NCBI GenBank assembly: GCA_032252755.1
Contig: JAVUPY010000023.1
Location: 1-64,000, forward strand
Origin: Terriglobia bacterium
GTDB taxonomy: Bacteria > Acidobacteriota > Terriglobia > Terriglobales > Acidobacteriaceae
Direction of reading: 5' to 3'
DNA length: 64,000 nucleotides
Every line of letters starts with the position of its first letter. The first letter of the stretch is position 1. The notes beneath the pieces are model-generated. The model was given only the letters and a program-made list of their open reading frames with translations. It had not been told where the DNA came from and ran no database searches. Below are positions 1-64,000 of this stretch, piece after piece. The position numbers and the translations under genes are program-made.

Positions 1-101
1 CTACTTTCTCGGAGCGACTACCAGTTCGTGATTGCTGACGAGAAATCACTCACCTTATCGGAAAAAATCCAGAGTTGCTGGACAGATTTCGAGAAGGGTC
101 T

Positions 102-259
102 GTGCCTGTTGAAAAACTCATTTCGGTCGGGAGGACCCAAAAGCCCATCGCGTCAGGATGCCTATAAACGACTTTCTCGATTTTCGAGACATTTCTGGTC
201 ACCAAAATTGGGGTTGATTTTCGACATCTGGGACGAAAAAGGACTTTTTCAACAGGCAC
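102..259. repeat. MITE-like element with 15-bp inverted arms
   Basis: Perfect 15-bp inverted arms (GTGCCTGTTGAAAAA at 102-116 and its complement at 245-259) enclose 128 bp. The interior carries a short palindrome around TCGATTTTCGA. Small open frames run through it on both strands, but none has a ribosome-binding site or a recognisable domain. I read bases 1-327 as non-coding with a possible miniature inverted-repeat element. Transposase ends and target duplications could not be established. Confidence 0.4.
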
Positions 260-327
260 GGTCTGTTATCGACAACTGACATGGCCTTCCCGAAAGGGAG
301 TAACATCAGTTCGCCGGAGGCAATAAC

Positions 328-963
328 ATGGACCCCAGCCGGGCTTTCAAGTGCCGAGCGTTGATTGTTGAAGACGACCCTCTCGTGCTGGAAACCACTG
401 CCGCCGTCGTGCGCAGTTTTGGGTTTTCAGTTCGTACTGCGGAGGACGGGTTCGTCGCCCTGCAGATCCTCAGGGAAGTCTTGCCCGACATCATCCTTGC
501 CGACTTGAGAATGCCGGGCATGTCCGGATTTGAACTACTTTCAATCGTTCGTCGACGGTTTCCTCACATCCCCACGATTGCCATCAGCGGCGAATACATT
601 CTCGCCAACATGCCGCTTGGTTTGCTGGTCGACCATTTCTTTCAAAAGGGCGGCTATACGCCAGAGCAGCTCCTGGCCAAAATGAAGGAATTGATTGCGG
701 ATTCTCCCATACGGCCAAACCTCGGGAAAGCCGACAAAGCACCGCTGTGGATTCCCAAGATGGACGCCGATTACGTCGTGGTAACGTGCCCGGAGTGCCT
801 GCGTTCGTCATCGATTCCCGACAGCGTTGTTACCGAAGAATTGAAGCAAACGGAATGTGTCGCCTGCGGTGCGACAATTCGTTATCTGGTGGATGCAAGC
901 ATTCTCAAAGTGCTCGAACAGAAAAAGAAGATTCTTCCATCAAGGGAACGAACCGGAAGCTGA
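328..963 (+). CDS. Response regulator receiver protein with C-terminal zinc ribbon
   Basis: The 211-aa protein has an N-terminal CheY-like receiver domain (about residues 10-122). The acidic pocket is E15/D16/D17, the phospho-acceptor is D59 in the ADLRMP motif, the conserved Ser lies in the AISGEY segment, and the Lys lies in FFQKGG. The C-terminal 60 residues hold two Cys-x2-Cys pairs (CPEC and CVAC) spaced like a zinc ribbon, not a DNA-binding helix-turn-helix. The output is therefore probably protein or nucleic-acid contact through the ribbon (inference). A GGAGG 7-8 nt upstream supports the ATG start. No partner histidine kinase is adjacent. Confidence 0.85.
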   Translation: MDPSRAFKCRALIVEDDPLVLETTAAVVRSFGFSVRTAEDGFVALQILREVLPDIILADLRMPGMSGFELLSIVRRRFPHIPTIAISGEYILANMPLGLLVDHFFQKGGYTPEQLLAKMKELIADSPIRPNLGKADKAPLWIPKMDADYVVVTCPECLRSSSIPDSVVTEELKQTECVACGATIRYLVDASILKVLEQKKKILPSRERTGS

Positions 964-1006
964 ATTTCACCTCGCCCCATCTTCTCGACAAAGTTTTTGT
1001 GAAGTA

Positions 1007-1132
1007 CCGTAACCTATCGAGAGTTTCTGGAGGGCTTCCGAGATGGGGTCCCTTGTGGCGTCGCGCATTTGCGCGACTCTGGTGAGAACCGGCGCAGTTT
1101 TCCCCGCACTCACGTGCGGGGCTGCTTTCTCG
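1007..1132. repeat. Palindromic repeat family A, copy 1
   Basis: The copy starts with CCGTAACCTATCGAGAGTT and contains two hairpins. The first is GTCGCGC-ATTT-GCGCGAC (7-bp stem), the second CCCCGCACTCACGTGCGGGG (8-bp stem, 4-nt loop), and the copy ends with GCTGCTTTCTCG. Related copies lie at 15545-15637 and 32437-32540. It fills the gap between the response regulator and the next gene. Confidence 0.8.
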
Positions 1133-1148
1133 GATCGTCATTGGCGAT

Positions 1149-1541
1149 ATGGTTGACGGGACGTCCCATGTCACCCCCTATCCAGAGTACCCCCTTCCAG
1201 CAGTACAGGGCGTTACTGTTTGCTCAAGGTCTTTCGTAACGCTGCAAGCCATCAGTTCACTCGCGCAGCAGGAGAAGCGGCGCTACGATTTGGGCGTGAG
1301 AATCCTGAAACAGCTTACGTTCGCAGTGGCAGCGGTTTTCCTTGCGGGTGTTTTAGCACGATTGGCCGCAGTTCTGTTTCTGGTCAACGCGCCTACGGTT
1401 TTGACCGTCGTGGTGTTTGTGGGAGTGTTTCTGGTCACCTTCACCGGACTTCTGCTCGCGGGGATGGCGTTCCTGGTTGAGACATCCCTGACGCGAAGCG
1501 AAAAGCGGACACCAGATCAGATCAGTTGGAATTGGTATTGA
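1149..1541 (+). CDS. Small membrane protein (DUF2721-like?)
   Basis: The 130-aa protein has two strongly hydrophobic stretches in its C-terminal half, roughly residues 56-80 and 84-108. The first follows a basic segment (QQEKRRYDLGVRILKQ) and the second ends in a polar tail. The layout, with a cytoplasmic basic linker and a helical hairpin ending in FLVETSL, resembles DUF2721 membrane proteins, but the N-terminal part is atypical, so the assignment is tentative. The start is uncertain because the first 30 residues have a low-complexity, non-conserved look. No operon partner is evident: a repeat lies upstream and a convergent gene downstream. Confidence 0.5.
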   Translation: MVDGTSHVTPYPEYPLPAVQGVTVCSRSFVTLQAISSLAQQEKRRYDLGVRILKQLTFAVAAVFLAGVLARLAAVLFLVNAPTVLTVVVFVGVFLVTFTGLLLAGMAFLVETSLTRSEKRTPDQISWNWY

Positions 1542-1632
1542 GCAGTCGACGACTGAATTAGCGGACAATAGTTTCTCCTGCCACAACAATCGGGAAGAGA
1601 TGTGGATGAACCGGGCTAACAAGGCCAAACGG

Positions 1633-2181
1633 CTACCTTCTCGGCTCATAGCGCATGGCCACCGCGCCGGAGGCGAGCTCCAGGCGACCTACGAGTCGCA
1701 AGTCGATAGGTTTCGATAGCCCGGCGAACAAGGTCGGCCCGTGGCCGGCCAGCCTGGGGTGCACCACGAACTCGTACTCATCGATCAGTCCCAGCTCCGC
1801 CAACGCCAGCGGGAGCTTCACGCCTCCGACGAGCAGTCCCTTACCCGGCTGCTGCTTGAGTTGCTGAACGGCGGTCGCCAGATCTCCGCGCAGGAGTTCC
1901 GCGTTCCAATCGACTCGCTTGAGGGTGCTCGACACGACGTACTTCTTTGCGGCGTCGATGGTGCGGGCGAAGGGTTCCATCCACTCAGGCCGCGTGCCCG
2001 CCGGCAGGGGCGGTCGCCACGCCGCCTCCATCATTTCGTAAATCACCCGGCCAAAGAGTAGGGCATCGGCCTGGTTAAGGATCTCGGCCGCGTGACGATG
2101 CAAGTCCTCGTCGGGGATGATTGCTCGATGGTCGCAGCAGCCGTCCAAGGTGACGTTGATGGAATAGCGAAGAGGTCGCAT
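1633..2181 (-). CDS. RibD C-terminal / dihydrofolate reductase-like protein
   Basis: The protein of about 182 aa begins MRPLRYSINVTLDG, the usual first strand of the RibD_C/DHFR-like fold. It contains the LLFGRVIYEMM segment, the nicotinamide-binding glycine turn (KGLLVGGVKLP) and a C-terminal LRLVGRLELASGAVAMRYE strand. Members of this stand-alone family are predicted NAD(P)H-dependent reductases; the substrate is unknown. A start 57 nt further upstream is open but adds residues unlike the family, so the internal ATG was chosen. It is monocistronic and shares orientation with fumC upstream. Confidence 0.8.
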   Translation of the reverse strand: MRPLRYSINVTLDGCCDHRAIIPDEDLHRHAAEILNQADALLFGRVIYEMMEAAWRPPLPAGTRPEWMEPFARTIDAAKKYVVSSTLKRVDWNAELLRGDLATAVQQLKQQPGKGLLVGGVKLPLALAELGLIDEYEFVVHPRLAGHGPTLFAGLSKPIDLRLVGRLELASGAVAMRYEPRR

Positions 2182-2231
2182 CGGGAAAGAGTATCGCGGA
2201 TGGGTGGGATGCGAAAGCAGAGGCGGAAAGA

Positions 2232-2266
2232 CCCACATCTGCTAACTGCGGCAGATGTGGGGCACC
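2232..2266. repeat. Palindromic repeat family R, copy 1
   Basis: CCCACATCTGC and GCAGATGTGGG flank a short loop and GGCACC follows. The hairpin lies 19 bp beyond the stop codon of fumC. Other copies are at 3774, 6782, 7461, 17253 and a degenerate one at 32152. Confidence 0.85.
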
Positions 2267-2284
2267 GGGTTTTGTTCAGAGCAA

Positions 2285-3697
2285 TTACGGGTGTGTCATG
2301 GTTTCGGGTTTTACGAGGGCGTCGAACTCTTCGCCGGAGAGGAAGCCAAGTTTGAGGGCGGCTTCGCGAAGCGAGGAGTGTTCAACGTGGGCGGTGTGGG
2401 CGACCTTGGCGGCTTTGTCGTAGCCGATTTTGGGCGCGAGCGCGGTGACGAGCATGAGCGAGTTCTTCACGTACCAGTCGATCTTCTCGCGGTTGAGTTC
2501 GATGCCGCTGACCATGAATTCGACGAAGCCCTTGCAGGCGTCGGAGAGAAGCGTGACCGAGTGCAGGAAGTTGTAGATGATGACCGGCTTGAAGACGTTG
2601 AGTTCGAAGTTGCCCTGCGAGCCGGCGAAGCCGACGGCGGCAGTGGCGCCGTGGACCTGAGCGGCGACCATGGTCATGGCTTCGGACTGGGTGGGGTTGA
2701 CTTTGCCGGGCATGATGGATGAGCCGGGCTCGTTCTCGGGGATGACGAGTTCGCCGAGGCCGCAGCGCGGGCCGGAGGCAAGCCAGCGAATGTCGTTGGC
2801 GATCTTCATCATGGTGGCGGCGACGGTTTCAAGGGCGCCCTGGGCGAACACGAGTTCGTCGTGCGAGGCGAGGGCGGCGAACTTGTTGGGGTGCGAGCGG
2901 AAGGGAAGTCCGGTGAGCTCGGCAATCTTCTTCGCCGCGCGCTCGGCGAATTCGGGATGCGTGTTGAGACCGGTGCCGACGGCGGTGCCGCCGATGGCGA
3001 GTTCGTAGAGGCCTTCGAGTACCTGCTCGAGGCGGCGGATGTCGCGGTCGATCTGGCTGGCCCAGCCGGAGAATTCCTGGCCGACGGTGAGGGGCACGGC
3101 GTCTTGAAGGTGGGTGCGGCCGATCTTTACTACGGAGTCGAACTCTTTCGATTTGGCGGCGATGGCGTCTCGAACGACTTTCAGCGCGGGGATCAGCGTG
3201 TTCTTGACGCGCTGGGCGGCGGCGATGTGCATGGCCGTCGGGAAGGTGTCGTTCGAGGACTGCGACATGTTGACGTGATCGTTGGGGTGAACGGGGTTCT
3301 TGGAACCGCGCTTGCCGCCGGCGATTTCGATGGCGCGGTTGGAGATGACCTCATTCACGTTCATGTTGGTCTGCGTGCCGCTGCCGGTTTGCCAGATGCG
3401 CAGAGGGAACTGGTCGTCAAGTTTGCCGGAGATGACTTCGTCGGCGGCCTGGGTGATGAGTTTGGCCTTGTCGGCGGGGAGCTTGCCGAGATCCTGGTTC
3501 ACGAGCGCGCACGCTTTTTTGAGGGTGCCGAAGGCATGGATGAGTTCGGGCGGCATGGTGTCGCGGCCGATGGCGAAATGGTGCAGCGAGCGCTGCGTCT
3601 GCGCGCCCCAGTAAACGTGATCGGGAACTTCGATGGTTCCCATGCTATCGGATTCGGTACGGGTTCGGACGGTAGGATCGGCGGAAACGGTAGACAT
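2285..3697 (-). CDS. fumC: Fumarate hydratase, class II
   Basis: The 470-aa enzyme catalyses the reversible hydration of fumarate to L-malate in the TCA cycle and belongs to the iron-independent fumarase C/aspartase superfamily. The superfamily signature [11 protein letters not shown] is at about residues 325-335. The conserved [12 protein letters not shown] and [10 protein letters not shown] segments, which shape the active site, are also present. An open frame extends five codons upstream from a TTG. AGGAG placed 6-7 nt before the ATG at 3697 fixes the start there. Length matches the family. Hairpin repeats of family R lie just beyond both ends of the gene. Confidence 0.97.
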
Positions 3698-3773
3698 GAA
3701 GAGCTCCTGCAAGAGGATATGAACAGAGAATTATAGACGTGGGGGAAAAGGGATTCCAGAAAACGAAATAGAA

Positions 3774-3809
3774 CCCACATCTGCGAACGGTGCACAGATA
3801 TGGGGCAAC
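3774..3809. repeat. Palindromic repeat family R, copy 2
   Basis: CCCACATCTG pairs with CAGATATGGGG, so the stem has one mismatch compared with copy 1. It sits in the fumC/cysteine dioxygenase divergent gap, 77 bp upstream of the fumC start, and is the only full copy not just behind a stop codon. Confidence 0.75.
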
Positions 3810-3985
3810 GGGCCCTGAGCAGATGGGTCGGAATGCAGGTTCCTCGACTGCGGTCGGGAGCGCGCCAACTTCGGCACGTGAGAAGCAATTCGCGACCTTC
3901 GCTCGGAATGACGACATCCGTGGTGGCGAATTCCACTTGCATTCGGTCGAGGATTAGTGTGGGATTACCGATCCGTGGGGTGCGT

Positions 3986-4573
3986 ATGAGTGAGACGGCT
4001 GTTTCGCGCAGAGTTCCGATTTCGGAACTGGTTGAGCGATTGCGGGGGCTGCCGGAGAGTGCGTTCAGAGACATTGAGAGCGTGCGCAGATTGCTGACGG
4101 AGAACCCGGTCGATCCGGAGACACTCGCGCCGTATTTGTTCTGGGACCGGCAACACTATACGCGGAACCTGATCGAAAAGACCGGGGCGTTTGAGTTAAT
4201 GGCGATCTGCTGGGAGATCGGGCAGGTGAGCGCGATCCACAACCATCGAGACCAGAACTGCTACATGGCGGCGCCGATCGGGAGACTGATGGTGCAGAAT
4301 TATCGTGTGATCTCGAAGGATCTGAAGGCGCACTGTTGCGAGATCGAGCCGACGGACCTGGTGGAGATCAACCCGCATGTGCCGTGCGCGGTGGATCCGG
4401 CGAAACCTGTGCACGCTGTCTACAATCCGCGCGAGTTCGGGGAGCGCGCGGTGAGCCTGCATTTGTACTCGCATCCGTTCGATTCGTGCGAGGTGTACTC
4501 GCTGGAAAAGAAAACGTGTGGGGATATTCCACTGCACTACACGTCGGTGAAGGGAGTGAAGGTGGAGAGGTAA
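3986..4573 (+). CDS. cdo: Cysteine dioxygenase (type I)
   Basis: The 195-aa cupin enzyme oxidises L-cysteine to cysteine sulfinate with O2. The iron-binding triad is visible as H85 and H87 in IHNHRDQNC and H143 in PVHAVYN. C92 and Y161 lie where mammalian CDO carries its Cys-Tyr cross-link pair. The frame is open 62 codons further upstream, but that stretch is intergenic-like. The ATG at 3986 gives the family's normal length. It heads a co-directional set with a membrane protein (37-bp gap) and a putative bacillithiol disulfide reductase, suggesting a low-molecular-weight thiol theme. Confidence 0.93.
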   Translation: MSETAVSRRVPISELVERLRGLPESAFRDIESVRRLLTENPVDPETLAPYLFWDRQHYTRNLIEKTGAFELMAICWEIGQVSAIHNHRDQNCYMAAPIGRLMVQNYRVISKDLKAHCCEIEPTDLVEINPHVPCAVDPAKPVHAVYNPREFGERAVSLHLYSHPFDSCEVYSLEKKTCGDIPLHYTSVKGVKVER

Positions 4574-4610
4574 TTCGTTATAGTTTATAGAGGCGCTTTG
4601 CGCGGAACAA

Positions 4611-5729
4611 ATGACCGCCCTGGGCATCGCAATCGCAGCGGTAACCGTTCTGACAGTGGTTATCGCGTTCTTTCTTCACAAACAACACAAATTTCCGCTG
4701 TACGGGTGGCTGGGTGTCGGGCTGCTGGCGGCGGCCTACGTTCTTTTGTTTCGGGGCGTGTGGGTGGTGGCGGTGTACTTTACGCCGATTGCGTGGACGG
4801 CGGATCTGCTGATCGTTGATGCGGCGGTGCTTGCGATCAGCGGGAGGTCGCGGCTGCACGATGCGCCGGGACGTTTCCTGCTGACGGCGCTGCTTTCGAT
4901 TCCGCTGTGGCTTATTTTCGAAGCGTACAACTTGCGGCTCCAGAACTGGACCTATGTTGGGCTGCCGAAGAACGAGGCGGCGGCGCTACTGGGGTATGGG
5001 TGGTCGTTTGCGACGATCACGCCGGGGATATTTGAGGCGGCAGACCTGGTCGAGTCGTTTGGATGGTTCAAGCCGGCACGGCCGGTGAGGTTTTCGGTGA
5101 CGGCGCAGAGTTGGATGGTTGTGATTGGGGCGGCGTGCCTGGTGGTGCCAGTGGTGATCCCGGCGCGGGTTGGGGCGTATCTGTTTGGGCTGGTGTGGGC
5201 CGGGTTCGTGCTGCTGCTGGACCCGATCAATCGACGGCTTGAGCTGGCGTCGTTGCTGGGTGATCTGGTGGAAGGCCGAAGAAGCCGACTTTATTCGCTG
5301 CTGGCGTCGGGGTGGATTTGCGGGTGGCTTTGGGAGTCGTGGAACTACTGGTCGGCAGCGAAGTGGCACTACACGTTTCCGATGTTTCAGAACATCAAGA
5401 TTTTTGAGATGCCGGCACCAGGGTTTTTAGGGTTCCTGCCGTTTGCGCTGGAGTGCTTCACGATGTATGTGACGGCGGATTGGTTAGTGAAGACTGGGTG
5501 GCGGAGAACGAGTGGGAACCATGTGAATGACTTGTCGGTACAAAACAGAAGCATGGACGTTCGCTTCATCCCTTCGCACCCGACTATTGCTGAACTCGAA
5601 AAGATGGCGCAAGACTGCGAGGAACGGGCGAAGAATGCTTTTGAAACGGAGGCAGCAGCCCTGCGCGAAGAAGCGGAGCGATATCGGAAGTGGGCGAGCG
5701 GCCTGCGTATGGGACCCTGGATATCGTAG
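4611..5729 (+). CDS. Polytopic membrane protein with soluble C-terminal tail
   Basis: The 372-aa protein of unknown function has about eight hydrophobic segments in its first 290 residues, the first at the very N-terminus. Tryptophan- and proline-rich loops include FEAYNLRLQNWTYVGLP and WLWESWNYWSAAKWHY. The last 60 residues are hydrophilic, rich in Glu/Ala/Arg and probably helical or coiled-coil. They begin at an internal Met (MDVRFIPSHP) and could once have been a separate small gene. It lies between cysteine dioxygenase and the YpdA-like gene with gaps under 40 bp, so co-transcription is likely. I do not recognise a family. Confidence 0.75.
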   Translation: MTALGIAIAAVTVLTVVIAFFLHKQHKFPLYGWLGVGLLAAAYVLLFRGVWVVAVYFTPIAWTADLLIVDAAVLAISGRSRLHDAPGRFLLTALLSIPLWLIFEAYNLRLQNWTYVGLPKNEAAALLGYGWSFATITPGIFEAADLVESFGWFKPARPVRFSVTAQSWMVVIGAACLVVPVVIPARVGAYLFGLVWAGFVLLLDPINRRLELASLLGDLVEGRRSRLYSLLASGWICGWLWESWNYWSAAKWHYTFPMFQNIKIFEMPAPGFLGFLPFALECFTMYVTADWLVKTGWRRTSGNHVNDLSVQNRSMDVRFIPSHPTIAELEKMAQDCEERAKNAFETEAAALREEAERYRKWASGLRMGPWIS

Positions 5730-5768
5730 GTCTCCAGTGCGGTCCCCCTGCTATATCATCACTAGAGT

Positions 5769-6773
5769 ATGACTGAGCGAGAAAACTTTGAGGTGGTTGT
5801 CATTGGTGCGGGGCCGACAGGGCTGGCGTGTGCGATTGATGTGAAGCGCGCGGGGCTGTCGGTATGCAACATCGATAAGGGATGCCTGTGCAATTCGCTG
5901 TATCACTACCCGACGAACATGACGTTTTTCACTACGCCGGAGCTGCTGGAAATCGGAGACATTCCGTTTCCGAGTCCTAATCCCAAGCCGACGCGGCAAG
6001 AGGCTCTGGAGTATTACCGCGCGGTGACGGAGCATTACCGGCTGGATGTAAGGCAGTACCAGACGGTGAGGCGGATTACGGGAGCGGATGGGGATTTTCG
6101 GATTCATGCGACGGACCGGTTGGGCGAAGCGAGGGAGTACGGCGCGCGCAAACTGATCCTGTCGACCGGGTACTACGACATTCCGAATTACATGAACATT
6201 CCGGGTGAGGCTTTGCCGAAGGTGACACATTATTACAAGGAGCCGCATCCGTACTTTGATTCGGATGTGCTGGTGATTGGGGCGAAGAACTCGGCGGCTA
6301 TCGCGGCACTGGAGCTTTGGCGGCATGGGGCGCGGGTGACGCTGGTGCATCGGGGGGCGGGGATTTCGCCCAGCGTGAAGTACTGGATCAAGCCGGATAT
6401 CGAGAACCGGATTAAGGCGGGTGAGATCACCGCGCACTTCAATTCGACGGTCAAAGAGATTTTTCCGCGTGAGGTTGTGCTGAATACGCCGCAAGGTGAG
6501 TTGAGGCTGAAGAACGATTTTGTGCTCGCGCTGACGGGGTATCGGCCGGATTTCGATTTCATCACCTCGCTGGGGATTCGGCTGACGGAACCGGATCAGT
6601 GTCCGGAGTGCGACAGGACTACGCTGGAATCGAATGTTCCGGGGATTTACCTGGCGGGAGTCATCGTCGCGGGTATGCGGACGGGGGAGATATTCATCGA
6701 GAACGGGCGGTTCCATGGGGCGCAGATTGCGGCGGATTTGAAGAAGAAGCTGAGCGAAGTACCGACGAGGTGA
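5769..6773 (+). CDS. ypdA: YpdA-family putative bacillithiol disulfide reductase
   Basis: The 334-aa FAD/NADPH flavoprotein is of the thioredoxin-reductase-like YpdA (Bdr) group, which reduces oxidised bacillithiol in Firmicutes. The N-terminal FAD dinucleotide fold is VIGAGPTGLACAI, followed by the family hallmark CNSLYHYPTNMTFFTTPE. A second Rossmann glycine motif (VIGAKNSAAIAALEL) marks the NADPH site, and the C-terminal YLAGVIVAGMRTGEIFIENGR region closes the FAD site. There is no CxxC redox pair, as expected for YpdA. The bacillithiol biosynthesis genes are not in the window. It is probably co-transcribed with the two upstream genes. Confidence 0.9.
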   Translation: MTERENFEVVVIGAGPTGLACAIDVKRAGLSVCNIDKGCLCNSLYHYPTNMTFFTTPELLEIGDIPFPSPNPKPTRQEALEYYRAVTEHYRLDVRQYQTVRRITGADGDFRIHATDRLGEAREYGARKLILSTGYYDIPNYMNIPGEALPKVTHYYKEPHPYFDSDVLVIGAKNSAAIAALELWRHGARVTLVHRGAGISPSVKYWIKPDIENRIKAGEITAHFNSTVKEIFPREVVLNTPQGELRLKNDFVLALTGYRPDFDFITSLGIRLTEPDQCPECDRTTLESNVPGIYLAGVIVAGMRTGEIFIENGRFHGAQIAADLKKKLSEVPTR

Positions 6774-6781
6774 GGGGAAGA

Positions 6782-6816
6782 CCCACATCTGAGAAAAGCG
6801 CGCAGATGTGGGGCAC
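6782..6816. repeat. Palindromic repeat family R, copy 3
   Basis: CCCACATCTG and GCAGATGTGGGGCACC form the hairpin, followed by a partial extra half (GCAGACGTGGGGCACGG to 6838). It lies 8 bp after the ypdA-like stop codon. The rest of the gap to 7006 shows no gene. Confidence 0.85.
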
Positions 6817-7006
6817 CGAGCGGCAGACGTGGGGCACGGAACGTGCGGATGGCGCTACTAAGGTGAAAATTTCCAGGAAAAGGGCTTCCTTGGTGGAGTG
6901 CATTCCGCTTATACTCTCGCGCACGCCCGTGGAAGGCCCTGACGCGGGTGGCGCGGACCGGGTGAGTTCGCGCGGGTTCCCCAAAACTCTCTCGTGGGGA
7001 GGTCCG

Positions 7007-7438
7007 ATGGCGACCATTCGAGAACTTCTGCGCGATCGCGAAGTTTACACCGTTCAATTCAACAACACGGTTCGGGAAGTAGCCACGTTCATGGCGGAGC
7101 GCAATATCGGCGCCGTGCCCGTGCTGCGCGATTCCGAACTGGTCGGTGTGTTTTCCGAACGCGACGTGGTGCGGCGTGTTCTGCTGGAGAGCCGCGATTG
7201 GAATAAGACTCCGGTCTCCGAGGTAATGTCAGAGGAGCCGCTGACGGTGGTTCCGGACGACGACGTGGAACATTGCATGGTGCTGATGAAGCAGCACAAT
7301 TTCCGTCACTTGCCCGTGTGTGAGAACGGAACCCTGACCGGGTTCCTGTCTATGCGAGAACTGCTGCTGCACGACCTCGACGCGAAAGAGATCGAGGTAC
7401 GGATGATGCGGGCGTACATGAACGCGGGGGCGGAATAA
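7007..7438 (+). CDS. CBS-domain protein (tandem CBS pair)
   Basis: The 143-aa protein consists almost entirely of two CBS domains (about residues 8-60 and 72-128). The repeated pattern is clear: MAERNIGAVPVLRDSELVG followed by FSERDVVRR, then MKQHNFRHLPVCENGTLTG followed by LSMREL. Such Bateman modules bind adenine nucleotides and regulate partners; the partner is unknown here. The ATG follows a strong GGGGAGG. A 230-bp leader separates it from the preceding gene. Confidence 0.9.
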   Translation: MATIRELLRDREVYTVQFNNTVREVATFMAERNIGAVPVLRDSELVGVFSERDVVRRVLLESRDWNKTPVSEVMSEEPLTVVPDDDVEHCMVLMKQHNFRHLPVCENGTLTGFLSMRELLLHDLDAKEIEVRMMRAYMNAGAE

Positions 7439-7460
7439 CAGCAGTCAGCAAGAGTTTATC

Positions 7461-7498
7461 GTGCCCACGTCTGCTAACTGCGGCAGACATGGGGCACG
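7461..7498. repeat. Palindromic repeat family R, copy 4
   Basis: GTGCCCACGTCTGC pairs with GCAGACATGGGGCAC; the shared loop TAACTGCG is the same as in copy 1. It is 22 bp past the CBS gene stop codon and lies between convergent genes. Confidence 0.85.
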
Positions 7499-7520
7499 GA
7501 TATTCCTCCGTCACTCCTCC

Positions 7521-8015
7521 TCACTTTTTGCGGACCGTCACTGAGTCCAGGACTTGGAAACCAGTCTTTGCCTCTTTGTTCGTCCTCGGAAAACTTGTGC
7601 TGCAAGTTGCGAGCAGAAGGGTGTTGCCGTTGGTGACGAAGGCGACTTCCCAATGATCGCCGTCGGGGTCCTTGTAGCGTGCAGTGGCTCGCTTTTTTGT
7701 GCCGTGGTCGCGCTGCAGGCGGCTGTTGGCGGGCGCGGTCTCCAGGAAATGATTAAGGTATTCGCGGGCGTCGAGTGACTGGCTGCGACCATCGCGCTGG
7801 AAGGCGGTGACGATTACGGAGGTTGCGCCGGAGGGCGCTTCGACCTCGAGGTCTTCGTTGGTCTGGCGGAGGGTCCAGAATGGCGGAACGGCGAGCGAAA
7901 CGTGTCCGCGAGGGACTGTGTAGGTTCCAGCAGAGAGTTTCGCGGGCTTTCGGGATTTCGTTTTCGCTGCGGACTTCTTGGAGCGTCTAAGAGAGCGTGT
8001 CTTTTTAACGGGCAA
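7521..8015 (-). CDS. Hypothetical protein with basic N-terminal tail
   Basis: The 164-aa protein has a first 28 residues rich in Lys/Arg/Ser (KKTRSLRRSKKSAAKTKSRK). The remainder looks like a small alpha/beta domain (VSLAVPPFWTLRQTNEDLEVEAPSGATSVIVTA and a C-terminal FQVLDSVTVRKK), of the type seen in PsbP-like or DUF1795-like proteins. That fold suggestion is weak. The start is TTG with GAGGAA 7 nt upstream and no better alternative. It is convergent with the CBS gene and of unknown function. Confidence 0.6.
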   Translation of the reverse strand: MPVKKTRSLRRSKKSAAKTKSRKPAKLSAGTYTVPRGHVSLAVPPFWTLRQTNEDLEVEAPSGATSVIVTAFQRDGRSQSLDAREYLNHFLETAPANSRLQRDHGTKKRATARYKDPDGDHWEVAFVTNGNTLLLATCSTSFPRTNKEAKTGFQVLDSVTVRKK

Positions 8016-8155
8016 TCAGGAATTCCTCAGTAATCAGTCTACGTGGGAGGGGCAGCACTCAGCAACGAGGGAGATCGGGCGATCGGATCATCGTCCCATC
8101 GAAAAGCGAGACACGCACCTCGAGGCTGAAGCCCCATTGATTGGGAACCGGTGTC

Positions 8156-8175
8156 GGCACGCCCGAAGGCGTGCC
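8156..8175. repeat. GGCACG-type palindrome
   Basis: GGCACGCCCGAAGGCGTGCC is a perfect 8-bp stem with a CGAA loop. A related 20-bp palindrome occurs at 15766-15785. It sits in the gap 8016-8194, which holds no gene. Confidence 0.7.
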
Positions 8176-8194
8176 CCTTCACGGCACACAGTGG

Positions 8195-9817
8195 TCAGTT
8201 TCCTGCAATCCAGTCTGTGATAGCTTTCACGACCTCCGGGTCGACGTGTCCGGGTTTGCCGTACTCGGCGCCGGTGGATGCGCCCTCGACGGGCATCATG
8301 AGATGGTTGAGGTTGGGGAAGACTTTGAATTCAGCACGCTTTCCCGCCAGAGCGGTTTTGATCAGGTCAAAGTCTTCGTTGGTGATCTGAATGTCCTTGC
8401 CGGCCTGGATTGCGAGGACGGGGACATCGATCTTCTTCATCTCGGCAGGTATGTCGCGGTGCAGGAGGTCGGCCCAGTAGTGGGCGGGAGCGCCGAAGAC
8501 GGTCACGGAGCCGGTCAGTTTGCCTTCGCGAATTTGAGCGAACTGCTGTTTGACCTGCTCGATGCGTTTGTCGATGTCTGCCTGGGAGGCACCGGTGGCC
8601 TTCATCTGTTTCGCGAGTTGGCGTTCGATCGTCTGGTCGAGGGGCACTGCTGCGGCGGCCATCAGGATGACACCGTGGGTATCCGGTGCGCGTTGGGCGA
8701 TGTAGGGCGCCAACATGCCACCAAGGGAATGGCCGAGAAGATAGACGCGAGCCGGATCAGCGCCGGGCTCCTTGGCGGCGGCGTTCATGGCGGCGACGGC
8801 GTCGGTAATGACTTCGTCCTCGACGGTGGAATTAGTGGTGATGTCCTTGGGCGCGAAGAAGGTTCGTTTGTCATAGCGCAGCGAGCCGATGCCTGCGGCG
8901 GCGAGACCCTCGGCGATGTCCTTGAAGGGCTTGTTGGGGCCGATGGTTTCGTCGCGGTCGTGCGGGCCTGACCCGTGGACGAGGACGACAATGGGGAACT
9001 TCGCTCCGGGCTTGAGATCTTTCGGGGTGCAGAGAGTCGCGGGGACTTTCAAGGTGCCGCTGGGGAAGTCAGCGGGAGAGTCAATGCATGCGGCGGGGAA
9101 GGGGCTGGGTTTTTCGGGGGCGGGGACGAATCCGTCGCGCACGGCGTCGAACTGCTGCAGGGGGACCTGCATGCGCATGAGCTGATTATTCTGATCTGCC
9201 GTGATTTCGATGAGGCTGGCGCCGATCTCGAGTGAGTAGATCTTGGTGGTGACGGGCTGCCCGTTGAGGGTTCCGCTGCCGGGATCAGGCTTGGCCTCAA
9301 GCTTGGCGGTGACGGCGGTCATGCGCTGCGGAACCAATACGTGCCACTCCGCGGGCAGGGTTGGACCAGCGGCGGCAATTGCGTTCAGCAGGACCTGGTA
9401 GTGCGCTGTAATGAAGTTGTCGAGAACGATAGTGTTGGGTTTCCAGGCGAGCTCCTTGGGAACGAGCTGGCCGTTTGAGTCAAGGGTCAGTGTGACGGCG
9501 TTCCCCTTGTGGAGGACGTCGAGGTCCTGGACGTTGGGGTGCTGGGGATCGTTGCCCAATTTCGCGGTCAACCGGTATTCCTGCAGCGTCCACGAGGAGT
9601 CGAGGTCCTGCGAGTGCGTCAAGACGCTTTGACGACCGGGGGAGTTCACAGTCGCGGTTCCGGCGACGTGGAAACCGTTTGCGGTCTTCGTGATGGTGAA
9701 CTCGTCTGTGCCGGTGACGTTCGCATTCTTGATTGTGAAATGGAATTTTTGCGGCGTGTCCTGTGCCAACGCCGTCATGGAGATAATTAGAACCGAGAGT
9801 AGTGCGAACCGTCGCAT
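8195..9817 (-). CDS. Secreted alpha/beta hydrolase
   Basis: The 540-aa protein has a cleavable signal peptide (MRRFALLSVLIISMTALAQD). An N-terminal beta-rich region (about residues 22-245) precedes an alpha/beta hydrolase domain. The oxyanion strand VVLVHGSGPHDRD, nucleophile S364 in GHSLGG, an Asp in LAIQAGKDIQ and a His in FPNLNHLMMP form a plausible catalytic set. The family contains esterases and peptidases, and the substrate cannot be deduced. The ATG at 9817 follows GCGGAGG and gives a proper signal peptide; an open extension of 23 codons upstream is rejected. It appears monocistronic. Confidence 0.88.
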   Translation of the reverse strand: MRRFALLSVLIISMTALAQDTPQKFHFTIKNANVTGTDEFTITKTANGFHVAGTATVNSPGRQSVLTHSQDLDSSWTLQEYRLTAKLGNDPQHPNVQDLDVLHKGNAVTLTLDSNGQLVPKELAWKPNTIVLDNFITAHYQVLLNAIAAAGPTLPAEWHVLVPQRMTAVTAKLEAKPDPGSGTLNGQPVTTKIYSLEIGASLIEITADQNNQLMRMQVPLQQFDAVRDGFVPAPEKPSPFPAACIDSPADFPSGTLKVPATLCTPKDLKPGAKFPIVVLVHGSGPHDRDETIGPNKPFKDIAEGLAAAGIGSLRYDKRTFFAPKDITTNSTVEDEVITDAVAAMNAAAKEPGADPARVYLLGHSLGGMLAPYIAQRAPDTHGVILMAAAAVPLDQTIERQLAKQMKATGASQADIDKRIEQVKQQFAQIREGKLTGSVTVFGAPAHYWADLLHRDIPAEMKKIDVPVLAIQAGKDIQITNEDFDLIKTALAGKRAEFKVFPNLNHLMMPVEGASTGAEYGKPGHVDPEVVKAITDWIAGN

Positions 9818-9976
9818 CCAGACCTCCGCAGTTAATAATACGGGGTGGAGCGCAGGAAGAACGCAAGAAATGTCTAATCGTGCCATCGCGAACGTGCCAT
9901 CGTGCCCCTGGAATGCAACGACGAAACGGCGAAAGCCACAAGACGCTGAAGGAATACTTTGGTGCCACTATTCTAT

Positions 9977-12145
9977 TTAGATTTTCTTGCGAATTGCGTC
10001 CCTCACAACTCGCTCCAGCTCTTCCGGGTCCTCAATTGGAGGCAGGCAGGTGAAATTGGTGCAGACGACGGCGAGGGATTTGCCTTCCTTTATGCCGGGA
10101 AGATTGGGAACGGTTTCGGCGAGGGCGGGGGGAAGATAGGCGGCGGCAGCTTCGTTGTCGGTGATGCGAAGCACGGTCTTGTTCAGGGCGAAGGGCTGCA
10201 CGGCGGCGCGATAGAGATCGTGAGCCAGTTCGCCGGAGCCGCAGACGACAACCTGGATGTGTGGCCGCGACATCCAGACGGACGCGAGACCATACGTTCC
10301 GGCATAGATTCCGAATTGCTCCGCGATACCGGCGAAGACCTCGAGCGTCTCTTCGGCAAGTTCGTGGTAGCGCGAGTCATTAGTGAGAGCGTGAAGTCGC
10401 AAGAGTGACAGAGCTGCGGCTGGATCTCCGGCTGGGGTGGGGGAGTCCTGGAAAGGCTTGCGTCGGGCAGCAAGAGCGCCGAGCGCGACGGCTTCTGTGC
10501 GCGTGGACTCGGTATCGAAGAACCCGCCCGAGATGGGGTCATGGAAGCGGTCGATCATGGCGTCGGCGACCTGCTTTGCGAAGCGGAAATACGTCATGTC
10601 GGACGAGGCTTCGTAGGCATCGAGGCACGCGCAAACGGTGAACGCGTAGTCGTCCAAGAGGCCTGGAACGGCGCGGGGCGTGGCGGATGGGTCGGAATAG
10701 GCGATTACGTGGCGCAGGCCGCTGTTGCGGTCCCAGCCCTCGCTGAGAAGACGATCGAGGGAGCGCAGGGCGAACTGCTTGGCGTGCTCCATGGTGGAAT
10801 CGGCGATGCCGGATTCCGCAGTGCCCAAAACCGTCGCGGCCTTCAGGTAGGCAGAAATACAGAGCGCGTTCCAGTTCACGTAAACAGTTTTATCGATGTA
10901 GGGCGTAGGCCGGTTGAGGCGGGCGGCATAGAGCTTGTGCTTCGCGGAGTCGAGGATGGCTTCAATTTCTTCGCGCGGCTTGCCGTTTCGGGAGGCGATT
11001 TCTTCGACGGAGGTTCGCACCCAGAGCACGTTCTTCGCGTGGTTGTGGTGCATCTCGCCGACCTCGTTGATGTCGAAGTGAAGCGAGGCGATTTCGAATT
11101 CTTCATCATCGAGAACAACGCGGGCTTCTTCGCGCGTCCAAGTGAAGTAATCGCCGTCGTCGTCGAGGTTGATGTCGGCGTCCTGCGAGGAATAGAAGCC
11201 GCCGCGCTCGCGATCGCTGAGCCATTCATCGATCCAGCGGATGATGTCGCGGGCGACGTGAGCGAAGAAGTTGTTGCCGGTGGCCTGGTAGGCGTGGACG
11301 TAGTTCTTTAGCAACTCCGAGTTGTCGTAGGACATTTTCTCGAAGTGCGGGACGCACCAGCGCTCGTCGACGGAGTAGCGGTGGAAGCCTCCTGCGAGCT
11401 GGTCGTAAACGCCGCCGCGGGCCATCTTCGACAGGGTCGTCGTGACGACGGTGCCGACCTGTTCCTCGGCGGTGCGCGCGTACCAGTCGGTAAGGAGATC
11501 GAGCGAGGCCGGGTGAGGGAACTTGGGGGCGGCGCCGAAGCCGCCGTTGTCGCGGTCGAAAAGGCCGAGCGCGGACTGAACCATCTGCTCAACGATGCGC
11601 GGAGAGAAGTCGGCGGAGCGGCCGAGCATGCCTTCGGCGTGGCCGAGAGCGTCCATGAGTTTGCCGGCTTCGGATTCGACATCGTTGCGGCGCTCGCGAA
11701 AGGCTTCGGCGATGGCCATTAAGATCTTGGTGAAGCCCGGGCGGCCTAATGAATCCTGCGGCGGGAAATAGGTTCCGCCGTAGAAGGGTTTGCCCTCGGG
11801 AGTCAAGAAGCAGGTGAGAGGCCAGCCGCCCTGGCCGCTGATGGCGGCGACAGCGGTCTGGTAGCGAGAGTCGACGTCGGGTCGCTCGTCGCGATCGACT
11901 TTAATGGGAATGAAATTCTGGTTGATGATTTCCGCGACTTTGGGGTCGTCGTAGGATTCGCGATCCATGACGTGGCACCAGTGACACCAGACGGCGCCGA
12001 TGTCGAGGAGAACGGGCTTGTTCTCCGACTTGGCGAGCGCGAAGGCTTCGTCACCCCACTCGTTCCAGCGGATGGGCTGGTGCATGGCGGAACGAAGGTA
12101 AGCTGACGAAGCCTGCGCAAGCTGGTTGGTCGCTGCGGTACTCAT
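9977..12145 (-). CDS. Thioredoxin-domain protein of the YyaL/DUF255 family
   Basis: The 722-aa protein has an N-terminal thioredoxin-like domain (about residues 20-175) with the family motif GAVWCHWCHVMDRES. A long alpha/alpha barrel region follows, resembling six-hairpin glycosidases, with conserved segments GGFGAAPKFPHP, GGVYDQLAGGFHRYSVD and PHFEKMSYDN. Homologues include YyaL and human SPATA20; the biochemical role is not settled. No signal peptide is seen, so it is probably cytoplasmic. Full length for the family. Confidence 0.92.
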   Translation of the reverse strand: MSTAATNQLAQASSAYLRSAMHQPIRWNEWGDEAFALAKSENKPVLLDIGAVWCHWCHVMDRESYDDPKVAEIINQNFIPIKVDRDERPDVDSRYQTAVAAISGQGGWPLTCFLTPEGKPFYGGTYFPPQDSLGRPGFTKILMAIAEAFRERRNDVESEAGKLMDALGHAEGMLGRSADFSPRIVEQMVQSALGLFDRDNGGFGAAPKFPHPASLDLLTDWYARTAEEQVGTVVTTTLSKMARGGVYDQLAGGFHRYSVDERWCVPHFEKMSYDNSELLKNYVHAYQATGNNFFAHVARDIIRWIDEWLSDRERGGFYSSQDADINLDDDGDYFTWTREEARVVLDDEEFEIASLHFDINEVGEMHHNHAKNVLWVRTSVEEIASRNGKPREEIEAILDSAKHKLYAARLNRPTPYIDKTVYVNWNALCISAYLKAATVLGTAESGIADSTMEHAKQFALRSLDRLLSEGWDRNSGLRHVIAYSDPSATPRAVPGLLDDYAFTVCACLDAYEASSDMTYFRFAKQVADAMIDRFHDPISGGFFDTESTRTEAVALGALAARRKPFQDSPTPAGDPAAALSLLRLHALTNDSRYHELAEETLEVFAGIAEQFGIYAGTYGLASVWMSRPHIQVVVCGSGELAHDLYRAAVQPFALNKTVLRITDNEAAAAYLPPALAETVPNLPGIKEGKSLAVVCTNFTCLPPIEDPEELERVVRDAIRKKI

Positions 12146-12183
12146 TGGAATAGTTTACGGCAGAAAAGAGTCTTAGAACCGAT

Positions 12184-12299
12184 TCACCACAGAGACACAA
12201 GAGGCACAGAGAAGTCCTGGCAAAAAAGCAGCGGCAAAAGAACTCGAGCAGCCAGCGCTTTACTTAATGGAAGTCTGTGTCTCTGCGCCTCCGTGGTGA
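12184..12299. repeat. Long imperfect inverted repeat (CACCACAGAGACAC type)
   Basis: The left arm 12184-12214 (starts CACCACAGAGACACAAGAGG) is largely complementary to the right arm 12272-12299 (ends CGCCTCCGTGGTGA), with a 57-bp interior. This kind of CCACGGAGACACAGAGG repeat is scattered in many bacterial genomes. It separates the YyaL-type gene start from the dps stop. Confidence 0.65.
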
Positions 12300-12306
12300 G
12301 ACGTTT

Positions 12307-12807
12307 CTATTTTTGCAAGTGCGCTTCGAGGAACCAGAGGTCCTTGTCGGCTTCGCGGGTTAGTTGGGTGAAGAGGTCTGAAGTTCCCTGGTCGCCGAGT
12401 TTGTCGGTGTTTTTGATGTCTGCACGGAACTGGTTTGCGGCGCGGGCCAGGCGTTCGGAAAGAGCAACGACGTGTTCGATTCCGCCGACGGCGTCGAGAT
12501 CGTATTCAGGAATGGACGAGGTTGAAGCCACAAGGCGAGCGGTGCCGAGAGCGCTTCCGCCAAGGGCGGTGACGCGCTCTGCGATGAGATCGGCTTGATC
12601 GTCGAAGTGGCCGGCAAGTGTATCGAAGAGTTCGTGGAGTTGGAAAAATTCGGGCCCCTTCACGTTCCAGTGGGCCTGCTTGGCCTGAGTCTTCAGGTCA
12701 ATGGTGTCGGCGAGGCGGGCGTTGAGGATGTCGATGCTCTGGTTGCGAGCAGATTCAGAGAGGTTGACTCCGGTAGTAAAGGTGCGAGTAGCGGTTTTTG
12801 TAGCCAT
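12307..12807 (-). CDS. dps: Dps-family DNA-protecting ferritin-like protein
   Basis: The 166-aa protein is predicted to form a dodecamer that oxidises and stores iron and may bind DNA in stress. The ferroxidase helix pair is visible: AHWNVKGPEFFQLHELFD followed by HFDDQADLIAERVTALGG, giving the His/Asp/Glu metal ligands typical of Dps. The N-terminus (MATKTATRTFTTG) is short and mildly basic. The ATG at 12807 is preceded by GAGG. An upstream in-frame Met would add 27 residues of intergenic-like sequence and is rejected. Confidence 0.92.
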   Translation of the reverse strand: MATKTATRTFTTGVNLSESARNQSIDILNARLADTIDLKTQAKQAHWNVKGPEFFQLHELFDTLAGHFDDQADLIAERVTALGGSALGTARLVASTSSIPEYDLDAVGGIEHVVALSERLARAANQFRADIKNTDKLGDQGTSDLFTQLTREADKDLWFLEAHLQK

Positions 12808-12958
12808 TGTTTCGTCCTCACTCAATGGATGGTTGAGGGTGGGGAGAAGATGATAATTATTATTAAAGTCCGGGATGTGGTTCAGCAACGACAGGTATTA
12901 GCTCGGTCGCCAGACGTTGTTCGTTTTCGTGTACGATGAATTTTTTTGGGGAGATTTC

Positions 12959-13777
12959 GTGCTGACCCAACTTAAATCCGCCCTGCTATCAGTAGGGCGA
13001 GGTGCGTATCATGTGTTACCGCAGAAGTTGCGAGTCTCCGTTGCGGGCGCCATTCTTCCGCAAACGCCTCGGCCGACAACAATTCAGATGGGGCTCCTTG
13101 CGGCGATGAAATTGGAAGTGTCGCCTCGCCAGGAACGCTCGTACATTTTTGGGACCCATGAACCGGAGGTACAGGAGGCCTTGCCCAGACTCGTACGTCC
13201 CGGTATGACCGTTTTAGATATTGGCGCAAATATCGGATACTTTGCGCTGGGGTTATGGAAGTTGGTCGGCAACGAAGGCAGGGTGGTCGCATTTGAGCCA
13301 AACGGTCCCTCACTCACACGTCTTCGGCGCAACATTGAACTGAACAATGCCGGAGAAGTTAGCGTTGAAGGGTGTGCCGTTTCCGACTATGACGGTGAGG
13401 CGCAGTTTTCGAATGCCTTGAGCGACACACAGGGAAGGTTCGCAGATCTTCCATATCTTCCGTCCAATGCGCGAGTGGTGACGGTTCCGTGTTGCACGAT
13501 TGACAGTTACGTCGTGCGGACTGGTCTGAAGCCTGCATTCATCATGATGGATGTTGAGCATGCCGAGGGGCGAGTTCTAAAAGGGATGCGAGAGACGTTG
13601 TCGAAGTTGAAACCGACACTTCTGGTCGAAATGCACGGGACAACAGCAATTGAGGAAGCATGGGAAGAACTTCGCCGGGCCAACTATCGTGTCCAGCTCC
13701 TCCCCGGCATGACTGGCATCGAGAGTAGTTCTCAGATACCAGAGCTTAGCCATTGCGTTTGCACGCCGATCAATTGA
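12959..13777 (+). CDS. FkbM-family SAM-dependent methyltransferase
   Basis: The 272-aa protein has SAM motif I at VLDIGANIGYFALGL and the acidic loop VVAFEPNGPSL. The FkbM hallmark is present: TIDSYV followed by FIMMDVEHAEGRVLKGM and LLVEMHG. FkbM enzymes O-methylate sugars or secondary metabolites, and no glycan cluster is present to name a substrate. The GTG at 12959 sits behind GGGGAG. The open frame extends 14 codons upstream without a ribosome site. Its 3' end overlaps the convergent M20 peptidase by a few bases. Confidence 0.87.
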   Translation: MLTQLKSALLSVGRGAYHVLPQKLRVSVAGAILPQTPRPTTIQMGLLAAMKLEVSPRQERSYIFGTHEPEVQEALPRLVRPGMTVLDIGANIGYFALGLWKLVGNEGRVVAFEPNGPSLTRLRRNIELNNAGEVSVEGCAVSDYDGEAQFSNALSDTQGRFADLPYLPSNARVVTVPCCTIDSYVVRTGLKPAFIMMDVEHAEGRVLKGMRETLSKLKPTLLVEMHGTTAIEEAWEELRRANYRVQLLPGMTGIESSSQIPELSHCVCTPIN

Positions 13778-14765
13778 GTAGTTCTGTTGCGATCCTCACG
13801 TAGAGTTTTATTGTTTCCGTTAGTTCCTTCTTGCTCAGGAATTCGCGTTCGGTGTGGGCGACGTGGATGGAGCCGGGGCCGAGGAGGAGTGGTTCGCCCC
13901 AGTTGGTGAGCTTTGGGATGTCGGTGGTGAAGGATGCGGTCATGGTCTGGAAACCGGGGAGAGTGCGGAAGCGCATGTACGGGATATCGAGGACGAAGTC
14001 GACCTGAACGCGATCTCCGACGGCAGCGAGGATTTTGTCGCGCAGGACGCTTGACGGGCCAACCTGGCGGAAAAGCAATTGCGCTTTGGCGAAATCGGGG
14101 ATGACGTTGGTGGCGCGGCCTCCCTCGATGATGCCGATGTTCATGGTGCTGGGCCCTATGTCGGGATTGTGCGGGAAGTCCATCGAGCGAAGGGCCTGGA
14201 GGGCATCGAGAAGTTTGTCGATTGCGGAGTCGCCGAGTTCGGGATAGGCGGAATGCGCCATCTTACCGTGCGCTGTGACTTCAACGCGGAGCGCGCCTTT
14301 CGATGCGATAGCGAGGCGGTTGTCGGTGGGTTCGCCATTGACGAGGAATTTGGATCCACGCGCGTGCTGGTTGGCGACGGTCGCTCCGAGGGAGTCGCGT
14401 TCTTCGCCGACGACGAAGAGGAGTCCGCATTCGGTTCCGGCGGCGCGAAGCTGTTCGGCGGCTGCGACCTGGGCGGCGATGATGCCCTTGGCGTCGCAGG
14501 AGCCGCGACCGTAGATGTTGGCGTCGTCCTCGCGTGATGGCAGAAAGGGCGGGACGGTGTCGATGTGGGTGGAGAAGAAGAGCGGCGGGGATGGGTTGCG
14601 GGGCGGAGTGGCGACGACGTTGAAGCGGCCTTCGGCAACCGGCATGCGCTCGACGGCATACCCGAGTTTGTCGAGATGCTGGGCGAGGAATTCGGAGGCC
14701 GCGCCTTCGTGTCCGGTGATGCTTTCGATGTCGATGAGTTGCCGCGCGAGGGCGATGGCGTCCAT
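13770..14765 (-). CDS. M20-family metallopeptidase / deacylase (ArgE/DapE-like)
   Basis: The 331-aa protein has zinc ligands in family order: His in FFSTHIDTVPP, bridging Asp in GRGSCDAKG, catalytic Glu-Glu in VVGEERDS and a C-terminal His in HVAHTEREF. A dimerisation lid (about residues 155-270) is present. ArgE (acetylornithine deacetylase), DapE (succinyl-diaminopimelate desuccinylase) or a peptidase are all possible; nothing local decides. Met at 14777 is an alternative start four codons upstream. Confidence 0.88.
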   Translation of the reverse strand: MDAIALARQLIDIESITGHEGAASEFLAQHLDKLGYAVERMPVAEGRFNVVATPPRNPSPPLFFSTHIDTVPPFLPSREDDANIYGRGSCDAKGIIAAQVAAAEQLRAAGTECGLLFVVGEERDSLGATVANQHARGSKFLVNGEPTDNRLAIASKGALRVEVTAHGKMAHSAYPELGDSAIDKLLDALQALRSMDFPHNPDIGPSTMNIGIIEGGRATNVIPDFAKAQLLFRQVGPSSVLRDKILAAVGDRVQVDFVLDIPYMRFRTLPGFQTMTASFTTDIPKLTNWGEPLLLGPGSIHVAHTEREFLSKKELTETIKLYVRIATELLN

Positions 14766-14793
14766 GGCAAAGAGCATAGCAAGGGAAATGACT

Positions 14794-14870
14794 AAATGAC
14801 GAATGTCGGGATGACGAATGAACGTTCAGTACTTTTATTCGTCATTTCGTCGTTGCGACATTCGTCATTT
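14794..14870. repeat. Inverted repeat with 15-bp perfect arms in divergent gap
   Basis: AAATGACGAATGTCG (14794-14808) is the exact reverse complement of 14856-14870. The interior repeats the GACGAATG motif. It fills most of the gap between the M20 gene (minus) and the hydrolase (plus), so it could affect both promoters. Confidence 0.75.
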
Positions 14871-14881
14871 ATTCTTTCCTG

Positions 14882-15541
14882 ATGACGCACGCTCCGCATT
14901 CGCGAATACAATCCATCGATCTGGCCGGGCCTGTGGGCCGGCTCGAAGCTGTGCTCAATGTTGGGGTGGCGGGCGCTGAATACGCCGCGGTGGTGACGCA
15001 TCCGCACCCGCTTTTTGGCGGCACGATGCATAACAAGGTTGTGTTCCATGCGATGAAGGCGCTCAACAGCTTCGGGTTTACGGTGCTGCGTTTCAATTTT
15101 CGAGGCGTAGGAGCGAGCGAGGGCGAACACGACAATGGCGTCGGCGAGGTCGAGGATGTTCGTGCGGCGCTGGAGTACATGAAGTCGGAATTCAAGTTGC
15201 CGCTGGTTTTCGCAGGATTTTCATTCGGAGCGGCGGTCGGGTTACAGGCTGCCTGTCCCGATCCGGAGGTTGAGGCGATCATTTCCATTGGCACTCCGGT
15301 GCAAGCAGAGAATCGCATCTACCAGTACAATTTCCTGCGGCAGTGCGGGAAGCCGAAGTTGTTCATCAGCGGGGACCATGACCAGTTTGCGAGTGCGGAC
15401 GAGTTGGCCGAATTGGTGAGGACGGTGTCCGAACCGAAGCGATTGGTGTTGATTGAGGGTGGCGATCATTTTTTCGCGGGGCATCTAGAGGAGTATCGGC
15501 AGGCGATCGAGGGGTGGGTTCGGGAGACAGTGCTCGGCTGA
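14882..15541 (+). CDS. Alpha/beta hydrolase (COG2945-like)
   Basis: The 219-aa cytoplasmic hydrolase carries THPHPLFGGTMHN (oxyanion region), FRGVGASEG, nucleophile Ser in FAGFSFGAA, Asp in SGDHDQF and His in EGGDHFFAG. The set matches the small COG2945 alpha/beta hydrolase group, whose substrate is unknown. The ATG at 14882 has a poor ribosome-binding site, but no better start exists inside the conserved region. Family-typical length. Confidence 0.85.
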   Translation: MTHAPHSRIQSIDLAGPVGRLEAVLNVGVAGAEYAAVVTHPHPLFGGTMHNKVVFHAMKALNSFGFTVLRFNFRGVGASEGEHDNGVGEVEDVRAALEYMKSEFKLPLVFAGFSFGAAVGLQAACPDPEVEAIISIGTPVQAENRIYQYNFLRQCGKPKLFISGDHDQFASADELAELVRTVSEPKRLVLIEGGDHFFAGHLEEYRQAIEGWVRETVLG

Positions 15542-15544
15542 GAA

Positions 15545-15637
15545 CATCGCGAGAGAATCTAGCGTCGCGCATTCGCGCGACTCGGAACTGAGACGAGAGA
15601 TTTTCCCCCGCACTCACGTGCGGGGCTACGTTCTCGA
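15545..15637. repeat. Palindromic repeat family A, copy 2
   Basis: Hairpins GTCGCGCATTCGCGCGAC and CCCCGCACTCACGTGCGGGG are both perfect. The 3' end GGGGCTACGTTCTCG runs directly into the 18-bp tandem repeat that starts at 15631. Confidence 0.85.
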
Positions 15638-15764
15638 AACGACCAAAGTTTTCGCAGCGACGAAAGTTCTCGAAACGACCAAAGCTTTCGGAACGACGAA
15701 AGTTCTCGGAACGATGAAAGTTTTCAGAACGACGAAAGTTGTCGGAGCGTTGGAGGTTTTCGGA
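15631..15764. repeat. 18-bp tandem repeat, 7.4 units
   Basis: The units are 15631-15648, 15649-15666, 15667-15684, 15685-15702, 15703-15720, 15721-15738 and 15739-15756, with a partial to 15764. Consensus TTCTCGRAACGACGAAAG, with alternating variants. The first unit matches the tail of repeat A, so the array probably arose by expansion of that tail. There are no spacers, so this is not a CRISPR array. Confidence 0.9.
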
Positions 15765-15765
15765 T

Positions 15766-15785
15766 GGCACGGCTGAAGCCGTGCC
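15766..15785. repeat. GGCACGGCT palindrome
   Basis: GGCACGGCTGAAGCCGTGCC is a perfect 9-bp stem with a GA loop, directly after the tandem array and 52 bp before the glycerate kinase start. Confidence 0.75.
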
Positions 15786-15837
15786 TCTTCAAAACAATGC
15801 ACTTGCAACGGGTTATGCCGTGCAGGTAATCGATTCC

Positions 15838-17193
15838 ATGCACGAAGTCAGCGGTGGTGAAACCCGGCGGTTAGACGAGGCTCTGGCGCTAGAGCAGAGG
15901 CACGCGGCGCGGGAGATCTTCTCGCAGGCGTTGGCCGAGTGCAGCATCGACCGCGCATTCGAACGGCATGTGTTTTACGAGCACGGGGTGCTGCGAGTTG
16001 TCGAAGATCTTTACGATTTCAACCTGTATGGCCGGGTGTTCGCAGTTGCCGTAGGCAAGGCTGCGCACAGTATGACCGAGTCGTTGATGTCGCGCGTGGG
16101 GCCGGGCGCGGGCATCTCAGGTATCGTTTGCGGGCCGACGGCGCCGAACTCGCAAGTGTTCGGCTTCCGGTATTACCGGGGCGGCCATCCCACGCCAAAT
16201 GGAGATTCGGTTCGGGCTGCGGAGGCGATCCTGCGAGGCCTGGAGTATCGAAACCAGGGATCGCTGATTATTTTCCTCATCTCGGGTGGCGGATCGTCGC
16301 TGGTTGAGAAGCCGATCTCGTCCGAAATTTCTCTTGAGGATCTTGTCGCGACTTATCGAGCGCTGGTTCACTCTGGCGCGACGATTGCCGAGGTCAATGC
16401 GATTCGGAAGCACCTTTCGGCGGTGAAGGGCGGCAGACTTGCGCTGGCGGCAAGTCCTGCTCACCAGGTTTCGATCCTCGTCAGCGATGTTCCCGAAAAT
16501 GCGCTGGACTCGCTTTCGAGCGGACCGACGATGCCGGACAGCAGCACGATCCGTCAGTGTCACGCGATCGCAAAGAAGCATGGCTTGTTGCCGGAGTTTC
16601 CGGACAGCGTGCGAGGGATGTTTGAGCGCGGGGAGTTGCAGGAGACTCCAAAGGCAAACGAGGCGGCGTTTGCGCACTCGCGCTGGTGGAAGGTGCTTTC
16701 CAATGCTTCGGTGCAAAAGGCCGCGGTGGAACGGGCGGCGCTGACAGGTTATGCCGTGGAAGTCGAGAACTCGTGCGACGACTGGGACTACGCGAAGGCG
16801 GCGGAGCATCTGTTGAAGCGTCTGCGGGCATTGCGGGAGGGCGTTTCACGGGTGTGCCTGATTTCGGGCGGGGAAGTCACGGTGAAGGTGAAGGGAACTC
16901 CGGGGGTCGGCGGACGCAACCAGCAGTTCGCGCTGGAGTGCGCGAAGAAAATCGCCGGAGAGACGATTACGGTGCTCAGCGTGGGAACCGACGGCGTCGA
17001 TGGAAACAGCACGGCGGCTGGGGCAATCGTGGACGGAACCACCATGGCTCGCGCGAGTGCGGCAGGACTGGATGCGGATGCCGCACTGAAAAAGTTCAAT
17101 ACCACGCCTTTCTTCAACGCGCTGGGGGACCTGGTGGTGACCGGGCCTACGGGGAACAACCTGAGAGACTTGAGGATTCTGCTGGCGTGGTGA
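15838..17193 (+). CDS. Glycerate kinase (GckA/TtuD, MOFRL family)
   Basis: The 451-aa enzyme phosphorylates D-glycerate, most likely to 2-phosphoglycerate for this class, in serine/glyoxylate or tartrate breakdown. It has the N-terminal DUF4147 domain with VAVGKAAHSM and LISGGGSSLVEKP. The C-terminal MOFRL domain carries ISGGEVTVKVKG, GGRNQQFAL and VGTDGVDGNSTAAGA. The frame is open back into the tandem repeat, but the ATG at 15838 gives the expected N-terminus (AREIFSQAL about 20 residues in). The ribosome site is weak. It stands alone. Confidence 0.9.
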   Translation: MHEVSGGETRRLDEALALEQRHAAREIFSQALAECSIDRAFERHVFYEHGVLRVVEDLYDFNLYGRVFAVAVGKAAHSMTESLMSRVGPGAGISGIVCGPTAPNSQVFGFRYYRGGHPTPNGDSVRAAEAILRGLEYRNQGSLIIFLISGGGSSLVEKPISSEISLEDLVATYRALVHSGATIAEVNAIRKHLSAVKGGRLALAASPAHQVSILVSDVPENALDSLSSGPTMPDSSTIRQCHAIAKKHGLLPEFPDSVRGMFERGELQETPKANEAAFAHSRWWKVLSNASVQKAAVERAALTGYAVEVENSCDDWDYAKAAEHLLKRLRALREGVSRVCLISGGEVTVKVKGTPGVGGRNQQFALECAKKIAGETITVLSVGTDGVDGNSTAAGAIVDGTTMARASAAGLDADAALKKFNTTPFFNALGDLVVTGPTGNNLRDLRILLAW

Positions 17194-17252
17194 GAGTGGA
17201 AGTCTGGGTTGCGTGGCATTACAAGAACAAGTCTGGACATAGTTGACAGAGC

Positions 17253-17286
17253 CACATCTGCGAAATGCGCGCAGATGTGGGGCACG
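17253..17286. repeat. Palindromic repeat family R, copy 5
   Basis: CCACATCTGCG pairs with CGCAGATGTGG around an AAATG loop, followed by GCACGG. It lies 60 bp after the glycerate kinase stop and just before the promoter of the small transcription unit. Confidence 0.85.
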
Positions 17287-17321
17287 GCGTGGCCTCATAT
17301 CCAGCGCCTTTGTTCCTGATT

Positions 17322-17351
17322 TTGACAGCCAGATTTGGTGCGGCGTAGTAT
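17322..17351 (+). promoter_or_regulatory. Sigma-70-type promoter
   Basis: TTGACA (17322-17327), 18-bp spacer, TAGTAT (17346-17351). Predicted start near 17358, 23 nt before the small ORF. It is one of the best promoter matches in the window. Confidence 0.65.
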
Positions 17352-17380
17352 CGGGTTAACACTGGAAAGGAGGTGGTCCG

Positions 17381-17440
17381 ATGGCGAAAAGTTCAGACTG
17401 TAGCCATAAAAGACTAAACAGTGAGGTGGCTGAGGCTTAG
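17381..17440 (+). CDS. 19-aa leader peptide or small protein
   Basis: The predicted product is MAKSSDCSHKRLNSEVAEA. The preceding AAAGGAGGTGGTCC (17366-17379) matches the complement of the conserved 16S rRNA 3' tail over 14 nt with one G-U, and GGAGG ends 7 nt before the ATG. Translation is therefore very likely if the RNA is made. The frame stays open for about 86 codons after the TAG, but that region includes the terminator, so readthrough is not assumed. Function unknown. Confidence 0.5.
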   Translation: MAKSSDCSHKRLNSEVAEA

Positions 17441-17610
17441 GGCGGATTCGCTCTAAACTCGCCGGATTCCGGTAGTTCTGGGATCTGTCGCAGGGTACGG
17501 TGCCCAGCGCAAGTCGCGGGGCCGAGCAACGGTGGACCGGAGCGTACATTGGGTTACGCGTGGTTCACTGGAGCGATAACCCGCCTCAGGCCAATCCCAA
17601 CAGCTAACCG

Positions 17611-17650
17611 AATGCCCGCCAGGCTACAGTGGCGGGCATTTTTATTTTTA
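17611..17650 (+). terminator. Rho-independent terminator
   Basis: Perfect 11-bp stem AATGCCCGCCA (17611-17621) / TGGCGGGCATT (17630-17640) with an 8-nt loop, followed by TTTATTTTTA. It ends the small transcription unit. Confidence 0.9.
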
Positions 17651-17752
17651 GCGCGATTAGCGAATCCAAAAGTTGACGAGGCTCGGACCGGGGAATAAGG
17701 TCGGCTGCATTATTAACTCCGAAGTTGCTGTCGCTCGTCCGGGAGGCGGACC

Positions 17753-18169
17753 GTGGCAACCAACGCGTTCATCGGACATCCCAAGCAGCCCAGTGAATCG
17801 GAGCTGGCGACGAAACTGGGCAAGAAGAAGCTGTTGTGGGATGAAGTGCTCGCGGAACTCGAGCGGCTCGGCGTGAGTGACCTGGAATGGACGTCGTATT
17901 CGCTCAAGTCGGGTTGGTCGCTGAAGGTGATCCGCAAGAAGCGCGTCATTGTGTACCTGAGCCCAATGCACGGAGGCTTTCGCGCCAGCTTTGCTCTCGG
18001 CGATAGAGCCGTTGCGGCAGCAAAGGCAAGTAAGCTTCCTCCGAAGATACTGAAGCTCGTTTCGAAAGGTACAAAGTACCCAGAGGGCACTGCGGTGCGG
18101 GTCGCGGTCGGAAGCCGCTCCGACGTCGCTACGGTTGCAAAACTCGCCACGATCAAACTTGCCAATTAA
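17753..18169 (+). CDS. DUF3788 family protein
   Basis: The 138-aa protein matches the DUF3788 layout: FIGHPKQPSESELATKLG at the N-terminus, LGKKKLLWDEVL, the SLKSGWSLKVIRKKRVIVYLSP core and GGFRASFALGDRAVAAAK. The function of the family is unknown; fold and size suggest a small soluble binding protein. The GTG at 17753 has GGGAGG upstream. It is monocistronic and convergent with ubiX. Confidence 0.85.
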   Translation: MATNAFIGHPKQPSESELATKLGKKKLLWDEVLAELERLGVSDLEWTSYSLKSGWSLKVIRKKRVIVYLSPMHGGFRASFALGDRAVAAAKASKLPPKILKLVSKGTKYPEGTAVRVAVGSRSDVATVAKLATIKLAN

Positions 18170-18251
18170 GAGCACTGGCCTGACGGATTGCTTCGTTTAA
18201 TCCCGGGCCGTTCTGCGATCGTGTTTCGCACCGCTGCGCGACCTGGCAGAT

Positions 18252-18866
18252 CTATCCCTTCCATACGTAGGCGTCGTTCTGCGGGAGGCCGATGTGTTTC
18301 AGGACGCGATTGCAGAACTCGCGGGCGATTTTGTCGATGGAGTCGGGGAGATTGTAGAAGGTTGGGATGAGGGGGTAGATAGTGGCGCCGGCGTCGGCGG
18401 CCAGGCCCATGTTGCGAATGTGGATCTTGTTGAGCGGGGTCTCGCGGACGCAGAGAACTAGGGGCTTCTTCTCTTTGAGGCAGACATCGGCGGCGCGGTC
18501 GACGAGGTGCTCGGCGATTCCGTTGGCGATACGGGCGAGGGTTCCCATGGAGCACGGTAGCACGATCATGCCATCGGTGGGGTAGGAGCCGCTGGCGATG
18601 TTGGCGCCGATATCGTCATTGGACTGGAGCTTGGTTTTCCGCGGTTCGCGCCCGAGCAGTTGCAGCAGCAGGCGATCGCGGCCGCGCAGGCCGAGTTCTT
18701 CGGCCATCACGCGCAGGGCGCTGTCGGACGGCACGAAATTGACGGTCTGAATGCGGGCATCCGATTCGAGGACAAGCAGCATCTCACGCGCGAATACCGC
18801 GCCGGAGGCTCCCGTCGTGGCGAGGGTCAGAGTGACCGGTTCTGTGTGCAGTCGGTCCTGCATCAA
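18252..18866 (-). CDS. ubiX: Flavin prenyltransferase UbiX
   Basis: The 204-aa enzyme makes prenylated FMN, the cofactor of UbiD-type decarboxylases. The FMN-binding N-terminus LATTGASGAVFAREML, the prenyl/FMN segment VLPCSMGTLARIANGIAEHLVDRAADV, the KKPLVLCVRETPLNKIHIRNM strand and the C-terminal IGLPQNDAYVWKG are all present and in order. No ubiD gene is in the window. An Asp-rich loop makes it slightly longer than E. coli UbiX. The first or second Met could start. Confidence 0.93.
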   Translation of the reverse strand: MMQDRLHTEPVTLTLATTGASGAVFAREMLLVLESDARIQTVNFVPSDSALRVMAEELGLRGRDRLLLQLLGREPRKTKLQSNDDIGANIASGSYPTDGMIVLPCSMGTLARIANGIAEHLVDRAADVCLKEKKPLVLCVRETPLNKIHIRNMGLAADAGATIYPLIPTFYNLPDSIDKIAREFCNRVLKHIGLPQNDAYVWKG

Positions 18867-18921
18867 AGGTAGGGTAGTCGGTCGAGTGGCTTAACGGCAA
18901 CTCTGATCGAGAGGTTACTGC

Positions 18922-18934
18922 CGGGCAGAGCCCG
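18922..18934. repeat. Short palindrome CGGGCAGAGCCCG
   Basis: 5-bp stem with an AGA loop, followed by ACGCTACGA. It lies in the ubiX/ChaN-like divergent gap and resembles the GGCTGAAGCC-type palindromes elsewhere in the window. Confidence 0.4.
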
Positions 18935-18954
18935 ACGCTACGACCTCGGGGCCC

Positions 18955-20649
18955 GTGAGTAAGATGTCAGTACCCTCGCGAATCCGGATGCGGCGCAGCG
19001 CAGCACAGCTCCACGCACTGGCGAAAGTCGAAAGAGAGATTCGCGCGACCGACCACCATTCAAGGCGCAAGTATCTGCGCGATTTCAGCGAAGCCTTCAC
19101 GGAATATTCCAAAGTCCTGCAACCGGAGCAGCTTGCGGCAGAGTTCGATGCCACCGACATCCTGCTGGTCGGCGATTATCACGCATTGCCTAATTGCCAG
19201 CAGTTCGCGGCGGAGTTGGTGGAGAAGTTGTGTGCGAGTGGCAATCGGGTGGTGCTTGGGCTGGAGATGATCTTCGCGCGGGATCAGAAGATTCTTGACG
19301 AATGGCAGCAGGGGCGGCTGAGCGACGAAGAGTTGCGGCAGAAGATCCGGCACGACCAGGAGTGGGGATACGATTGGGAGCCTACACGCGAGTTGCTGCT
19401 GAGGGCGAGAGCGGCCGGAGCGATATTGCGCGGGCTGGATTGTTTGCCGCGCGGCGACCTTCGGCGTATTTCGCGGCGCGACCGACATGCCGCGCTCGAA
19501 ATCAAAGATATTCGCTTCGATCATCCTGATGCCAAGATCGTGGTGCTATTCGGCGAGTCTCATCTTGCGCCGCAGCATCTGCCGAAGCTGGTTCGGACGG
19601 CACTCCCGAGTGCGCGCGTACTGACTGTTCTGCAAAATGTCGATGCACTCTACTGGCAGGCTTCCGGGGAGCCCGGCGATGCGGCTCGCGCGGTGCGCGT
19701 GGATGAGGATACGGTTTGCGTTTTCAACGCGACTCCTCTGGAGAAGTACGAACGCTACCGGTTGTGCATCGAGCGCTGGCGTCAGGAGAGGCCGGGGACG
19801 CCGGATGTGGGCCCGACTTTCTACAACCTGGTGCACGCGCTGTTGCAGTTTCTGAACCTCGATGAGGACGCAGCGTTTGGTAAGGCGCGGTTTGAATCAG
19901 AACTACTGCCGAGCGTGATTTCGGTCGAGGATGGGGACGATCTCTCGGGGGTGCTGGAGCGACCGCAGCGTGCTGTATTGACGGCGGGGCCGGCGACACG
20001 GCAAAGGATGAGTAAGGCCTATGTACGGGCGACTCGCGAGCGGCTCCGCCTGGCAGGGTGCTGCTATCTGCCTGAGTTGAACACCGTACTTGTGCAGAAA
20101 CTCGAGATGAGCAGGGCAGCGGAAGAGGCAGCGCGGTTTGTTTGTTGCGCGGGATGGGGAGAGATCGGGCTGCCGGGCGGCGATTCGTCAGGCGAACGGG
20201 CGTTCTATCGCGCGTGCCTGCAACACGCCCTGGTCGAATACGGGTCGCGGGTGCTGTGCCCGGGGCGGGAATCGGTACGCGATTACGACGTTTATGCCCT
20301 TTACGGCAAGAATCGTGAGCAGATGGAAAGCCATTTGGGACTGAGCTACTGCGAATTTATCCGGCTCATCGACTTCGTCGTTCTGCACCGCGATTTCGAG
20401 CGCAATGCACGGGAATACCGAGTCGTTCCGGAACTGATACGCGAGGGACGCGGATACTCGGCGGAAAAGTTCGCATTCGCGACACAGTGGCTTGGGAAGC
20501 TGCTGGGACGGGAGTTGTACGAGGCTTATCTGCGTGGCTCAGTAGCGAAGCGTAGCGTGAGCCGGTTGTTTCGGCGTCGCGCGGAAAAGCCTAAGGCGGC
20601 GTACTTCCACCTGGCGCGGCTATGCGGGCGGCATCGCCGGTTCGCGTAA
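18955..20649 (+). CDS. ChaN-like domain protein with long C-terminal extension
   Basis: The 564-aa protein's first roughly 250 residues match the ChaN/cofactor-haem-binding superfamily: ILLVGDYHALPNCQQFAAEL, VVLGLEMIFARDQKILDEWQ and IVVLFGESHLAPQHLPKLV, with the conserved His in the DYHA and GESH motifs. It lacks a signal peptide or lipobox, unlike E. coli ChaN. The remaining 300 residues have no family I recognise and include an Arg-rich end (RGSVAKRSVSRLFRRR). The start is GTG at 18955 or ATG at 18964. Iron or haem handling is possible but not shown. Confidence 0.75.
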   Translation: MSKMSVPSRIRMRRSAAQLHALAKVEREIRATDHHSRRKYLRDFSEAFTEYSKVLQPEQLAAEFDATDILLVGDYHALPNCQQFAAELVEKLCASGNRVVLGLEMIFARDQKILDEWQQGRLSDEELRQKIRHDQEWGYDWEPTRELLLRARAAGAILRGLDCLPRGDLRRISRRDRHAALEIKDIRFDHPDAKIVVLFGESHLAPQHLPKLVRTALPSARVLTVLQNVDALYWQASGEPGDAARAVRVDEDTVCVFNATPLEKYERYRLCIERWRQERPGTPDVGPTFYNLVHALLQFLNLDEDAAFGKARFESELLPSVISVEDGDDLSGVLERPQRAVLTAGPATRQRMSKAYVRATRERLRLAGCCYLPELNTVLVQKLEMSRAAEEAARFVCCAGWGEIGLPGGDSSGERAFYRACLQHALVEYGSRVLCPGRESVRDYDVYALYGKNREQMESHLGLSYCEFIRLIDFVVLHRDFERNAREYRVVPELIREGRGYSAEKFAFATQWLGKLLGRELYEAYLRGSVAKRSVSRLFRRRAEKPKAAYFHLARLCGRHRRFA

Positions 20650-20783
20650 TTCTTACCTTAGAGAGATGATCGGCCTCCAACCATTCCGTGAAAAATTGCC
20701 TCCTACTCTCCCAAAAGTCGAATTACCCGTTTGTGCTATCGCATTCCACAGAGGTGGTGCATGCCCGGGAGAATGGAAAAGCC

Positions 20784-20972
20784 ATGGAATCGAAACAGGA
20801 TATTGGCTTGGTGTCGTCGAAAACAATTCAGCAGGAAGTTGAACGTCGCCGTTTGTACCTGGCGAATTCCGATGCTTCGGCGCAGGGCGCGGAAGACGCT
20901 CTCACGGTCGCGTCGCGACAGGTCTTCGAGGAATTGTTGACCAGGTTTGCAGCAACCAACAAGGCGGCGTGA
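20784..20972 (+). CDS. Small hypothetical protein
   Basis: The 62-aa soluble, helical protein (MESKQDIGLVSSKTIQQEVE at the start, FEELLTRFAATNKAA at the end) lies 53 bp upstream of ppc in the same direction. A GGGAG about 13 nt upstream supports the ATG weakly; a GTG 96 nt earlier is also open. No family is recognised. Confidence 0.5.
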   Translation: MESKQDIGLVSSKTIQQEVERRRLYLANSDASAQGAEDALTVASRQVFEELLTRFAATNKAA

Positions 20973-21025
20973 GTCGATGTTGCGGTGGCTTTCGAAATGT
21001 CTGTGCACACTCATACAATGGGTAA

Positions 21026-23791
21026 ATGGATGGTAAGCCGTTGTGGGCGGCTGACGATCAGCAGGAACGCCTGGCTGAGCTGACCGCGAGCACCGACGAT
21101 GCGCGCAAAGAGCTGCCGCTGCGGCGCGATGTGCGTTCGCTGGGAATCCTGCTGGGACGCGTACTGGTAGAGCAGGCGGGACAAGAACTGTTTGACGTTG
21201 TCGAGGACCTGCGCCGGAAGTTCATTGCGCATCGGGATCAGAAGACGGCGGGGTCTGCTGCGGCTGACCCCCTATTGCAACAGGCAAAAGACATTGTTGC
21301 GTCGCTCGACGCAACGGCCGCATACCGGGTGACGAAGGCATTTTCCGCTTACTTCGAACTGACCAACCTGGCAGAAACGAATCACCGCAAGCGCCGGCGG
21401 CGGGCGAGAGAGCTATATGGCTCGCAGGCGCCGGTGGCGGGGACGTTTCGTGGGACGCTCGTTCGCCTGAAGGAGGCCGGGGTAACGGGGGAGCAGGCCC
21501 TCGCGGCATTGGGGAATGTGCTGGTAGAACCGGTGTTCACGGCGCATCCGACGGAGATTGCACGACGCACGATTTTGCTGAAACGCGGACGGGTGGCACG
21601 GCAACTGGAACTGCTGGATGAGTTACCGCTTCCGGAGGCGCTTGCACAAGAGTGCGAAGACGTGATGCTGGCGGAGATTTCCGGGCTTTGGCAGACGGAC
21701 GAGATTCGAATGAGCCGGCCCACGGTGGCAGATGAGATTCGTTTCGGGTTGAGCTATTTCCCGCTGTCGCTTTTCGAGACGCTTCCCAAAATTTACGACG
21801 AAATCAGCGATTCGTTTCGACGCGTCTACGGGATCGAGATGGAGCCGGCGGAATTGCCGATCTGCCTACGCTTTGGGTCGTGGATCGGCGGCGATCGGGA
21901 TGGGAACCCGTATGTGTCGCCGGCATGCACGAGCGAGGCGCTGAAGCTGGCACGGCAGACGGTGCTAGACGACTACATTTCGGCGGTGCGATTGCTGGCT
22001 CGAAGAATCAGTGTGTCGGATCACCAGGTAGCGATTTCGGCAGAGGTGAAGGCACGGCTCGAACAATATGAGCGCACGATCGGCGAGCCTGCAGACGAGT
22101 TGAACAGAACTTCGGGGCACGAGTTCTATAGGCGGTTGTTCCTGATCGTGGCGGCGCGTCTGCGGTATGCGCGCGATGAGAGCGGAAATCCGAAGGCGTA
22201 CAGGTCGGCAGCGGAGTTTGAGAGTGATTTGAAACTGGTGCGCGAGAGTTTGGGAGCCCACGACGGGTCACGGCTTGCGCTGAAGATTCTTGACCCAGTA
22301 CTGCTGCGGGCGAGGACGTTTGGGTTCAAGCTGCATACGCTGGACATCCGGCAGCATGCGCGTGTGCATGCTGCGGCGTTGAAGGAGGTTTCGGAGAAGG
22401 CGACGCTGAGTTCGAGCGAGATCGCGAAGCCGTTGACGGAACGGTCAGCCGAGCTGCTGGAGACTATGCGAACCATCGCGCGAGAGAAGGCGTTGCGGGG
22501 CGGTGATGTGATCCGAAGCTACATCATCAGCGGCGTTGAATGTGAGCAGGACATTTTTGCCGTGCTCCAGCTGGCGGCGCTTGCGGGTGTGCGAGTTGAG
22601 GGCAGCGAGGACGACCTTGGGCTAATGCCGGTGCCGCTGTTCGAGTCGATTGATTCGCTGCGGCGGTCGCCGGAGATCATGCGGCGGATGTGGAGCGATA
22701 AAGAATATCGGGCGCTGGTGGAGAGTTGGGGCGGATGGCAGGAGATCATGCTCGGCTATTCGGATTCGAACAAAGACGGTGGGATGCTCACGAGCACGTG
22801 GGAACTGCACAAGGCGCACCAGTCGCTGCATGAGGTTGCTCGCCAGTTTGGGGTGAAGCTGCGGCTGTTTCATGGTCGTGGAGGCACGGTTGGACGGGGT
22901 GGCGGGCCGACGCACTCGGCGATCCTGGCGCAACCGGCCGGGGCGTTCTCGGGATGGTTTCGGCTGACCGAGCAGGGAGAGGTTCTCAACTGGAAATATG
23001 CCGACACGGTGCTCGCGGAGTGGAACCTGGAGATCATGGTGGCGGCGTCGCTGGAATCGTTTTTGCGGCGGCCAAGAATCGATGAAGGGGCGCGAGCGGC
23101 GATAAGGGAGTGCATGGAGACGATTTCCGCGGATGCGTTCGCGTTCTATCGAAGGCACATCGCGGAGGATCCCGAGGTGCTGCAGTACTTCGAAGAGGCT
23201 ACCCCGGTGAACGAATTGGAACATGCGCGGATCGGATCGCGGCCGGCGCGGCGAAGCGGCGCGAGAACATTGGCTGAACTGCGGGCGATTCCTTGGGTGT
23301 TCGGGTGGATGCAGAGCCGTCACGCGCTGCCGGCGTGGTTCGGCGTGGGGTATGCGCTGGAGCGGTTTACGGAGCGCGGAGGCGATGCTAAGGCTCTATT
23401 AGAACGCATGCGCAAGGAGTTCCTGCTGTTCGAGCACATGATTGCCAACGTTGAGATTGGAATGGCAAAGGCCGACATGGCGATTGCCCATCTTTATTCT
23501 TCGCTGGTGACGGATGCGGGCGTGCGCGATCGCGTGTACGGGATGCTTATTGAGGAGTTCGAGAGAACGCGGCGGGTGCTGCTGGAGATCACGGGTCAGA
23601 AGGTGCTGCTGGAGCGCAACCCGGTGCTGTCGCGGTCGATACAGCTTCGTAATCCATACGTCGATCCACTAAGCCTGATCCAAGTAGAGCTAATGCGACG
23701 CAAGCGGAACGGGGAGGAGAGCGAAGAGTTGAATTACGCGCTGGCCTCAACGATGAACGGGATTGCCGCGGGACTGCACAATACGGGGTGA
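21026..23791 (+). CDS. ppc: Phosphoenolpyruvate carboxylase
   Basis: The 921-aa enzyme carboxylates PEP to oxaloacetate, an anaplerotic feed to the TCA cycle. The catalytic His is in VFTAHPTEIARRTIL (about residue 173). GYSDSNKDGG and the glycine-rich FHGRGGTVGRGGGPTH loop bind PEP and bicarbonate. The C-terminus ends with the family's NGIAAGLHNTG. Full length with no signs of damage. The start is the ATG at 21026, with only a weak ribosome site. Confidence 0.97.
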   Translation: MDGKPLWAADDQQERLAELTASTDDARKELPLRRDVRSLGILLGRVLVEQAGQELFDVVEDLRRKFIAHRDQKTAGSAAADPLLQQAKDIVASLDATAAYRVTKAFSAYFELTNLAETNHRKRRRRARELYGSQAPVAGTFRGTLVRLKEAGVTGEQALAALGNVLVEPVFTAHPTEIARRTILLKRGRVARQLELLDELPLPEALAQECEDVMLAEISGLWQTDEIRMSRPTVADEIRFGLSYFPLSLFETLPKIYDEISDSFRRVYGIEMEPAELPICLRFGSWIGGDRDGNPYVSPACTSEALKLARQTVLDDYISAVRLLARRISVSDHQVAISAEVKARLEQYERTIGEPADELNRTSGHEFYRRLFLIVAARLRYARDESGNPKAYRSAAEFESDLKLVRESLGAHDGSRLALKILDPVLLRARTFGFKLHTLDIRQHARVHAAALKEVSEKATLSSSEIAKPLTERSAELLETMRTIAREKALRGGDVIRSYIISGVECEQDIFAVLQLAALAGVRVEGSEDDLGLMPVPLFESIDSLRRSPEIMRRMWSDKEYRALVESWGGWQEIMLGYSDSNKDGGMLTSTWELHKAHQSLHEVARQFGVKLRLFHGRGGTVGRGGGPTHSAILAQPAGAFSGWFRLTEQGEVLNWKYADTVLAEWNLEIMVAASLESFLRRPRIDEGARAAIRECMETISADAFAFYRRHIAEDPEVLQYFEEATPVNELEHARIGSRPARRSGARTLAELRAIPWVFGWMQSRHALPAWFGVGYALERFTERGGDAKALLERMRKEFLLFEHMIANVEIGMAKADMAIAHLYSSLVTDAGVRDRVYGMLIEEFERTRRVLLEITGQKVLLERNPVLSRSIQLRNPYVDPLSLIQVELMRRKRNGEESEELNYALASTMNGIAAGLHNTG

Positions 23792-23865
23792 GTGTGGGCC
23801 GGGTGCGCCTTCAGACTGCCATTAGCAGGTGGTGCCATCCTCCTAAAAAAAAGAGGGCCGAAATC

Positions 23866-23895
23866 TTGACGCGGCACTCACGAAATTACTATTCT
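23866..23895 (+). promoter_or_regulatory. Sigma-70-type promoter for TonB receptor
   Basis: TTGACG (23866-23871), 17-18-bp spacer, CTATTC/TATTCT at 23889-23895. It leaves a leader of about 45 nt before the TonB-receptor ATG. Confidence 0.5.
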
Positions 23896-23944
23896 TAACC
23901 ACCCCATTCGTACCCACAGTTTTCACAGAAAAGGTGAGGATAAG

Positions 23945-26900
23945 ATGCTACGCCGATCAAGCGTTGCAGTATGCGTGCTTCTTTTTACCGTTTTCGGGAT
24001 GTTGGTTGGCACATCTCTGGCGCAGGATGCCACCGGCACCGTTCTCGGTACCGTCGTTGACCCCCAAGGTTCGGTCATTCCAAATGTTCAGGTGACCGTG
24101 ACTAATACAGCGACAGCACAGAAAAGCGTTACGAAATCCGGCCCAGATGGTTCGTTTCGCGTTCTCAATCTCCCGATTGGCGAGTACACGGTTGCCGCCG
24201 AGGGAGCAGGGTTCCAGAAACTGGTTACCAGTCCACAGAAGCTGCAGATTAACCAGAACCTGAGGATCGACCTTCACATGAAGGTCGGAAGCACGGAACA
24301 GACAGTTGAGGTCACGACCGGCGCAGTAGCGGTTGAGACGGTAAACTCGACGGTGGGCGAGTCGGTCAGTGGGCGCTCGATACAGGATCTGCCGCTGAAC
24401 GGACGCGATACGCTTTCACTTGCACTTTCGCAGCCTGGTGTAACGGAAACCAACGATGACACTGGCGCGGCCGGACAATTCAGTATCGCCGGTGGACGAA
24501 GCGATTCGGTTACGTTCCTGCTGGATGGCGGGGTTAACAACAACCTGCTGGACAACAGTGTTGTCTACAATCCCAATCCCGATACCGTCGCGGAGTTCCG
24601 CGTTCTCCAGAACAACTACACGGCCGAGTACGGACGCAACGGCGGCGGCATCGTCAGCGTGGTAACCAAGTCGGGAACGAACCAGTTCCACGGCAGCGTG
24701 TTCGATTATCTACGCAACGATGCGATGGATGCGAACAGCTACTTTAATAAGGTTAATGGTCTGCCGCGCGATGTTCTGAAACGGAATCAATTCGGCGCCA
24801 CGCTCGGCGGCCCGATCGTGAAGGACAAGTTCTTCTTCTTCGTCGGCTACCAGGGGCAACGGCAGTCGAGGGTTGAAACCCCCAGCAGCGGCGGCACAAC
24901 AACGGTGTTCACGCCGGCTGAGTTGGGCGGGGATTTCTCTCAATCGGCAGACAAGAACGCAGTAGCCGCTTTCCTGGCTGCGAATCCGTATTTCCAACCC
25001 GATTCAAACCTGGCGTCTCAGGGAATCATCGATCCGACGAAGATCGATCCGGTGGCGGAGAAGTATATTGCGGCGGGACTGATTCCGACCGCCGCGAACG
25101 GCGAATTGGCGGCACGTGGAAGTTCTACGGACAACCGTAACGAGCTGACGGTGAAGCTCGACTACGCGATTACCCCGAATGACAAGTTGTCAGTGACACT
25201 TGGCGAAAGCCGCGTCGATCAGCTTGACCCATTCCGTTTTGCGAACGTGAATGGATTCCCGAATATCTATAAGACTAACGATTATTTCTCGAATATCGCT
25301 TACGTGAAGACTTTTTCGAGTACGCTGCTGAACGAATTCCGCTTTACAGGTCAGCGGAACAATCACCAGCAGGCACTTCCGGGCAAGAACCTGCCCAAGG
25401 CTGCCGATTTGGGCGTCGGCATTACGCCCGACTTTTCGGCTGGTCCGCCGCTTCTCAGCTTCGACTCCGGGATGAACATCGGTTTCAGCTACCAGGGACC
25501 GACGACGCTGGTTAACAACACCTTCTCTTATTCAGACACCTTGAGTTGGGTGAAGGGACGCCACACGTTCAAGTTCGGTGGCGGCTTCACGCCATACCAG
25601 AACAACACGCTTTACGACTTCATTGGGGACGGCTGGTTCGACTTTTACAGCGGTGCCGGTACCAACGGTTCCGGTAGCGGCTTTGCCGATTTCCTGATGG
25701 GTATTCCGGGCGACTACTTCCAATACCCGGATGCACCTTCGAACATCCGGAGCAAGAACACCTTCATCTTCGGACAGGACGAATGGCGGGTCGGCCGTCG
25801 CCTGGTGCTGACCTACGGGTTGAGGTACGAGTACAGCACGCCGAAACTCGACACCAAGGGCCGTAGCTTCTCGATTATTCCAGGTCTGCAGTCGACACGT
25901 TTCACGAATGCACCGGAGGGAACCGTGTTTCCGGGCGACAAGGGCGCACCAAACGGCGCGAATTTTCCGGACAAAAACGATTTCGCACCACGTTTCGGCT
26001 TTGCCTTTGATCCGCTGGGAGACGGTAAGTGGAGCATCCGCGGTGGCATCGGTGTGTTCTATGACATTCTGAAAGGCGAGGACAACCTGCAGTTCAACGG
26101 ACAGCCGCCGTTCTTCTCCTCCGTGGGACTGTTTTTCGACTCCCCGCAGAGTTCAGCATATGCGTGCCCGAACGGAGCGGGAACGAGCGGAAGCGGTTTC
26201 CTGTGCGACCCATTTGGTTCCTCGGGCTCTGTGAACCCATTCCCCTCGACTCCTCCCGCGCAGAACATCGACTTTGGAGCGGCGGGCTTCCTTCCCATCA
26301 ACGGCGGGGGCGCGGTTTACCTCGTCGATCCACACATTCGCACGCCTTACACGTACCAGTACAACTTGAGCGTCGAGCACGAACTGGCCAGGGGTACGCT
26401 GCTTGAGATCGCGTATGTTGGCAGCAGTTCGCACAAGCTGACATCGCTGCAGGACATCAACCCGATGGACGGGAGCGGCGCCCGGACCCTCAATGAGAAT
26501 CCGGCGCTGGATGCCTGCAACAACGATCCGAACAACTGGCTCGGCGGCTGCTACGCCAACCTTCCGGAATTCAGGAACGTTGGTACGCAGTCGTACAACG
26601 CGCTGGACACTCGCCTGACGCGGCAGCTTACCGATACTGCAGGACTGGGCAGAACCTACTTCACCTTCGGGTATACCTGGTCGCATTCGATCGATAATGT
26701 CTCCGGGTTCCGCGAGCGCAGCTACCAGGTGCCTGCGGGGAATCCGAAGGCTTTTCGAGCCAGTTCCGACCAGGACTTACGGCACCGGATCACCTTCTCA
26801 GGCGGCTGGGATATGGCCGTGGACCGGTGGTGGGGATCGGGTCCGAAGCGTTTGACGCAAGGTTGGAGCATCTTCCCGATCTTCACGTGGCGCACGGGTT

Positions 26901-27391
26901 TCCCGTACGACATCAGTGCCAACTTCAACGATGCCTACGATCCAAGCGCGCCGGGACCTTCCGGCATTGGCGACCCGATTCTCGGATATGCCAATGTTGT
27001 TGGGCCGACGAATATCTACAACCCGCGGAAACCGCAAGACCTCGGGTGGGGCAGCACGGGAGCTTACTGGTTCGACCCGAACAGCTTCTCGAACAGCTGC
27101 GAGTATGTGGACCCGGCGAACGGGTGTCCGAACGGTTACGGCTCACCGTACGGCAACCTGCCGCGTAACCACTTCCGCGGACCGCACAAGACTAACCTTG
27201 ATATGACGCTGGCGAAGACGACGAAGATCACCGAGCGTGTGACCATGCAGTTGCGCGTCGATGCTTTCAACATCTTCAACCGTGCTCAGTTCAAGAACCC
27301 GGATACGAACCTGTACAGCAACACCTTCGGCCAGATCACGGATACGTACGATCCGCGCATCTTGCAGTTGGGCGCTCGCTTCTCGTTCTAA
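23945..27391 (+). CDS. Oar-like TonB-dependent receptor
   Basis: The 1148-aa outer-membrane protein begins with a signal peptide (VCVLLFTVFGMLVGTSLAQD). A carboxypeptidase-regulatory/Ig-like domain follows (about residues 29-115: VLGTVVDPQGSVIPNVQVTV). Next comes a plug domain (DLPLNGRDTLSLALSQPGVT, FLLDGGVNNN, VVTKSGTNQFHGSVFDYLRN), then a large beta-barrel ending in LQLGARFSF with a terminal aromatic residue. This architecture is abundant in Acidobacteriota and linked to uptake of large substrates; the ligand is unknown. AGGTGAGGA precedes the ATG, and a strong terminator follows the stop codon. Confidence 0.92.
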   Translation: MLRRSSVAVCVLLFTVFGMLVGTSLAQDATGTVLGTVVDPQGSVIPNVQVTVTNTATAQKSVTKSGPDGSFRVLNLPIGEYTVAAEGAGFQKLVTSPQKLQINQNLRIDLHMKVGSTEQTVEVTTGAVAVETVNSTVGESVSGRSIQDLPLNGRDTLSLALSQPGVTETNDDTGAAGQFSIAGGRSDSVTFLLDGGVNNNLLDNSVVYNPNPDTVAEFRVLQNNYTAEYGRNGGGIVSVVTKSGTNQFHGSVFDYLRNDAMDANSYFNKVNGLPRDVLKRNQFGATLGGPIVKDKFFFFVGYQGQRQSRVETPSSGGTTTVFTPAELGGDFSQSADKNAVAAFLAANPYFQPDSNLASQGIIDPTKIDPVAEKYIAAGLIPTAANGELAARGSSTDNRNELTVKLDYAITPNDKLSVTLGESRVDQLDPFRFANVNGFPNIYKTNDYFSNIAYVKTFSSTLLNEFRFTGQRNNHQQALPGKNLPKAADLGVGITPDFSAGPPLLSFDSGMNIGFSYQGPTTLVNNTFSYSDTLSWVKGRHTFKFGGGFTPYQNNTLYDFIGDGWFDFYSGAGTNGSGSGFADFLMGIPGDYFQYPDAPSNIRSKNTFIFGQDEWRVGRRLVLTYGLRYEYSTPKLDTKGRSFSIIPGLQSTRFTNAPEGTVFPGDKGAPNGANFPDKNDFAPRFGFAFDPLGDGKWSIRGGIGVFYDILKGEDNLQFNGQPPFFSSVGLFFDSPQSSAYACPNGAGTSGSGFLCDPFGSSGSVNPFPSTPPAQNIDFGAAGFLPINGGGAVYLVDPHIRTPYTYQYNLSVEHELARGTLLEIAYVGSSSHKLTSLQDINPMDGSGARTLNENPALDACNNDPNNWLGGCYANLPEFRNVGTQSYNALDTRLTRQLTDTAGLGRTYFTFGYTWSHSIDNVSGFRERSYQVPAGNPKAFRASSDQDLRHRITFSGGWDMAVDRWWGSGPKRLTQGWSIFPIFTWRTGFPYDISANFNDAYDPSAPGPSGIGDPILGYANVVGPTNIYNPRKPQDLGWGSTGAYWFDPNSFSNSCEYVDPANGCPNGYGSPYGNLPRNHFRGPHKTNLDMTLAKTTKITERVTMQLRVDAFNIFNRAQFKNPDTNLYSNTFGQITDTYDPRILQLGARFSF

Positions 27392-27408
27392 ACGGATGGA
27401 TGTTATTT

Positions 27409-27436
27409 GGGGCGCGCTTCGGCGCGCCCTTTTTAT
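27409..27436 (+). terminator. Rho-independent terminator
   Basis: GGGCGCGC-TTCG-GCGCGCCC with a T tract, 18 bp after the TonB receptor stop. It lies between convergent genes. Confidence 0.9.
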
Positions 27437-28833
27437 TGTGGGATGATCGGCAGGCGACTGGGCCAGCCGGTCTCTTTTTCGAAGGCGTGCGCGATTTGCA
27501 GGAGCAGGCCGTCTTTGCCGGGCGCGGCAGCAAGTTGCAGTCCGACTGGTAGGCCCTCGGCGAGACCGCAGGGTATGGTGATCGCGGGCCAGCCTAGGGC
27601 GTTGAAGTGTCGAGTGTTGCGAAGCATGCGCAGTTCGTGTGGGCGAAGCTCGGCAGGGTTGGCGAGAAGGTTGTCGATGCGGGCAGGCAGACAGGGGACC
27701 GTTGGGGTCGCGATTACATCGACGTTCTCGAAAAGTGAAAGGGAACGGCGGCGGAGGAGTTCTAGTTCGCGGCGGACCTCGAGGTACTTCGTGGCACCGA
27801 TGCCTTCTCCGGCGCGGATGCGTTGCAGGGTTGCGGGTTGATACAGCGCCGCGTTCTTCTCCAGCATGTGCTCGTGGTAGGCGTAGGGTTCCGCGACGCG
27901 AACTACTTGGGATCCTTCGACGGGGATTTCGCTTGGAGTCGGATTGCTGCCGAGCATTTTCGAGAGTTGGACGAGGGCTTCGCGGTAGACGCGCTCGACT
28001 GCGGGGTCGAGATCTTCTTCGAAGATGTTGGACGGTGTGGCGAGGCGCAGACCGGCAGGCAGGCGTTCGATCGAGTTTGTCACGGGTGAGAACTCGAATC
28101 GTACGCTGGTGGGATCTTCGGGATCGTAACCGGCGATGGCGTCGAGGACGGTGGCGGCGTCGAGGGCGGTGCGGGTCATGGGGCCGACGTGATCGTAGGA
28201 CCAGCAGAGCGGGATGACTCCGGCGGCGCTGACAAGGCCGTAGGTCGGCTTAAGTCCGGTGATTCCGCAGATAGAGGCGGGAAGGCGGATGGATCCGGCT
28301 GTATCGGTACCGATGGCGGCGTAGCAGAGCCCGGCGGCTACGGCAGCGGCGGAACCTGATGAGGACCCGCCGGTGATGCGGGAGGTGTCCCAGGGATTGC
28401 GCACGGGGCCGTAGTGGCTGATGACGCCGCTGCCGCCGTACGCGAATTCGTGAAGGTTCAGTTTGCCGAGGAAGACGGCGCCGGCTTCGCGGAGGCGGCG
28501 AACTACAGTGGCATCACGATCGGGAATACGATCCCCGTAGACGGCGCTTGCGGCGGTCGTGCGGATTCCGGCGGTGTCGATGAGATCTTTGAGGGCGATG
28601 GGGATTCCGTGCAGAGCGCCTCGGTACTGGGCGCGAGCGATTTCGGCGTCGGCGCGCGCAGCTTCCTGCAACGCGCTTTCAGCGGTGACGGTGATGAACG
28701 CGTTGAGGACGGGATTCCAGCGCTCAATTCGGTCAAGGCAAGCTCGGGTGAGATCGAGCGAGGTCACCTCTCTGGCGCGCAGTTTGGCGGCGGCTTCGCC
28801 GACGGAGAGTTGGATGAGTTCGTCGTAGCTCAT
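27433..28833 (-). CDS. Amidase (amidase signature / GatA-like)
   Basis: The 466-aa amidase-signature hydrolase has the Ser-cisSer-Lys triad: the Lys in PIALKDLIDTAG (about residue 78), the serine-rich core ITGGSSSGSAAAVAAG and the nucleophile in GTDTAGSIRLPAS. It could be a stand-alone amidase or a GatA-type subunit of Asp/Glu-tRNA amidotransferase. No gatB or gatC is adjacent, and the C-terminal region is divergent, so amidase is the safer name. Confidence 0.88.
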   Translation of the reverse strand: MSYDELIQLSVGEAAAKLRAREVTSLDLTRACLDRIERWNPVLNAFITVTAESALQEAARADAEIARAQYRGALHGIPIALKDLIDTAGIRTTAASAVYGDRIPDRDATVVRRLREAGAVFLGKLNLHEFAYGGSGVISHYGPVRNPWDTSRITGGSSSGSAAAVAAGLCYAAIGTDTAGSIRLPASICGITGLKPTYGLVSAAGVIPLCWSYDHVGPMTRTALDAATVLDAIAGYDPEDPTSVRFEFSPVTNSIERLPAGLRLATPSNIFEEDLDPAVERVYREALVQLSKMLGSNPTPSEIPVEGSQVVRVAEPYAYHEHMLEKNAALYQPATLQRIRAGEGIGATKYLEVRRELELLRRRSLSLFENVDVIATPTVPCLPARIDNLLANPAELRPHELRMLRNTRHFNALGWPAITIPCGLAEGLPVGLQLAAAPGKDGLLLQIAHAFEKETGWPSRLPIIPQ

Positions 28834-28911
28834 TGGAGGTTATCCGAACACAAGTGAGCAGCAAAAGGGAAGAGGGCAGAGTTGCATCGGAATTTCGGTG
28901 GGACTAAAGTG

Positions 28912-30192
28912 ATGAACCAAGGCGTTTCTCCGCAACTTGCGATGAGATCTATCCGCGAAATTTTGCTCGTTGGGATTCTCCCGCTATTCATCATCTCTGG
29001 CTCGTCCGCCCAGGAGCAGCATCAGAGTACTCCGGCGGCAAGCGACGTCCAGCAAAAGAACGCTCCCCAGATTCGGCTTGGGTTGGAGTCGCTGAAGCCC
29101 ACGTCAAAACCGGTAACACAGGAGCCGACTTCGAGCGAAACCTCGGTTCCCATCTCGACCAGCGCGAATGGAACCCGGTTGTTGAACTACCGGGTGGCGG
29201 TGCTTGGGCGCCAGCAGTGGACGGATACGAAGATCGATCTTTTGCCGGGAGACAAGGTTGAGTTTGCGGGAAGTGGGCAGCTTTCTCTGGTTGGACACGA
29301 TTGTTCGCCGGACGGAATGGCGCGCGGCTGGGTCGATTTGATCAGTTCGCTGCCGGTAAACGGGGTGGGGAAGTGCGCGCTGATCGGACGCATTGGGGAC
29401 GCCGATCATGCGGTTCCGTTCGCGATCGGGGCGAAGAAGGAAGTTGAGGTTCGCCGTGCGGGAAGGCTATATCTGGGAGTGAACCAGACGGCGAGCGAGA
29501 CGAGCGACGGACAGTATCAGGTCGCGATCAACATCGTACCTTCGACGACGGCGAAAAGCGCAACGGGCGCGGCGGCGCCGGCCGCGCCGATGAACTTCGA
29601 TACGTCGATCTTCGAGAAGATTCCGCGGCGTGTGATCGATCTCCAGGGGAACCAGGGCGATGCGGTGAACTTCCTCATCATCGGGCCAAAAGAGCAACTC
29701 GAGGCAGCTTTCAAGGATGCTGGGTGGGTGATCGCAGACAAGAGCATCAAGGACGCGGTGCTGAATGCGACGATGAAGAGCACCTCGAAGCAGGTTTACC
29801 TCGAGATGCCGATGAGCGAACTCTACATGTTCAGCCGGCCGCAGGATTACGGGTACGTGCGCGCGGAGACGATTCAGGTCGTGGCGTCCCGGAATCATCT
29901 GCGGATCTGGAAATCGCCGTACGAGGTGGATGGGCAGCCGCTGTGGGTTGGCGCCTGCACGCACGACATTGGTTTTGAGCGCGACCAGCGCAACAACGGC
30001 GTGACTCACAAGATCGATCCCGATATCGACAAGGAGCGCGACTTCCTGGCCGGAACGCTCAATGCTTCAGGGCTGGTCGCGCATTCCGAGTATGTCACCC
30101 CGCCGAACCCGATCACCGAGGCCCGCACAGCGACGGGTGGCACCTTCCGTAGCGATGGTCGCATCTTAGTCCTCCGGCTCGTAACGCAATAG
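28912..30192 (+). CDS. Exported protein with LssY_C-like domain
   Basis: The protein of about 426 aa has an N-terminal hydrophobic export signal (ILLVGILPLFIISGSSAQ). A Pro/Ser/Thr-rich linker follows. A beta-sandwich segment (about residues 85-215: GDKVEFAGSGQLSLVGHDC, LIGRIGD, PFAIGAKKEVEVRRAGRLYLGVNQ) resembles PA-IL/LecA-like galactose-binding domains. The C-terminal domain (about 240-400) matches LssY_C (VNFLIIGPKEQLEAAFKDAGW, PQDYGYVRAE, LWVGACTHDIGFE). Start chosen at ATG 28912; Met further in is possible. Cell-envelope location is likely and the function unknown. Confidence 0.75.
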   Translation: MNQGVSPQLAMRSIREILLVGILPLFIISGSSAQEQHQSTPAASDVQQKNAPQIRLGLESLKPTSKPVTQEPTSSETSVPISTSANGTRLLNYRVAVLGRQQWTDTKIDLLPGDKVEFAGSGQLSLVGHDCSPDGMARGWVDLISSLPVNGVGKCALIGRIGDADHAVPFAIGAKKEVEVRRAGRLYLGVNQTASETSDGQYQVAINIVPSTTAKSATGAAAPAAPMNFDTSIFEKIPRRVIDLQGNQGDAVNFLIIGPKEQLEAAFKDAGWVIADKSIKDAVLNATMKSTSKQVYLEMPMSELYMFSRPQDYGYVRAETIQVVASRNHLRIWKSPYEVDGQPLWVGACTHDIGFERDQRNNGVTHKIDPDIDKERDFLAGTLNASGLVAHSEYVTPPNPITEARTATGGTFRSDGRILVLRLVTQ

Positions 30193-30313
30193 TGCCGGTC
30201 GCGGATGGCCCGTTTGGCTCCTTGACTGTACTTCGCACGAGCAATAGCGTTATCGACCGCAAAGTATGGGCCCTATGGATATCCCCCTCACCGGGAAAAC
30301 AATGGAGGAAGAC

Positions 30314-30733
30314 ATGTCTGGACTCAAGTTTCGTCGTCTGGTGGTCTTAGTGTGCGCTTCGGTACTCGCGGCTTCCATAGCGTTCGCGCAGGCGACAACT
30401 TCGACCGAAAAAACGGAAACCGGAAAGACCAAGACCCACACGGCCGCAGCGCAGAATGAGACCAAGAAGGCTGAATCCAAGGAGAAAGTCGATTTGAATA
30501 CGGCGTCGAAAGAAGAGTTGATGAATCTGCCCGGGGTTGGTGAAGCTTACTCGCAGAAAATCATCGACGGACGTCCGTATTCGAACAAGCATCAGTTGGT
30601 TTCGAAAGGAATCGTGCCTGAGGCGACATACAAGAAATTCGAAGGCATGGTGATTGCAAAACAGACGAAGGGTGCGGCGAAAGAAAAGAAAGAGCCGGCG
30701 ACGACAACGAAAAAGAAGAGCACCAAGAGCTGA
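30314..30733 (+). CDS. ComEA-like exported helix-hairpin-helix protein
   Basis: The 139-aa protein has a signal peptide ([20 protein letters not shown]), a Thr/Lys-rich linker, then one helix-hairpin-helix DNA-binding module ([20 protein letters not shown] followed by [10 protein letters not shown]). It ends in a Lys-rich tail ([17 protein letters not shown]). ComEA proteins bind DNA in the periplasm during uptake; this one may do so, or bind nucleic acid in another envelope role. GGAGGA precedes the ATG. A strong terminator ends the unit. Confidence 0.85.
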
Positions 30734-30761
30734 GGTGGTTTCAGCGAGTCTTAGAGAAGAA

Positions 30762-30788
30762 GGCGGGGATTCGCTCCCCGCCTTTTTT
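30762..30788 (+). terminator. Rho-independent terminator
   Basis: GGCGGGG / CCCCGCC stem with a 7-nt loop followed by six T, 28 bp after the ComEA-like gene. It isolates that gene from the toxin operon. Confidence 0.92.
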
Positions 30789-30812
30789 CGTTTATAACTA
30801 TCAGAGAATCAC

Positions 30813-31322
30813 TTGCGACTCCCTTCACTTCATCTATTCGTAGCGGTGCTCCTGCTCTGTCTGGTTGCGGGATGTTCCAGGCCACCCGGAAACTCCAGGG
30901 GCAAGGCGGAGGCAAACGATCGACCCAGCAGACATGCGGGGATGCGGAATCTTGCGATGGATGAAGAGCAAGGGGGGCATACTCTAAAGAAGCATGTCGG
31001 ACGGACGGACCGTGACCTGCGAGAGCGGCTGCGGCGAGAGCGCGGTATCTCGGCGGCGTCGAGCTACACGGATCGGCATACGGCCGAGGAGTTCATCGGC
31101 GACTGCCTGTCCGATAATGAGGGGCGAATTGGGCAATGGATGGCGCGAGAGCGGCATCCTAACCTGGTGCTGGACTGTGTTGGCGATCCTGCGTGGCCGA
31201 TTGGAAGAACGCTGCGGCGCGGCCAGACAGAAGTAGAGCCGTGCTCGCAGGCGACGGTTGTGCTGAAGTGGAAGCCACCACACCAATATTACGTTTTGAC
31301 GTCGTATCCCGACTGCCGATGA
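30813..31322 (+). CDS. Lipoprotein with RNase A-like (CdiA-CT type) toxin domain
   Basis: The 169-aa protein has a lipoprotein signal (VAVLLLCLVAGC, lipidated C21), then a short linker. Residues 54-168 match the bacterial CdiA-CT RNase A family: GGHTLKKHVG, ISAASSYTD, IGRTLRRG and YYVLTSYP. H61, R72 (11 residues later), T163 and Y165 coincide with the catalytic set described for the Yersinia kristensenii CdiA toxin. Four further Cys (98, 122, 144, 168) could form disulfides outside the cytoplasm. The TTG start has a weak ribosome site. The stop overlaps the next gene's ATG (ATGA), coupling it to the likely immunity gene. No CdiA/CdiB scaffold is nearby. Confidence 0.82.
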   Translation: MRLPSLHLFVAVLLLCLVAGCSRPPGNSRGKAEANDRPSRHAGMRNLAMDEEQGGHTLKKHVGRTDRDLRERLRRERGISAASSYTDRHTAEEFIGDCLSDNEGRIGQWMARERHPNLVLDCVGDPAWPIGRTLRRGQTEVEPCSQATVVLKWKPPHQYYVLTSYPDCR

Positions 31323-31645
31323 CGAAAGAAAGCAACCCGTGGCGAAGCCGCTATCCTCTGCTGCACCAGTTCTTCCGCGGATACCTGCACGAGGACTTCC
31401 CGGAAGAGTATGGTTCGGTTGCGGGAGCGCTGCGGCAGTACCGTGAAGATGCCGGGGCGGAGGAGTTCGGACGCTTTGCCGCCGAGTGGAACGGCTTTCT
31501 CGACGAGACGCGGGAAGTCGGGGCAGGGGAAATCGACCGCATTCTCTCCGTGGATCTTGGCGGGAGCTGGCACGTCGCCAGCGTTCGCGAGATTGCGCGA
31601 TTCACGGAAGCCGTCGAACGCAGCGGCGCGTCGAGGGCTTCTTGA
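31319..31645 (+). CDS. CdiI-like immunity protein
   Basis: The 108-aa protein resembles the CdiI_2 contact-dependent-inhibition immunity family. The hallmark N-terminus YPLLHQFFRGYLHEDF is present, followed by acidic helices (EEYGSVAGALRQYREDAG, AEWNGFLDETREV) and a C-terminal DLGGSWHVAS segment. It begins inside the toxin stop codon and ends inside the start of the membrane-protein gene (TTGA), so the three are translationally coupled. Predicted role: bind and block the upstream RNase A-like toxin in the cytoplasm. The binding partner is inferred from position and family. Confidence 0.8.
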   Translation: MTKESNPWRSRYPLLHQFFRGYLHEDFPEEYGSVAGALRQYREDAGAEEFGRFAAEWNGFLDETREVGAGEIDRILSVDLGGSWHVASVREIARFTEAVERSGASRAS

Positions 31646-32139
31646 TTCGGCATCACTGGTTCCGCCGGCGCGTCATCGTTCCCGTTCTCGAGCTGCTGCG
31701 GCAGGGAGTAACTCCCGAGAAACTGGCGCTAAGCCTGGCGATAGGGATGGCGCTGGGATGCGCGCCGATACTGGGAGTCACGACGATCCTGGCCTTCGGC
31801 ATTTGCTACGTGACGGAGTTGAACCCGGTCGCGATGCAGCTCACAAACTACTTGATGTATCCGGTGCAAATACTTTTGCTGATTCCGTTTATACGGGCGG
31901 GGGAATTGTTGTTTCATGCCCGGCATCTGCGCATCTCTGCGGCACAGATCGAACAACTGTTTCATACCAGCATTGGACTGGCGCTACGGATACTGTGGAC
32001 TGCCATTTGGCACGCGCTTACGGTTTGGCTGTTTGTCGCACCGGTCGCAGTTTTGATCGTGTATGCGATCCTTGCGCCGATACTGAGGCACTCGGCCATG
32101 CGTCTGCACAGGAGACGTACAGAGATGGAGTCGGTCTAA
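31642..32139 (+). CDS. DUF2062 membrane protein
   Basis: The 165-aa integral membrane protein has the DUF2062 core (about residues 12-110: VLELLRQGVTPEKLALSLAI, GMALGCAPILGVTT, ELNPVAMQLTNYLMYPVQ). A further transmembrane helix near residues 120-150 is followed by an Arg-rich end. The TTG start overlaps the immunity gene stop. DUF2062 proteins are often encoded next to glycosyltransferases; their role is unsettled. Whether it takes part in toxin handling or is only co-transcribed cannot be told. Confidence 0.78.
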   Translation: MIRHHWFRRRVIVPVLELLRQGVTPEKLALSLAIGMALGCAPILGVTTILAFGICYVTELNPVAMQLTNYLMYPVQILLLIPFIRAGELLFHARHLRISAAQIEQLFHTSIGLALRILWTAIWHALTVWLFVAPVAVLIVYAILAPILRHSAMRLHRRRTEMESV

Positions 32140-32151
32140 CTGGGGAGATGA

Positions 32152-32180
32152 ACCCACATCTGCTGAGACGTGGATTGTGG
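32152..32180. repeat. Degenerate palindromic repeat family R, copy 6
   Basis: CCCACATCTGCTGA is followed by a decayed second arm (GACGTGGATTGTGG). It lies 12 bp after the DUF2062 stop. The stretch 32140-32587 has no intact gene; it holds this copy, an IS110 remnant and repeat A. Confidence 0.5.
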
Positions 32181-32302
32181 ATCGTGATCGCGGAACATAT
32201 TTGTGGAGTACATTGCCTTACGATAATCAATTCAGAGTAGCGGGAATAGATCATGGGATCGCCTGCTGCCCGTAATCTATCGGGAGTAGCTGAAATCGGG
32301 CG

Positions 32303-32362
32303 TAAACTGCTCATGTGAAATACAGTCTTGCCCAGATCGATGCCGATGGATGCGACATGCAT
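32303..32362 (-). mobile_element. IS110-family transposase remnant (N-terminus only)
   Basis: On the minus strand the frame opens MHVASIGIDLGKTVFHMSSL, the start of the IS110-type transposase with the first catalytic Asp of its RuvC-like (DEDD) domain. A fitting ribosome site, GGGAGG, lies before it (32372-32377 on the plus strand). After 20 codons the similarity stops and the frame runs into repeat-like sequence. The rest of the transposase, including the second catalytic half, is missing. Confidence 0.65.
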
Positions 32363-32436
32363 GCGATGATCCTCCCGTTGAAAACTGCCGAGCCGTAGAA
32401 TCGTACTCGGCGGCGGACCCTCTCATTAATCCCCAG

Positions 32437-32540
32437 CCGTAACCTATCGGGAGTTGCTTCTGGCGTCGCGCATTCGCGCGACTTGGGGGTGACAATGCGC
32501 GCAGCTTCCCCGGACTCACGTCCGGGGCTACTCTCTCGAT
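32437..32540. repeat. Palindromic repeat family A, copy 3
   Basis: The copy begins CCGTAACCTATCGGGAGTT, contains GTCGCGCATTCGCGCGAC and CCCCGGACTCACGTCCGGGG and ends GCTACTCTCTCG. The second hairpin differs from copies 1 and 2 by a paired change (C-G to G-C). A detached copy of its first 19 bases lies at 32269-32287 on the other side of the IS110 remnant. Confidence 0.85.
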
Positions 32541-32587
32541 CACTTCGTCGTTGGGGAGATCGTTGACCCGGACATCGCCTTCCGGAC

Positions 32588-33064
32588 CTATCTCTGGTGC
32601 TCGGCTTCGCCGATGTCGTAGACGCGGCAGACGTTGGGGTGAGAGATGCGGCGCGCAATGCGGACTTCGTTGCGGAAACGCTCGAGGGTGGCTTCGTCGG
32701 TGGCGGTTTCGGGCAGGAACTTTAGTGCTACCTGCTGTTCAAGCGAGAGGTCGTCGGCGCGGTAGACCTCTCCCATGCCGCCTTTGCCGAGGATGGCGAT
32801 GATGCGATAGCGGCCAGCGACGAGGGTGCCGGGGAGGAAGCGTCCCTGGGACCAGGTGGTATGCGAACTGATGGACGAGGGTGGGCGCGAAGAAGAGGAT
32901 GGACGTGGGGATGGGAGCGGCGAAGGCGAGTCGATGGTGGCACCGATGTCGGCACCGATGTCGGCAGTCATACTTGCTGCCAGCGCCGTCATAGGCTGGC
33001 CGCAATTGGCGCAGAAAGGGGTCGATTGCTCGGTGACGGTACCGCAGGAGCGACATTTTGACAT
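32588..33064 (-). pseudogene. Truncated Ser/Thr protein kinase (zinc ribbon plus N-lobe)
   Basis: The 158 codons encode a zinc ribbon (CRSCG and CANCG), a Ser/Pro-rich linker and the start of a Hanks-type kinase domain. The glycine loop GKGGMGEVYRA and VALK Lys (VALKFLPE) are present. It ends at DIGEAEHQR, before the hinge, HRD loop and DFG motif, so it cannot be an active kinase. The break is next to repeat A and the IS110 remnant, suggesting loss by rearrangement. A 12-bp direct duplication (GGCACCGATGTC) lies within the linker. Confidence 0.8.
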
Positions 33065-33269
33065 CAGGAGATCCCCACGGAGTTGCGCCCTATCTTACAA
33101 GATTCGCGAGAGCTGCACCTTGGTGTGTGCGAATAGCGCCGGCGAGGTCATAAATCTTCTATATAGGCCTTATCAGGAGATTCTATTAGCCGCTCGGGAA
33201 TGCGGCTGTTACGCTAACGTATCCAGTCAACAAAATCTGGACTGGTTCAGCCCATTCTTGAGGAGATTC

Positions 33270-34700
33270 ATGTCCACAGAACTTCGCAACTTCCTCGCCA
33301 TTCCATATGACGAACTTGAAGAAATGAATTTGAAAGCTAAAGAGCAGCGTGCGAAGCGCGTTGCGTTCGACAAGGTGCAGGAAGATCGGCTCAAGTATCT
33401 GACCGACGAAAAACGCATTAAGGCTGTGACAGTGCTCTTCAGCGACCTCGAAGGCCGACTGCAGATGCTCGACTATGACAAGAAATTCCTTTTGAAAAGT
33501 TATGACAACCTGACGTTCGATGGCTCGTCGATTCGCGGTTTTACCGCGCAGCGTGAGAGCGACCTTCGGCTCGGGATTGACTGGCCAGCATTTTATTGGG
33601 CGCCCGCGGATATTTTTGGCCCCGGGAAGGTCCTGGTTTTCGGCGAAGTCATCGACAAGGACGGTGGGCCCTACAACGCCGATATTCGTTCGGTGCTGAA
33701 GCGCTATGCGGTTGAACAGTATAAAAAGAACAAGTACACGCTGAACGCCGCCAATGAAATCGAAGGCTTCCTGTTCAAGGGCGAGAACGCGGAGCGCACT
33801 TATCACGAAACGCGTCACTTCGAATACGTGAATACGGGCGGGTACTATCACTCGCTTCCGGGCGATCCTTTGCGCACGTTCATCGACACGACGGCTGAAG
33901 TGCAGCGCGCGATGGGCTTCCAGAACGAAAAGGACCATCCTGAAGTCGCACCGTCGCAGTTCGAAATCAACTACAGCTACTCGGACGTTGTCACTGCGGC
34001 CGATCAAATACAGCTATACAAGCTGGTTTGCAGGCAGATTGCGAATCGGTTGGGATTGACGGCCTCGTTCCTGCCGAAGCCCGTTGTCGGCGTAAATGGC
34101 AGCGGCATGCATACGAACGTTTCAATCAGCGAGAACGGCACGAACCTGTTCTGGGATCCGAAGGGCGAAGAGAAGCTGAGCAAGTTCGGGTGGGCGTTCG
34201 TGGATCGCGTGCTCACGCACGGAAACGACATCTGCCTGCTGTTGAATGCCAGTGTGAATGCATATCGGAGACTCGATCCGCACTTTGAGGCTCCGAACCA
34301 GATCAAGGCGTCGGCAGTGGATCGCGGTTCAATGATCAGAGTTCCAATTGGGAATAACCGCAGCATGCGAGTGGAAGTGCGCTCGGTCAGTCCGGATGCG
34401 AGCCCGTACATGGTTATGTACTCGGTGTTCAAGACGGGGCTGGAAGGCGAAACATCGAAACTGAAGAATTTGCGGCAGGCGGAACGCTACCTGCCGGACA
34501 ATATCTACACGGCGCTGGAGAACTTCCGAAAATCGGAGTGGACGACAAAATTGTTGGGAGCCGACGTCAAGGAACGCTATGCCGAACTCAAGCAGGCTTC
34601 GGCGGACCGTTGCCCACGGTTGCTGGGAACCTTCGTGAAGACGTCAGAGGTGCAGTACCATCACGACGTCTACAACCAGTTCCTGTGGAACAGGTTTTAG
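33270..34700 (+). CDS. glnA: Glutamine synthetase, type I-like
   Basis: The 476-aa enzyme makes glutamine from glutamate, ammonia and ATP. The beta-grasp motif DGSSIRGF is near residue 87. The catalytic barrel holds EIEGFLFKGE, PSQFEINYS (in place of the usual AGQHE), VNGSGMHTNVSI, the ASVNAYRRL segment and NNRSMRVEVR. No clear adenylylation-site NLYDLP motif is seen near residue 400, so control by adenylylation is doubtful. AGGAG lies 5 nt before the ATG. The frame is open 148 codons upstream, through the antisense kinase fragment, which is not coding. Confidence 0.93.
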   Translation: MSTELRNFLAIPYDELEEMNLKAKEQRAKRVAFDKVQEDRLKYLTDEKRIKAVTVLFSDLEGRLQMLDYDKKFLLKSYDNLTFDGSSIRGFTAQRESDLRLGIDWPAFYWAPADIFGPGKVLVFGEVIDKDGGPYNADIRSVLKRYAVEQYKKNKYTLNAANEIEGFLFKGENAERTYHETRHFEYVNTGGYYHSLPGDPLRTFIDTTAEVQRAMGFQNEKDHPEVAPSQFEINYSYSDVVTAADQIQLYKLVCRQIANRLGLTASFLPKPVVGVNGSGMHTNVSISENGTNLFWDPKGEEKLSKFGWAFVDRVLTHGNDICLLLNASVNAYRRLDPHFEAPNQIKASAVDRGSMIRVPIGNNRSMRVEVRSVSPDASPYMVMYSVFKTGLEGETSKLKNLRQAERYLPDNIYTALENFRKSEWTTKLLGADVKERYAELKQASADRCPRLLGTFVKTSEVQYHHDVYNQFLWNRF

Positions 34701-34779
34701 AGTAATTCCATAGGTGCTGTGGCGCAGCGGGCAAAAAGCAGATTCCTCGCCGCGCTCAGGATGACAAATTGCTTAGATA

Positions 34780-34812
34780 CCCCACCCGGCTTCTTCCGCC
34801 TGGTGGGGTTTC
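34780..34812 (+). terminator. Rho-independent terminator, probably bidirectional
   Basis: CCCCACC (34780-34786) pairs with GGTGGGG (34802-34808), with GG/CC pairs inside the loop, followed by TTTCT. It lies between glnA (plus) and the HMCES-like gene (minus). Confidence 0.75.
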
Positions 34813-34825
34813 TGCTTTCGGGCGA

Positions 34826-35530
34826 TCACATGGGAAACAGGGTTGTGGCGGGTGCGCCTTGCAGATTCACCTCGGCGGCGCACTCGGCGTCTTCATTATT
34901 GACCGAATTCACGCGCTTGCTGACCGGGTAGCGCTTCATGGCCGAAGCATCATATGGGCGCAGCATCTCCAATATTCCTTCGCCATGCTGATAACCGGGA
35001 TCCAGCCACAAGTCATAATCTTCGTCCCGCAGGATGACGGGCATGCGATCGTGAATGTCAGCGAGGAGCGCGTTGGCGGAGGTGGTCAGGATGGAGCAGG
35101 ATTCGACTAATTCGCCGCTCGGCGATTTCCAGCGATCCCAAATTCCGGCGAAGGCGAAGAGAGAATCGTCGGCCATACCGAAGTGATACGGCTGCTTGCC
35201 GGGGCCGCTCCGTGCCCACTCGTAGAAGCCATTGGCGGGGATGAGGCAGCGATGGCGCTGGATAGGCTCACGGAAAGCGGGGCGCTCGGCGACGGTTTCG
35301 GAGCGGGCGTTGATCATCTTCGCCGCGCTTTTGTCATCTTTGGACCAGTGGGGAATCAGCCCCCAGCGCATCATGGAAGCGGTTCGGACGGGGCGCTCGC
35401 GATGCTGGCGGACGACGGGGACCTGCTGGCATGGCGCGATGTTGTAACGCGGCGCCAACTCAATCTCATTCTCGATCTCGAAGCGCTCGAGGAAACGTTC
35501 GGTGCTGGACAGCCGGTATCGCCCACACAT
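34826..35530 (-). CDS. SOS response-associated peptidase family (HMCES/YedK)
   Basis: The 234-aa protein starts MCGRY, so processing exposes the catalytic Cys2 that links covalently to abasic sites in single-stranded DNA. Family motifs are visible: APRYNIAPCQQVPV, MRWGLIPHW, INARSETVAERPAF and RCLIPANGFYEW. The His of the RMPVIL region is present in the form IHDRMPVIL. The upstream open extension of 33 codons is rejected, since the N-terminal Cys is essential. No LexA box was identified. Confidence 0.93.
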   Translation of the reverse strand: MCGRYRLSSTERFLERFEIENEIELAPRYNIAPCQQVPVVRQHRERPVRTASMMRWGLIPHWSKDDKSAAKMINARSETVAERPAFREPIQRHRCLIPANGFYEWARSGPGKQPYHFGMADDSLFAFAGIWDRWKSPSGELVESCSILTTSANALLADIHDRMPVILRDEDYDLWLDPGYQHGEGILEMLRPYDASAMKRYPVSKRVNSVNNEDAECAAEVNLQGAPATTLFPM

Positions 35531-35571
35531 GCTGCCAATAGTGTACCGCGGAGCCGATCTCTCGGTTCTTT

Positions 35572-35611
35572 TACTGGGAGCCAATCGGTAATACTGGGAG
35601 CCAATCGGTAA
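35572..35611. repeat. Perfect 20-bp tandem duplication
   Basis: TACTGGGAGCCAATCGGTAA occurs twice without a gap, just upstream of the HMCES-like gene start and downstream of a small gene on the same strand. Confidence 0.9.
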
Positions 35612-35625
35612 CCGAGAATTCGCTT

Positions 35626-35847
35626 TCAACCCGCCTGTCGAAACTGTTTCTCGGGTTGCAGCTTATGTAATTCTCGTTCGGCCAGCGCCTTGGCGTCCTC
35701 GATGGTCTTAGCAGTGCCTTCAAAGACTTTCTCGTCGCCCTGCATATGTAGACGTTCGATAGTTACTTTGAAGTGCTTGAATAACATGGTTGAGGGATCT
35801 TTCACGGGTTCGATGTCGTAGGCGAAACCGCCTTCACGTACCTTCAT
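35626..35847 (-). CDS. Small hypothetical protein
   Basis: The 73-aa soluble protein (MKVREGGFAYDIEPVKDPST at the start, a KTIEDAKALAERELHKL helix near the end) has AGGGGGAA before the ATG. The alternation of strands and an Ala/Glu-rich helix suggests a small alpha/beta fold. It could be co-transcribed with the HMCES-like gene 95 bp downstream. No family is recognised. Confidence 0.65.
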   Translation of the reverse strand: MKVREGGFAYDIEPVKDPSTMLFKHFKVTIERLHMQGDEKVFEGTAKTIEDAKALAERELHKLQPEKQFRQAG

Positions 35848-35969
35848 CGCATTCCCCCTGGTTAGCTGTGATGAGTTTGGCGGAGAAAGGTTGCGGTGTT
35901 TTACAGAATCGGTGGCGCAGTCGGTAAGTGAGCTTTGGACCCGTTTTATACTGGGTTGGGGTGAATCGC

Positions 35970-36359
35970 ATGAAATTCATGTTGCTGATTTATGCGGCGG
36001 AAGACGCCTGGACAGAATCGGAGCGCGAACAGTGCTACGTTGACTCGACTAAACTGGCTCACGAACTGAAGGCGAGCGGCCATTATCTGCTGGCGTCACC
36101 ATTACAGCCGGCGGCGACCGCCGCGAGTGTACGAGTGCGTTCGGGCAAGCGAACCGTCACCGACGGGCCATTCGCCGAAACTCGCGAACACCTTGGCGGC
36201 TTCTTTCTTATCGAGGCGAAGGATGTAAACGAAGCGATTGAAATTGCAGGGAAAATTCCGGGAGCGCGCAAGGGAGCCGTTGAAGTTCGGCCCGTGCTGG
36301 AGTTGGAGGGGCTCCCGGAAGAAGCGCTGGCAGAAACGTCAAAAGGTGTAACGGGTTGA
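35970..36359 (+). CDS. YCII-related (DGPF) domain protein
   Basis: The 129-aa protein is a ferredoxin-like fold of the YciI/DGPF family. MKFMLLIYAAEDAW opens it, followed by YLLASPLQPAATAASVRVR, the hallmark TVTDGPFAETREHLGGFFLIEA, and AIEIAGKIPGARKGAVEVRPV. Such proteins are often encoded with ECF sigma factors, but none is adjacent here. Start chosen at the ATG of MKFML; a frame 14 codons upstream is open. Confidence 0.9.
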   Translation: MKFMLLIYAAEDAWTESEREQCYVDSTKLAHELKASGHYLLASPLQPAATAASVRVRSGKRTVTDGPFAETREHLGGFFLIEAKDVNEAIEIAGKIPGARKGAVEVRPVLELEGLPEEALAETSKGVTG

Positions 36360-36371
36360 GGCAGTTTTGTG

Positions 36372-37850
36372 CTACTGCTGAACAGCCTGCTTCAGCGTCG
36401 GTTTTGTGGGCAAAGTCTGCAGAGTGGAGGCATCCCAGCCTCCGCCCAGCGCCTTGACCAGCAGGACCTCGGTGACCATGCGCTGTCCCATCAGTTGCGT
36501 TGCGAGACGTTGATTTGAGAGCAATTGTTCCTGCGCCGTAATCACATCAAGATAATTTACCAGGCCACCGGTGTATCGGACGGTGGCGAGGTCTAGAGCG
36601 CGGCGGGAGTCGGCGACGGCACGATCCTGGGACTGTGCCGCGGCGGCAAGCGCGTTCAGAGATGAAAGCGCATCTTCAACCTGCTGAAAGCTGACTAGAA
36701 CGGTCTCGCGATAGTTGGCGACGGACTCATCATAGACACTTTTTGACTGCTGGTAGCGGGCATGTACGCGTCCTCCGGCGATGATGGGTTCGAAGGCAGA
36801 CGCGCCAAGAGACCAGAGAGCACTTGGAAGTGAAAAGAGGCTGGAGACGCTGGTGCTCTGGAGACCGCCGGTTAGGCCGAGGATGATTCTTGGAAAGAAG
36901 GCAGCACGGGCGACGCCGATCTGAGCATTGGCGGCGGCGACCTGACGTTCGGCTGACGCGATATCGGGCCTGCGTTCGAGGAGCAGCGAAGGCAAGGCAA
37001 CGGGGACCTCGGGAAGAGGAGTGTTAAGAGCACGAATTGGAGCCGTGAATTGGGACGCCGGAATACCCTGTAACGTAGCGATCGCGTGCTGGAATTGGGC
37101 GCGTTGCTGCTCCAGCAAGGAGAGTTGTGTTCTGGCGGCATCGAGCACGGCCGCCTGCTGCGCGACGTCGAGGCCAGAGGCGATGCCCTGCTCGTGGCGC
37201 TGATCGACCAACCGCATGCCCTTCTCTTCGTAGTTAATCGCCTCCTGAACGTCCGCGAGTTCAGCATCAAGTGATCGCATCTGGAAGTAATCCGCTGCGA
37301 GTTCGCTGGTCACGATGAGCTGAGCGTTTTGCGTGTCGGCCGCCGTGGCCTGCAACGCGGCTTCCGCCGAGCGGACGTTATTACGCACTTCTCCGAAAAG
37401 ATCGAGTTCGTAATTGAGGTTGAAGGGAATCGTGTAGACGCTCTGCGTGATGGGAACACCCAATGACGACGCAGGAAGGTTGGGGCGGTTTCCACTGACG
37501 CGCTGGCGAGCGATGGATGGGCCAGCGTCGAGTTCCGGGAAGAGTCCGGCTTGCGTGATCCTTGCCGCCGCGCGAGCTTCATCCAGTCGGGCAGTGGCTG
37601 CCTTGAGCGTCTGATTCGCGGCCAGGGCCCGTTGTTCGTACTGATCCAGCTCCGCGTCGCCGAAAATGGTCCACCACGTCCCCTTTGGAAAGGCGTCCTT
37701 CGGATCGGCGATGTGGAAGGGAGCTTGCGTCTGCCAGGAAACGGGGACAGACACGTCGGGCTTCTTCTGCTTCGATTCGTGCTTCTCAGAGGCTCTGGCA
37801 GTTAAAGCAGCGACGAGGAGCGCTACGATCACATAATAATGGGGCTTCAC
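36372..37850 (-). CDS. RND efflux outer-membrane factor (NodT/OprM-type)
   Basis: The 492-aa outer-membrane channel of a tripartite pump has a signal peptide (MKPHYYVIVALLVAALTARA) without a lipobox. Two OEP repeats with long helical hairpins follow, each with the family's LIVTSELAADYF / FQQVEDALSSLNAL features and the ERRPDIASAERQVAAANAQIG segment. The GTG start overlaps the adaptor stop by 4 bp (GTGA), so it is the last gene of the operon. Confidence 0.92.
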   Translation of the reverse strand: MKPHYYVIVALLVAALTARASEKHESKQKKPDVSVPVSWQTQAPFHIADPKDAFPKGTWWTIFGDAELDQYEQRALAANQTLKAATARLDEARAAARITQAGLFPELDAGPSIARQRVSGNRPNLPASSLGVPITQSVYTIPFNLNYELDLFGEVRNNVRSAEAALQATAADTQNAQLIVTSELAADYFQMRSLDAELADVQEAINYEEKGMRLVDQRHEQGIASGLDVAQQAAVLDAARTQLSLLEQQRAQFQHAIATLQGIPASQFTAPIRALNTPLPEVPVALPSLLLERRPDIASAERQVAAANAQIGVARAAFFPRIILGLTGGLQSTSVSSLFSLPSALWSLGASAFEPIIAGGRVHARYQQSKSVYDESVANYRETVLVSFQQVEDALSSLNALAAAAQSQDRAVADSRRALDLATVRYTGGLVNYLDVITAQEQLLSNQRLATQLMGQRMVTEVLLVKALGGGWDASTLQTLPTKPTLKQAVQQ

Positions 37851-39097
37851 GGCTGCTGTCCCGTCTGATTCGAGTTCGGCGCGATGTTGACTTTCTCACC
37901 GCTTTCAAGCGAGTCAGAAGGATTGATGACGATCTTGTCTGTGGGCGCGATACCTTCTATGACTTCGAGACTGGTTCCGTAGTCGCGGCCGATTGTGATC
38001 TTGCGCAGCTGCACGGTACCGTTCTTGTCGACGACCGCCACTTGCGCGCCTTCTGCGCGAAAGAGCATCGAGTTCACGGGAACCGTAAATCGCTGGACAT
38101 GGTTGTCGATCTGGAAGTGCACCTGGGCGTAAGAGCCGGGAAGAAGGCGGCCGTCTTTGTTGGGAACATCTACCTCGGTTAGAAGGGTGCGCGTGTTGGG
38201 ATCGATTGCGTCCGAAGTTCGGGCGATCTTGCCCTTGAATTTCTGACCGGGTATTTCCTGCAATTCGACGTCGGCGGGAGTGCCGACCTTCATGAGTTCG
38301 GCGTAGGCCTGGGGAACGTTCACGAATACGCGAATGGGATCGACCTGCGCGATGTCGAAGAGCTCGTGACCTGCGGATGAGCCTGCGTTGATCAGCGCTC
38401 CGGGGTCGACGTTGCGACGGGTGATGACTCCGCTGAACGGTGCATAGACGTTTTTGAAGGACTCGAGTTGCTCGAGGCGGCGGACATTGGCGTCGGCAGC
38501 GGCGACGTTTGCCTGTGCCTGCTTGTAGCCGCTCACCTGCGTGTCGGCTTCCTGTTGCGAGACAGCATCGCTCTGGCGCAGGTTCTGCCAGCGCTCGGCA
38601 GACGTCTTGGCGAGCTGCAACTGGGCGGTGACCTGCTGGCGCGCGGCTCGGGCCTGCATGAGTTCCTGATCAACCTCCGGAGTGTCGATGCGGGCAAGCA
38701 GTTGTCCAGCGCGGACCTTGCTGCCGATGTCCTTCGTCCAGTTGATCAGGTATCCACTGGTACGGGCGTAGATCGGAGACTCCTTGAAAGCCTGGAGCGT
38801 GGATGGGAGGGCGAGGTCCTGGTCTGCCTCCTCCGGAGTTGGAGAGACGACCGCAACATACGGAATGGCTTCACGATCCGTGGTGTTCGCGAGAACGCGT
38901 TCATCGTGGGCGCGCAAAATGAAAGTCACGACGCCCCCCAGGATGAGCACGCTGAGAAAAATGCCGATGACGGCCAGGGCTCGACGTGGAGGCGCCGCAG
39001 GAACATCAGGACACTTCTCGATTTCCGGTCTGTGCGTCCCGTGTTGCTGAACCGGAGACTCGGGTTGGGATGCATGTTCGTATGTATTGCGTTCCAT
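37847..39097 (-). CDS. RND efflux periplasmic adaptor (membrane fusion protein)
   Basis: The 416-aa adaptor has one N-terminal membrane helix (about residues 37-60: LAVIGIFLSVLILGGVVTFIL). A split lipoyl domain (IYARTSGYLINWTKDIGSKV and VYAPFSGVITRRNVDPGALI) flanks a coiled-coil hairpin. Beta-barrel and membrane-proximal domains end near residue 395. It bridges the inner-membrane pump and the outer-membrane channel. Two bases separate it from the pump gene upstream, and it overlaps the channel gene. Confidence 0.93.
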   Translation of the reverse strand: MERNTYEHASQPESPVQQHGTHRPEIEKCPDVPAAPPRRALAVIGIFLSVLILGGVVTFILRAHDERVLANTTDREAIPYVAVVSPTPEEADQDLALPSTLQAFKESPIYARTSGYLINWTKDIGSKVRAGQLLARIDTPEVDQELMQARAARQQVTAQLQLAKTSAERWQNLRQSDAVSQQEADTQVSGYKQAQANVAAADANVRRLEQLESFKNVYAPFSGVITRRNVDPGALINAGSSAGHELFDIAQVDPIRVFVNVPQAYAELMKVGTPADVELQEIPGQKFKGKIARTSDAIDPNTRTLLTEVDVPNKDGRLLPGSYAQVHFQIDNHVQRFTVPVNSMLFRAEGAQVAVVDKNGTVQLRKITIGRDYGTSLEVIEGIAPTDKIVINPSDSLESGEKVNIAPNSNQTGQQP

Positions 39098-39099
39098 AC

Positions 39100-42000
39100 T
39101 TATGAATCACTCCGTTGCCCGGCGTGTTCGCTACGTCCGTGGACGATCGTAAACACGGCCGGGACAAAGAACAGGGTTGCAATTGTGGCAAAGATTAATC
39201 CGCCAATAACGGCACGGCCCAGGGGAGCATTCTGCTCGCCGCCTTCGCCGAGGCCAAGCGCCATGGGGAGCATGCCGATGATCATGGCGAGGGCGGTCAT
39301 CAGCACTGGGCGAATACGCGTATATCCGGCAGAGACAGCCGCCTTGAAGGCCGGCAAGCCGGCGTCGAGTTGCTCACGCGCGAATGAAACCAGAAGAATC
39401 GAGTTGGCGGTGGCTACGCCCATACACATCACGGCTCCGGTCAGCGCGGGAACGCTCAGGCGCGTATGCGTGAGCAGCAGGAACCAGCAGATTCCTGCGA
39501 GAGCTCCAGGGAGGGCAGTGATGATGATGAATGGGTCCAGCCATGACTGGAAGTTGATCACGATCAGCAGGTAAATAAGAACGATCGCCATGAGGAGTCC
39601 GACGCCAAGGCCGAAGAACGAAGAGCGCATCGTCTCCACCTGACCACGAACAACGATGCGCGATCCGCGTGGGAGTTGGTGCTGGAAATCCTTCAGCACG
39701 TTATTGATGTCGCCTGAGACCGCGCCGAGGTCACGCCCGTCCGTGCTCGCGAAGACGTCGATGACGGGCATGACGTTGTAATGGTTTACAACGGCGGCGC
39801 GGGCGGTGGGATGTACTTGCACGAGATTTCCGAGGACCTGCTGTTGTCCCTGGCCTTGAGATCGGTTCACCGGGATATTCATCAGGTCTTGCAGGGAAGT
39901 GATGCGGTATTGAGGCGATTGGACGGCGATTTGGTAGGTGACACCGTTGCGTGGATTCAACCAGAAGTTGGGCGCGGTCTGGAAGCTTCCACTCAGGGAA
40001 ACCAGGACGCTCTGCGCGACGTCGCGAGCGCTCATTCCCACCTGGTTCACGCGCGAGCGGTCGATATCCATGTACAGCGTTGGCAGGCCCATCATTTGTT
40101 GAACGTGTACATCTGCCGCGCCGGGGATGAGGCGCATGCGGTTCGCAATCTTCTGCGCGAGTGCGTAGTTGGCGTTCATGTCGGGCCCAACCAGTTGGAC
40201 GTCGATGGGGGAAGGAAGTCCGAAATTCAAAATCTGCGAAACGATGTCGGCGGGCTGGAAGAAGAATTCGACTCCCGGGAACTTCGCGGGAAGCTCGGCG
40301 CGAAGCTCGCGAATGTATTCCTCGGTTGGATGATGGTTGCTGTTAAGTGCAACCTGGATGTCCGCATCGCTGGACCCGATCACTCCGGACGTGCTGTAGG
40401 ACAGGTTCAATCCTGAATAGGGGACGCCGATGTTGTCGATGATGGTGGTGAGTTCCTGTTTCGGAATGCGCTGGCGGATGACCTGCTCGACCTGGTCGGT
40501 GAGCCGTGCGGTCTCCTCCACGCGCAGGCCTGGGCGGGCGCGCATATGTAAGCGGATGAGCCCGGCATCGACTTGGGGGAAGAAGTCCTCGCCGAGAAAG
40601 AAGACGAGTCCGAGCGATGCAAAGCAAAACAGGGCGAATCCGATGGCGAAAACCTTCCTGTAATTCAGGGCCGCTTCCAGCAGACTTTCGTAGGAGCAGC
40701 GGAAGTTCTCGAACCACCGCTCGAAACCTCGTTGCCAGCGTCCGAGGAAGGTCTTGGGTTCGGCGGCTTTATGCTCGTGCCCGCGCATGATGTACATGAC
40801 CAGCGTGGGAATCAAGGTTCGCGAGAGCAGGTACGAAGCGAGCATCGCGAAGACGACGGCTTCGGCCATGGGTACAAAGAGGAAGCGAGCGACTCCGGTC
40901 AGGAAGAACATCGGTACGAAGACGATGCAGATGCACAGAGTCGAGACGAAGGCCGGAACGGCAATCTGCTGGGCACCGTCGAGGATGGCTTGTTGCATGT
41001 CCTTGCCCATCGAGATATTGCGCTCGATGTTCTCGATTGTGACGGTCGCGTCGTCGACGAGAATGCCGACTGCGAGCGCCAAGCCGCCGAGGGTCATGAT
41101 GTTGATCGTCTCGCCGATGGCTCCAAGCAAAATGACGGAGACAAAGATCGAGAGCGGAATGGAAATGGAGATGATCAGCGTCGGGCGCCAGTCGCCGATG
41201 AAGATGAGGATCATCAAAGCCGTCAGCGCAGCCGCGATGATCGCTTCGCGGATGACGCCGGAGATCGCCGCGCGCACGAACAGAGACTGGTCGAAAAATG
41301 AAGTAATCTTCAATGCCGGCGGCAGCGTCTGGGCGGCAACAGGGACGACCGATTTTACGGCTTTGACAATGTCGAGGGTCGAGGCGCGGCCTATTTTGAA
41401 GACCGACATGAGCGCGCCACGGACGCCATCCTGCCGAACGATGTTGGTTTGCGGCGAGAACCCGTCGCGCACATGTGCAACGTCGCGCAAGTAGAGCGTT
41501 GAACCGTTGAGGGTCCGGACCGGAAGATCGTTCAAAGCCTGGATTGTCTTCGGGGTGCCGTTCATCTCCACGGCATACTCGAGCGAACCGATCTTTGCGG
41601 AGCCCGAAGGCGTGACGAGGTTCTCTGCATTTACGGCATTGACGATGTCGGTTGGAGTGAGACCGAATTCCTGCAACTTCTGCTCGTCAAGATCCACCAT
41701 GATCTGGCGTTGCTTGCCGCCGTAGGGAAACGGCAAAGAAGCGCCCTGCACGGTAGCTAACTGGGTTCGAAGGAAGTTGTTGCCCAAATCGTAGAGACGC
41801 TGCTCGGGGAGGGTTTTGCTGGAAAGGCCGAGCTGAATAACAGGAATGGACGAGGCGGTGTAAGTGACGACCAACGGCGGCGTGGTTCCGGGAGGCAGGC
41901 CACGAACGACGGTCTGGTTGATCGCGGTCACCTGGGAGAGGGCAGTCTGAATGTTGGCGCCAGGGCGGAAGAAGATCTTTATTACAGCGACGCCGCTGAG

Positions 42001-42255
42001 AGAAGTCGACTCGATATGCTCGATGTCATTTACGGTAATGGTAACGCCGCGCTCAGAGTTGCTGACGATGCGGTCGGCCATTTCTTGTGGCGACAGCCCG
42101 TTGTAGTTCCAGATAACGCTGATGACGGGAATATCGATATCGGGAAAAATATCGACCGGGGTGCGGAGGATGACGAGAGGCGTCAGCAGGATGATGATGA
42201 GCGCGAGGACGATGAATGTGTACGGCCTGCGCAACGCCAGTTGGACAATCCACAT
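39100..42255 (-). CDS. RND efflux pump permease (HAE-1 type)
   Basis: The 1051-aa inner-membrane drug/proton antiporter of the AcrB/MexB class starts MWIVQLALRRPYTFIVLALI. The central proton-relay helix keeps the paired acidic residues in GILVDDATVTIENIERN, and the repeat-2 counterpart is CMGVATANSILLVSFAREQ. Large periplasmic porter/docking domains lie in both halves. Length matches the family. First gene of a three-gene operon, with the TetR regulator divergent. Confidence 0.95.
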   Translation of the reverse strand: MWIVQLALRRPYTFIVLALIIILLTPLVILRTPVDIFPDIDIPVISVIWNYNGLSPQEMADRIVSNSERGVTITVNDIEHIESTSLSGVAVIKIFFRPGANIQTALSQVTAINQTVVRGLPPGTTPPLVVTYTASSIPVIQLGLSSKTLPEQRLYDLGNNFLRTQLATVQGASLPFPYGGKQRQIMVDLDEQKLQEFGLTPTDIVNAVNAENLVTPSGSAKIGSLEYAVEMNGTPKTIQALNDLPVRTLNGSTLYLRDVAHVRDGFSPQTNIVRQDGVRGALMSVFKIGRASTLDIVKAVKSVVPVAAQTLPPALKITSFFDQSLFVRAAISGVIREAIIAAALTALMILIFIGDWRPTLIISISIPLSIFVSVILLGAIGETINIMTLGGLALAVGILVDDATVTIENIERNISMGKDMQQAILDGAQQIAVPAFVSTLCICIVFVPMFFLTGVARFLFVPMAEAVVFAMLASYLLSRTLIPTLVMYIMRGHEHKAAEPKTFLGRWQRGFERWFENFRCSYESLLEAALNYRKVFAIGFALFCFASLGLVFFLGEDFFPQVDAGLIRLHMRARPGLRVEETARLTDQVEQVIRQRIPKQELTTIIDNIGVPYSGLNLSYSTSGVIGSSDADIQVALNSNHHPTEEYIRELRAELPAKFPGVEFFFQPADIVSQILNFGLPSPIDVQLVGPDMNANYALAQKIANRMRLIPGAADVHVQQMMGLPTLYMDIDRSRVNQVGMSARDVAQSVLVSLSGSFQTAPNFWLNPRNGVTYQIAVQSPQYRITSLQDLMNIPVNRSQGQGQQQVLGNLVQVHPTARAAVVNHYNVMPVIDVFASTDGRDLGAVSGDINNVLKDFQHQLPRGSRIVVRGQVETMRSSFFGLGVGLLMAIVLIYLLIVINFQSWLDPFIIITALPGALAGICWFLLLTHTRLSVPALTGAVMCMGVATANSILLVSFAREQLDAGLPAFKAAVSAGYTRIRPVLMTALAMIIGMLPMALGLGEGGEQNAPLGRAVIGGLIFATIATLFFVPAVFTIVHGRSEHAGQRSDS

Positions 42256-42309
42256 TAGAGGGCCTTCACCGACAGCGACTTCAGCAAGGAAGGGCGCTGG
42301 ATATAAAGT

Positions 42310-42346
42310 GATTCAGATTCAATACGAGCCGTATCGGATTCAAATC
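42310..42346. promoter_or_regulatory. Candidate TetR operator
   Basis: An imperfect 37-bp palindrome has the perfect core ATACG-AGC-CGTAT (42322-42334) and flanks GATTCA/GATTC related by inverted symmetry (GATTCAGATTC ... GGATTCAAATC). It sits in the 110-bp gap between the RND operon and the TetR gene, where an autorepressing regulator would bind. Confidence 0.55.
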
Positions 42347-42365
42347 ATGGTAGACTGGGCTCACG

Positions 42366-42971
42366 ATGGTGAGCAAGCCCACTTCCGCGCCCCCAGAAAG
42401 GCGTGGCCCTGGACGTCCCCGCAGCGATGAAGCGCGCCAGGCAATTCTTGCCAGTACGCTGACCCTCCTGAAGGATCAGGGATTCAACGCGCTTTCGATC
42501 GAAGGCATCGCCACGCACGCCGGAGTCGGAAAGGCCACAGTTTATCGGTGGTGGCCGAACAAGGCCGCGCTGGTGATCGACGCCTTCGTGGAAAGCCTTG
42601 GTCCCGAATTGCACTTTCCTAAAGATGCACCTGTTCGCGAAGCGATTCACCAGCAGATGCGCCGAGTGACCCGGTTGATGCGTGGTGAATTCGGCGACAT
42701 ACTGGCGGTGATCATCGGCGCCGGGCAATCACAGCCGGAGATGGTGGAGGCCATACGGCGGTACTGGATTGAGCCGCGGCGCAGAGAGGCGCGCGAACTC
42801 GTCTGCAGGGCGCAGAAAGATGGTGAGATCCGCTCGGACATCGCCGCGGACACGATTCTCGATATCCTTTATGGACCCCTGTATTTCCGCCTGCTGGTTG
42901 GTCATACGCGCATCGATTGCCAACTCGTGGACGCTATCTTCGATATGTCGGAACGCGGACTCGGCGCGTGA
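42366..42971 (+). CDS. TetR/AcrR-family repressor of the RND pump
   Basis: The 201-aa protein has a disordered Pro/Arg-rich lead (RRGPGRPRSDEAR), a TetR N-terminal helix-turn-helix (ILASTLTLLKDQGFNALSIE, GIATHAGVGKATVYRWW) and a helical ligand-binding C-terminal domain. It is divergent from the efflux operon with a palindrome in between, so it probably controls the pump and itself. The effector is unknown. Confidence 0.9.
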   Translation: MVSKPTSAPPERRGPGRPRSDEARQAILASTLTLLKDQGFNALSIEGIATHAGVGKATVYRWWPNKAALVIDAFVESLGPELHFPKDAPVREAIHQQMRRVTRLMRGEFGDILAVIIGAGQSQPEMVEAIRRYWIEPRRREARELVCRAQKDGEIRSDIAADTILDILYGPLYFRLLVGHTRIDCQLVDAIFDMSERGLGA

Positions 42972-43000
42972 TGCGAATTCGGTCACAAGGGGTATGTCGT

Positions 43001-44449
43001 CTACTTCCAGGAGAAGGTAGCTAGAGCGCCTGCAGGAAGCGTGTAACTGAAGCGCAGGGTTCCCTGTTGGGCGGTGAAAGAGTCAGCACTGGCGCCCTGG
43101 TTGAGTGCGAGCAGTACTTTCGAACCGTCGGGGTTCACAAAACCGACAGTTTCGATTCCCCCCGGATTGCTTGTCGTGTCGACACGGCAGGCACCTGGCT
43201 TGACGAACTTTGCCAGATGTCCCAGAACGTAGTACTCGACGTTGTAAGTCACCCGGGACGGGCTGGCAGTGTTATCCACGGTGACGAGTGCACGACAGTT
43301 TGAGCATCCACCGTTCTTGGGCCCTGAGTCCTGGTCGAGCACGAGGTTCCAAAGACTCACGCTGCGCGCGTAGTTGCGGACGGCACCGATCAGGAGCTTA
43401 TCGGCGTTCCACTTGAGATCTCCTGCGAAACTGCTCCCGACGGTTCCGGAGCACTCGGTGAACCAGATGTCCTTCGTGGGGTAGGCGCTGTGGACCGTGA
43501 CTTGTCCACTGGGATCTCCCGCATAGCAGTGGAATGCGGTGCCTGCAACGTAAGCGGATGCCGTCGCGTCCGCGAGCACCGCTTGCGGGTACTCCGGATG
43601 GTCCCAATTGTGGTCGTAGGCAATGATTTTGACCTGGTTGAGGCCAGCCGCAGTCATGGATGGACCGAGAAAATTGCCAATGAAGTTCGCCTCGTCAGTT
43701 GCGGACATTTCCGTACTGGGGTAGGAGGAGGTGCTGTAGAGCGGTTCGTTCTGCGGCAGGATCGCGTAGATGGGAATGTTCTGTGCCTGGTACGCCTGAA
43801 CAAACTTCACAAAGTATTGGGCAAGCGGCGCGAATTGCGCGGGGTCCACGCTCCCGCCATTCATGGTGGATGATGTTTTCATCCACGCCGGTGGACTCCA
43901 CGGCACGGCTACGACCTTCAGGTTCGGGTTGAGCGAGATTGCCTGTTTGAGCAGCGGAATGATCGCAACCGAATCATGCGCGATGGAGAAATTCGCCAGC
44001 GTGGGATCGCTCTGGCCGGCTGGCATTTCATCGTAAGAGTAATTGCCAGATGCCGAGAAATCGGAGGCGCCCATGGGCTGGCGCAGGAAACTGAGTCCGA
44101 TTCCCGAGGAGGGATCGAACAAGTCGGACATTAATTGTGTACGTTGTGCAGTGGTGAGGTCCTGGGTGATTACCGTGGCCGAGGAATCGGTGAGCGAGGC
44201 ACCAAAGCCGTCCATGGTCTGGTAGCGCCTGGTACCGTCGAAAATGATGATGCTGCCGCTGGCTGGAGTCGCAGAGAACTGAACGTCGGCCTCGTGGTGT
44301 AAAAGCTTTGATTGATCGCCGGTCGTTACATAGACCGTGACGCTGGCCCCGGTGACCGGCGGCGATGGTGGGGTGGAGGAGTTTCCACCACAGCCGTGCA
44401 ACGAGAAAGCAAGGAGCGCGACCTGCAATGAAATTACGAATGAACCCAT
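43001..44449 (-). CDS. GH30-family glycoside hydrolase, lipoprotein
   Basis: The protein of about 482 aa begins at the ATG at 44449 with a lipoprotein signal (LQVALLAFSLHGC). The GH30 (beta/alpha)8 barrel follows with MDGFGASLTDSSA, VVAVPWSPPAWMK, the acid/base Glu in ILPQNEPLYS and the nucleophile Glu in DIWFTECSG. A C-terminal beta-sandwich ends in LPAGALATFSW. GH30 includes glucosylceramidases and beta-1,6-glucanases; substrate not determinable. An in-frame ATG 18 codons upstream is possible but buries the signal. Confidence 0.9.
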   Translation of the reverse strand: MGSFVISLQVALLAFSLHGCGGNSSTPPSPPVTGASVTVYVTTGDQSKLLHHEADVQFSATPASGSIIIFDGTRRYQTMDGFGASLTDSSATVITQDLTTAQRTQLMSDLFDPSSGIGLSFLRQPMGASDFSASGNYSYDEMPAGQSDPTLANFSIAHDSVAIIPLLKQAISLNPNLKVVAVPWSPPAWMKTSSTMNGGSVDPAQFAPLAQYFVKFVQAYQAQNIPIYAILPQNEPLYSTSSYPSTEMSATDEANFIGNFLGPSMTAAGLNQVKIIAYDHNWDHPEYPQAVLADATASAYVAGTAFHCYAGDPSGQVTVHSAYPTKDIWFTECSGTVGSSFAGDLKWNADKLLIGAVRNYARSVSLWNLVLDQDSGPKNGGCSNCRALVTVDNTASPSRVTYNVEYYVLGHLAKFVKPGACRVDTTSNPGGIETVGFVNPDGSKVLLALNQGASADSFTAQQGTLRFSYTLPAGALATFSWK

Positions 44450-44507
44450 GAGAGTGTTTCCTGAACCGTACCCTGCGAGTGCAGAGCCTATCCAGAGCTT
44501 CATGGTA

Positions 44508-45932
44508 CTAGCTCCAGACCAAGGTCGACACTGAATCCGCAGGGAGAAGCGCTTCGGCGAGAGAGTTGCCAGATCGGATGCTGACGGTGCGCTTCTCCGT
44601 GCCGCTATTCGTCAGGACGAGTACATGCTGGCCGGACGGATTCAGCGCCGCAACGTGGGCCACATCGCTGAGATCGCAGGAACTCTCGATGATCTTTGCA
44701 CCGCGATGCATGTGGCTTGAAAAGTGCGCCATTGCCCAGTACTGACCGCTGTAGGAAATCGCCGCAGATTTCGAATCAACCGTGATCAGTCCCGCGCAGT
44801 CAAACGGGCCGATGTTGGGCTTTCCGTGCTCATCGAGGGCGTAGTTCCATGCGATGATGCAGCGCGCATAATTGCGCAGGATGCCGGTGAACTCTGTGCT
44901 CCACTTGGACCACTCGGTAGCGTAACCCGGCTTCACGAAATCAGGGCCGCCCTCGGTCCAGAACTGCGGTACCTGCGGGTACGCTTTTTGAACGCGCGTC
45001 ATGGCATCTGGAGTGCCAGCGTAACCATGCCAGGCCACGCCTTTGATGAACTTTCGCGCCTGCTCGTCTTCGAGTTCACAAAGAACTCGGCCCCAGAGGT
45101 TGTAATTGTGGTCGAGGATCCAGATGTCTGTTTTGTTTCCGGACTTTGCCAGCCGTGGACCTAGATGGTCGCGCACGAATTCGATTTCGTATTCCTGCCC
45201 CCAGAGACAGGCAGGCATTCTGCCATCCTGGTCGGTGTCCACCTCGTTTTGCGTGGTCAGCGAGTTGATGGGTACGCCTGCGGCTGCGTAGGCATCGAGG
45301 AAGCGTTCCAGGTATTCCGCGTAAGCCGCGTACCAGGTCTTGCGCATGGAACCGCCGAGCATGGAATCATTGGCTTTCATCCAGCCCGGCGGGCTCCAGG
45401 GGGAGGCGAGCAGCCACAAGTCGGGATTCACGGCGCGGGCTTCCCGAATAATGGGAAGGATGTAGGCGCGATCGTGATCGATCGAAAAACGCTTCAGGTC
45501 AGGATCGGGCCCAGGGCCGTCGTCGTAGCTGTAGAGGTTTTGCGAATAATCGCTGGCGCCTACACAAATGCGGCTGACCGAGAGGCCCATCTGCGAACCA
45601 CCAAAGAGAGTATGAAAGAGTTGGCGGCGAGCATCGCTGCTCAAGCGGGTAAGCGTGAAACAGGCGGCATCGGTGAATGCCGCGCCGAAGCCGAGTATCT
45701 CCTGAAACTGCTTCGACGGGTAGAGGGTGATATTGCTGTTCGACGCCACTGAGGCGGGTCTCCAGCGTAACGGATCGGATGCAGCATGACGTCGATCACC
45801 GGCGGTCGTCCAAACGGAAATATTTCCGTTTGGAGAATTTTCTATAAGTGCGTTTAAGGGAAGGGGTGCGGCAGCGGCTGCCGCTCCGACGGCGGACAGA
45901 CGAACGAAATCACGACGGCTGATGGATTTCAA
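44508..45932 (-). CDS. GH30-family glycoside hydrolase with Tat signal
   Basis: The 474-aa paralogue of the neighbouring GH30 enzyme is exported by the Tat system: the N-terminus reads KSISRRDFVRLS followed by a hydrophobic Ala-rich stretch. Catalytic residues are the acid/base Glu in SLTTQNEVDTDQ and the nucleophile Glu in PQFWTEGGPDF. GFGAAFTDAACFTL and ASPWSPPGWMK are conserved. The TTG at 45932, behind GAGGGA, gives the correct Tat peptide. A 63-codon open extension overlapping the TonB gene is rejected. It lies between the TonB receptor and GH30-1. Confidence 0.9.
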   Translation of the reverse strand: MKSISRRDFVRLSAVGAAAAAAPLPLNALIENSPNGNISVWTTAGDRRHAASDPLRWRPASVASNSNITLYPSKQFQEILGFGAAFTDAACFTLTRLSSDARRQLFHTLFGGSQMGLSVSRICVGASDYSQNLYSYDDGPGPDPDLKRFSIDHDRAYILPIIREARAVNPDLWLLASPWSPPGWMKANDSMLGGSMRKTWYAAYAEYLERFLDAYAAAGVPINSLTTQNEVDTDQDGRMPACLWGQEYEIEFVRDHLGPRLAKSGNKTDIWILDHNYNLWGRVLCELEDEQARKFIKGVAWHGYAGTPDAMTRVQKAYPQVPQFWTEGGPDFVKPGYATEWSKWSTEFTGILRNYARCIIAWNYALDEHGKPNIGPFDCAGLITVDSKSAAISYSGQYWAMAHFSSHMHRGAKIIESSCDLSDVAHVAALNPSGQHVLVLTNSGTEKRTVSIRSGNSLAEALLPADSVSTLVWS

Positions 45933-46044
45933 ATTGGTCCCTCTTTTCACGGTGCGCGAGACGTCGTTTACAGTACGCGTGGGAATGCCAGCGGGGAGGC
46001 CTGCGATCGAAGAGATCCGCAAGTCCTCCCCGCTGGTTGGGAGG

Positions 46045-49000
46045 TTAGAAGTAGAACTTCGCGCCGAGTTGGACCACGCGTGGTCCGCCAGTTCCGGAAT
46101 AGGTTGAGGTGTACTGGCCAAAATTTCCGGCCGTACTGTAGGACATCGGAGTAGATCCGCTGGCGGAATTCAGGCCATATCCGAGTTCCTTCCCGTAGAA
46201 GTTCGGATGGTTGAAGACGTTGAAGGCCTCCAGGCGGAGTTGTATATAGCGAGCTTCAGTGAACTTGATGTTCTTGAAGAGCGACATATCCCAGTCCTGC
46301 ATCCCGCCGCTCCGATACAAATCCCAGTTGGGTTTTGTTGGCGCTCCAAGCTTCGGGGTCTGGAAAGTGCCGTCATTATTAACGTACATAAAGATCGGCA
46401 TCTTGCCCCAGTCGTTGCTGCCCGTAACCTGGTTCTCGGTTGTGTTCCACCAGTAAGAGGTTGGATACAGCGGGTTGCCTGACATGAACTGGGTGATTCC
46501 GCTGAGTTGGAAGTCGTCCGTGATAAAAGACAACCATTTGGGTCCGCCAAAGTGTTTTGTCACATTGGGCAGGTTGTAGACGTAGTTTGCCGCAAAAACA
46601 TGGGTTCGGTCGAACGATGCGCGGCGATACATGATGCTGTTGATGAACGGATCCAGGAAGTCCTCATCCGAGTTCGCGGTGGTCATCGCTTTTGACCAGG
46701 TATACACCACACCAAAGGTGAGGCCCTGGGCAAACCGTCGCTGCAATGAAGCCTGCAGCGAGTTGTAGTTGCCGTTGCCATTGAACTCCAGGTACTCCAT
46801 CTGTCCGTAACCTTTATAGGGCACGAGATACGATGTGGGGTACGCACAGGCGGAACTGTAGCTGTAACCTGCGTCGGAGTACTGCGTCGGCAATCCCGGC
46901 TCAGGACCGACCACGCCGCCAGGGAAGCAGGTCTGACCGGAATTCGGGCTCCACCAGGCGAAAGTCGCGTTCGGGTTCTGTGCCGCCGCGGTGAACTCCG
47001 TTCCGTACGGGATTGCGTTGATATCCCGTGCCGTGGTTAGGTGACGCGACAGCGTTCCAACATAGGCCAAATCCAACGTGGTTGAATTGGTGAGTTCGTG
47101 CTGGATGCCGAGACTGAAGCTGTACACCGTCGGCACCTTGCCGTCTCGCGATGCTCCATAAATGGCCCCCAGCGGTGAAGTGTTAGCCGCAACTGACACG
47201 GAACCGAGGTTGGCAATGTTGTTGTTGTAGATCGCTGGTTTTGCGTCGAGGACTGGGTTGTTGAAGACTTCGTTGAAGATGAGGTTGCCTTGTGTGCGGT
47301 CGTGCATCATACCGAAGCCACCGCGAAGGACCGTCTTGTGGTCGTCCGACAAGTCATAGGCGAAGCCAATACGCGGCTCCGGCATTACGCCACGGTCATT
47401 CCAGCCACCAGCTGGAATCTGGTGGTTGGCTGTGAACACCATCCCGTTGAGAGGATCGCCGTTTGGATTCCCACCGGGTTGGTCATTGAGAATGATGTTT
47501 CCACTGTTCGGATCAATTGCAACCGCTTTTGCCGGGTCATACGCGGCGGGATCGAAGATTGCGACCTGGTTTCTCGCATCGGTCTGCGGTGGAACCCAAG
47601 CAAAGCGCATTCCGTAGTCGAGTGTGAAGCGCGGCGTGACCTTCCAGGTATCTTGCGCGTAGAACTCAAGTTGGTTGTACCGGAAGTACCCGACTGGACG
47701 CGAGGCGGATTGACTGAACGAATCGAAAGAGCCGAGCAACGCACTGGCTAGCGGATCGCCGCATGCGCTTACGTTGCTGTCACATCCCGACGGCGAAGTG
47801 GGTCCCACACCGAAGCTGAACTGACCGTTGACATTGCCCCAGGCGATCTGGTCCTTACGGTTCCGCTGATAAAAGACGCCGAACTTGAAGGTATGGCCGC
47901 TCTTCACCCAGCTGACGTTATCGTTCAGGTTGATGGTGGTATTGGCCTGATGCCACGGCGTAGCGCCAAGGTAGGTCCATCCGAAGTTTGTGTTATTAAG
48001 GCCGCCAAATCCGAGATCGGGGATCGACTGGTCCGGCGAAACCGGGTAGAGCAGCGGCATGTCGATGCCATTTGCTCCGACGGAGAGGTTCCCACCTTTT
48101 CCCGATGAATAAGTAGAACTCACACTGGGTCCGAACGAGAACTCATTGAGAAGGTTGGGAGTGATGGTGCTGATGAGATTGATGGATAAGTTCCAGCCAG
48201 GATGCTTGGAAGTGCAGCCACCACTGAATACGATACCGCCAGTGCAGGCAAATGTTCCGTAGCCAGGCCAGGGAAGCACAGGGCCGCTGGTCGTATCGGA
48301 GTTGCCGATATAACGACCAAAAAACCGATTGGCTGCGTTGATCTGATAATCGAGGCGGAATATGTCTTCCCGTCGCGGATTCGCGGGCGAGAAGGTGGTC
48401 AGGTAATTGTAATTGTTGGTGCCATTGCCATAAGCGGAGGCAACGTTGGGCAGGGGATAAAGGGAGAGTATCTTCGAGACCTGATCAAACACGGCCTGCT
48501 GGGCAGGATTCAGCAGGGAACGATCGATCTTGTTCGTGCCCGGGACGATTCCTGGTCCGGAGATCTGAACGGGTAGACCATTTCCGTCCACTGACTGAGA
48601 AAAATCGCCGACGCGTTCCAAAGCGGTCGGAGTATAGAACGTGACGCGGTCGCCGTTCACGGGCAGCAACTGGCGATAGTATTCCTGGCCCCAGAAGAAG
48701 AACACCTTGTCCTTGTTCTTGTTGAAATCCGTGCCGGGGACAATCACTGGGCCACCGATCTGGTAACCGAAATAGTTATATCGATACTTGCCAGGTTGAT
48801 TCGGCTGGTTGTTCTGAATCTGGTCCCGCTTGTTGAACCATTCGTTTGCGTTCAACCCTTCGTGGCGGTGAAAGATCCGGGCATCACCGTGGAACTGGCT
48901 GGTTCCGCTCTTGGTTGTGACGATAACCTGGCCCCCTGCGGCCTTGCCGTATTCCGCTTGGTAATTGGAAGTTAAGATCTTGACTTCCTGGATGGCATCG

Positions 49001-49716
49001 GTGTTGATGGTGACGTGAGTGCCACCGTTGTTCCCGGTATCGACATTCGAAGCGCCATCGATGGTGAACTCGTGTTCATTGGCACGGGTCCCGTTGATGT
49101 TGAATGCGTCGATCCCACCCGTACCGGATTGGTGGCCGTCAAAGCTACTGATGACTCCCGGAACGAGCTTCATATAATCCAGCACCATCCGTCCGTTTAA
49201 GGCAACATTGTTGAGTTGCTTGCTGGTAATGGTGTCAGAGCGCTCCCCGGAATTGCTTTGCAACTGGATCTGAGCGCCTTCGGCCGTGACCGTGACCGAG
49301 GTTCCGGTGCCGCCCACCTCAAGCACCTGTGCGCCGGCACTGACACGATCCGTGGCTCCCACCACCACCCCGGTGGTCACATGTGTTTTGAAACCCTTCG
49401 CAGTAACCTCGACGTTGTAGGTTGCCGGTGGCAGGTTGGGAAAAGCGAAATCACCAGATTGATTGGACGTCGTGGTTCGCGTCAGACCGATGTTGGGTGC
49501 GGTAGCAGTGACGGTTGCATCGGCGACAACAGCGCCCGTCGGATCCTGAACCGTTCCAAACATGGTTCCCGACGTTGCCTGGCCGAAAGCGGCAACGCAC
49601 GCCAATGTACCCAGGAGGATCAGCAATATTACCTGGGACGACAGCCTGCTCGCCTGGAGTGTGAATGAGTTGTTTCGTGGGGGATGCGAAGTTCTCGGCG
49701 AACTGCAGCAAATCAT
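46045..49716 (-). CDS. Oar-like TonB-dependent receptor of the GH30 locus
   Basis: The 1223-aa protein has an N-terminal export signal (SQVILLILLGTLACVAAFGQ after a long charged lead). A carboxypeptidase-regulatory domain follows (about 48-128, FGTVQDPTGAVVADATVTA), then a plug region (DTITSKQLNNVALNGRMVLD, FTIDGASNVDTGNNGGTHVT, VTTKSGTSQFHGDARIF) and a large beta-barrel ending VVQLGAKFYF. GGGAGAGA precedes the ATG. It heads a three-gene run with two GH30 enzymes, suggesting import of their oligosaccharide products. Confidence 0.92.
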   Translation of the reverse strand: MICCSSPRTSHPPRNNSFTLQASRLSSQVILLILLGTLACVAAFGQATSGTMFGTVQDPTGAVVADATVTATAPNIGLTRTTTSNQSGDFAFPNLPPATYNVEVTAKGFKTHVTTGVVVGATDRVSAGAQVLEVGGTGTSVTVTAEGAQIQLQSNSGERSDTITSKQLNNVALNGRMVLDYMKLVPGVISSFDGHQSGTGGIDAFNINGTRANEHEFTIDGASNVDTGNNGGTHVTINTDAIQEVKILTSNYQAEYGKAAGGQVIVTTKSGTSQFHGDARIFHRHEGLNANEWFNKRDQIQNNQPNQPGKYRYNYFGYQIGGPVIVPGTDFNKNKDKVFFFWGQEYYRQLLPVNGDRVTFYTPTALERVGDFSQSVDGNGLPVQISGPGIVPGTNKIDRSLLNPAQQAVFDQVSKILSLYPLPNVASAYGNGTNNYNYLTTFSPANPRREDIFRLDYQINAANRFFGRYIGNSDTTSGPVLPWPGYGTFACTGGIVFSGGCTSKHPGWNLSINLISTITPNLLNEFSFGPSVSSTYSSGKGGNLSVGANGIDMPLLYPVSPDQSIPDLGFGGLNNTNFGWTYLGATPWHQANTTINLNDNVSWVKSGHTFKFGVFYQRNRKDQIAWGNVNGQFSFGVGPTSPSGCDSNVSACGDPLASALLGSFDSFSQSASRPVGYFRYNQLEFYAQDTWKVTPRFTLDYGMRFAWVPPQTDARNQVAIFDPAAYDPAKAVAIDPNSGNIILNDQPGGNPNGDPLNGMVFTANHQIPAGGWNDRGVMPEPRIGFAYDLSDDHKTVLRGGFGMMHDRTQGNLIFNEVFNNPVLDAKPAIYNNNIANLGSVSVAANTSPLGAIYGASRDGKVPTVYSFSLGIQHELTNSTTLDLAYVGTLSRHLTTARDINAIPYGTEFTAAAQNPNATFAWWSPNSGQTCFPGGVVGPEPGLPTQYSDAGYSYSSACAYPTSYLVPYKGYGQMEYLEFNGNGNYNSLQASLQRRFAQGLTFGVVYTWSKAMTTANSDEDFLDPFINSIMYRRASFDRTHVFAANYVYNLPNVTKHFGGPKWLSFITDDFQLSGITQFMSGNPLYPTSYWWNTTENQVTGSNDWGKMPIFMYVNNDGTFQTPKLGAPTKPNWDLYRSGGMQDWDMSLFKNIKFTEARYIQLRLEAFNVFNHPNFYGKELGYGLNSASGSTPMSYSTAGNFGQYTSTYSGTGGPRVVQLGAKFYF

Positions 49717-50022
49717 GATCTTTCTCTCCCAAGTGGGCGGTCTGGGATGCCGGGAATGGGTCCGGTCGGCAAACGCGCTGGAGTGGATCGGGGCTCACCC
49801 CTATCCAGGTTCTACTCAGAACATCCTCGGGTATTCGTGGACTTTTGGGTACCGAGGGAAAGACCTACTCCCACCCCACGAGTACTCAAGTCGTGAAAAC
49901 GCGCTACAAACGCCTGTGAACGTAGTAGCTTTGCAAGAGGAATAAAAGTGAGTTAATTCAGATTCTTTCCTGAGGGAATTCTGAGGGATTCCAACCGTTT
50001 CATTCTACTGGGATTATGCGAC

Positions 50023-50028
50023 TATAAT
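50023..50028 (+). promoter_or_regulatory. Candidate -10 element (TATAAT)
   Basis: A consensus -10 lies 31 bp before the regulator start, without a good -35. Upstream at about 49972-49994 is a direct repeat CTGAGGGAATT / CTGAGGGATTC that could bind a regulator. The 342-bp divergent gap 49717-50058 holds no other feature I can name. Confidence 0.45.
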
Positions 50029-50058
50029 TTGAGGTGCGCATCACCGCGGGGATAGTTC

Positions 50059-52254
50059 TTGAAGGGTCATTTTCGCATCGCCGATTGGGAAGTCGAGCCG
50101 GAGATCAACTGTCTCAGAAAGCAGGATCGTGCGGTTCATATAGAACCGAAGATCATGCAGGTGCTCATTCAACTGGCTTCGCACTCCAACGAGGTGCTCT
50201 CCAAGGACCAGTTGATGCACGCGGTCTGGCCGGATACCTTCGTGGGCGAGGACGTCCTTACCCGCTGCATATCGGAATTGCGCCGAGTATTCGAAGATGA
50301 CGCCCGGGCGCCGCGGTTCATTCAGACGATTCCAAAAACTGGATACCGATTGATAGCTCAGGTTATTCCTCCGGACCCGCCAACGTCAGCGACGCGGACG
50401 CCCTGGCCAGCGGAGGCGGGACGAAGCCCTGGGTCGTCCCGCAGCGGTGTCGCCGTTCTTGAGCCCGCGGTAGAACCAGAGGAGAGTACTTCAGTAGCCG
50501 CGATAAAAGCATCAAGGCTTCGTTGGATTACGGTTTTGGGTGCGGTTACTCTACTTTCGATTGCGTCCTTTGTGGCTTACCGGTGGGAACGACAACGAAA
50601 GCTGATTGTTGTCCCTGAAGGCGGTTATAGAACAGTTCCATTCACCTCAGACGAAGGTGCACAAGTCCAGCCTGCATTCTCTCCAGACGGCAACCAGGTC
50701 GCGTACGCGTGGAGCGGATTGAGGGGCAGTAAACGCGATATCTACTTGAAATTGCTGGACAGCGAGAACCCGTTACGCCTGACCTCGGACGGGTCGGACA
50801 ACTATAGTCCGGTATGGTCGCCGGACGGCCGCTCGATTGCGTTTATGCGAGACTCCGCAGCCGACCGCGGTATTTACATCATTCCCGCAATTGGTGGTCC
50901 CGCGCGGAAGGTGTATACGCCGAAAGGGACCATCGAATGGGATCGCGGAACCCTTTCGTGGTCTCCGGATGGCAAGCGACTTTTGTTCCCGGACGGCAAG
51001 TCTGCAAGCACACCGTCATCTATTTATTCGCTCTCGCTGGATTCGCTGCAGGCCGTTCCAATTACGACGCCACCAAAGTACTGGGACGGAGACGTAGGAC
51101 CCGCGTTCTCTCCGGATGGCACCAGGATCGCCTTCTTGCGTGCGGTTGATGCCGCAGTGCGCGACATCTACATCATGGGCGCAAATGGCGGGGAACCCCA
51201 GCGCATTACCCACGACAATCGGTTTGTGAACGCCATCGCATGGAGCCGCGATGGACAATCCCTGGTGTTCTCGTCCGATCGAGGTGGCAAATTCTCGTTG
51301 TGGCGCATCGCTGTTTCCGGTGGCAAGCCCGTGCGCCTGCCCGTTGGTGGTGAAGACGCCTTCAGCCCGAACATTGCGCCGCGTGGCGACCGGATGGTTT
51401 ACGCCCAAAGCTCGTCGAAGTGGAGCATCATGCGGATGAAGTTGACCCCGGGCGGCGCGAAGGAACCTCCCGCGCCAGTGCTTTCCTCGACGCAGCAGGA
51501 CTCGGCACCGCAGATTTCTCCCGACGGTACACATATAGCCTTTCAATCGTGGCGGAGTGGAACGCAGGAAATTTGGGTCGCATCCAGCAACGGCTCCGAA
51601 CTGGCGAAGCTCACATCGTTCGAGCGATCGTTGACCGGGAGCCCTGCATGGTCGCCGGATGGAAAGCAGATCGCGTTCGATTCGCGGCCGCAGGGACACT
51701 CGCACGTGTTCGTGATCGCCGCCGACGGTGGCATTCCGAAACAGATCACGGATGGGGAATCGAATGACATTGTGCCATCGTGGTCGCCGGATGGGCGTTG
51801 GATCTACTTCGGCTCGAATCGCAGTGGTGCTTGGCAGATATGGAAGGTGCCATCGGGCGGCGGGCAGGCGCAGCAGGTGACCCGCGATGGCGGGTTCGTT
51901 GCGATTCCTTCGCTGGATGGTAAGTACGTTTACTTTGCGCGAGCCGACGCGGCGGGGATTTGGCGCATTCCGGTCAATGGCGGAGCGGACGTTCAAGTCG
52001 CACCGCAGCCGCGCATCGGCTACTGGGGTTATTGGACAGTAGCGAAACAAGGGCTCTATTACCTGGATTCGACTACAAAGCCCGACAGCATCGATCTCGC
52101 CACTCCCGACGGCAGGGTTCTGCATGTGCGAAAGCTGCAAGGTACCCCACCACCGTTTGCCGGAATCACGGTCTCGCCGGATGGCCAATCGTTGCTCTAT
52201 ACCGACCTAACCGAGGCCGGAAGCCACCTGACGCTGGTCGAAAACTTCCGTTAA
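50059..52254 (+). CDS. CadC/TolB-type membrane regulator (winged helix, TM, PD40 propeller)
   Basis: The 731-aa protein has an OmpR/CadC-type winged helix at residues 1-105 (EPKIMQVLIQLASHSNEVLS, SELRRVFEDDARAPRFIQTI, PKTGYRLIA). One membrane helix lies near 155-176 (ITVLGAVTLLSIASFVAY), then about ten PD40/TolB beta-propeller blades recur as FSPDGNQVAY, WSPDGRSIAF, FSPDGTRIAF and similar. It starts with TTG after GGGGA. Placed divergently from the TonB-GH30 genes, it is a good candidate sensor/regulator of that locus (inference). Confidence 0.9.
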   Translation: MKGHFRIADWEVEPEINCLRKQDRAVHIEPKIMQVLIQLASHSNEVLSKDQLMHAVWPDTFVGEDVLTRCISELRRVFEDDARAPRFIQTIPKTGYRLIAQVIPPDPPTSATRTPWPAEAGRSPGSSRSGVAVLEPAVEPEESTSVAAIKASRLRWITVLGAVTLLSIASFVAYRWERQRKLIVVPEGGYRTVPFTSDEGAQVQPAFSPDGNQVAYAWSGLRGSKRDIYLKLLDSENPLRLTSDGSDNYSPVWSPDGRSIAFMRDSAADRGIYIIPAIGGPARKVYTPKGTIEWDRGTLSWSPDGKRLLFPDGKSASTPSSIYSLSLDSLQAVPITTPPKYWDGDVGPAFSPDGTRIAFLRAVDAAVRDIYIMGANGGEPQRITHDNRFVNAIAWSRDGQSLVFSSDRGGKFSLWRIAVSGGKPVRLPVGGEDAFSPNIAPRGDRMVYAQSSSKWSIMRMKLTPGGAKEPPAPVLSSTQQDSAPQISPDGTHIAFQSWRSGTQEIWVASSNGSELAKLTSFERSLTGSPAWSPDGKQIAFDSRPQGHSHVFVIAADGGIPKQITDGESNDIVPSWSPDGRWIYFGSNRSGAWQIWKVPSGGGQAQQVTRDGGFVAIPSLDGKYVYFARADAAGIWRIPVNGGADVQVAPQPRIGYWGYWTVAKQGLYYLDSTTKPDSIDLATPDGRVLHVRKLQGTPPPFAGITVSPDGQSLLYTDLTEAGSHLTLVENFR

Positions 52255-52374
52255 ATACTTGGGGTGAGAACGGGAATTTCAAATCCCACATTTCGGGTTT
52301 GGGTCACTTTCGGGTGAACCACCGAGGGTAGGGGTGCGGTGGAGTTTGATGCCTCAGGATGCACTATCTTGTGG

Positions 52375-52403
52375 TTGACTTTGCCCAGCATCATGAGATA
52401 TTA
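52375..52403 (+). promoter_or_regulatory. Promoter upstream of fluoride riboswitch
   Basis: TTGACT (52375-52380), 17-bp spacer, ATATTA (52398-52403). The predicted start, about 52410, falls at the first base of the riboswitch. Confidence 0.6.
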
Positions 52404-52412
52404 GTCAGCTAC

Positions 52413-52481
52413 GGGTGAAGGAGTTCACCCCTAACCGCTGTCCCACCTACTGTTAGAGCGGGACAGATGATGACTCCTAAC
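52413..52481 (+). promoter_or_regulatory. Fluoride riboswitch (crcB motif)
   Basis: P1 is GGGTGAA / TTCACCC around GGAG. It is followed by CTAACCGC, the P2 stem TGTCCC / GGGACA and the conserved GATGATGACTCCTAAC tail. AGGAGT in the P1 loop pairs with ACTCCT at 52473-52478, giving the diagnostic pseudoknot. It senses fluoride through Mg2+ and typically controls crcB, which is the next recognisable gene, 271 bp downstream. Confidence 0.9.
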
Positions 52482-52751
52482 AAGGGTTCTTGTTGCGGAG
52501 CCATGTCTGTCTGCTGCTGGAATCCCGAGAACAAGAGGGTTTGAACTGTTTGGGTATGTTGGTCGGTGTGCTTGCAGCATGCGCCGGAAGACGCATGTAA
52601 AAAGGGAATTGACTTTGGATTTTGCAGTCCTGACACGGTGGAGCACTGACCGCGCAATGGGACCAGCGATTCGGCTGTGCTTGGTTGTGGGATGGAAGTG
52701 GGCAGTCGGCAGTGAATTTCGGAGATGTCAAGGATCGGAGGAAGACCAGGC

Positions 52752-53129
52752 TTGCTTAAGTATGTGATGGTGGGAATCGGCGGGTTTATCGGTGCGATTG
52801 CCCGGTTTGTTCTAGGCAGCTATATAGGAAATCGATTCGGAACGCGCTTCCCATACGGAACTTTTGTGATCAACATTACGGGGACATTCCTGCTTGGAAT
52901 TGTCATGACCGTGTTGGTACAGAAGACGGATGCGAGTCCGAACTGGCATTATCTCGTGCCGATCGGGTTCATCGGCGCGTATACAACGTTTTCAACGTTT
53001 GAGTATGAAACGCTCCGAACGGTCCAGGACGGCCAAATGCTGATGGGCTTTGCGAATGTGGCGCTGAGTGTGATCGCCGGATTTGGCGCGGTTTGGGCCG
53101 GAGTTGTAGTCGGGCGGACATTCTCGTGA
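52752..53129 (+). CDS. crcB: Fluoride exporter CrcB (Fluc)
   Basis: The protein of about 125 aa has four transmembrane helices and forms a dimeric fluoride channel. Signatures are GIGGFIGAIARFVLG, RFPYGTFVINITGTFLLG (the conserved Asn lines the pore) and GFIGAYTTFSTFEYE with the Phe-box. The TTG at 52752 lies 7 nt after GGAGGAAG; GTG and ATG 12-15 nt later are alternatives. It is preceded by the fluoride riboswitch and followed by two DUF190 genes, a known partner family. Confidence 0.93.
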   Translation: MLKYVMVGIGGFIGAIARFVLGSYIGNRFGTRFPYGTFVINITGTFLLGIVMTVLVQKTDASPNWHYLVPIGFIGAYTTFSTFEYETLRTVQDGQMLMGFANVALSVIAGFGAVWAGVVVGRTFS

Positions 53130-53247
53130 GAGATTCGGCAGCAGTGAGTTTGGAAGCCTCTCTGGCGAGCACAGTAGCAGTGGCATCCTGGGACGTGCTG
53201 CTGAATCTCTCATGGCGCAGCGGGGGCCTTACCCGATAGGAGGAAAC

Positions 53248-53973
53248 TTGTTAACGAGTGGGCCAGCAAAAAAAGTGGCTGTGTACGTCATGGAAGGAGA
53301 GAGCTATCACGGGGCGCCGGTGTATTCGGCGATCCTCGATTTTCTCTTCTACCGGGGAATTTCCGGTGCCACTGTCACACGGGGCATCGCAGGCTTCGGC
53401 ACGGACCATAAACTCCATACGTCCCGCCTGGTAGACCTTGCGGACAAGATGCCGATAAAGATCGAATTCATCGAGAGCGCGGAGAAGGTTGCGGAAATTC
53501 TTCCGAAGCTTTCCGATATTGTTGGCAACGGCTTCTTCGAGATTCACGACACGAATGTCGTTCGGCCGCCCGGCATCAATCAGCAAGAGCCTGCGCCACC
53601 TCCTCTGAAGCGCGAGGGCAAAGCCAAGATGATGCGCATCCTTGTCGGGGAGAACGATAAATGGAATGGAAAGCCGCTTCATGAAGCGGTTGTTCACAGC
53701 TTGCGGGCAAATGACATTGCCGGCGTCACCGTGTTTCGAGGCATTCTCGGGTATGGTGCAAACCGTCGGATACATAAGGACTCGGCGCTGAATCTTTCGC
53801 ACGATGCGCCTATCCTGCTGTCGGTCGTTGACACCGAGGAAAAGCTCCGGGCGTTCATTCCCGTTCTCGATCAGATGATCCAACAGGGACTTGTTGCGCT
53901 GTCTGACGTCGAGATCATCAAGTACACCCACGATTACACCCAGGTTGAGCGCCGGAAGGAGGAACGCAAATGA
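53248..53973 (+). CDS. DUF190 protein with two tandem domains
   Basis: The 241-aa protein has two PII-like DUF190 domains (about residues 8-105 and 122-225), each with the pattern GRATVxRGIxGFG seen as SGATVTRGIAGFG and AGVTVFRGILGYG. DUF190 genes commonly accompany crcB, and the PII-like fold suggests a regulatory or accessory role in fluoride resistance. The TTG at 53248 has an ideal TAGGAGG. It overlaps the next DUF190 gene by 4 bp (ATGA). Confidence 0.88.
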   Translation: MLTSGPAKKVAVYVMEGESYHGAPVYSAILDFLFYRGISGATVTRGIAGFGTDHKLHTSRLVDLADKMPIKIEFIESAEKVAEILPKLSDIVGNGFFEIHDTNVVRPPGINQQEPAPPPLKREGKAKMMRILVGENDKWNGKPLHEAVVHSLRANDIAGVTVFRGILGYGANRRIHKDSALNLSHDAPILLSVVDTEEKLRAFIPVLDQMIQQGLVALSDVEIIKYTHDYTQVERRKEERK

Positions 53974-54317
53974 AACTGGAGGGTCGGGCGAAAATGCTTC
54001 GCATTCATTTCGGCGAGGATGACAAGTGGCAGAATCAGCCGCTTTATCGCGCGATCGTGGAGAAGTGCAGGGAACTCGACATCGCTGGCGCCACCGTGTA
54101 TCGCGGGATCCAGGGATACGGCGCGAGCACGTTGATTCATCGGTCGCAGGCGTTCTTCTCCAAGGATGCTCCCATCATGGTGCAGGTGATAGACACCGAG
54201 GAGAACATCAACAAGCTTCTGCCCTTACTGGATGGGATGGTTTCCGAGGGACTGATCGCGATGTCGGATGTTGAAGTAATCCGTTACGTTCACGAGGAGG
54301 GCAAGCGTTCAATGTAG
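53970..54317 (+). CDS. DUF190 protein (single domain)
   Basis: The 115-aa PII-like DUF190 protein (MLRIHFGEDDKWQNQPLYRA, IAGATVYRGIQGYGASTLIH, APIMVQVIDTEENINKLL) most resembles the second domain of its upstream neighbour, which points to tandem duplication. Translational coupling by the ATGA overlap. Accessory role in fluoride export is inferred from family context. Confidence 0.9.
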   Translation: MKLEGRAKMLRIHFGEDDKWQNQPLYRAIVEKCRELDIAGATVYRGIQGYGASTLIHRSQAFFSKDAPIMVQVIDTEENINKLLPLLDGMVSEGLIAMSDVEVIRYVHEEGKRSM

Positions 54318-54334
54318 TTGGCAGAGGCGACCGG

Positions 54335-55078
54335 GTGATGATGGAGATTTTCGATAGAACAGAAGAGATTGGTTTGCTCCGCGCAAGACTGGCGGCGCGT
54401 AAGTCCGTGCTCGTACACGGACCATCGGGAGTAGGGAAAACCCTTCTCCTGGTTTATGTGCTGCCGGAATTCCCGCAAGCCCTCTATTGCCCGTCCACGC
54501 CAAGTTCGCAGGTTGTGTTCAAACGATTGGCGGAACTGCTCGCCGCCAGGAAAGATCCTACCGTCGCGAAGATCTGCAGAGGTCGGACAGACACTCTACT
54601 TTCAAAGTCGTCCATTTCCCTAAAAGGGATAGTCACGGACGCTCTTCGGGCGGGGAAGTACGTGCTGGTACTCGATCACCTCAACCAGCCTTCACAATCG
54701 TTTGCGACCATGGTGAGAGAAGTCGTTTGGCTGTGCTCGACCCCTGTGATAGCGGTGGCACGATCCGCGCACATGGAGGACGCAGGATTTGTGGCCCCGC
54801 TGCTTTCTGACCGGAGCGAAAGACTTGCGATCAGGAACTTTGGTGCGGAGAGCGCAGCAGGCTTTGCCGAGCGTGTCGTTTCGCAGAAACATCTGGTTGC
54901 GACAAATCTCAAGGCGGTTGTTGACAACATCGTTGAATGCAGTGACGGCAATCCCGGAGCTATTGTGCACATGATCGAGATGGCTGGCCAGACGAAGTAT
55001 CGGAGCAAAGACCACATCAAGTGGTCGCCGCTTTATATCGATTTCAGGATGGAGTGGGCTACGGCGAACGCCAACTAG
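54335..55078 (+). CDS. AAA/STAND-like P-loop ATPase
   Basis: The 247-aa protein has Walker A HGPSGVGKTLLL (about residues 28-36) and Walker B YVLVLDHLNQ with Asp. Sensor-like segments PVIAVARSAHMED and a lid region with CSDGNPGAIVHMIEMAG resemble the AAA_16/archaeal ATPase group. No extra effector domain is visible. It starts 17 bp after the DUF190 stop, with GAGG before the GTG, and ends 10 bp before the dynamin gene, so it is likely part of the same transcript. It may work with the dynamin; this is inference. Confidence 0.8.
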   Translation: MMMEIFDRTEEIGLLRARLAARKSVLVHGPSGVGKTLLLVYVLPEFPQALYCPSTPSSQVVFKRLAELLAARKDPTVAKICRGRTDTLLSKSSISLKGIVTDALRAGKYVLVLDHLNQPSQSFATMVREVVWLCSTPVIAVARSAHMEDAGFVAPLLSDRSERLAIRNFGAESAAGFAERVVSQKHLVATNLKAVVDNIVECSDGNPGAIVHMIEMAGQTKYRSKDHIKWSPLYIDFRMEWATANAN

Positions 55079-55088
55079 CAATCGAACC

Positions 55089-56846
55089 ATGAGTGATTCA
55101 GGTCCTTTGGCAATAACAAACTCGGAGGAGAGTGAACGGGAGCCCAGCGGTTTCAATGCGATGCTTCAGATCGGTGAGATCGCGGCGGCTTTGGGCGAAG
55201 ATAGGGCGGCATCGGAAGCCGCCGTCCTGGCGGAGCGTATTTCAGAAGGCCGGTTTTACGTTGCCTGCGTTGGCCAGTTCAAACGTGGGAAATCGACACT
55301 GTTGAGTGCATTAGTTGGTGATTCGATTCTCCCGACGGGGGTGACCCCCGTCACGTCTGTCCCGACCGTAATCCGTTATGGAAAGAGTAAGACTGCCCGG
55401 GTTCGAATCGAGGGCGAGTGGCGAGCTATTGCCCCGTATGAACTGGCTGAATACGTTTCCGAAGAACAAAACCCTGAGAACCGGAAGTCGGTAGAAGGCG
55501 TAGAGGTATTTCTGCATTCGGAACTTCTTTCCGGCGGGATGTGCCTTGTCGATACCCCGGGAATCGGTTCTGTATTTCTCGGCAACACAGAAGCGACTCG
55601 CGCATTTATTCCCCACATTGATGCCGTCATCATTGTGGTCGGCGCAGATCCGCCGATCACCGCCGACGAACTGAGTCTGATTGACGCGCTGGGGTCACAA
55701 GTGAGAGACCTGCTGGTCGTCTTGAACAAGGCGGATCGCGTTACCGAAAAAGAGAGAATTGATGCTGCTGAATTTACGAAACGGATGATCGAGTCTCGAC
55801 TGGCCCGCCCGGTTGATCGCATTTACGAAGTGAGCGCGCTGGAACGCCTGGAGCGCTCGGGCGCGCATCGTGACTGGAGCGAGTTCGTGGGCTCGCTCGA
55901 ACGCCTGTCCTCGCAATCGGGCGATATGCTGGCGAAATCTGCGCAAGAGCGCGGAACCAGGCGTCTCTCGGAGGCACTGTTTCGGGTGATCGAAGAGCAA
56001 CGTCAGGCACTTATTCAGCCTCTCGAGGTTTCTGAGACGAGGATCGCATTTCTAAGGGAGACCGTTTCGCAAGCGGAACGCTCACTGCTGGATCTCGGGC
56101 ACCTATTCTCCGCAGAACAGAATCGTCTGGCACGAAAGTTTGAAGAAAACCGCGAGAAGTTTCTGGGAGATGTGAAACGTCATGCCCATGCGGAACTGGA
56201 ACGGGAGTTTTCGGCACTTCGACATGGGTATGGTCCTTCATTCAGAATCTCGGCGATGACGGCGGCTCAGGCTGTCGCCCGTCGAAATGTCTTGCCATGG
56301 CTCGAAGAGCAACAGCGCCACGCGGAAGGAGCCTACAGGCGGGCGACTGCACGGTTCGTCGAACTCGCAAATGATTTTTTGGAGAAACTCGCAGAATCTG
56401 GAACGGCAGAGATGGCCGGATTGCCGGAGCGCATCGAAGATGTTCGCGGATTCGAAACGAAAACGTCGTTCGTATTCCATGAATTTGTTACCGTGGCACG
56501 ATCGGCTTCGCCGGTTCTTTATCTCGGAGACGTCGTTATTGGCCTGGTCAGGTTCTATAAGCCGATTGTGGAGAATGCACACGAATTCCTTGATAAGCTC
56601 CTCGTGACCAACAGTTCACGCGTGCAGAGCGATGTCGACGAGCGTGTAGCAGAGGGCCGAAGAAGGCTCGAATCACGGATCAGAAAGACCCTGCAAGACG
56701 TGAGTGGGGTTGCGGAACGTGCACTTACGAATGCCAGAAATATTCTTGCAACCGGATCGTCAGCTGTGGAAGCTGAACTGGAGCGGTTGAATGAACTGCG
56801 GCTTCAACTGGAAGCAGTTATGCAATCTTCAAACTTCAGGAATTAG
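55089..56846 (+). CDS. Bacterial dynamin-family GTPase
   Basis: The 585-aa protein has a dynamin GTPase domain at about residues 55-270: G1 GQFKRGKST, switch Thr in PVTSVPTVIRYG, G3 VDTPGIGS, G4 LNKADRV. A long helical region (about 280-580) provides neck/trunk-type coiled coils, with a hydrophobic patch near residues 470-490 (SASPVLYLGDVVIGLV) that could act as a membrane-binding paddle. Bacterial dynamins remodel membranes. A second dynamin is often paired in other systems but is not present here. It follows the ATPase gene by 10 bp. Confidence 0.88.
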   Translation: MSDSGPLAITNSEESEREPSGFNAMLQIGEIAAALGEDRAASEAAVLAERISEGRFYVACVGQFKRGKSTLLSALVGDSILPTGVTPVTSVPTVIRYGKSKTARVRIEGEWRAIAPYELAEYVSEEQNPENRKSVEGVEVFLHSELLSGGMCLVDTPGIGSVFLGNTEATRAFIPHIDAVIIVVGADPPITADELSLIDALGSQVRDLLVVLNKADRVTEKERIDAAEFTKRMIESRLARPVDRIYEVSALERLERSGAHRDWSEFVGSLERLSSQSGDMLAKSAQERGTRRLSEALFRVIEEQRQALIQPLEVSETRIAFLRETVSQAERSLLDLGHLFSAEQNRLARKFEENREKFLGDVKRHAHAELEREFSALRHGYGPSFRISAMTAAQAVARRNVLPWLEEQQRHAEGAYRRATARFVELANDFLEKLAESGTAEMAGLPERIEDVRGFETKTSFVFHEFVTVARSASPVLYLGDVVIGLVRFYKPIVENAHEFLDKLLVTNSSRVQSDVDERVAEGRRRLESRIRKTLQDVSGVAERALTNARNILATGSSAVEAELERLNELRLQLEAVMQSSNFRN

Positions 56847-57014
56847 TCCCTTGTTGTCGGGTCACACCGAGGCGCTTTGTATTGAAAGCACATCTTCATG
56901 TCTTCGGCTGTCTGCGCCCAGGTTGACGATGGTCTCCGGATCATCTGGTCGACGAGTGCAACGTCATGCACATCGTGGAGCATCTTAATGCTCAACCACA
57001 GAGTGGCGGGTATG

Positions 57015-57020
57015 TATAAT
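57015..57020 (+). promoter_or_regulatory. Candidate -10 element (TATAAT)
   Basis: A consensus -10 in the 292-bp gap 56847-57138, about 120 bp before the radical SAM gene; no convincing -35. The rest of the gap shows nothing I can name. Confidence 0.4.
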
Positions 57021-57138
57021 TAGCCAACCTTCCTGGGCGTTGCGGCGACTCGATCCGAGCCTCCGATGCTTTGGTCCCCGGCGGCCGATCGAAGCATGAC
57101 TTGCGCGCAGAACATCTCGTATTTGAAAGGTACACTCG

Positions 57139-58725
57139 GTGACCGTACATCTGATTAATCCTAGCGATAATTCTTTTGGCACCGCGGTGATTACACCGCG
57201 CTGGCTCTTCGTTTTGGCCGCGGCTACCCCCCGAGAATATGGAGATCCGAAGCTGGTGGACGAAACTCTGGAGCCGCTAGATCCTTCCACGATTCATGCC
57301 GGAGACATAGTCGGGGTGAGCGTCCACACCGGCAATGCCCTGCGCGGTTATGCAGTAGGGAATATGGCGAGGGCTCGGGGAGCATGGGTAATTTACGGTG
57401 GGATTCACGCAACTCTTTTTCCCGAGGAGCCGTTTGAACTCGGCGGTGCCCACAGTGTTGTAACTGGAGATGGCGATATAGCCTGGGCTGGCGCCGTGAG
57501 AGATTGCGCTGCCGGAACTCCCGAACGGTTTTATGATGGCGGCAAGATCGAGGGTGATCAGTTCGTCGCCGCACGCTGGGATCTCTTATCTCCCGAGAAG
57601 TACATGTGGGCATCGGTGCAGACGATTCGGGGTTGCCCTAAACATTGTTCCTTCTGTTCCGTATGGCGCACCGATGGACAGAAGCCTCGGCAACGTGGTT
57701 TCCAGAGCGTGATTGACGAGATCGTTGCGCTGCGACGACTGGGATTTCGCTTCATTGCCCTGGCGGACGACAACTTTTACCCTGTCACTCTCACCGATCT
57801 TCGCCTCGCCAAAGCCCAGAACAACTTAGAGAAACTTCACAACCTGGAAGAGATTCGTGAAGAACGTTTTAGGCTGATGTCGCAATTAGCGAAGCTCCCT
57901 CGTGACATGGTGTTCTTCACCCAGATCACGATGGAAGCGGCAGAAGATCCGGCCTTTTTGGATTCGATGCGGGAAGCAAATATCAAGGGCGCGCTCGTCG
58001 GCGTGGAAGCCGTTACACCGGAAGGACTCAAAGCTGTTTATAAAGACTTCAATTGCTCAGGAGAGCGATTGATCGAACAACTCCAGAAGTTCCGTGAACA
58101 CGGCGTGCACGTTCTCGGCTCGTTCATTTTTGGGTTGCCCACCGATAAGCCGGCAACATTCTCCGCGACCGCCGAGTTGGCGCTCAAGTCCGGTATCACC
58201 TTTGCCCAGTTTGTCATGATGACGCCTTTCCCAGGTACGGTTGACTTCACCAACTGGGAGAAGGAACAGTTGAAGAATCCGTCGTATGTGGAGGGGACTC
58301 CAATCACACGATACTGGCTAATCCCATCCAATGTCCGACCGAAGATGTTCACCCCTCATCCGCTCATGAGTTCCGACGAAATACGTAAGCGGACACAGGG
58401 CGTGTGGGACCGTTTCTACAATCTGAGGTCTATCTGGAAGCGCTCGCGGTGCACCCCGACGCTTCGATCACGACTGGCTTTCATCTTCATATCCAAGCTG
58501 TATCGGGAGATGTATGCCGGAACGGGAATCTCCACCGACAGCGCGCGCCGCAAGAAGGCAAGGAGGTCGGCGCGATGGATTGCTCGACAGTGCCGCAAGC
58601 TCTTTCAAACGAAGCCAATCCCGGATCTTCGAGCGCCCGAGTGGGTCGCCGCCGGGTCGTCGCGACCGCTGTCCGGAATTGACCCTATGCGGAAAGTCGT
58701 CAGTCCGCTGAATATCCTCGATTAA
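57139..58725 (+). CDS. B12-binding radical SAM protein
   Basis: The 528-aa protein has a cobalamin-binding Rossmann-like N-terminus (about residues 1-140, with GVSVHTGNALRGYAVG and VIYGGIHATLFPEE). The radical SAM domain carries the 4Fe-4S motif CPKHCSFCS (about residue 169). Further core segments are FIALADDNFYPV, ALVGVEAVTPEG and VLGSFIFGLPTDKP. The Arg-rich C-terminal tail is unusual. Such enzymes methylate or rearrange unactivated carbons, for example in hopanoid or cofactor pathways; no partner names the substrate. GTG start with a weak ribosome site. Confidence 0.88.
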   Translation: MTVHLINPSDNSFGTAVITPRWLFVLAAATPREYGDPKLVDETLEPLDPSTIHAGDIVGVSVHTGNALRGYAVGNMARARGAWVIYGGIHATLFPEEPFELGGAHSVVTGDGDIAWAGAVRDCAAGTPERFYDGGKIEGDQFVAARWDLLSPEKYMWASVQTIRGCPKHCSFCSVWRTDGQKPRQRGFQSVIDEIVALRRLGFRFIALADDNFYPVTLTDLRLAKAQNNLEKLHNLEEIREERFRLMSQLAKLPRDMVFFTQITMEAAEDPAFLDSMREANIKGALVGVEAVTPEGLKAVYKDFNCSGERLIEQLQKFREHGVHVLGSFIFGLPTDKPATFSATAELALKSGITFAQFVMMTPFPGTVDFTNWEKEQLKNPSYVEGTPITRYWLIPSNVRPKMFTPHPLMSSDEIRKRTQGVWDRFYNLRSIWKRSRCTPTLRSRLAFIFISKLYREMYAGTGISTDSARRKKARRSARWIARQCRKLFQTKPIPDLRAPEWVAAGSSRPLSGIDPMRKVVSPLNILD

Positions 58726-59117
58726 TGCCAGGAACTCATTTCGCGACAAGGACCGTACTTCGTCTTTTTCTCGAAATGAGAGCACATCCAGAACCCGCTC
58801 TGGCGGACCGGGCGGACGCCAATCTCACGCAGCTGCTTGGTGACAGTGCGTCTCTTTGCGATGGATTGTCAATTACCCCGCGTCGGCAGCCACGTGCTGT
58901 GAACTGTGAGTCGCCAGACGTGCTACAGTAGCTGAGCATTAATTGTCACTGCCCCGACTTGTTCAGGCACTTTTGCCTCCCTCGTCTGAGAACCCTTGAC
59001 AATCGATCTACCGCGCAATGCTGCCGAACAGTTACGACATTGCGGTTGCGGGTTACGAGGACTGCCGCGCAAGTAGATACACGTGTAATCCGATTTAAGC
59101 TCCAGGAGGTGGTTGAT

Positions 59118-59324
59118 TTGGCAGAAATTCGACTGCAACAGGGGGAGTCGATTGAAAGCGCATTGCGTCGGTTCAAGCGCAAAGTTCAAGAAGAAGACAT
59201 CATCCGGGAAGTAAAACGGCACTCTTATTACCTGAAACCGGGTGAAAAGGCGCGTGTGAAACAGGCACTAGCGCGCAAGCGGGCACGCAAGAAGATCCGA
59301 AGAGAGACACGAGATCCCAGATGA
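59118..59324 (+). CDS. rpsU: 30S ribosomal protein S21, copy 1
   Basis: The protein of about 68 aa begins AEIRLQQGESIESALRRFKR and continues with the S21 basic helices (REVKRHSYYLKPGEKARVKQ, LARKRARKKIRRE). TTG start with AGGAGG 8 nt upstream (59104-59109), the same arrangement as the second copy. The 392-bp gap before it (58726-59117) contains no gene I can support and may be a leader. Confidence 0.93.
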   Translation: MAEIRLQQGESIESALRRFKRKVQEEDIIREVKRHSYYLKPGEKARVKQALARKRARKKIRRETRDPR

Positions 59325-59462
59325 GACAGATGATGGTTCAGTCGGACTGTCACTGAAGGTGCGGATAAAGTCAGGAGCGCTCTATGTCTGAGGAAACAGG
59401 CGTCGTCCTTTGGTTCGCTGCCCGGTCTCCTGATTTCGGCTGATTCAGAAGGAAGGATTACC

Positions 59463-59624
59463 ATGAAACTCAGCGACCGCACACGCAAACTCCTCGTTCG
59501 TCTCGCGTTGTTAAACAGAACCGAAGGACAACCAGACAGCCGTGAAAACCCGCTCAAGACGCGTAAGGCACGGGTGTTGAGGCTACGTAAAGAACTGGTA
59601 CGAGCCTTGGGATCGAAAGAATAA
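59463..59624 (+). CDS. Small basic protein, 53 aa
   Basis: The product starts MKLSDRTRKLLVRLALLNRT and ends in a Lys/Arg/Leu-rich helix (KARVLRLRKELVRALGSKE). GGAAGGA lies just upstream of the ATG. It sits between rpsU and an RRM gene. The charge suggests RNA or ribosome binding, but no family is recognised. Confidence 0.6.
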   Translation: MKLSDRTRKLLVRLALLNRTEGQPDSRENPLKTRKARVLRLRKELVRALGSKE

Positions 59625-59665
59625 CGAGACTAAGTTCATCACTAGCTGTCGAGAGATTGAAGACG

Positions 59666-59968
59666 ATGAAAAAGATCTTTGTAGGGAATTTCAACTTCAA
59701 CATGTCAGAAGCCGAACTCCGCTCTTTATTTGAACCGTTCGGGAAGGTCGAGAGCGTTTCGGTAGCGACCGATGGTGATACCGGACGCGTACGGGGATTT
59801 GGTTTTGTCGACATGCTGAACGATGAAGAGGCCGAAAAGGCTATGTCCGCGCTGAATGGCAAGGATGTTGGTGGGCGCACTCTGAACGTTAATGAAGCTG
59901 GCGCCAAGAACGAGTTCAGCAGATTACGTGGCAGTGGTCGGGACCAATTCCGTGGACACGGCCGTTAA
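59666..59968 (+). CDS. RRM-domain RNA-binding protein, copy 1
   Basis: The 100-aa protein is a single RNA recognition motif with RNP-2 KIFVGNFNFN and RNP-1 RVRGFGFVDM, plus LFEPFGKVESVSV and GKDVGGRTLNVNEA. It ends in a short Arg/Gly tail. Such single-RRM proteins in bacteria behave like cold-shock RNA chaperones. ATG at 59666; a TTG three codons earlier is possible. Confidence 0.92.
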   Translation: MKKIFVGNFNFNMSEAELRSLFEPFGKVESVSVATDGDTGRVRGFGFVDMLNDEEAEKAMSALNGKDVGGRTLNVNEAGAKNEFSRLRGSGRDQFRGHGR

Positions 59969-60267
59969 AGCACGAGAATGAAAGAGCGAGATAGCCGATG
60001 GTATCTCTCGACAGAGGACCTAAAGTCACTGGGACCCTGTCGAAAAAATGTTGACGCCGCGACAGGTGTGTTAGCATCAAAACCAGTAACTCGCGAAGTT
60101 TGAACGCGATTTGAGTTTGGCCCGCCTTTAGAAGTATCCCCCCATTCTCAGTCTCAGCCGACCTTCAGCAAGAAAGAATGCACACTTTGAGGAACAGAAC
60201 TTGCGAATCGAATCCACTCTTGGTTTCGCGAGAAACCTCAGGAAAACAAGAGAGCGATACGATTCAG

Positions 60268-61458
60268 ATGACGAAATTTGTTGAACTACCGTTATGTCCA
60301 GCACTGCAGGGAAGGCTTGCGGCCGGACAATTCATAAACCCCACTCCAATCCAATCCGCTGCTATTCCAGCCGCCTTGGAAGGAAAAGACCTGGTCGCAA
60401 CGGCCCAGACGGGTACTGGAAAGACGCTGGCATTTCTGATCCCAATGATTGAATTGCTGGGAAAGGACACAACGCGAGGTATCGCTGGACTTGTCCTGGT
60501 TCCTACGCGTGAGCTTGCGATTCAGGTCCACGCGCAGTTTGAACAGTTGCGCGGCAGAACATTAACTCCGGCGGCACTGGTTATCGGTGGATTGGGCGAG
60601 AAGAAGCAGTTGGATGCTATTCGGCGAGGCGCGCGAGTGATCGTTGCAACTCCCGGGCGGTTAGAGGACTACCTTCGACGCGGGTTGGTCGACCTGAGGT
60701 CGATAAAGATAGTTGTCCTGGATGAGGCCGATCGAATGCTGGACATGGGCTTCCTTCCAGCTATTAGCCGCATTCTCAGTGTTCTTCCTCGGCAACGCCA
60801 GACCCTGTGCTTTTCTGCAACGCTGGAACAAAGCGTTGCCGGGCTTGTGAACCAGTACATGCTGGAGCCAGTGCGTATCGCATTGGGATCGACTTTAAAG
60901 CCCGTGGAATCGGTTGAATTACAAGCCTTCGAAGTACCGGGAATGCAGAAGAGCGAGGTCTTGCGCCAACTGCTGGCCGAACACAAGGGTCGCACCCTCG
61001 TCTTTGCGCGAACAAAGCGTGGTACCGAGAGACTTGCTAAGCAACTAGCGCGCGACGGTTTCGCGGCCGGAATGATACATGGTGACCGCAGCCAGTCCCA
61101 GCGCACAGCCGCGCTGAACAATTTTGAGCAGGGAACCGTCAAAGTACTGGTCGCGACGGATGTGGCCGCGCGTGGCCTTCACATAGAAGAGATCGCACAC
61201 GTAATCAACTATGATCTGCCCACATTGCCCGAAGACTTCATCCATCGAATCGGCAGAACAGGCCGCGCGGGTGCCTCAGGCCTGGCTTCCACACTTGTGT
61301 CGGGCGCCGAAGTGTTTGAGTTGAAGAGCATCGAGCGAGCCCTGAAGCTTCGCATCAAGCGAAGAGAGATTGCGGTCAGGAACTCGTCGAAAGAACCGGC
61401 TCTTCCGTCGCTTCGTTCGCGAACGCTTATCGCCATGCCCGGAGAAGTCTTCGTCTAG
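60268..61458 (+). CDS. DEAD-box RNA helicase (RhlE-like)
   Basis: The 396-aa ATP-dependent RNA helicase shows motifs in order: Q-motif NPTPIQSAAIPA, motif I ATAQTGTGKT, Ia PTRELAIQ, Ib ATPGRLEDY, II DEADRMLDMGF, III SAT, IV LVFARTKRGTERL, V ATDVAARGLHI and VI HRIGRTGRAG. The C-terminus is short, so it is a minimal RhlE-type enzyme. The frame is open to an ATG at 60178, but homology starts at the ATG at 60268. Flanked by two RRM genes; a cold-adaptation role is plausible. Confidence 0.93.
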   Translation: MTKFVELPLCPALQGRLAAGQFINPTPIQSAAIPAALEGKDLVATAQTGTGKTLAFLIPMIELLGKDTTRGIAGLVLVPTRELAIQVHAQFEQLRGRTLTPAALVIGGLGEKKQLDAIRRGARVIVATPGRLEDYLRRGLVDLRSIKIVVLDEADRMLDMGFLPAISRILSVLPRQRQTLCFSATLEQSVAGLVNQYMLEPVRIALGSTLKPVESVELQAFEVPGMQKSEVLRQLLAEHKGRTLVFARTKRGTERLAKQLARDGFAAGMIHGDRSQSQRTAALNNFEQGTVKVLVATDVAARGLHIEEIAHVINYDLPTLPEDFIHRIGRTGRAGASGLASTLVSGAEVFELKSIERALKLRIKRREIAVRNSSKEPALPSLRSRTLIAMPGEVFV

Positions 61459-61494
61459 GCCAAGAGCTCTATCCACGTCAGAGGGGACTTGATT

Positions 61495-61523
61495 TTGACA
61501 GAAGCCGACAACGCGCATACTCT
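61495..61523 (+). promoter_or_regulatory. Sigma-70-type promoter with long leader
   Basis: TTGACA (61495-61500), 17-bp spacer, TACTCT (61518-61523). It gives a leader of roughly 190 nt before the second RRM gene, as seen for cold-shock mRNAs. Confidence 0.6.
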
Positions 61524-61723
61524 GGAACGAGGATTACATTCTTGTCCTCTTCAGATCCACTGAGCTAAGTCAGTTCCTCTGAATATCTCTCACCTTAGAC
61601 CAGCCATGGGCCCGTTGTCATAGCCGTCCTGCTCTCGACGGATCGCATGCCAGGTTCGTAAAGGTCAGATGGCGGTAAGTGCATTTCACTGTCTGTCGCG
61701 GTTCTCAACTGAAAGGAACTCCA

Positions 61724-62041
61724 ATGAAGAAGATATTTGTCGGCAACTTTTCGTTCAATACGACAGAGGCTGAGCTGCGCTCGCTGTTCGAACCTCATGG
61801 ACACGTGGACAGCGCGACCCTTGTTACGGATCGGGATACCGGTCGCTCTCGAGGATTCGCGTTCATAGAAATGGGGAATAATGCCGAAGCCGACGCCGCA
61901 ATGACGGCGTTGAATGGCGCCGATTTCGGCGGACGTCCTCTGACGGTGAACGAAGCGCGCCCAAAGGCTGAGCGCAGTTCTCATGGAAATCGTGAAGGGC
62001 GTCGCGACCACCCGCGTCGCGATCGCGGGTCCCGCTGGTAA
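61724..62041 (+). CDS. RRM-domain RNA-binding protein, copy 2
   Basis: The 105-aa protein is a paralogue of the RRM gene at 59.7 kb. RNP-2 KIFVGNFSFN and RNP-1 RSRGFAFIEM are intact, with an Arg/Gly/His-rich tail (GNREGRRDHPRRDRGSRW). AAAGGAAC precedes the ATG. Predicted RNA chaperone. Confidence 0.93.
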   Translation: MKKIFVGNFSFNTTEAELRSLFEPHGHVDSATLVTDRDTGRSRGFAFIEMGNNAEADAAMTALNGADFGGRPLTVNEARPKAERSSHGNREGRRDHPRRDRGSRW

Positions 62042-62085
62042 TGGTCTGAAACTGTACGTGGTCAATTGATCTTCACGGAGGATGG

Positions 62086-62280
62086 ATGCCAGCAGGCCGG
62101 TCAACGTTTACGAAGCGCCAGAAAGAACAAAATCGGCAGCAAAAGCGCCAGGAGAAGGCTGATCGTAAGAAACAGCGAGCACTCGACAAGACGAGTTCCG
62201 GTCCGGAGATCGATTGGGAGGGTGCAGCGAAGCAATTGAATATAGAGCAAGTGGATACCGAAGGCGATCGGATCGAATGA
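62086..62280 (+). CDS. Small highly basic protein, 64 aa
   Basis: The first 35 residues are Lys/Arg/Gln-rich (TKRQKEQNRQQKRQEKADRK), then an acidic C-terminus follows (GPEIDWEGAAKQLNIEQ). GGAGG lies just before the ATG. Its stop overlaps the next gene's ATG (ATGA). Probably binds RNA or the ribosome; family not recognised. Confidence 0.7.
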   Translation: MPAGRSTFTKRQKEQNRQQKRQEKADRKKQRALDKTSSGPEIDWEGAAKQLNIEQVDTEGDRIE

Positions 62281-62801
62281 GGCACCCAAATTGTGAATGT
62301 GGTCATGAGAAGGAAGACCACCGTGCACCGCGACGTGGTGTCGGCACTTTTGGCGAATGTAGAATTTGCCTTTGTGCCGGGTTTCGCAAATCTCCGCCTC
62401 CTGTAGTAGTCAGCACCGACATGGAGGAATACTCGAGCCTTCATACCGGGGCTCCATTGATGGATTGGATCTTGGAGCGACTGGAGCGCAAGAACAGTCC
62501 CCAGGGTTTAAAGGTAATCGCGGAAGAACTACGCTGGCTTGGACAGGTCTCCATTACGCACGAAAAACTGGTGCAAGCAGTTTCGCTGGAGATGAAGAAA
62601 CCCAGGCCTAGAATCGAACCGATAGCTGAGGGAGTGTATTGGATCGCCGGTAAATCCACACCGCCAGGGTGGTCCTTGTTCGCGGATCGTAGAATGCTCC
62701 CTTGCTTCTATCGCGAATATCCGCCCGACATCTCATGGGACCAGATAGACCAACCAGAGAATATCCTGCCATCGCCGGTCAAGACATCTACCAAACCTTA
62801 G
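62277..62801 (+). CDS. Hypothetical protein with N-terminal Cys/His cluster
   Basis: The 174-aa protein begins HPNCECGHEKEDHR and continues with GECRICLCAGF. C6, C8, H10, H15 and three later Cys could bind zinc. The remaining 120 residues are alpha/beta without a known family; a helical segment RLERKNSPQGLKVIAEELRW and VYWIAGKSTPPGWSLFADRR are notable. Coupled to the basic-protein gene by the ATGA overlap. Confidence 0.65.
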   Translation: MRHPNCECGHEKEDHRAPRRGVGTFGECRICLCAGFRKSPPPVVVSTDMEEYSSLHTGAPLMDWILERLERKNSPQGLKVIAEELRWLGQVSITHEKLVQAVSLEMKKPRPRIEPIAEGVYWIAGKSTPPGWSLFADRRMLPCFYREYPPDISWDQIDQPENILPSPVKTSTKP

Positions 62802-62927
62802 CGAAAAGAGCGACTGGAAATTGACTCTTGGGTGCGTGAATTGCTCGAATTGCTGCGAGCCAGTTTGACTTGCCTGAGTTCCTACGAGAGAATAAACAAG
62901 TCGCGGTCACACCGCGAGCCTTCAAGT

Positions 62928-63003
62928 GGGCCTGTGGCGCAGCTGGGAGCGCGCTTCCATGGCATGGAAGAGGTCGTCGGTTCGATCCCGACCAGGTCCA
63001 CCA
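62928..63003 (+). tRNA. tRNA-Ala(GGC)
   Basis: A full cloverleaf: acceptor GGGCCTG/CAGGTCC (one G-U), D-stem GCGC/GCGC, anticodon stem CTTCC/GGAAG with loop ATGGCAT (anticodon GGC), T-arm GTCGG-TTCGATC-CCGAC, discriminator A and an encoded CCA (63001-63003). Confidence 0.97.
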
Positions 63004-63196
63004 TCAAATCTTCGCGGCAATCGCCTTCTGGCGGAGAGCTTTCGTCTTCGCCGGTGCTCTTTTCTTGCCAACCTTCTTCTTAGCCGATCCCTTGGGAGTT
63101 TCACTCTTTGCCCGGTGGCCTCTTCTTGTTTTTAATCCGCCGCAATGGTTTTGCCCCGACGGTTTCGGTTGACTTCGTCTGCTTCCTTCCTGTCAA
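63004..63196 (-). pseudogene. Frameshifted Lys/Ala-rich histone-H1-like protein
   Basis: On the minus strand a TTG at 63196 opens 31 codons (TGRKQTKSTETVGAKPLRRI then KNKKRPPGKE, stop at 63101-63103). Directly after, in another frame, comes the clearly protein-like end TPKGSAKKKVGKKRAPAKTK followed by ALRQKAIAAKI, with its stop at 63004-63006 touching the tRNA 3' end. Together they look like one small basic, histone-H1-like protein split by a frameshift. Confidence 0.45.
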
Positions 63197-63297
63197 AGCA
63201 CAAAGTGACGTTAGCTATTTTGTCATTATGAGTCTCGGATGGGAGTTCAAATGAGGTAAGCTTAGGGATGTCCCGTTCGAGATGGGAGGTGGTGAGT

Positions 63298-63495
63298 TTG
63301 GCGGAAGTTCGACTGCAAGACGGTGAATCGATAGAGAACGCCCTGCGTCGGTTCAAGCGCAAAGTTCAGGCGGAAGACATCATTAAGGAAGTGAAACGTC
63401 ACTCCTACTACCTGAAGCCGGGCGACAAGCTGCGATTGAAACAATCTTTGGCGCGTAAACGTGCCCGGAAGAAGATTCGCAAAGAAAACGATTAA
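63298..63495 (+). CDS. rpsU: 30S ribosomal protein S21, copy 2
   Basis: The 65-aa protein is a paralogue of the copy at 59.1 kb: AEVRLQDGESIENALRRFKR, IKEVKRHSYYLKPGDKLRLK, ARKRARKKIRKEND. It has the same TTG start behind GGGAGGTGG. Monocistronic, closed by a strong terminator. Confidence 0.94.
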   Translation: MAEVRLQDGESIENALRRFKRKVQAEDIIKEVKRHSYYLKPGDKLRLKQSLARKRARKKIRKEND

Positions 63496-63508
63496 GCCGA
63501 ACAGTCTA

Positions 63509-63536
63509 GGCCGCTGCCAACCTGCAGCGGCCTTTT
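63509..63536 (+). terminator. Rho-independent terminator
   Basis: GGCCGCTGC (63509-63517) / GCAGCGGCC (63524-63532), 6-nt loop, TTTT. 14 bp after rpsU copy 2. The region 63537-63902 beyond it shows no gene I can support. Confidence 0.9.
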
Positions 63537-63902
63537 CAATCCAGTTATCCAGGCCATCTAGAGCAAGCAAGTTTTCGGTAGCACTTTTCGTTACGGGCCA
63601 CAAGGCAGTCGTGAATCGCGTGCCACCCGAAACCCATGAACTGGACCCTTCATAAAGCTTTCCGTCGATCTTCTGGCAGATAGCCGTGAGATTGTCCGGC
63701 TACACCGACAACTCTGGTCGATGAAGCCGGACCCGTGCTGTGACGAGAATCAGTTCGGCCCCTAGTGAAGTGTTCCAACCCCAGTATCTGCGACAAAATG
63801 GTCCCCAGAACGCGTGTGGGATTGCCACGTAACTCTTCCTTCTGAATGACCGGGAAATGAATACCGGATGCAGCCTCTTAACGAAGCTGCACCAGGTATG
63901 GG

Positions 63903-64000
63903 CTACATCGAAATGCTGATCGAAATTCCAACGCCCGGATGCCTCTGGTTGTAGAGGTAGTAGCCGTTATCGACGTAGGTGACATAAACCTCGTCGGTGT
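63903..64000 (-). CDS. 3' end of a hypothetical gene (cut by window edge)
   Basis: The last 31 codons read TDEVYVTYVDNGYYLYNQRH followed by PGVGISISISM and a TAG at 63903-63905 (minus). The aromatic, strand-like composition is typical of a real C-terminal beta-rich domain, not chance. The start lies beyond the window, so no function can be given. Confidence 0.5.
   Translation of the reverse strand, partial: TDEVYVTYVDNGYYLYNQRHPGVGISISISM

Follow-up and report, generated by a model that had tools for sequence, protein, structure and literature searches.

The window, i.e. the whole 64,000-nucleotide stretch of DNA analysed here, contains a stand-alone transcription unit of approximately 290 bases (17359-17650, + strand). 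Its RNA is an unannotated acidobacterial branch of a small-RNA family that is known by name only from actinobacteria, Ms_IGR-5 (RF02471). The RNA carries a mini-ORF with complements of the 16S rRNA anti-Shine-Dalgarno (anti-SD) sequence near both ends. Sequence comparison indicates that translation, reading frame and composition of this ORF are conserved, and that its middle sequence is not.

Locus and transcription unit

The unit lies alone in an intergenic gap of 559 nt (17194-17752). On one side the gap is bounded by a MOFRL/DUF4147 gene (15739-17193), on the other by a DUF3788 gene (17753-18169). An earlier sequence-only reading had described here a promoter, a 14-nt Shine-Dalgarno (SD) sequence, a 19-codon ORF ending in TAG, a GC-rich middle, a terminator stem and an otherwise empty gap, and all of these were found in place. 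The features of the locus are:

17322-17351 (+): promoter, TTGACA at 17322-17327, 18-nt spacer, TAGTAT at 17346-17351
17359-17650 (+): whole RNA, from the predicted +1 A17359 (5'-ACACUGG) to the terminator end, placed by promoter position, covariance model match (17359-17456) and terminator
17360-17364 and 17419-17423 (+): helix P1, 5' strand CACTG and 3' strand CAGTG, covarying, all P1 cells paired
17366-17379 (+): extended SD AAAGGAGGTGGTCC, complementary over 14 nt to GGATCACCTCCTTT at the 16S 3' end, one of the pairs being G-U
17381-17440 (+): mini-ORF MAKSSDCSHKRLNSEVAEA, ATG at 17381, 19 codons, stop codon TAG at 17438-17440
17423-17428 (+): GAGGTG, a second anti-SD complement, whose first base precedes the stop codon by exactly 15 nt
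17434-17437 and 17589-17592 (+): helix P3, 5' strand GGCT and 3' strand GGCC, with A-U / G-C exchange
17437-17456 (+): hairpin P2, TTAGGGC-GGATTC-GCTCTAA, which includes the stop codon
17581-17587 (+): CCGCCTC, a weak local form of the internal anti-SD that reads GACCRCCTC in related copies
17593-17610 (+): conserved 3' block AATCCCAACAG-CTA-ACCG, predicted single stranded
17610-17651 (+): intrinsic terminator, stem at 17610-17641 followed by the T-rich tail TTATTTTTAG, with equivalents in homologues

Across 96 distinct upstream sequences, a -35 TTGAC and a -10 element were located at a fixed distance 5' of ACAC. Because this spacing is conserved, ACAC is likely to mark the first base of the RNA. 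The RNA folded better than its dinucleotide shuffles (z = -3.7). Both tmRNA and 6S RNA were found elsewhere in the host genome, and the window RNA therefore replaces neither of them.

Distribution in Acidobacteriota

Searches by blastn with the window DNA detected relatives in 83 of 150 same-family genomes. A covariance model of the RNA 5' part (R1), for which E-values are rough, matched 218 of 250 same-family genomes and 72 of 79 genera, nearly always in a single copy. Three genomes (G010, G036 and G248) had two R1 matches each, the second one in G010 being short (53 nt) and weak. Phylum-wide, R1 matched 67 of 396 acidobacterial genomes; some two dozen of these do not belong to the family, and other classes are represented. 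One R1 match (L200, E = 0.04 per genome) was judged false. Among 84,980 species genomes, an exact 23-nt core turned up in 98 stretches, and the record titles assign every one of these to Acidobacteriota; the pattern was derived from the family and is biased towards it. Exact-pattern scans of viral contigs and a plasmid search with the window RNA gave no match.

The sequence-only reading had tied its proposal to the conservation of promoter, ORF and terminator in relatives. Promoter, SD, ORF and 5' helix were conserved in 98 copies, and the terminator in most.

Relation to Ms_IGR-5

A scan of the window at the Rfam gathering thresholds returned only a tRNA and a fluoride riboswitch, leaving the RNA locus without a match. 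The riboswitch (52405-52486, + strand, 37.6 bits) is followed on its 3' side by an ORF for a CrcB/Fluc-like small membrane protein (52725-53129, + strand) and by a second ORF (53212-53973); the whole is an ordinary fluoride-response unit.

The Rfam families Acido-1 and Acido-Lenti-1, suggested by the sequence-only reading, gave no match to the RNA, and the Rfam relative turned out to be Ms_IGR-5. At the window locus itself RF02471 had no match even at E up to 5-10, and the gathering score of 45 bits was not reached. Two relatives of the window RNA (L187 and L188) scored 50.6 and 47.3 bits, above this cut-off, and were matched over their full length. When RF02471 was run against the 396 acidobacterial genomes it produced 17 matches, of which 16 fell exactly on R1 places, with two in the window's own family. 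The sole match off the R1 places (G432/L227) was judged false. Plasmid and phage searches with the RF02471 consensus yielded a copy in Nocardia farcinica (142.7 bits) and one on the unannotated contig L234 (76.9 bits), and a search with the Nocardia copy added one in Nonomuraea. In the reciprocal test, R1 matched Nocardia L233 (E = 2.1e-7) and L234 (E = 2.9e-7) with the same start as the RF02471 match. The L234 copy (MT835602.1, 15373-15548) comes from a record entitled 'Bacteriophage sp.' from human faeces, where the Ms_IGR-5 RNA lies among cellular-looking genes; this contig is probably an actinobacterial chromosome rather than a phage.

Ms_IGR-5 and the acidobacterial RNAs have the same order of elements: 5' ACAC, GGAAGGAGGTGGTCC, GTGAGGTGGC.., an AAT.CC..CAG..CACC block and the terminator. 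They also share the end of the ORF. The three ORFs of the actinobacterial branch (MDSSRTREVAVR, MISDRTCEVARR and MVSHSRASEVVVR), including the Nocardia and Nonomuraea copies, end in E-V-x-x-x-stop, and in each of them GAGGTG precedes the stop codon by 15 nt. Unlike Ms_IGR-5, the acidobacterial copies often have a longer middle, the hairpin P2 and, in one group, the internal anti-SD. Sequence homology places the window RNA in one superfamily with Ms_IGR-5, though it scores below the threshold of that family.

In Rfam, Ms_IGR-5 is typed as an sRNA ('Actinobacteria sRNA') with no ORF shown. MS_IGR-5 homologues with ribosome-protected reads have been reported in M. abscessus and M. smegmatis (PMC4974804), and Ms_IGR-5 transcripts in S. 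lividans (PMC8079986) and S. avermitilis (PMC8780764). Literature searches on the peptide strings and on Ms_IGR-5 function found no functional study, and a description of the conserved translated frame was not found in the open-access papers searched. A poorly characterised actinobacterial 'sRNA' proves to be older and more widespread, and to have a conserved translated frame. With homologues in M. smegmatis and Streptomyces, a question raised by uncultured soil bacteria becomes testable in laboratory strains.

RNA structure and the 3' domain

Helix P1 links the 5' end of the RNA with the base preceding the GAG codon and the first base (G) of that codon. Its most variable pair was CG in 36, GC in 36, UA in 22 and AU in 1, with zero unpaired. 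All slid versions of the helix collapsed in control comparisons, and fixed-position anchored counts concurred. The copies are related and these counts are not independent; redundancy weighting of the 5' and 3' columns gave approximately 38 effective sequences. In P2, both sides had changed in 6 of 7 pairs and 95.5% of the cells were paired; the minimum free energy fold of the window did not contain P2 as a separate hairpin. P3 consists of four pairs between the last codons and the bases immediately 5' of AATCCC. It was paired in approximately 90% of the weighted sequences, and its support is weaker than that of P1.

The 3' block AATCCCAACAG..ACCG and the terminator recur in most acidobacterial copies, and the block is also part of the Ms_IGR-5 consensus. 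The internal anti-SD beat shuffles in 70% of the family main group. No copy of the ACACGGG group and few copies outside the family had one that did so; being confined to the main group, it was rejected as a universal switch. One relative (L029, approximately 1590-1680, + strand) has an extra 80-90 nt or so with inverted repeats right after P2, resembling a small insertion element.

The mini-ORF

An ORF of 11-22 codons was present in all 98 acidobacterial and all three actinobacterial copies examined. The first ATG or GTG 3' of the SD was in frame with GAGGTG, and the frame open, in 98 of 98 acidobacterial copies. The GAGGTG hexamer and its 15-nt spacing to the stop codon were invariant in these copies and in the three actinobacterial ones, i.e. 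across two phyla. Among the 98 copies, the SD-to-GAGGTG distance falls into all three classes modulo 3, so it is the start codon that compensates and keeps the frame. These matches come from the model of the same 5' part, which carries no reading-frame information. Stop codons block frame +1 in 86 copies and frame +2 in all 98.

The ORFs showed three-base periodicity, with A, G and T at 48%, 47% and 48% of codon positions 1, 2 and 3, respectively. Before the last five codons, Ser and Cys made up 36% of the residues (11.5 ± 1.0% in shuffles), and 97 of the 98 ORFs had at least two such residues. The codon AGT was observed 191 times against 22 expected, and NTN codons (T in the middle) 84 times against 259. 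Serine was enriched within the family (30.5% vs. 8.2%) as well as in other classes (23.9% vs. 10.0%). Because the Ser codons fall in a predicted loop, part of this bias may be structural; the Ser/Cys enrichment could stem from nascent-peptide properties or loop composition instead of sensing. The middle of the ORF had no excess of synonymous changes (synonymous/nonsynonymous 239/1051 in frame, 269/1056 in frame +1 and 86/1204 in frame +2), in a comparison of low power on a very short ORF. As synonymous changes were no commoner in frame than in frame +1, constraint on the protein sequence is absent there.

These results bear on whether the unit is simply a micropeptide gene, the RNA being the mRNA of a functional peptide of 11-22 amino acids ending in E-V-x-x-x and its structure serving stability. 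Such a gene would explain the in-frame ORF in all 101 copies, a C-terminus of the form [GSR]-E-V-[ATP]-x-[ATR] and the biased composition (Ser, Cys, Arg, Thr, Gly and Asp, with few hydrophobic residues). It does not, however, fit with the missing synonymous excess, nor with GAG and GTG codons that are invariant although E and V have alternative codons. Peptides of 11 amino acids have only E-V in common, and the long conserved 3' domain is left unexplained. We consider this explanation improbable.

Pairing with the 16S rRNA tail

The duplex of the window SD with the 16S tail was predicted by ViennaRNA at -25.4 kcal/mol, compared to -9.2 kcal/mol for AGGAGG alone. The 13-nt tail complement AAAGGAGGTGRTC occurred once in the 5.39-Mb genome, both strands counted, at the window site, and the reversed control sequence had zero occurrences in the same genome. 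The draft assembly lacks the 16S 3' end, and the tail was taken from complete same-family genomes; of 13 same-family relatives, 10 contained GGATCACCTCCTTT, each a single time, and its 16S context was read in one of them. In some lineages the start codon lies 12-15 nt from GGAGG, which implies weaker initiation.

At the two ends of the ORF, mean anti-SD duplexes were -23.1 and -12.1 kcal/mol, against -8.8 and -8.6 kcal/mol in shuffles. GAGGTG complements the anti-SD core. In a ribosome whose A site holds the stop codon, 6 nt separate this hexamer from the P-site codon; for the same hexamer within the window SD, the spacing to the start codon is 5 nt. Given this complementarity and initiation-like spacing, we read GAGGTG as a putative site that holds the ribosome at termination, and its fixed distance offers a natural test of anti-SD pairing at that step. 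Two sites predicted to bind the ribosomal tail, at fixed positions in two phyla, suggest that being translated is the purpose of the RNA.

The sequence-only reading had named 'dual-function RNA' and 'RNA that engages ribosomes' among its possibilities, and both stand strengthened. Its observation was right, and understated: GAGGTG 15 nt before the stop, the covarying P1, the 3' block and the link to Ms_IGR-5 had all been missed.

Binding at both ORF ends, as predicted here, would also be expected of a ribosome sink, in which the RNA would retain ribosomes or 30S subunits through its extended SD, its slow codons and the SD at its stop codon, and so lower the number of free ribosomes under some condition. 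The promoter is near-consensus, and AGT accounts for 63% of the Ser codons, a share that is 9% in six host genes. There is, however, no general enrichment of rare codons, ATA and GTA being depleted. A sink further requires an RNA copy number close to that of ribosomes and leaves P1, P3 and the conserved 3' block unexplained, and we regard it as unlikely.

The RNA could also work as an antisense RNA against the 16S 3' tail, with a part in the maturation or decay of rRNA; the ORF would then be secondary. The 13-14 nt of complementarity to the mature 3' end are kept in side lineages through G-U pairs or a one-base bulge, but every copy has a start codon after the SD that opens an ORF with an invariant end, and antisense needs no frame. 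This makes the antisense explanation very unlikely.

Genomic context and function

The third possibility named by the sequence-only reading, a leader-peptide attenuator without downstream gene, is right in its anatomy: the mini-ORF is rich in Ser/Cys, its stop codon lies in a hairpin, and the unit has an intrinsic terminator. As a cis device, be it a classical attenuator or the leader of an adjacent gene, it is largely refuted and hardly credible, since the flanking genes vary on both strands (88 downstream and 79 upstream sequence clusters), with the first downstream gene on the same strand at 100 loci and on the opposite strand at 73, and that of the window encoding a DUF3788 protein. As genomic context is not conserved, the RNA is taken to act in trans and not as a cis leader. 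The sole repeated co-directional neighbour is a thiG-like thiazole synthase gene, which has the RNA just 5' of it on the same strand at 17 loci of one genus-level group (L153-L175).

The explanation we tentatively favour, with somewhat less than even confidence, is that the unit encodes a free-standing, trans-acting regulatory RNA of the Ms_IGR-5 superfamily, and that a ribosome translating the mini-ORF gates the folding of this RNA. The anatomy is as observed above; the output we infer. With no ribosome on the RNA, P1, P2 and P3 would form. A ribosome at the SD would open P1. On reaching the stop codon, its anti-SD would meet GAGGTG in an initiation-like geometry, and the ribosome would linger and hold P2 and P3 open. 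If instead it stalled in the Ser/Cys codons, P2 and P3 would stay closed. The supply of initiation, or the charging of tRNA-Ser/Cys, could in this way decide which state the 3' domain adopts or how stable it is. Within that domain, the conserved AATCCCAACAG..ACCG segment would be the part with an RNA or protein target in trans. The peptide itself would be no more than a by-product, which is also the case in attenuators, but here there is no gene downstream.

A more general proposal, which we put forward as doubtful, is that Acidobacteriota and Actinomycetota share a class of regulatory RNAs that work as switches with the ribosome as a moving part. Anti-SD binding sites at the two ends of a mini-ORF would park it on the start and stop codons. 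Charging of tRNA-Ser/Cys or ribosome supply would be converted into a signal in trans, with no downstream gene.

Comparison with known systems

Leader-peptide attenuators and rnTrpL of Sinorhizobium, a trans-acting attenuator RNA, resemble the window RNA in having a short ORF rich in particular codons, a stop codon in a hairpin and a terminator. The window RNA differs from them by its own promoter, the extended SD, GAGGTG near the stop and the lack of a downstream regulated gene. SgrS/SgrT and RNAIII/hld are dual-function sRNAs, i.e. regulatory RNAs that also carry a short ORF, as does the window RNA, whose family in contrast keeps the ORF frame more than the peptide sequence, and does so across two phyla. 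With tmRNA it shares being a stable RNA with a mini-ORF; identity with tmRNA was ruled out, as there is no tRNA-like part and no ARAGORN or RF00023 match, and the genome has an ordinary tmRNA elsewhere.

The Caulobacter sRNA CC2171 (RF01867) has in its consensus a full complement of the 16S tail at the start, followed by GTG (GAAAGGAGGUGAUCCAGUG), and resembles the window RNA in this super-SD and start codon near the 5' end. It was rejected as the family of the window RNA, scoring 16.6 bits at the window and 24.7 bits at a distant relative, against a gathering score of 75. Because the likeness is mainly the SD, homology is not established. CC2171 may itself be another mini-ORF RNA.
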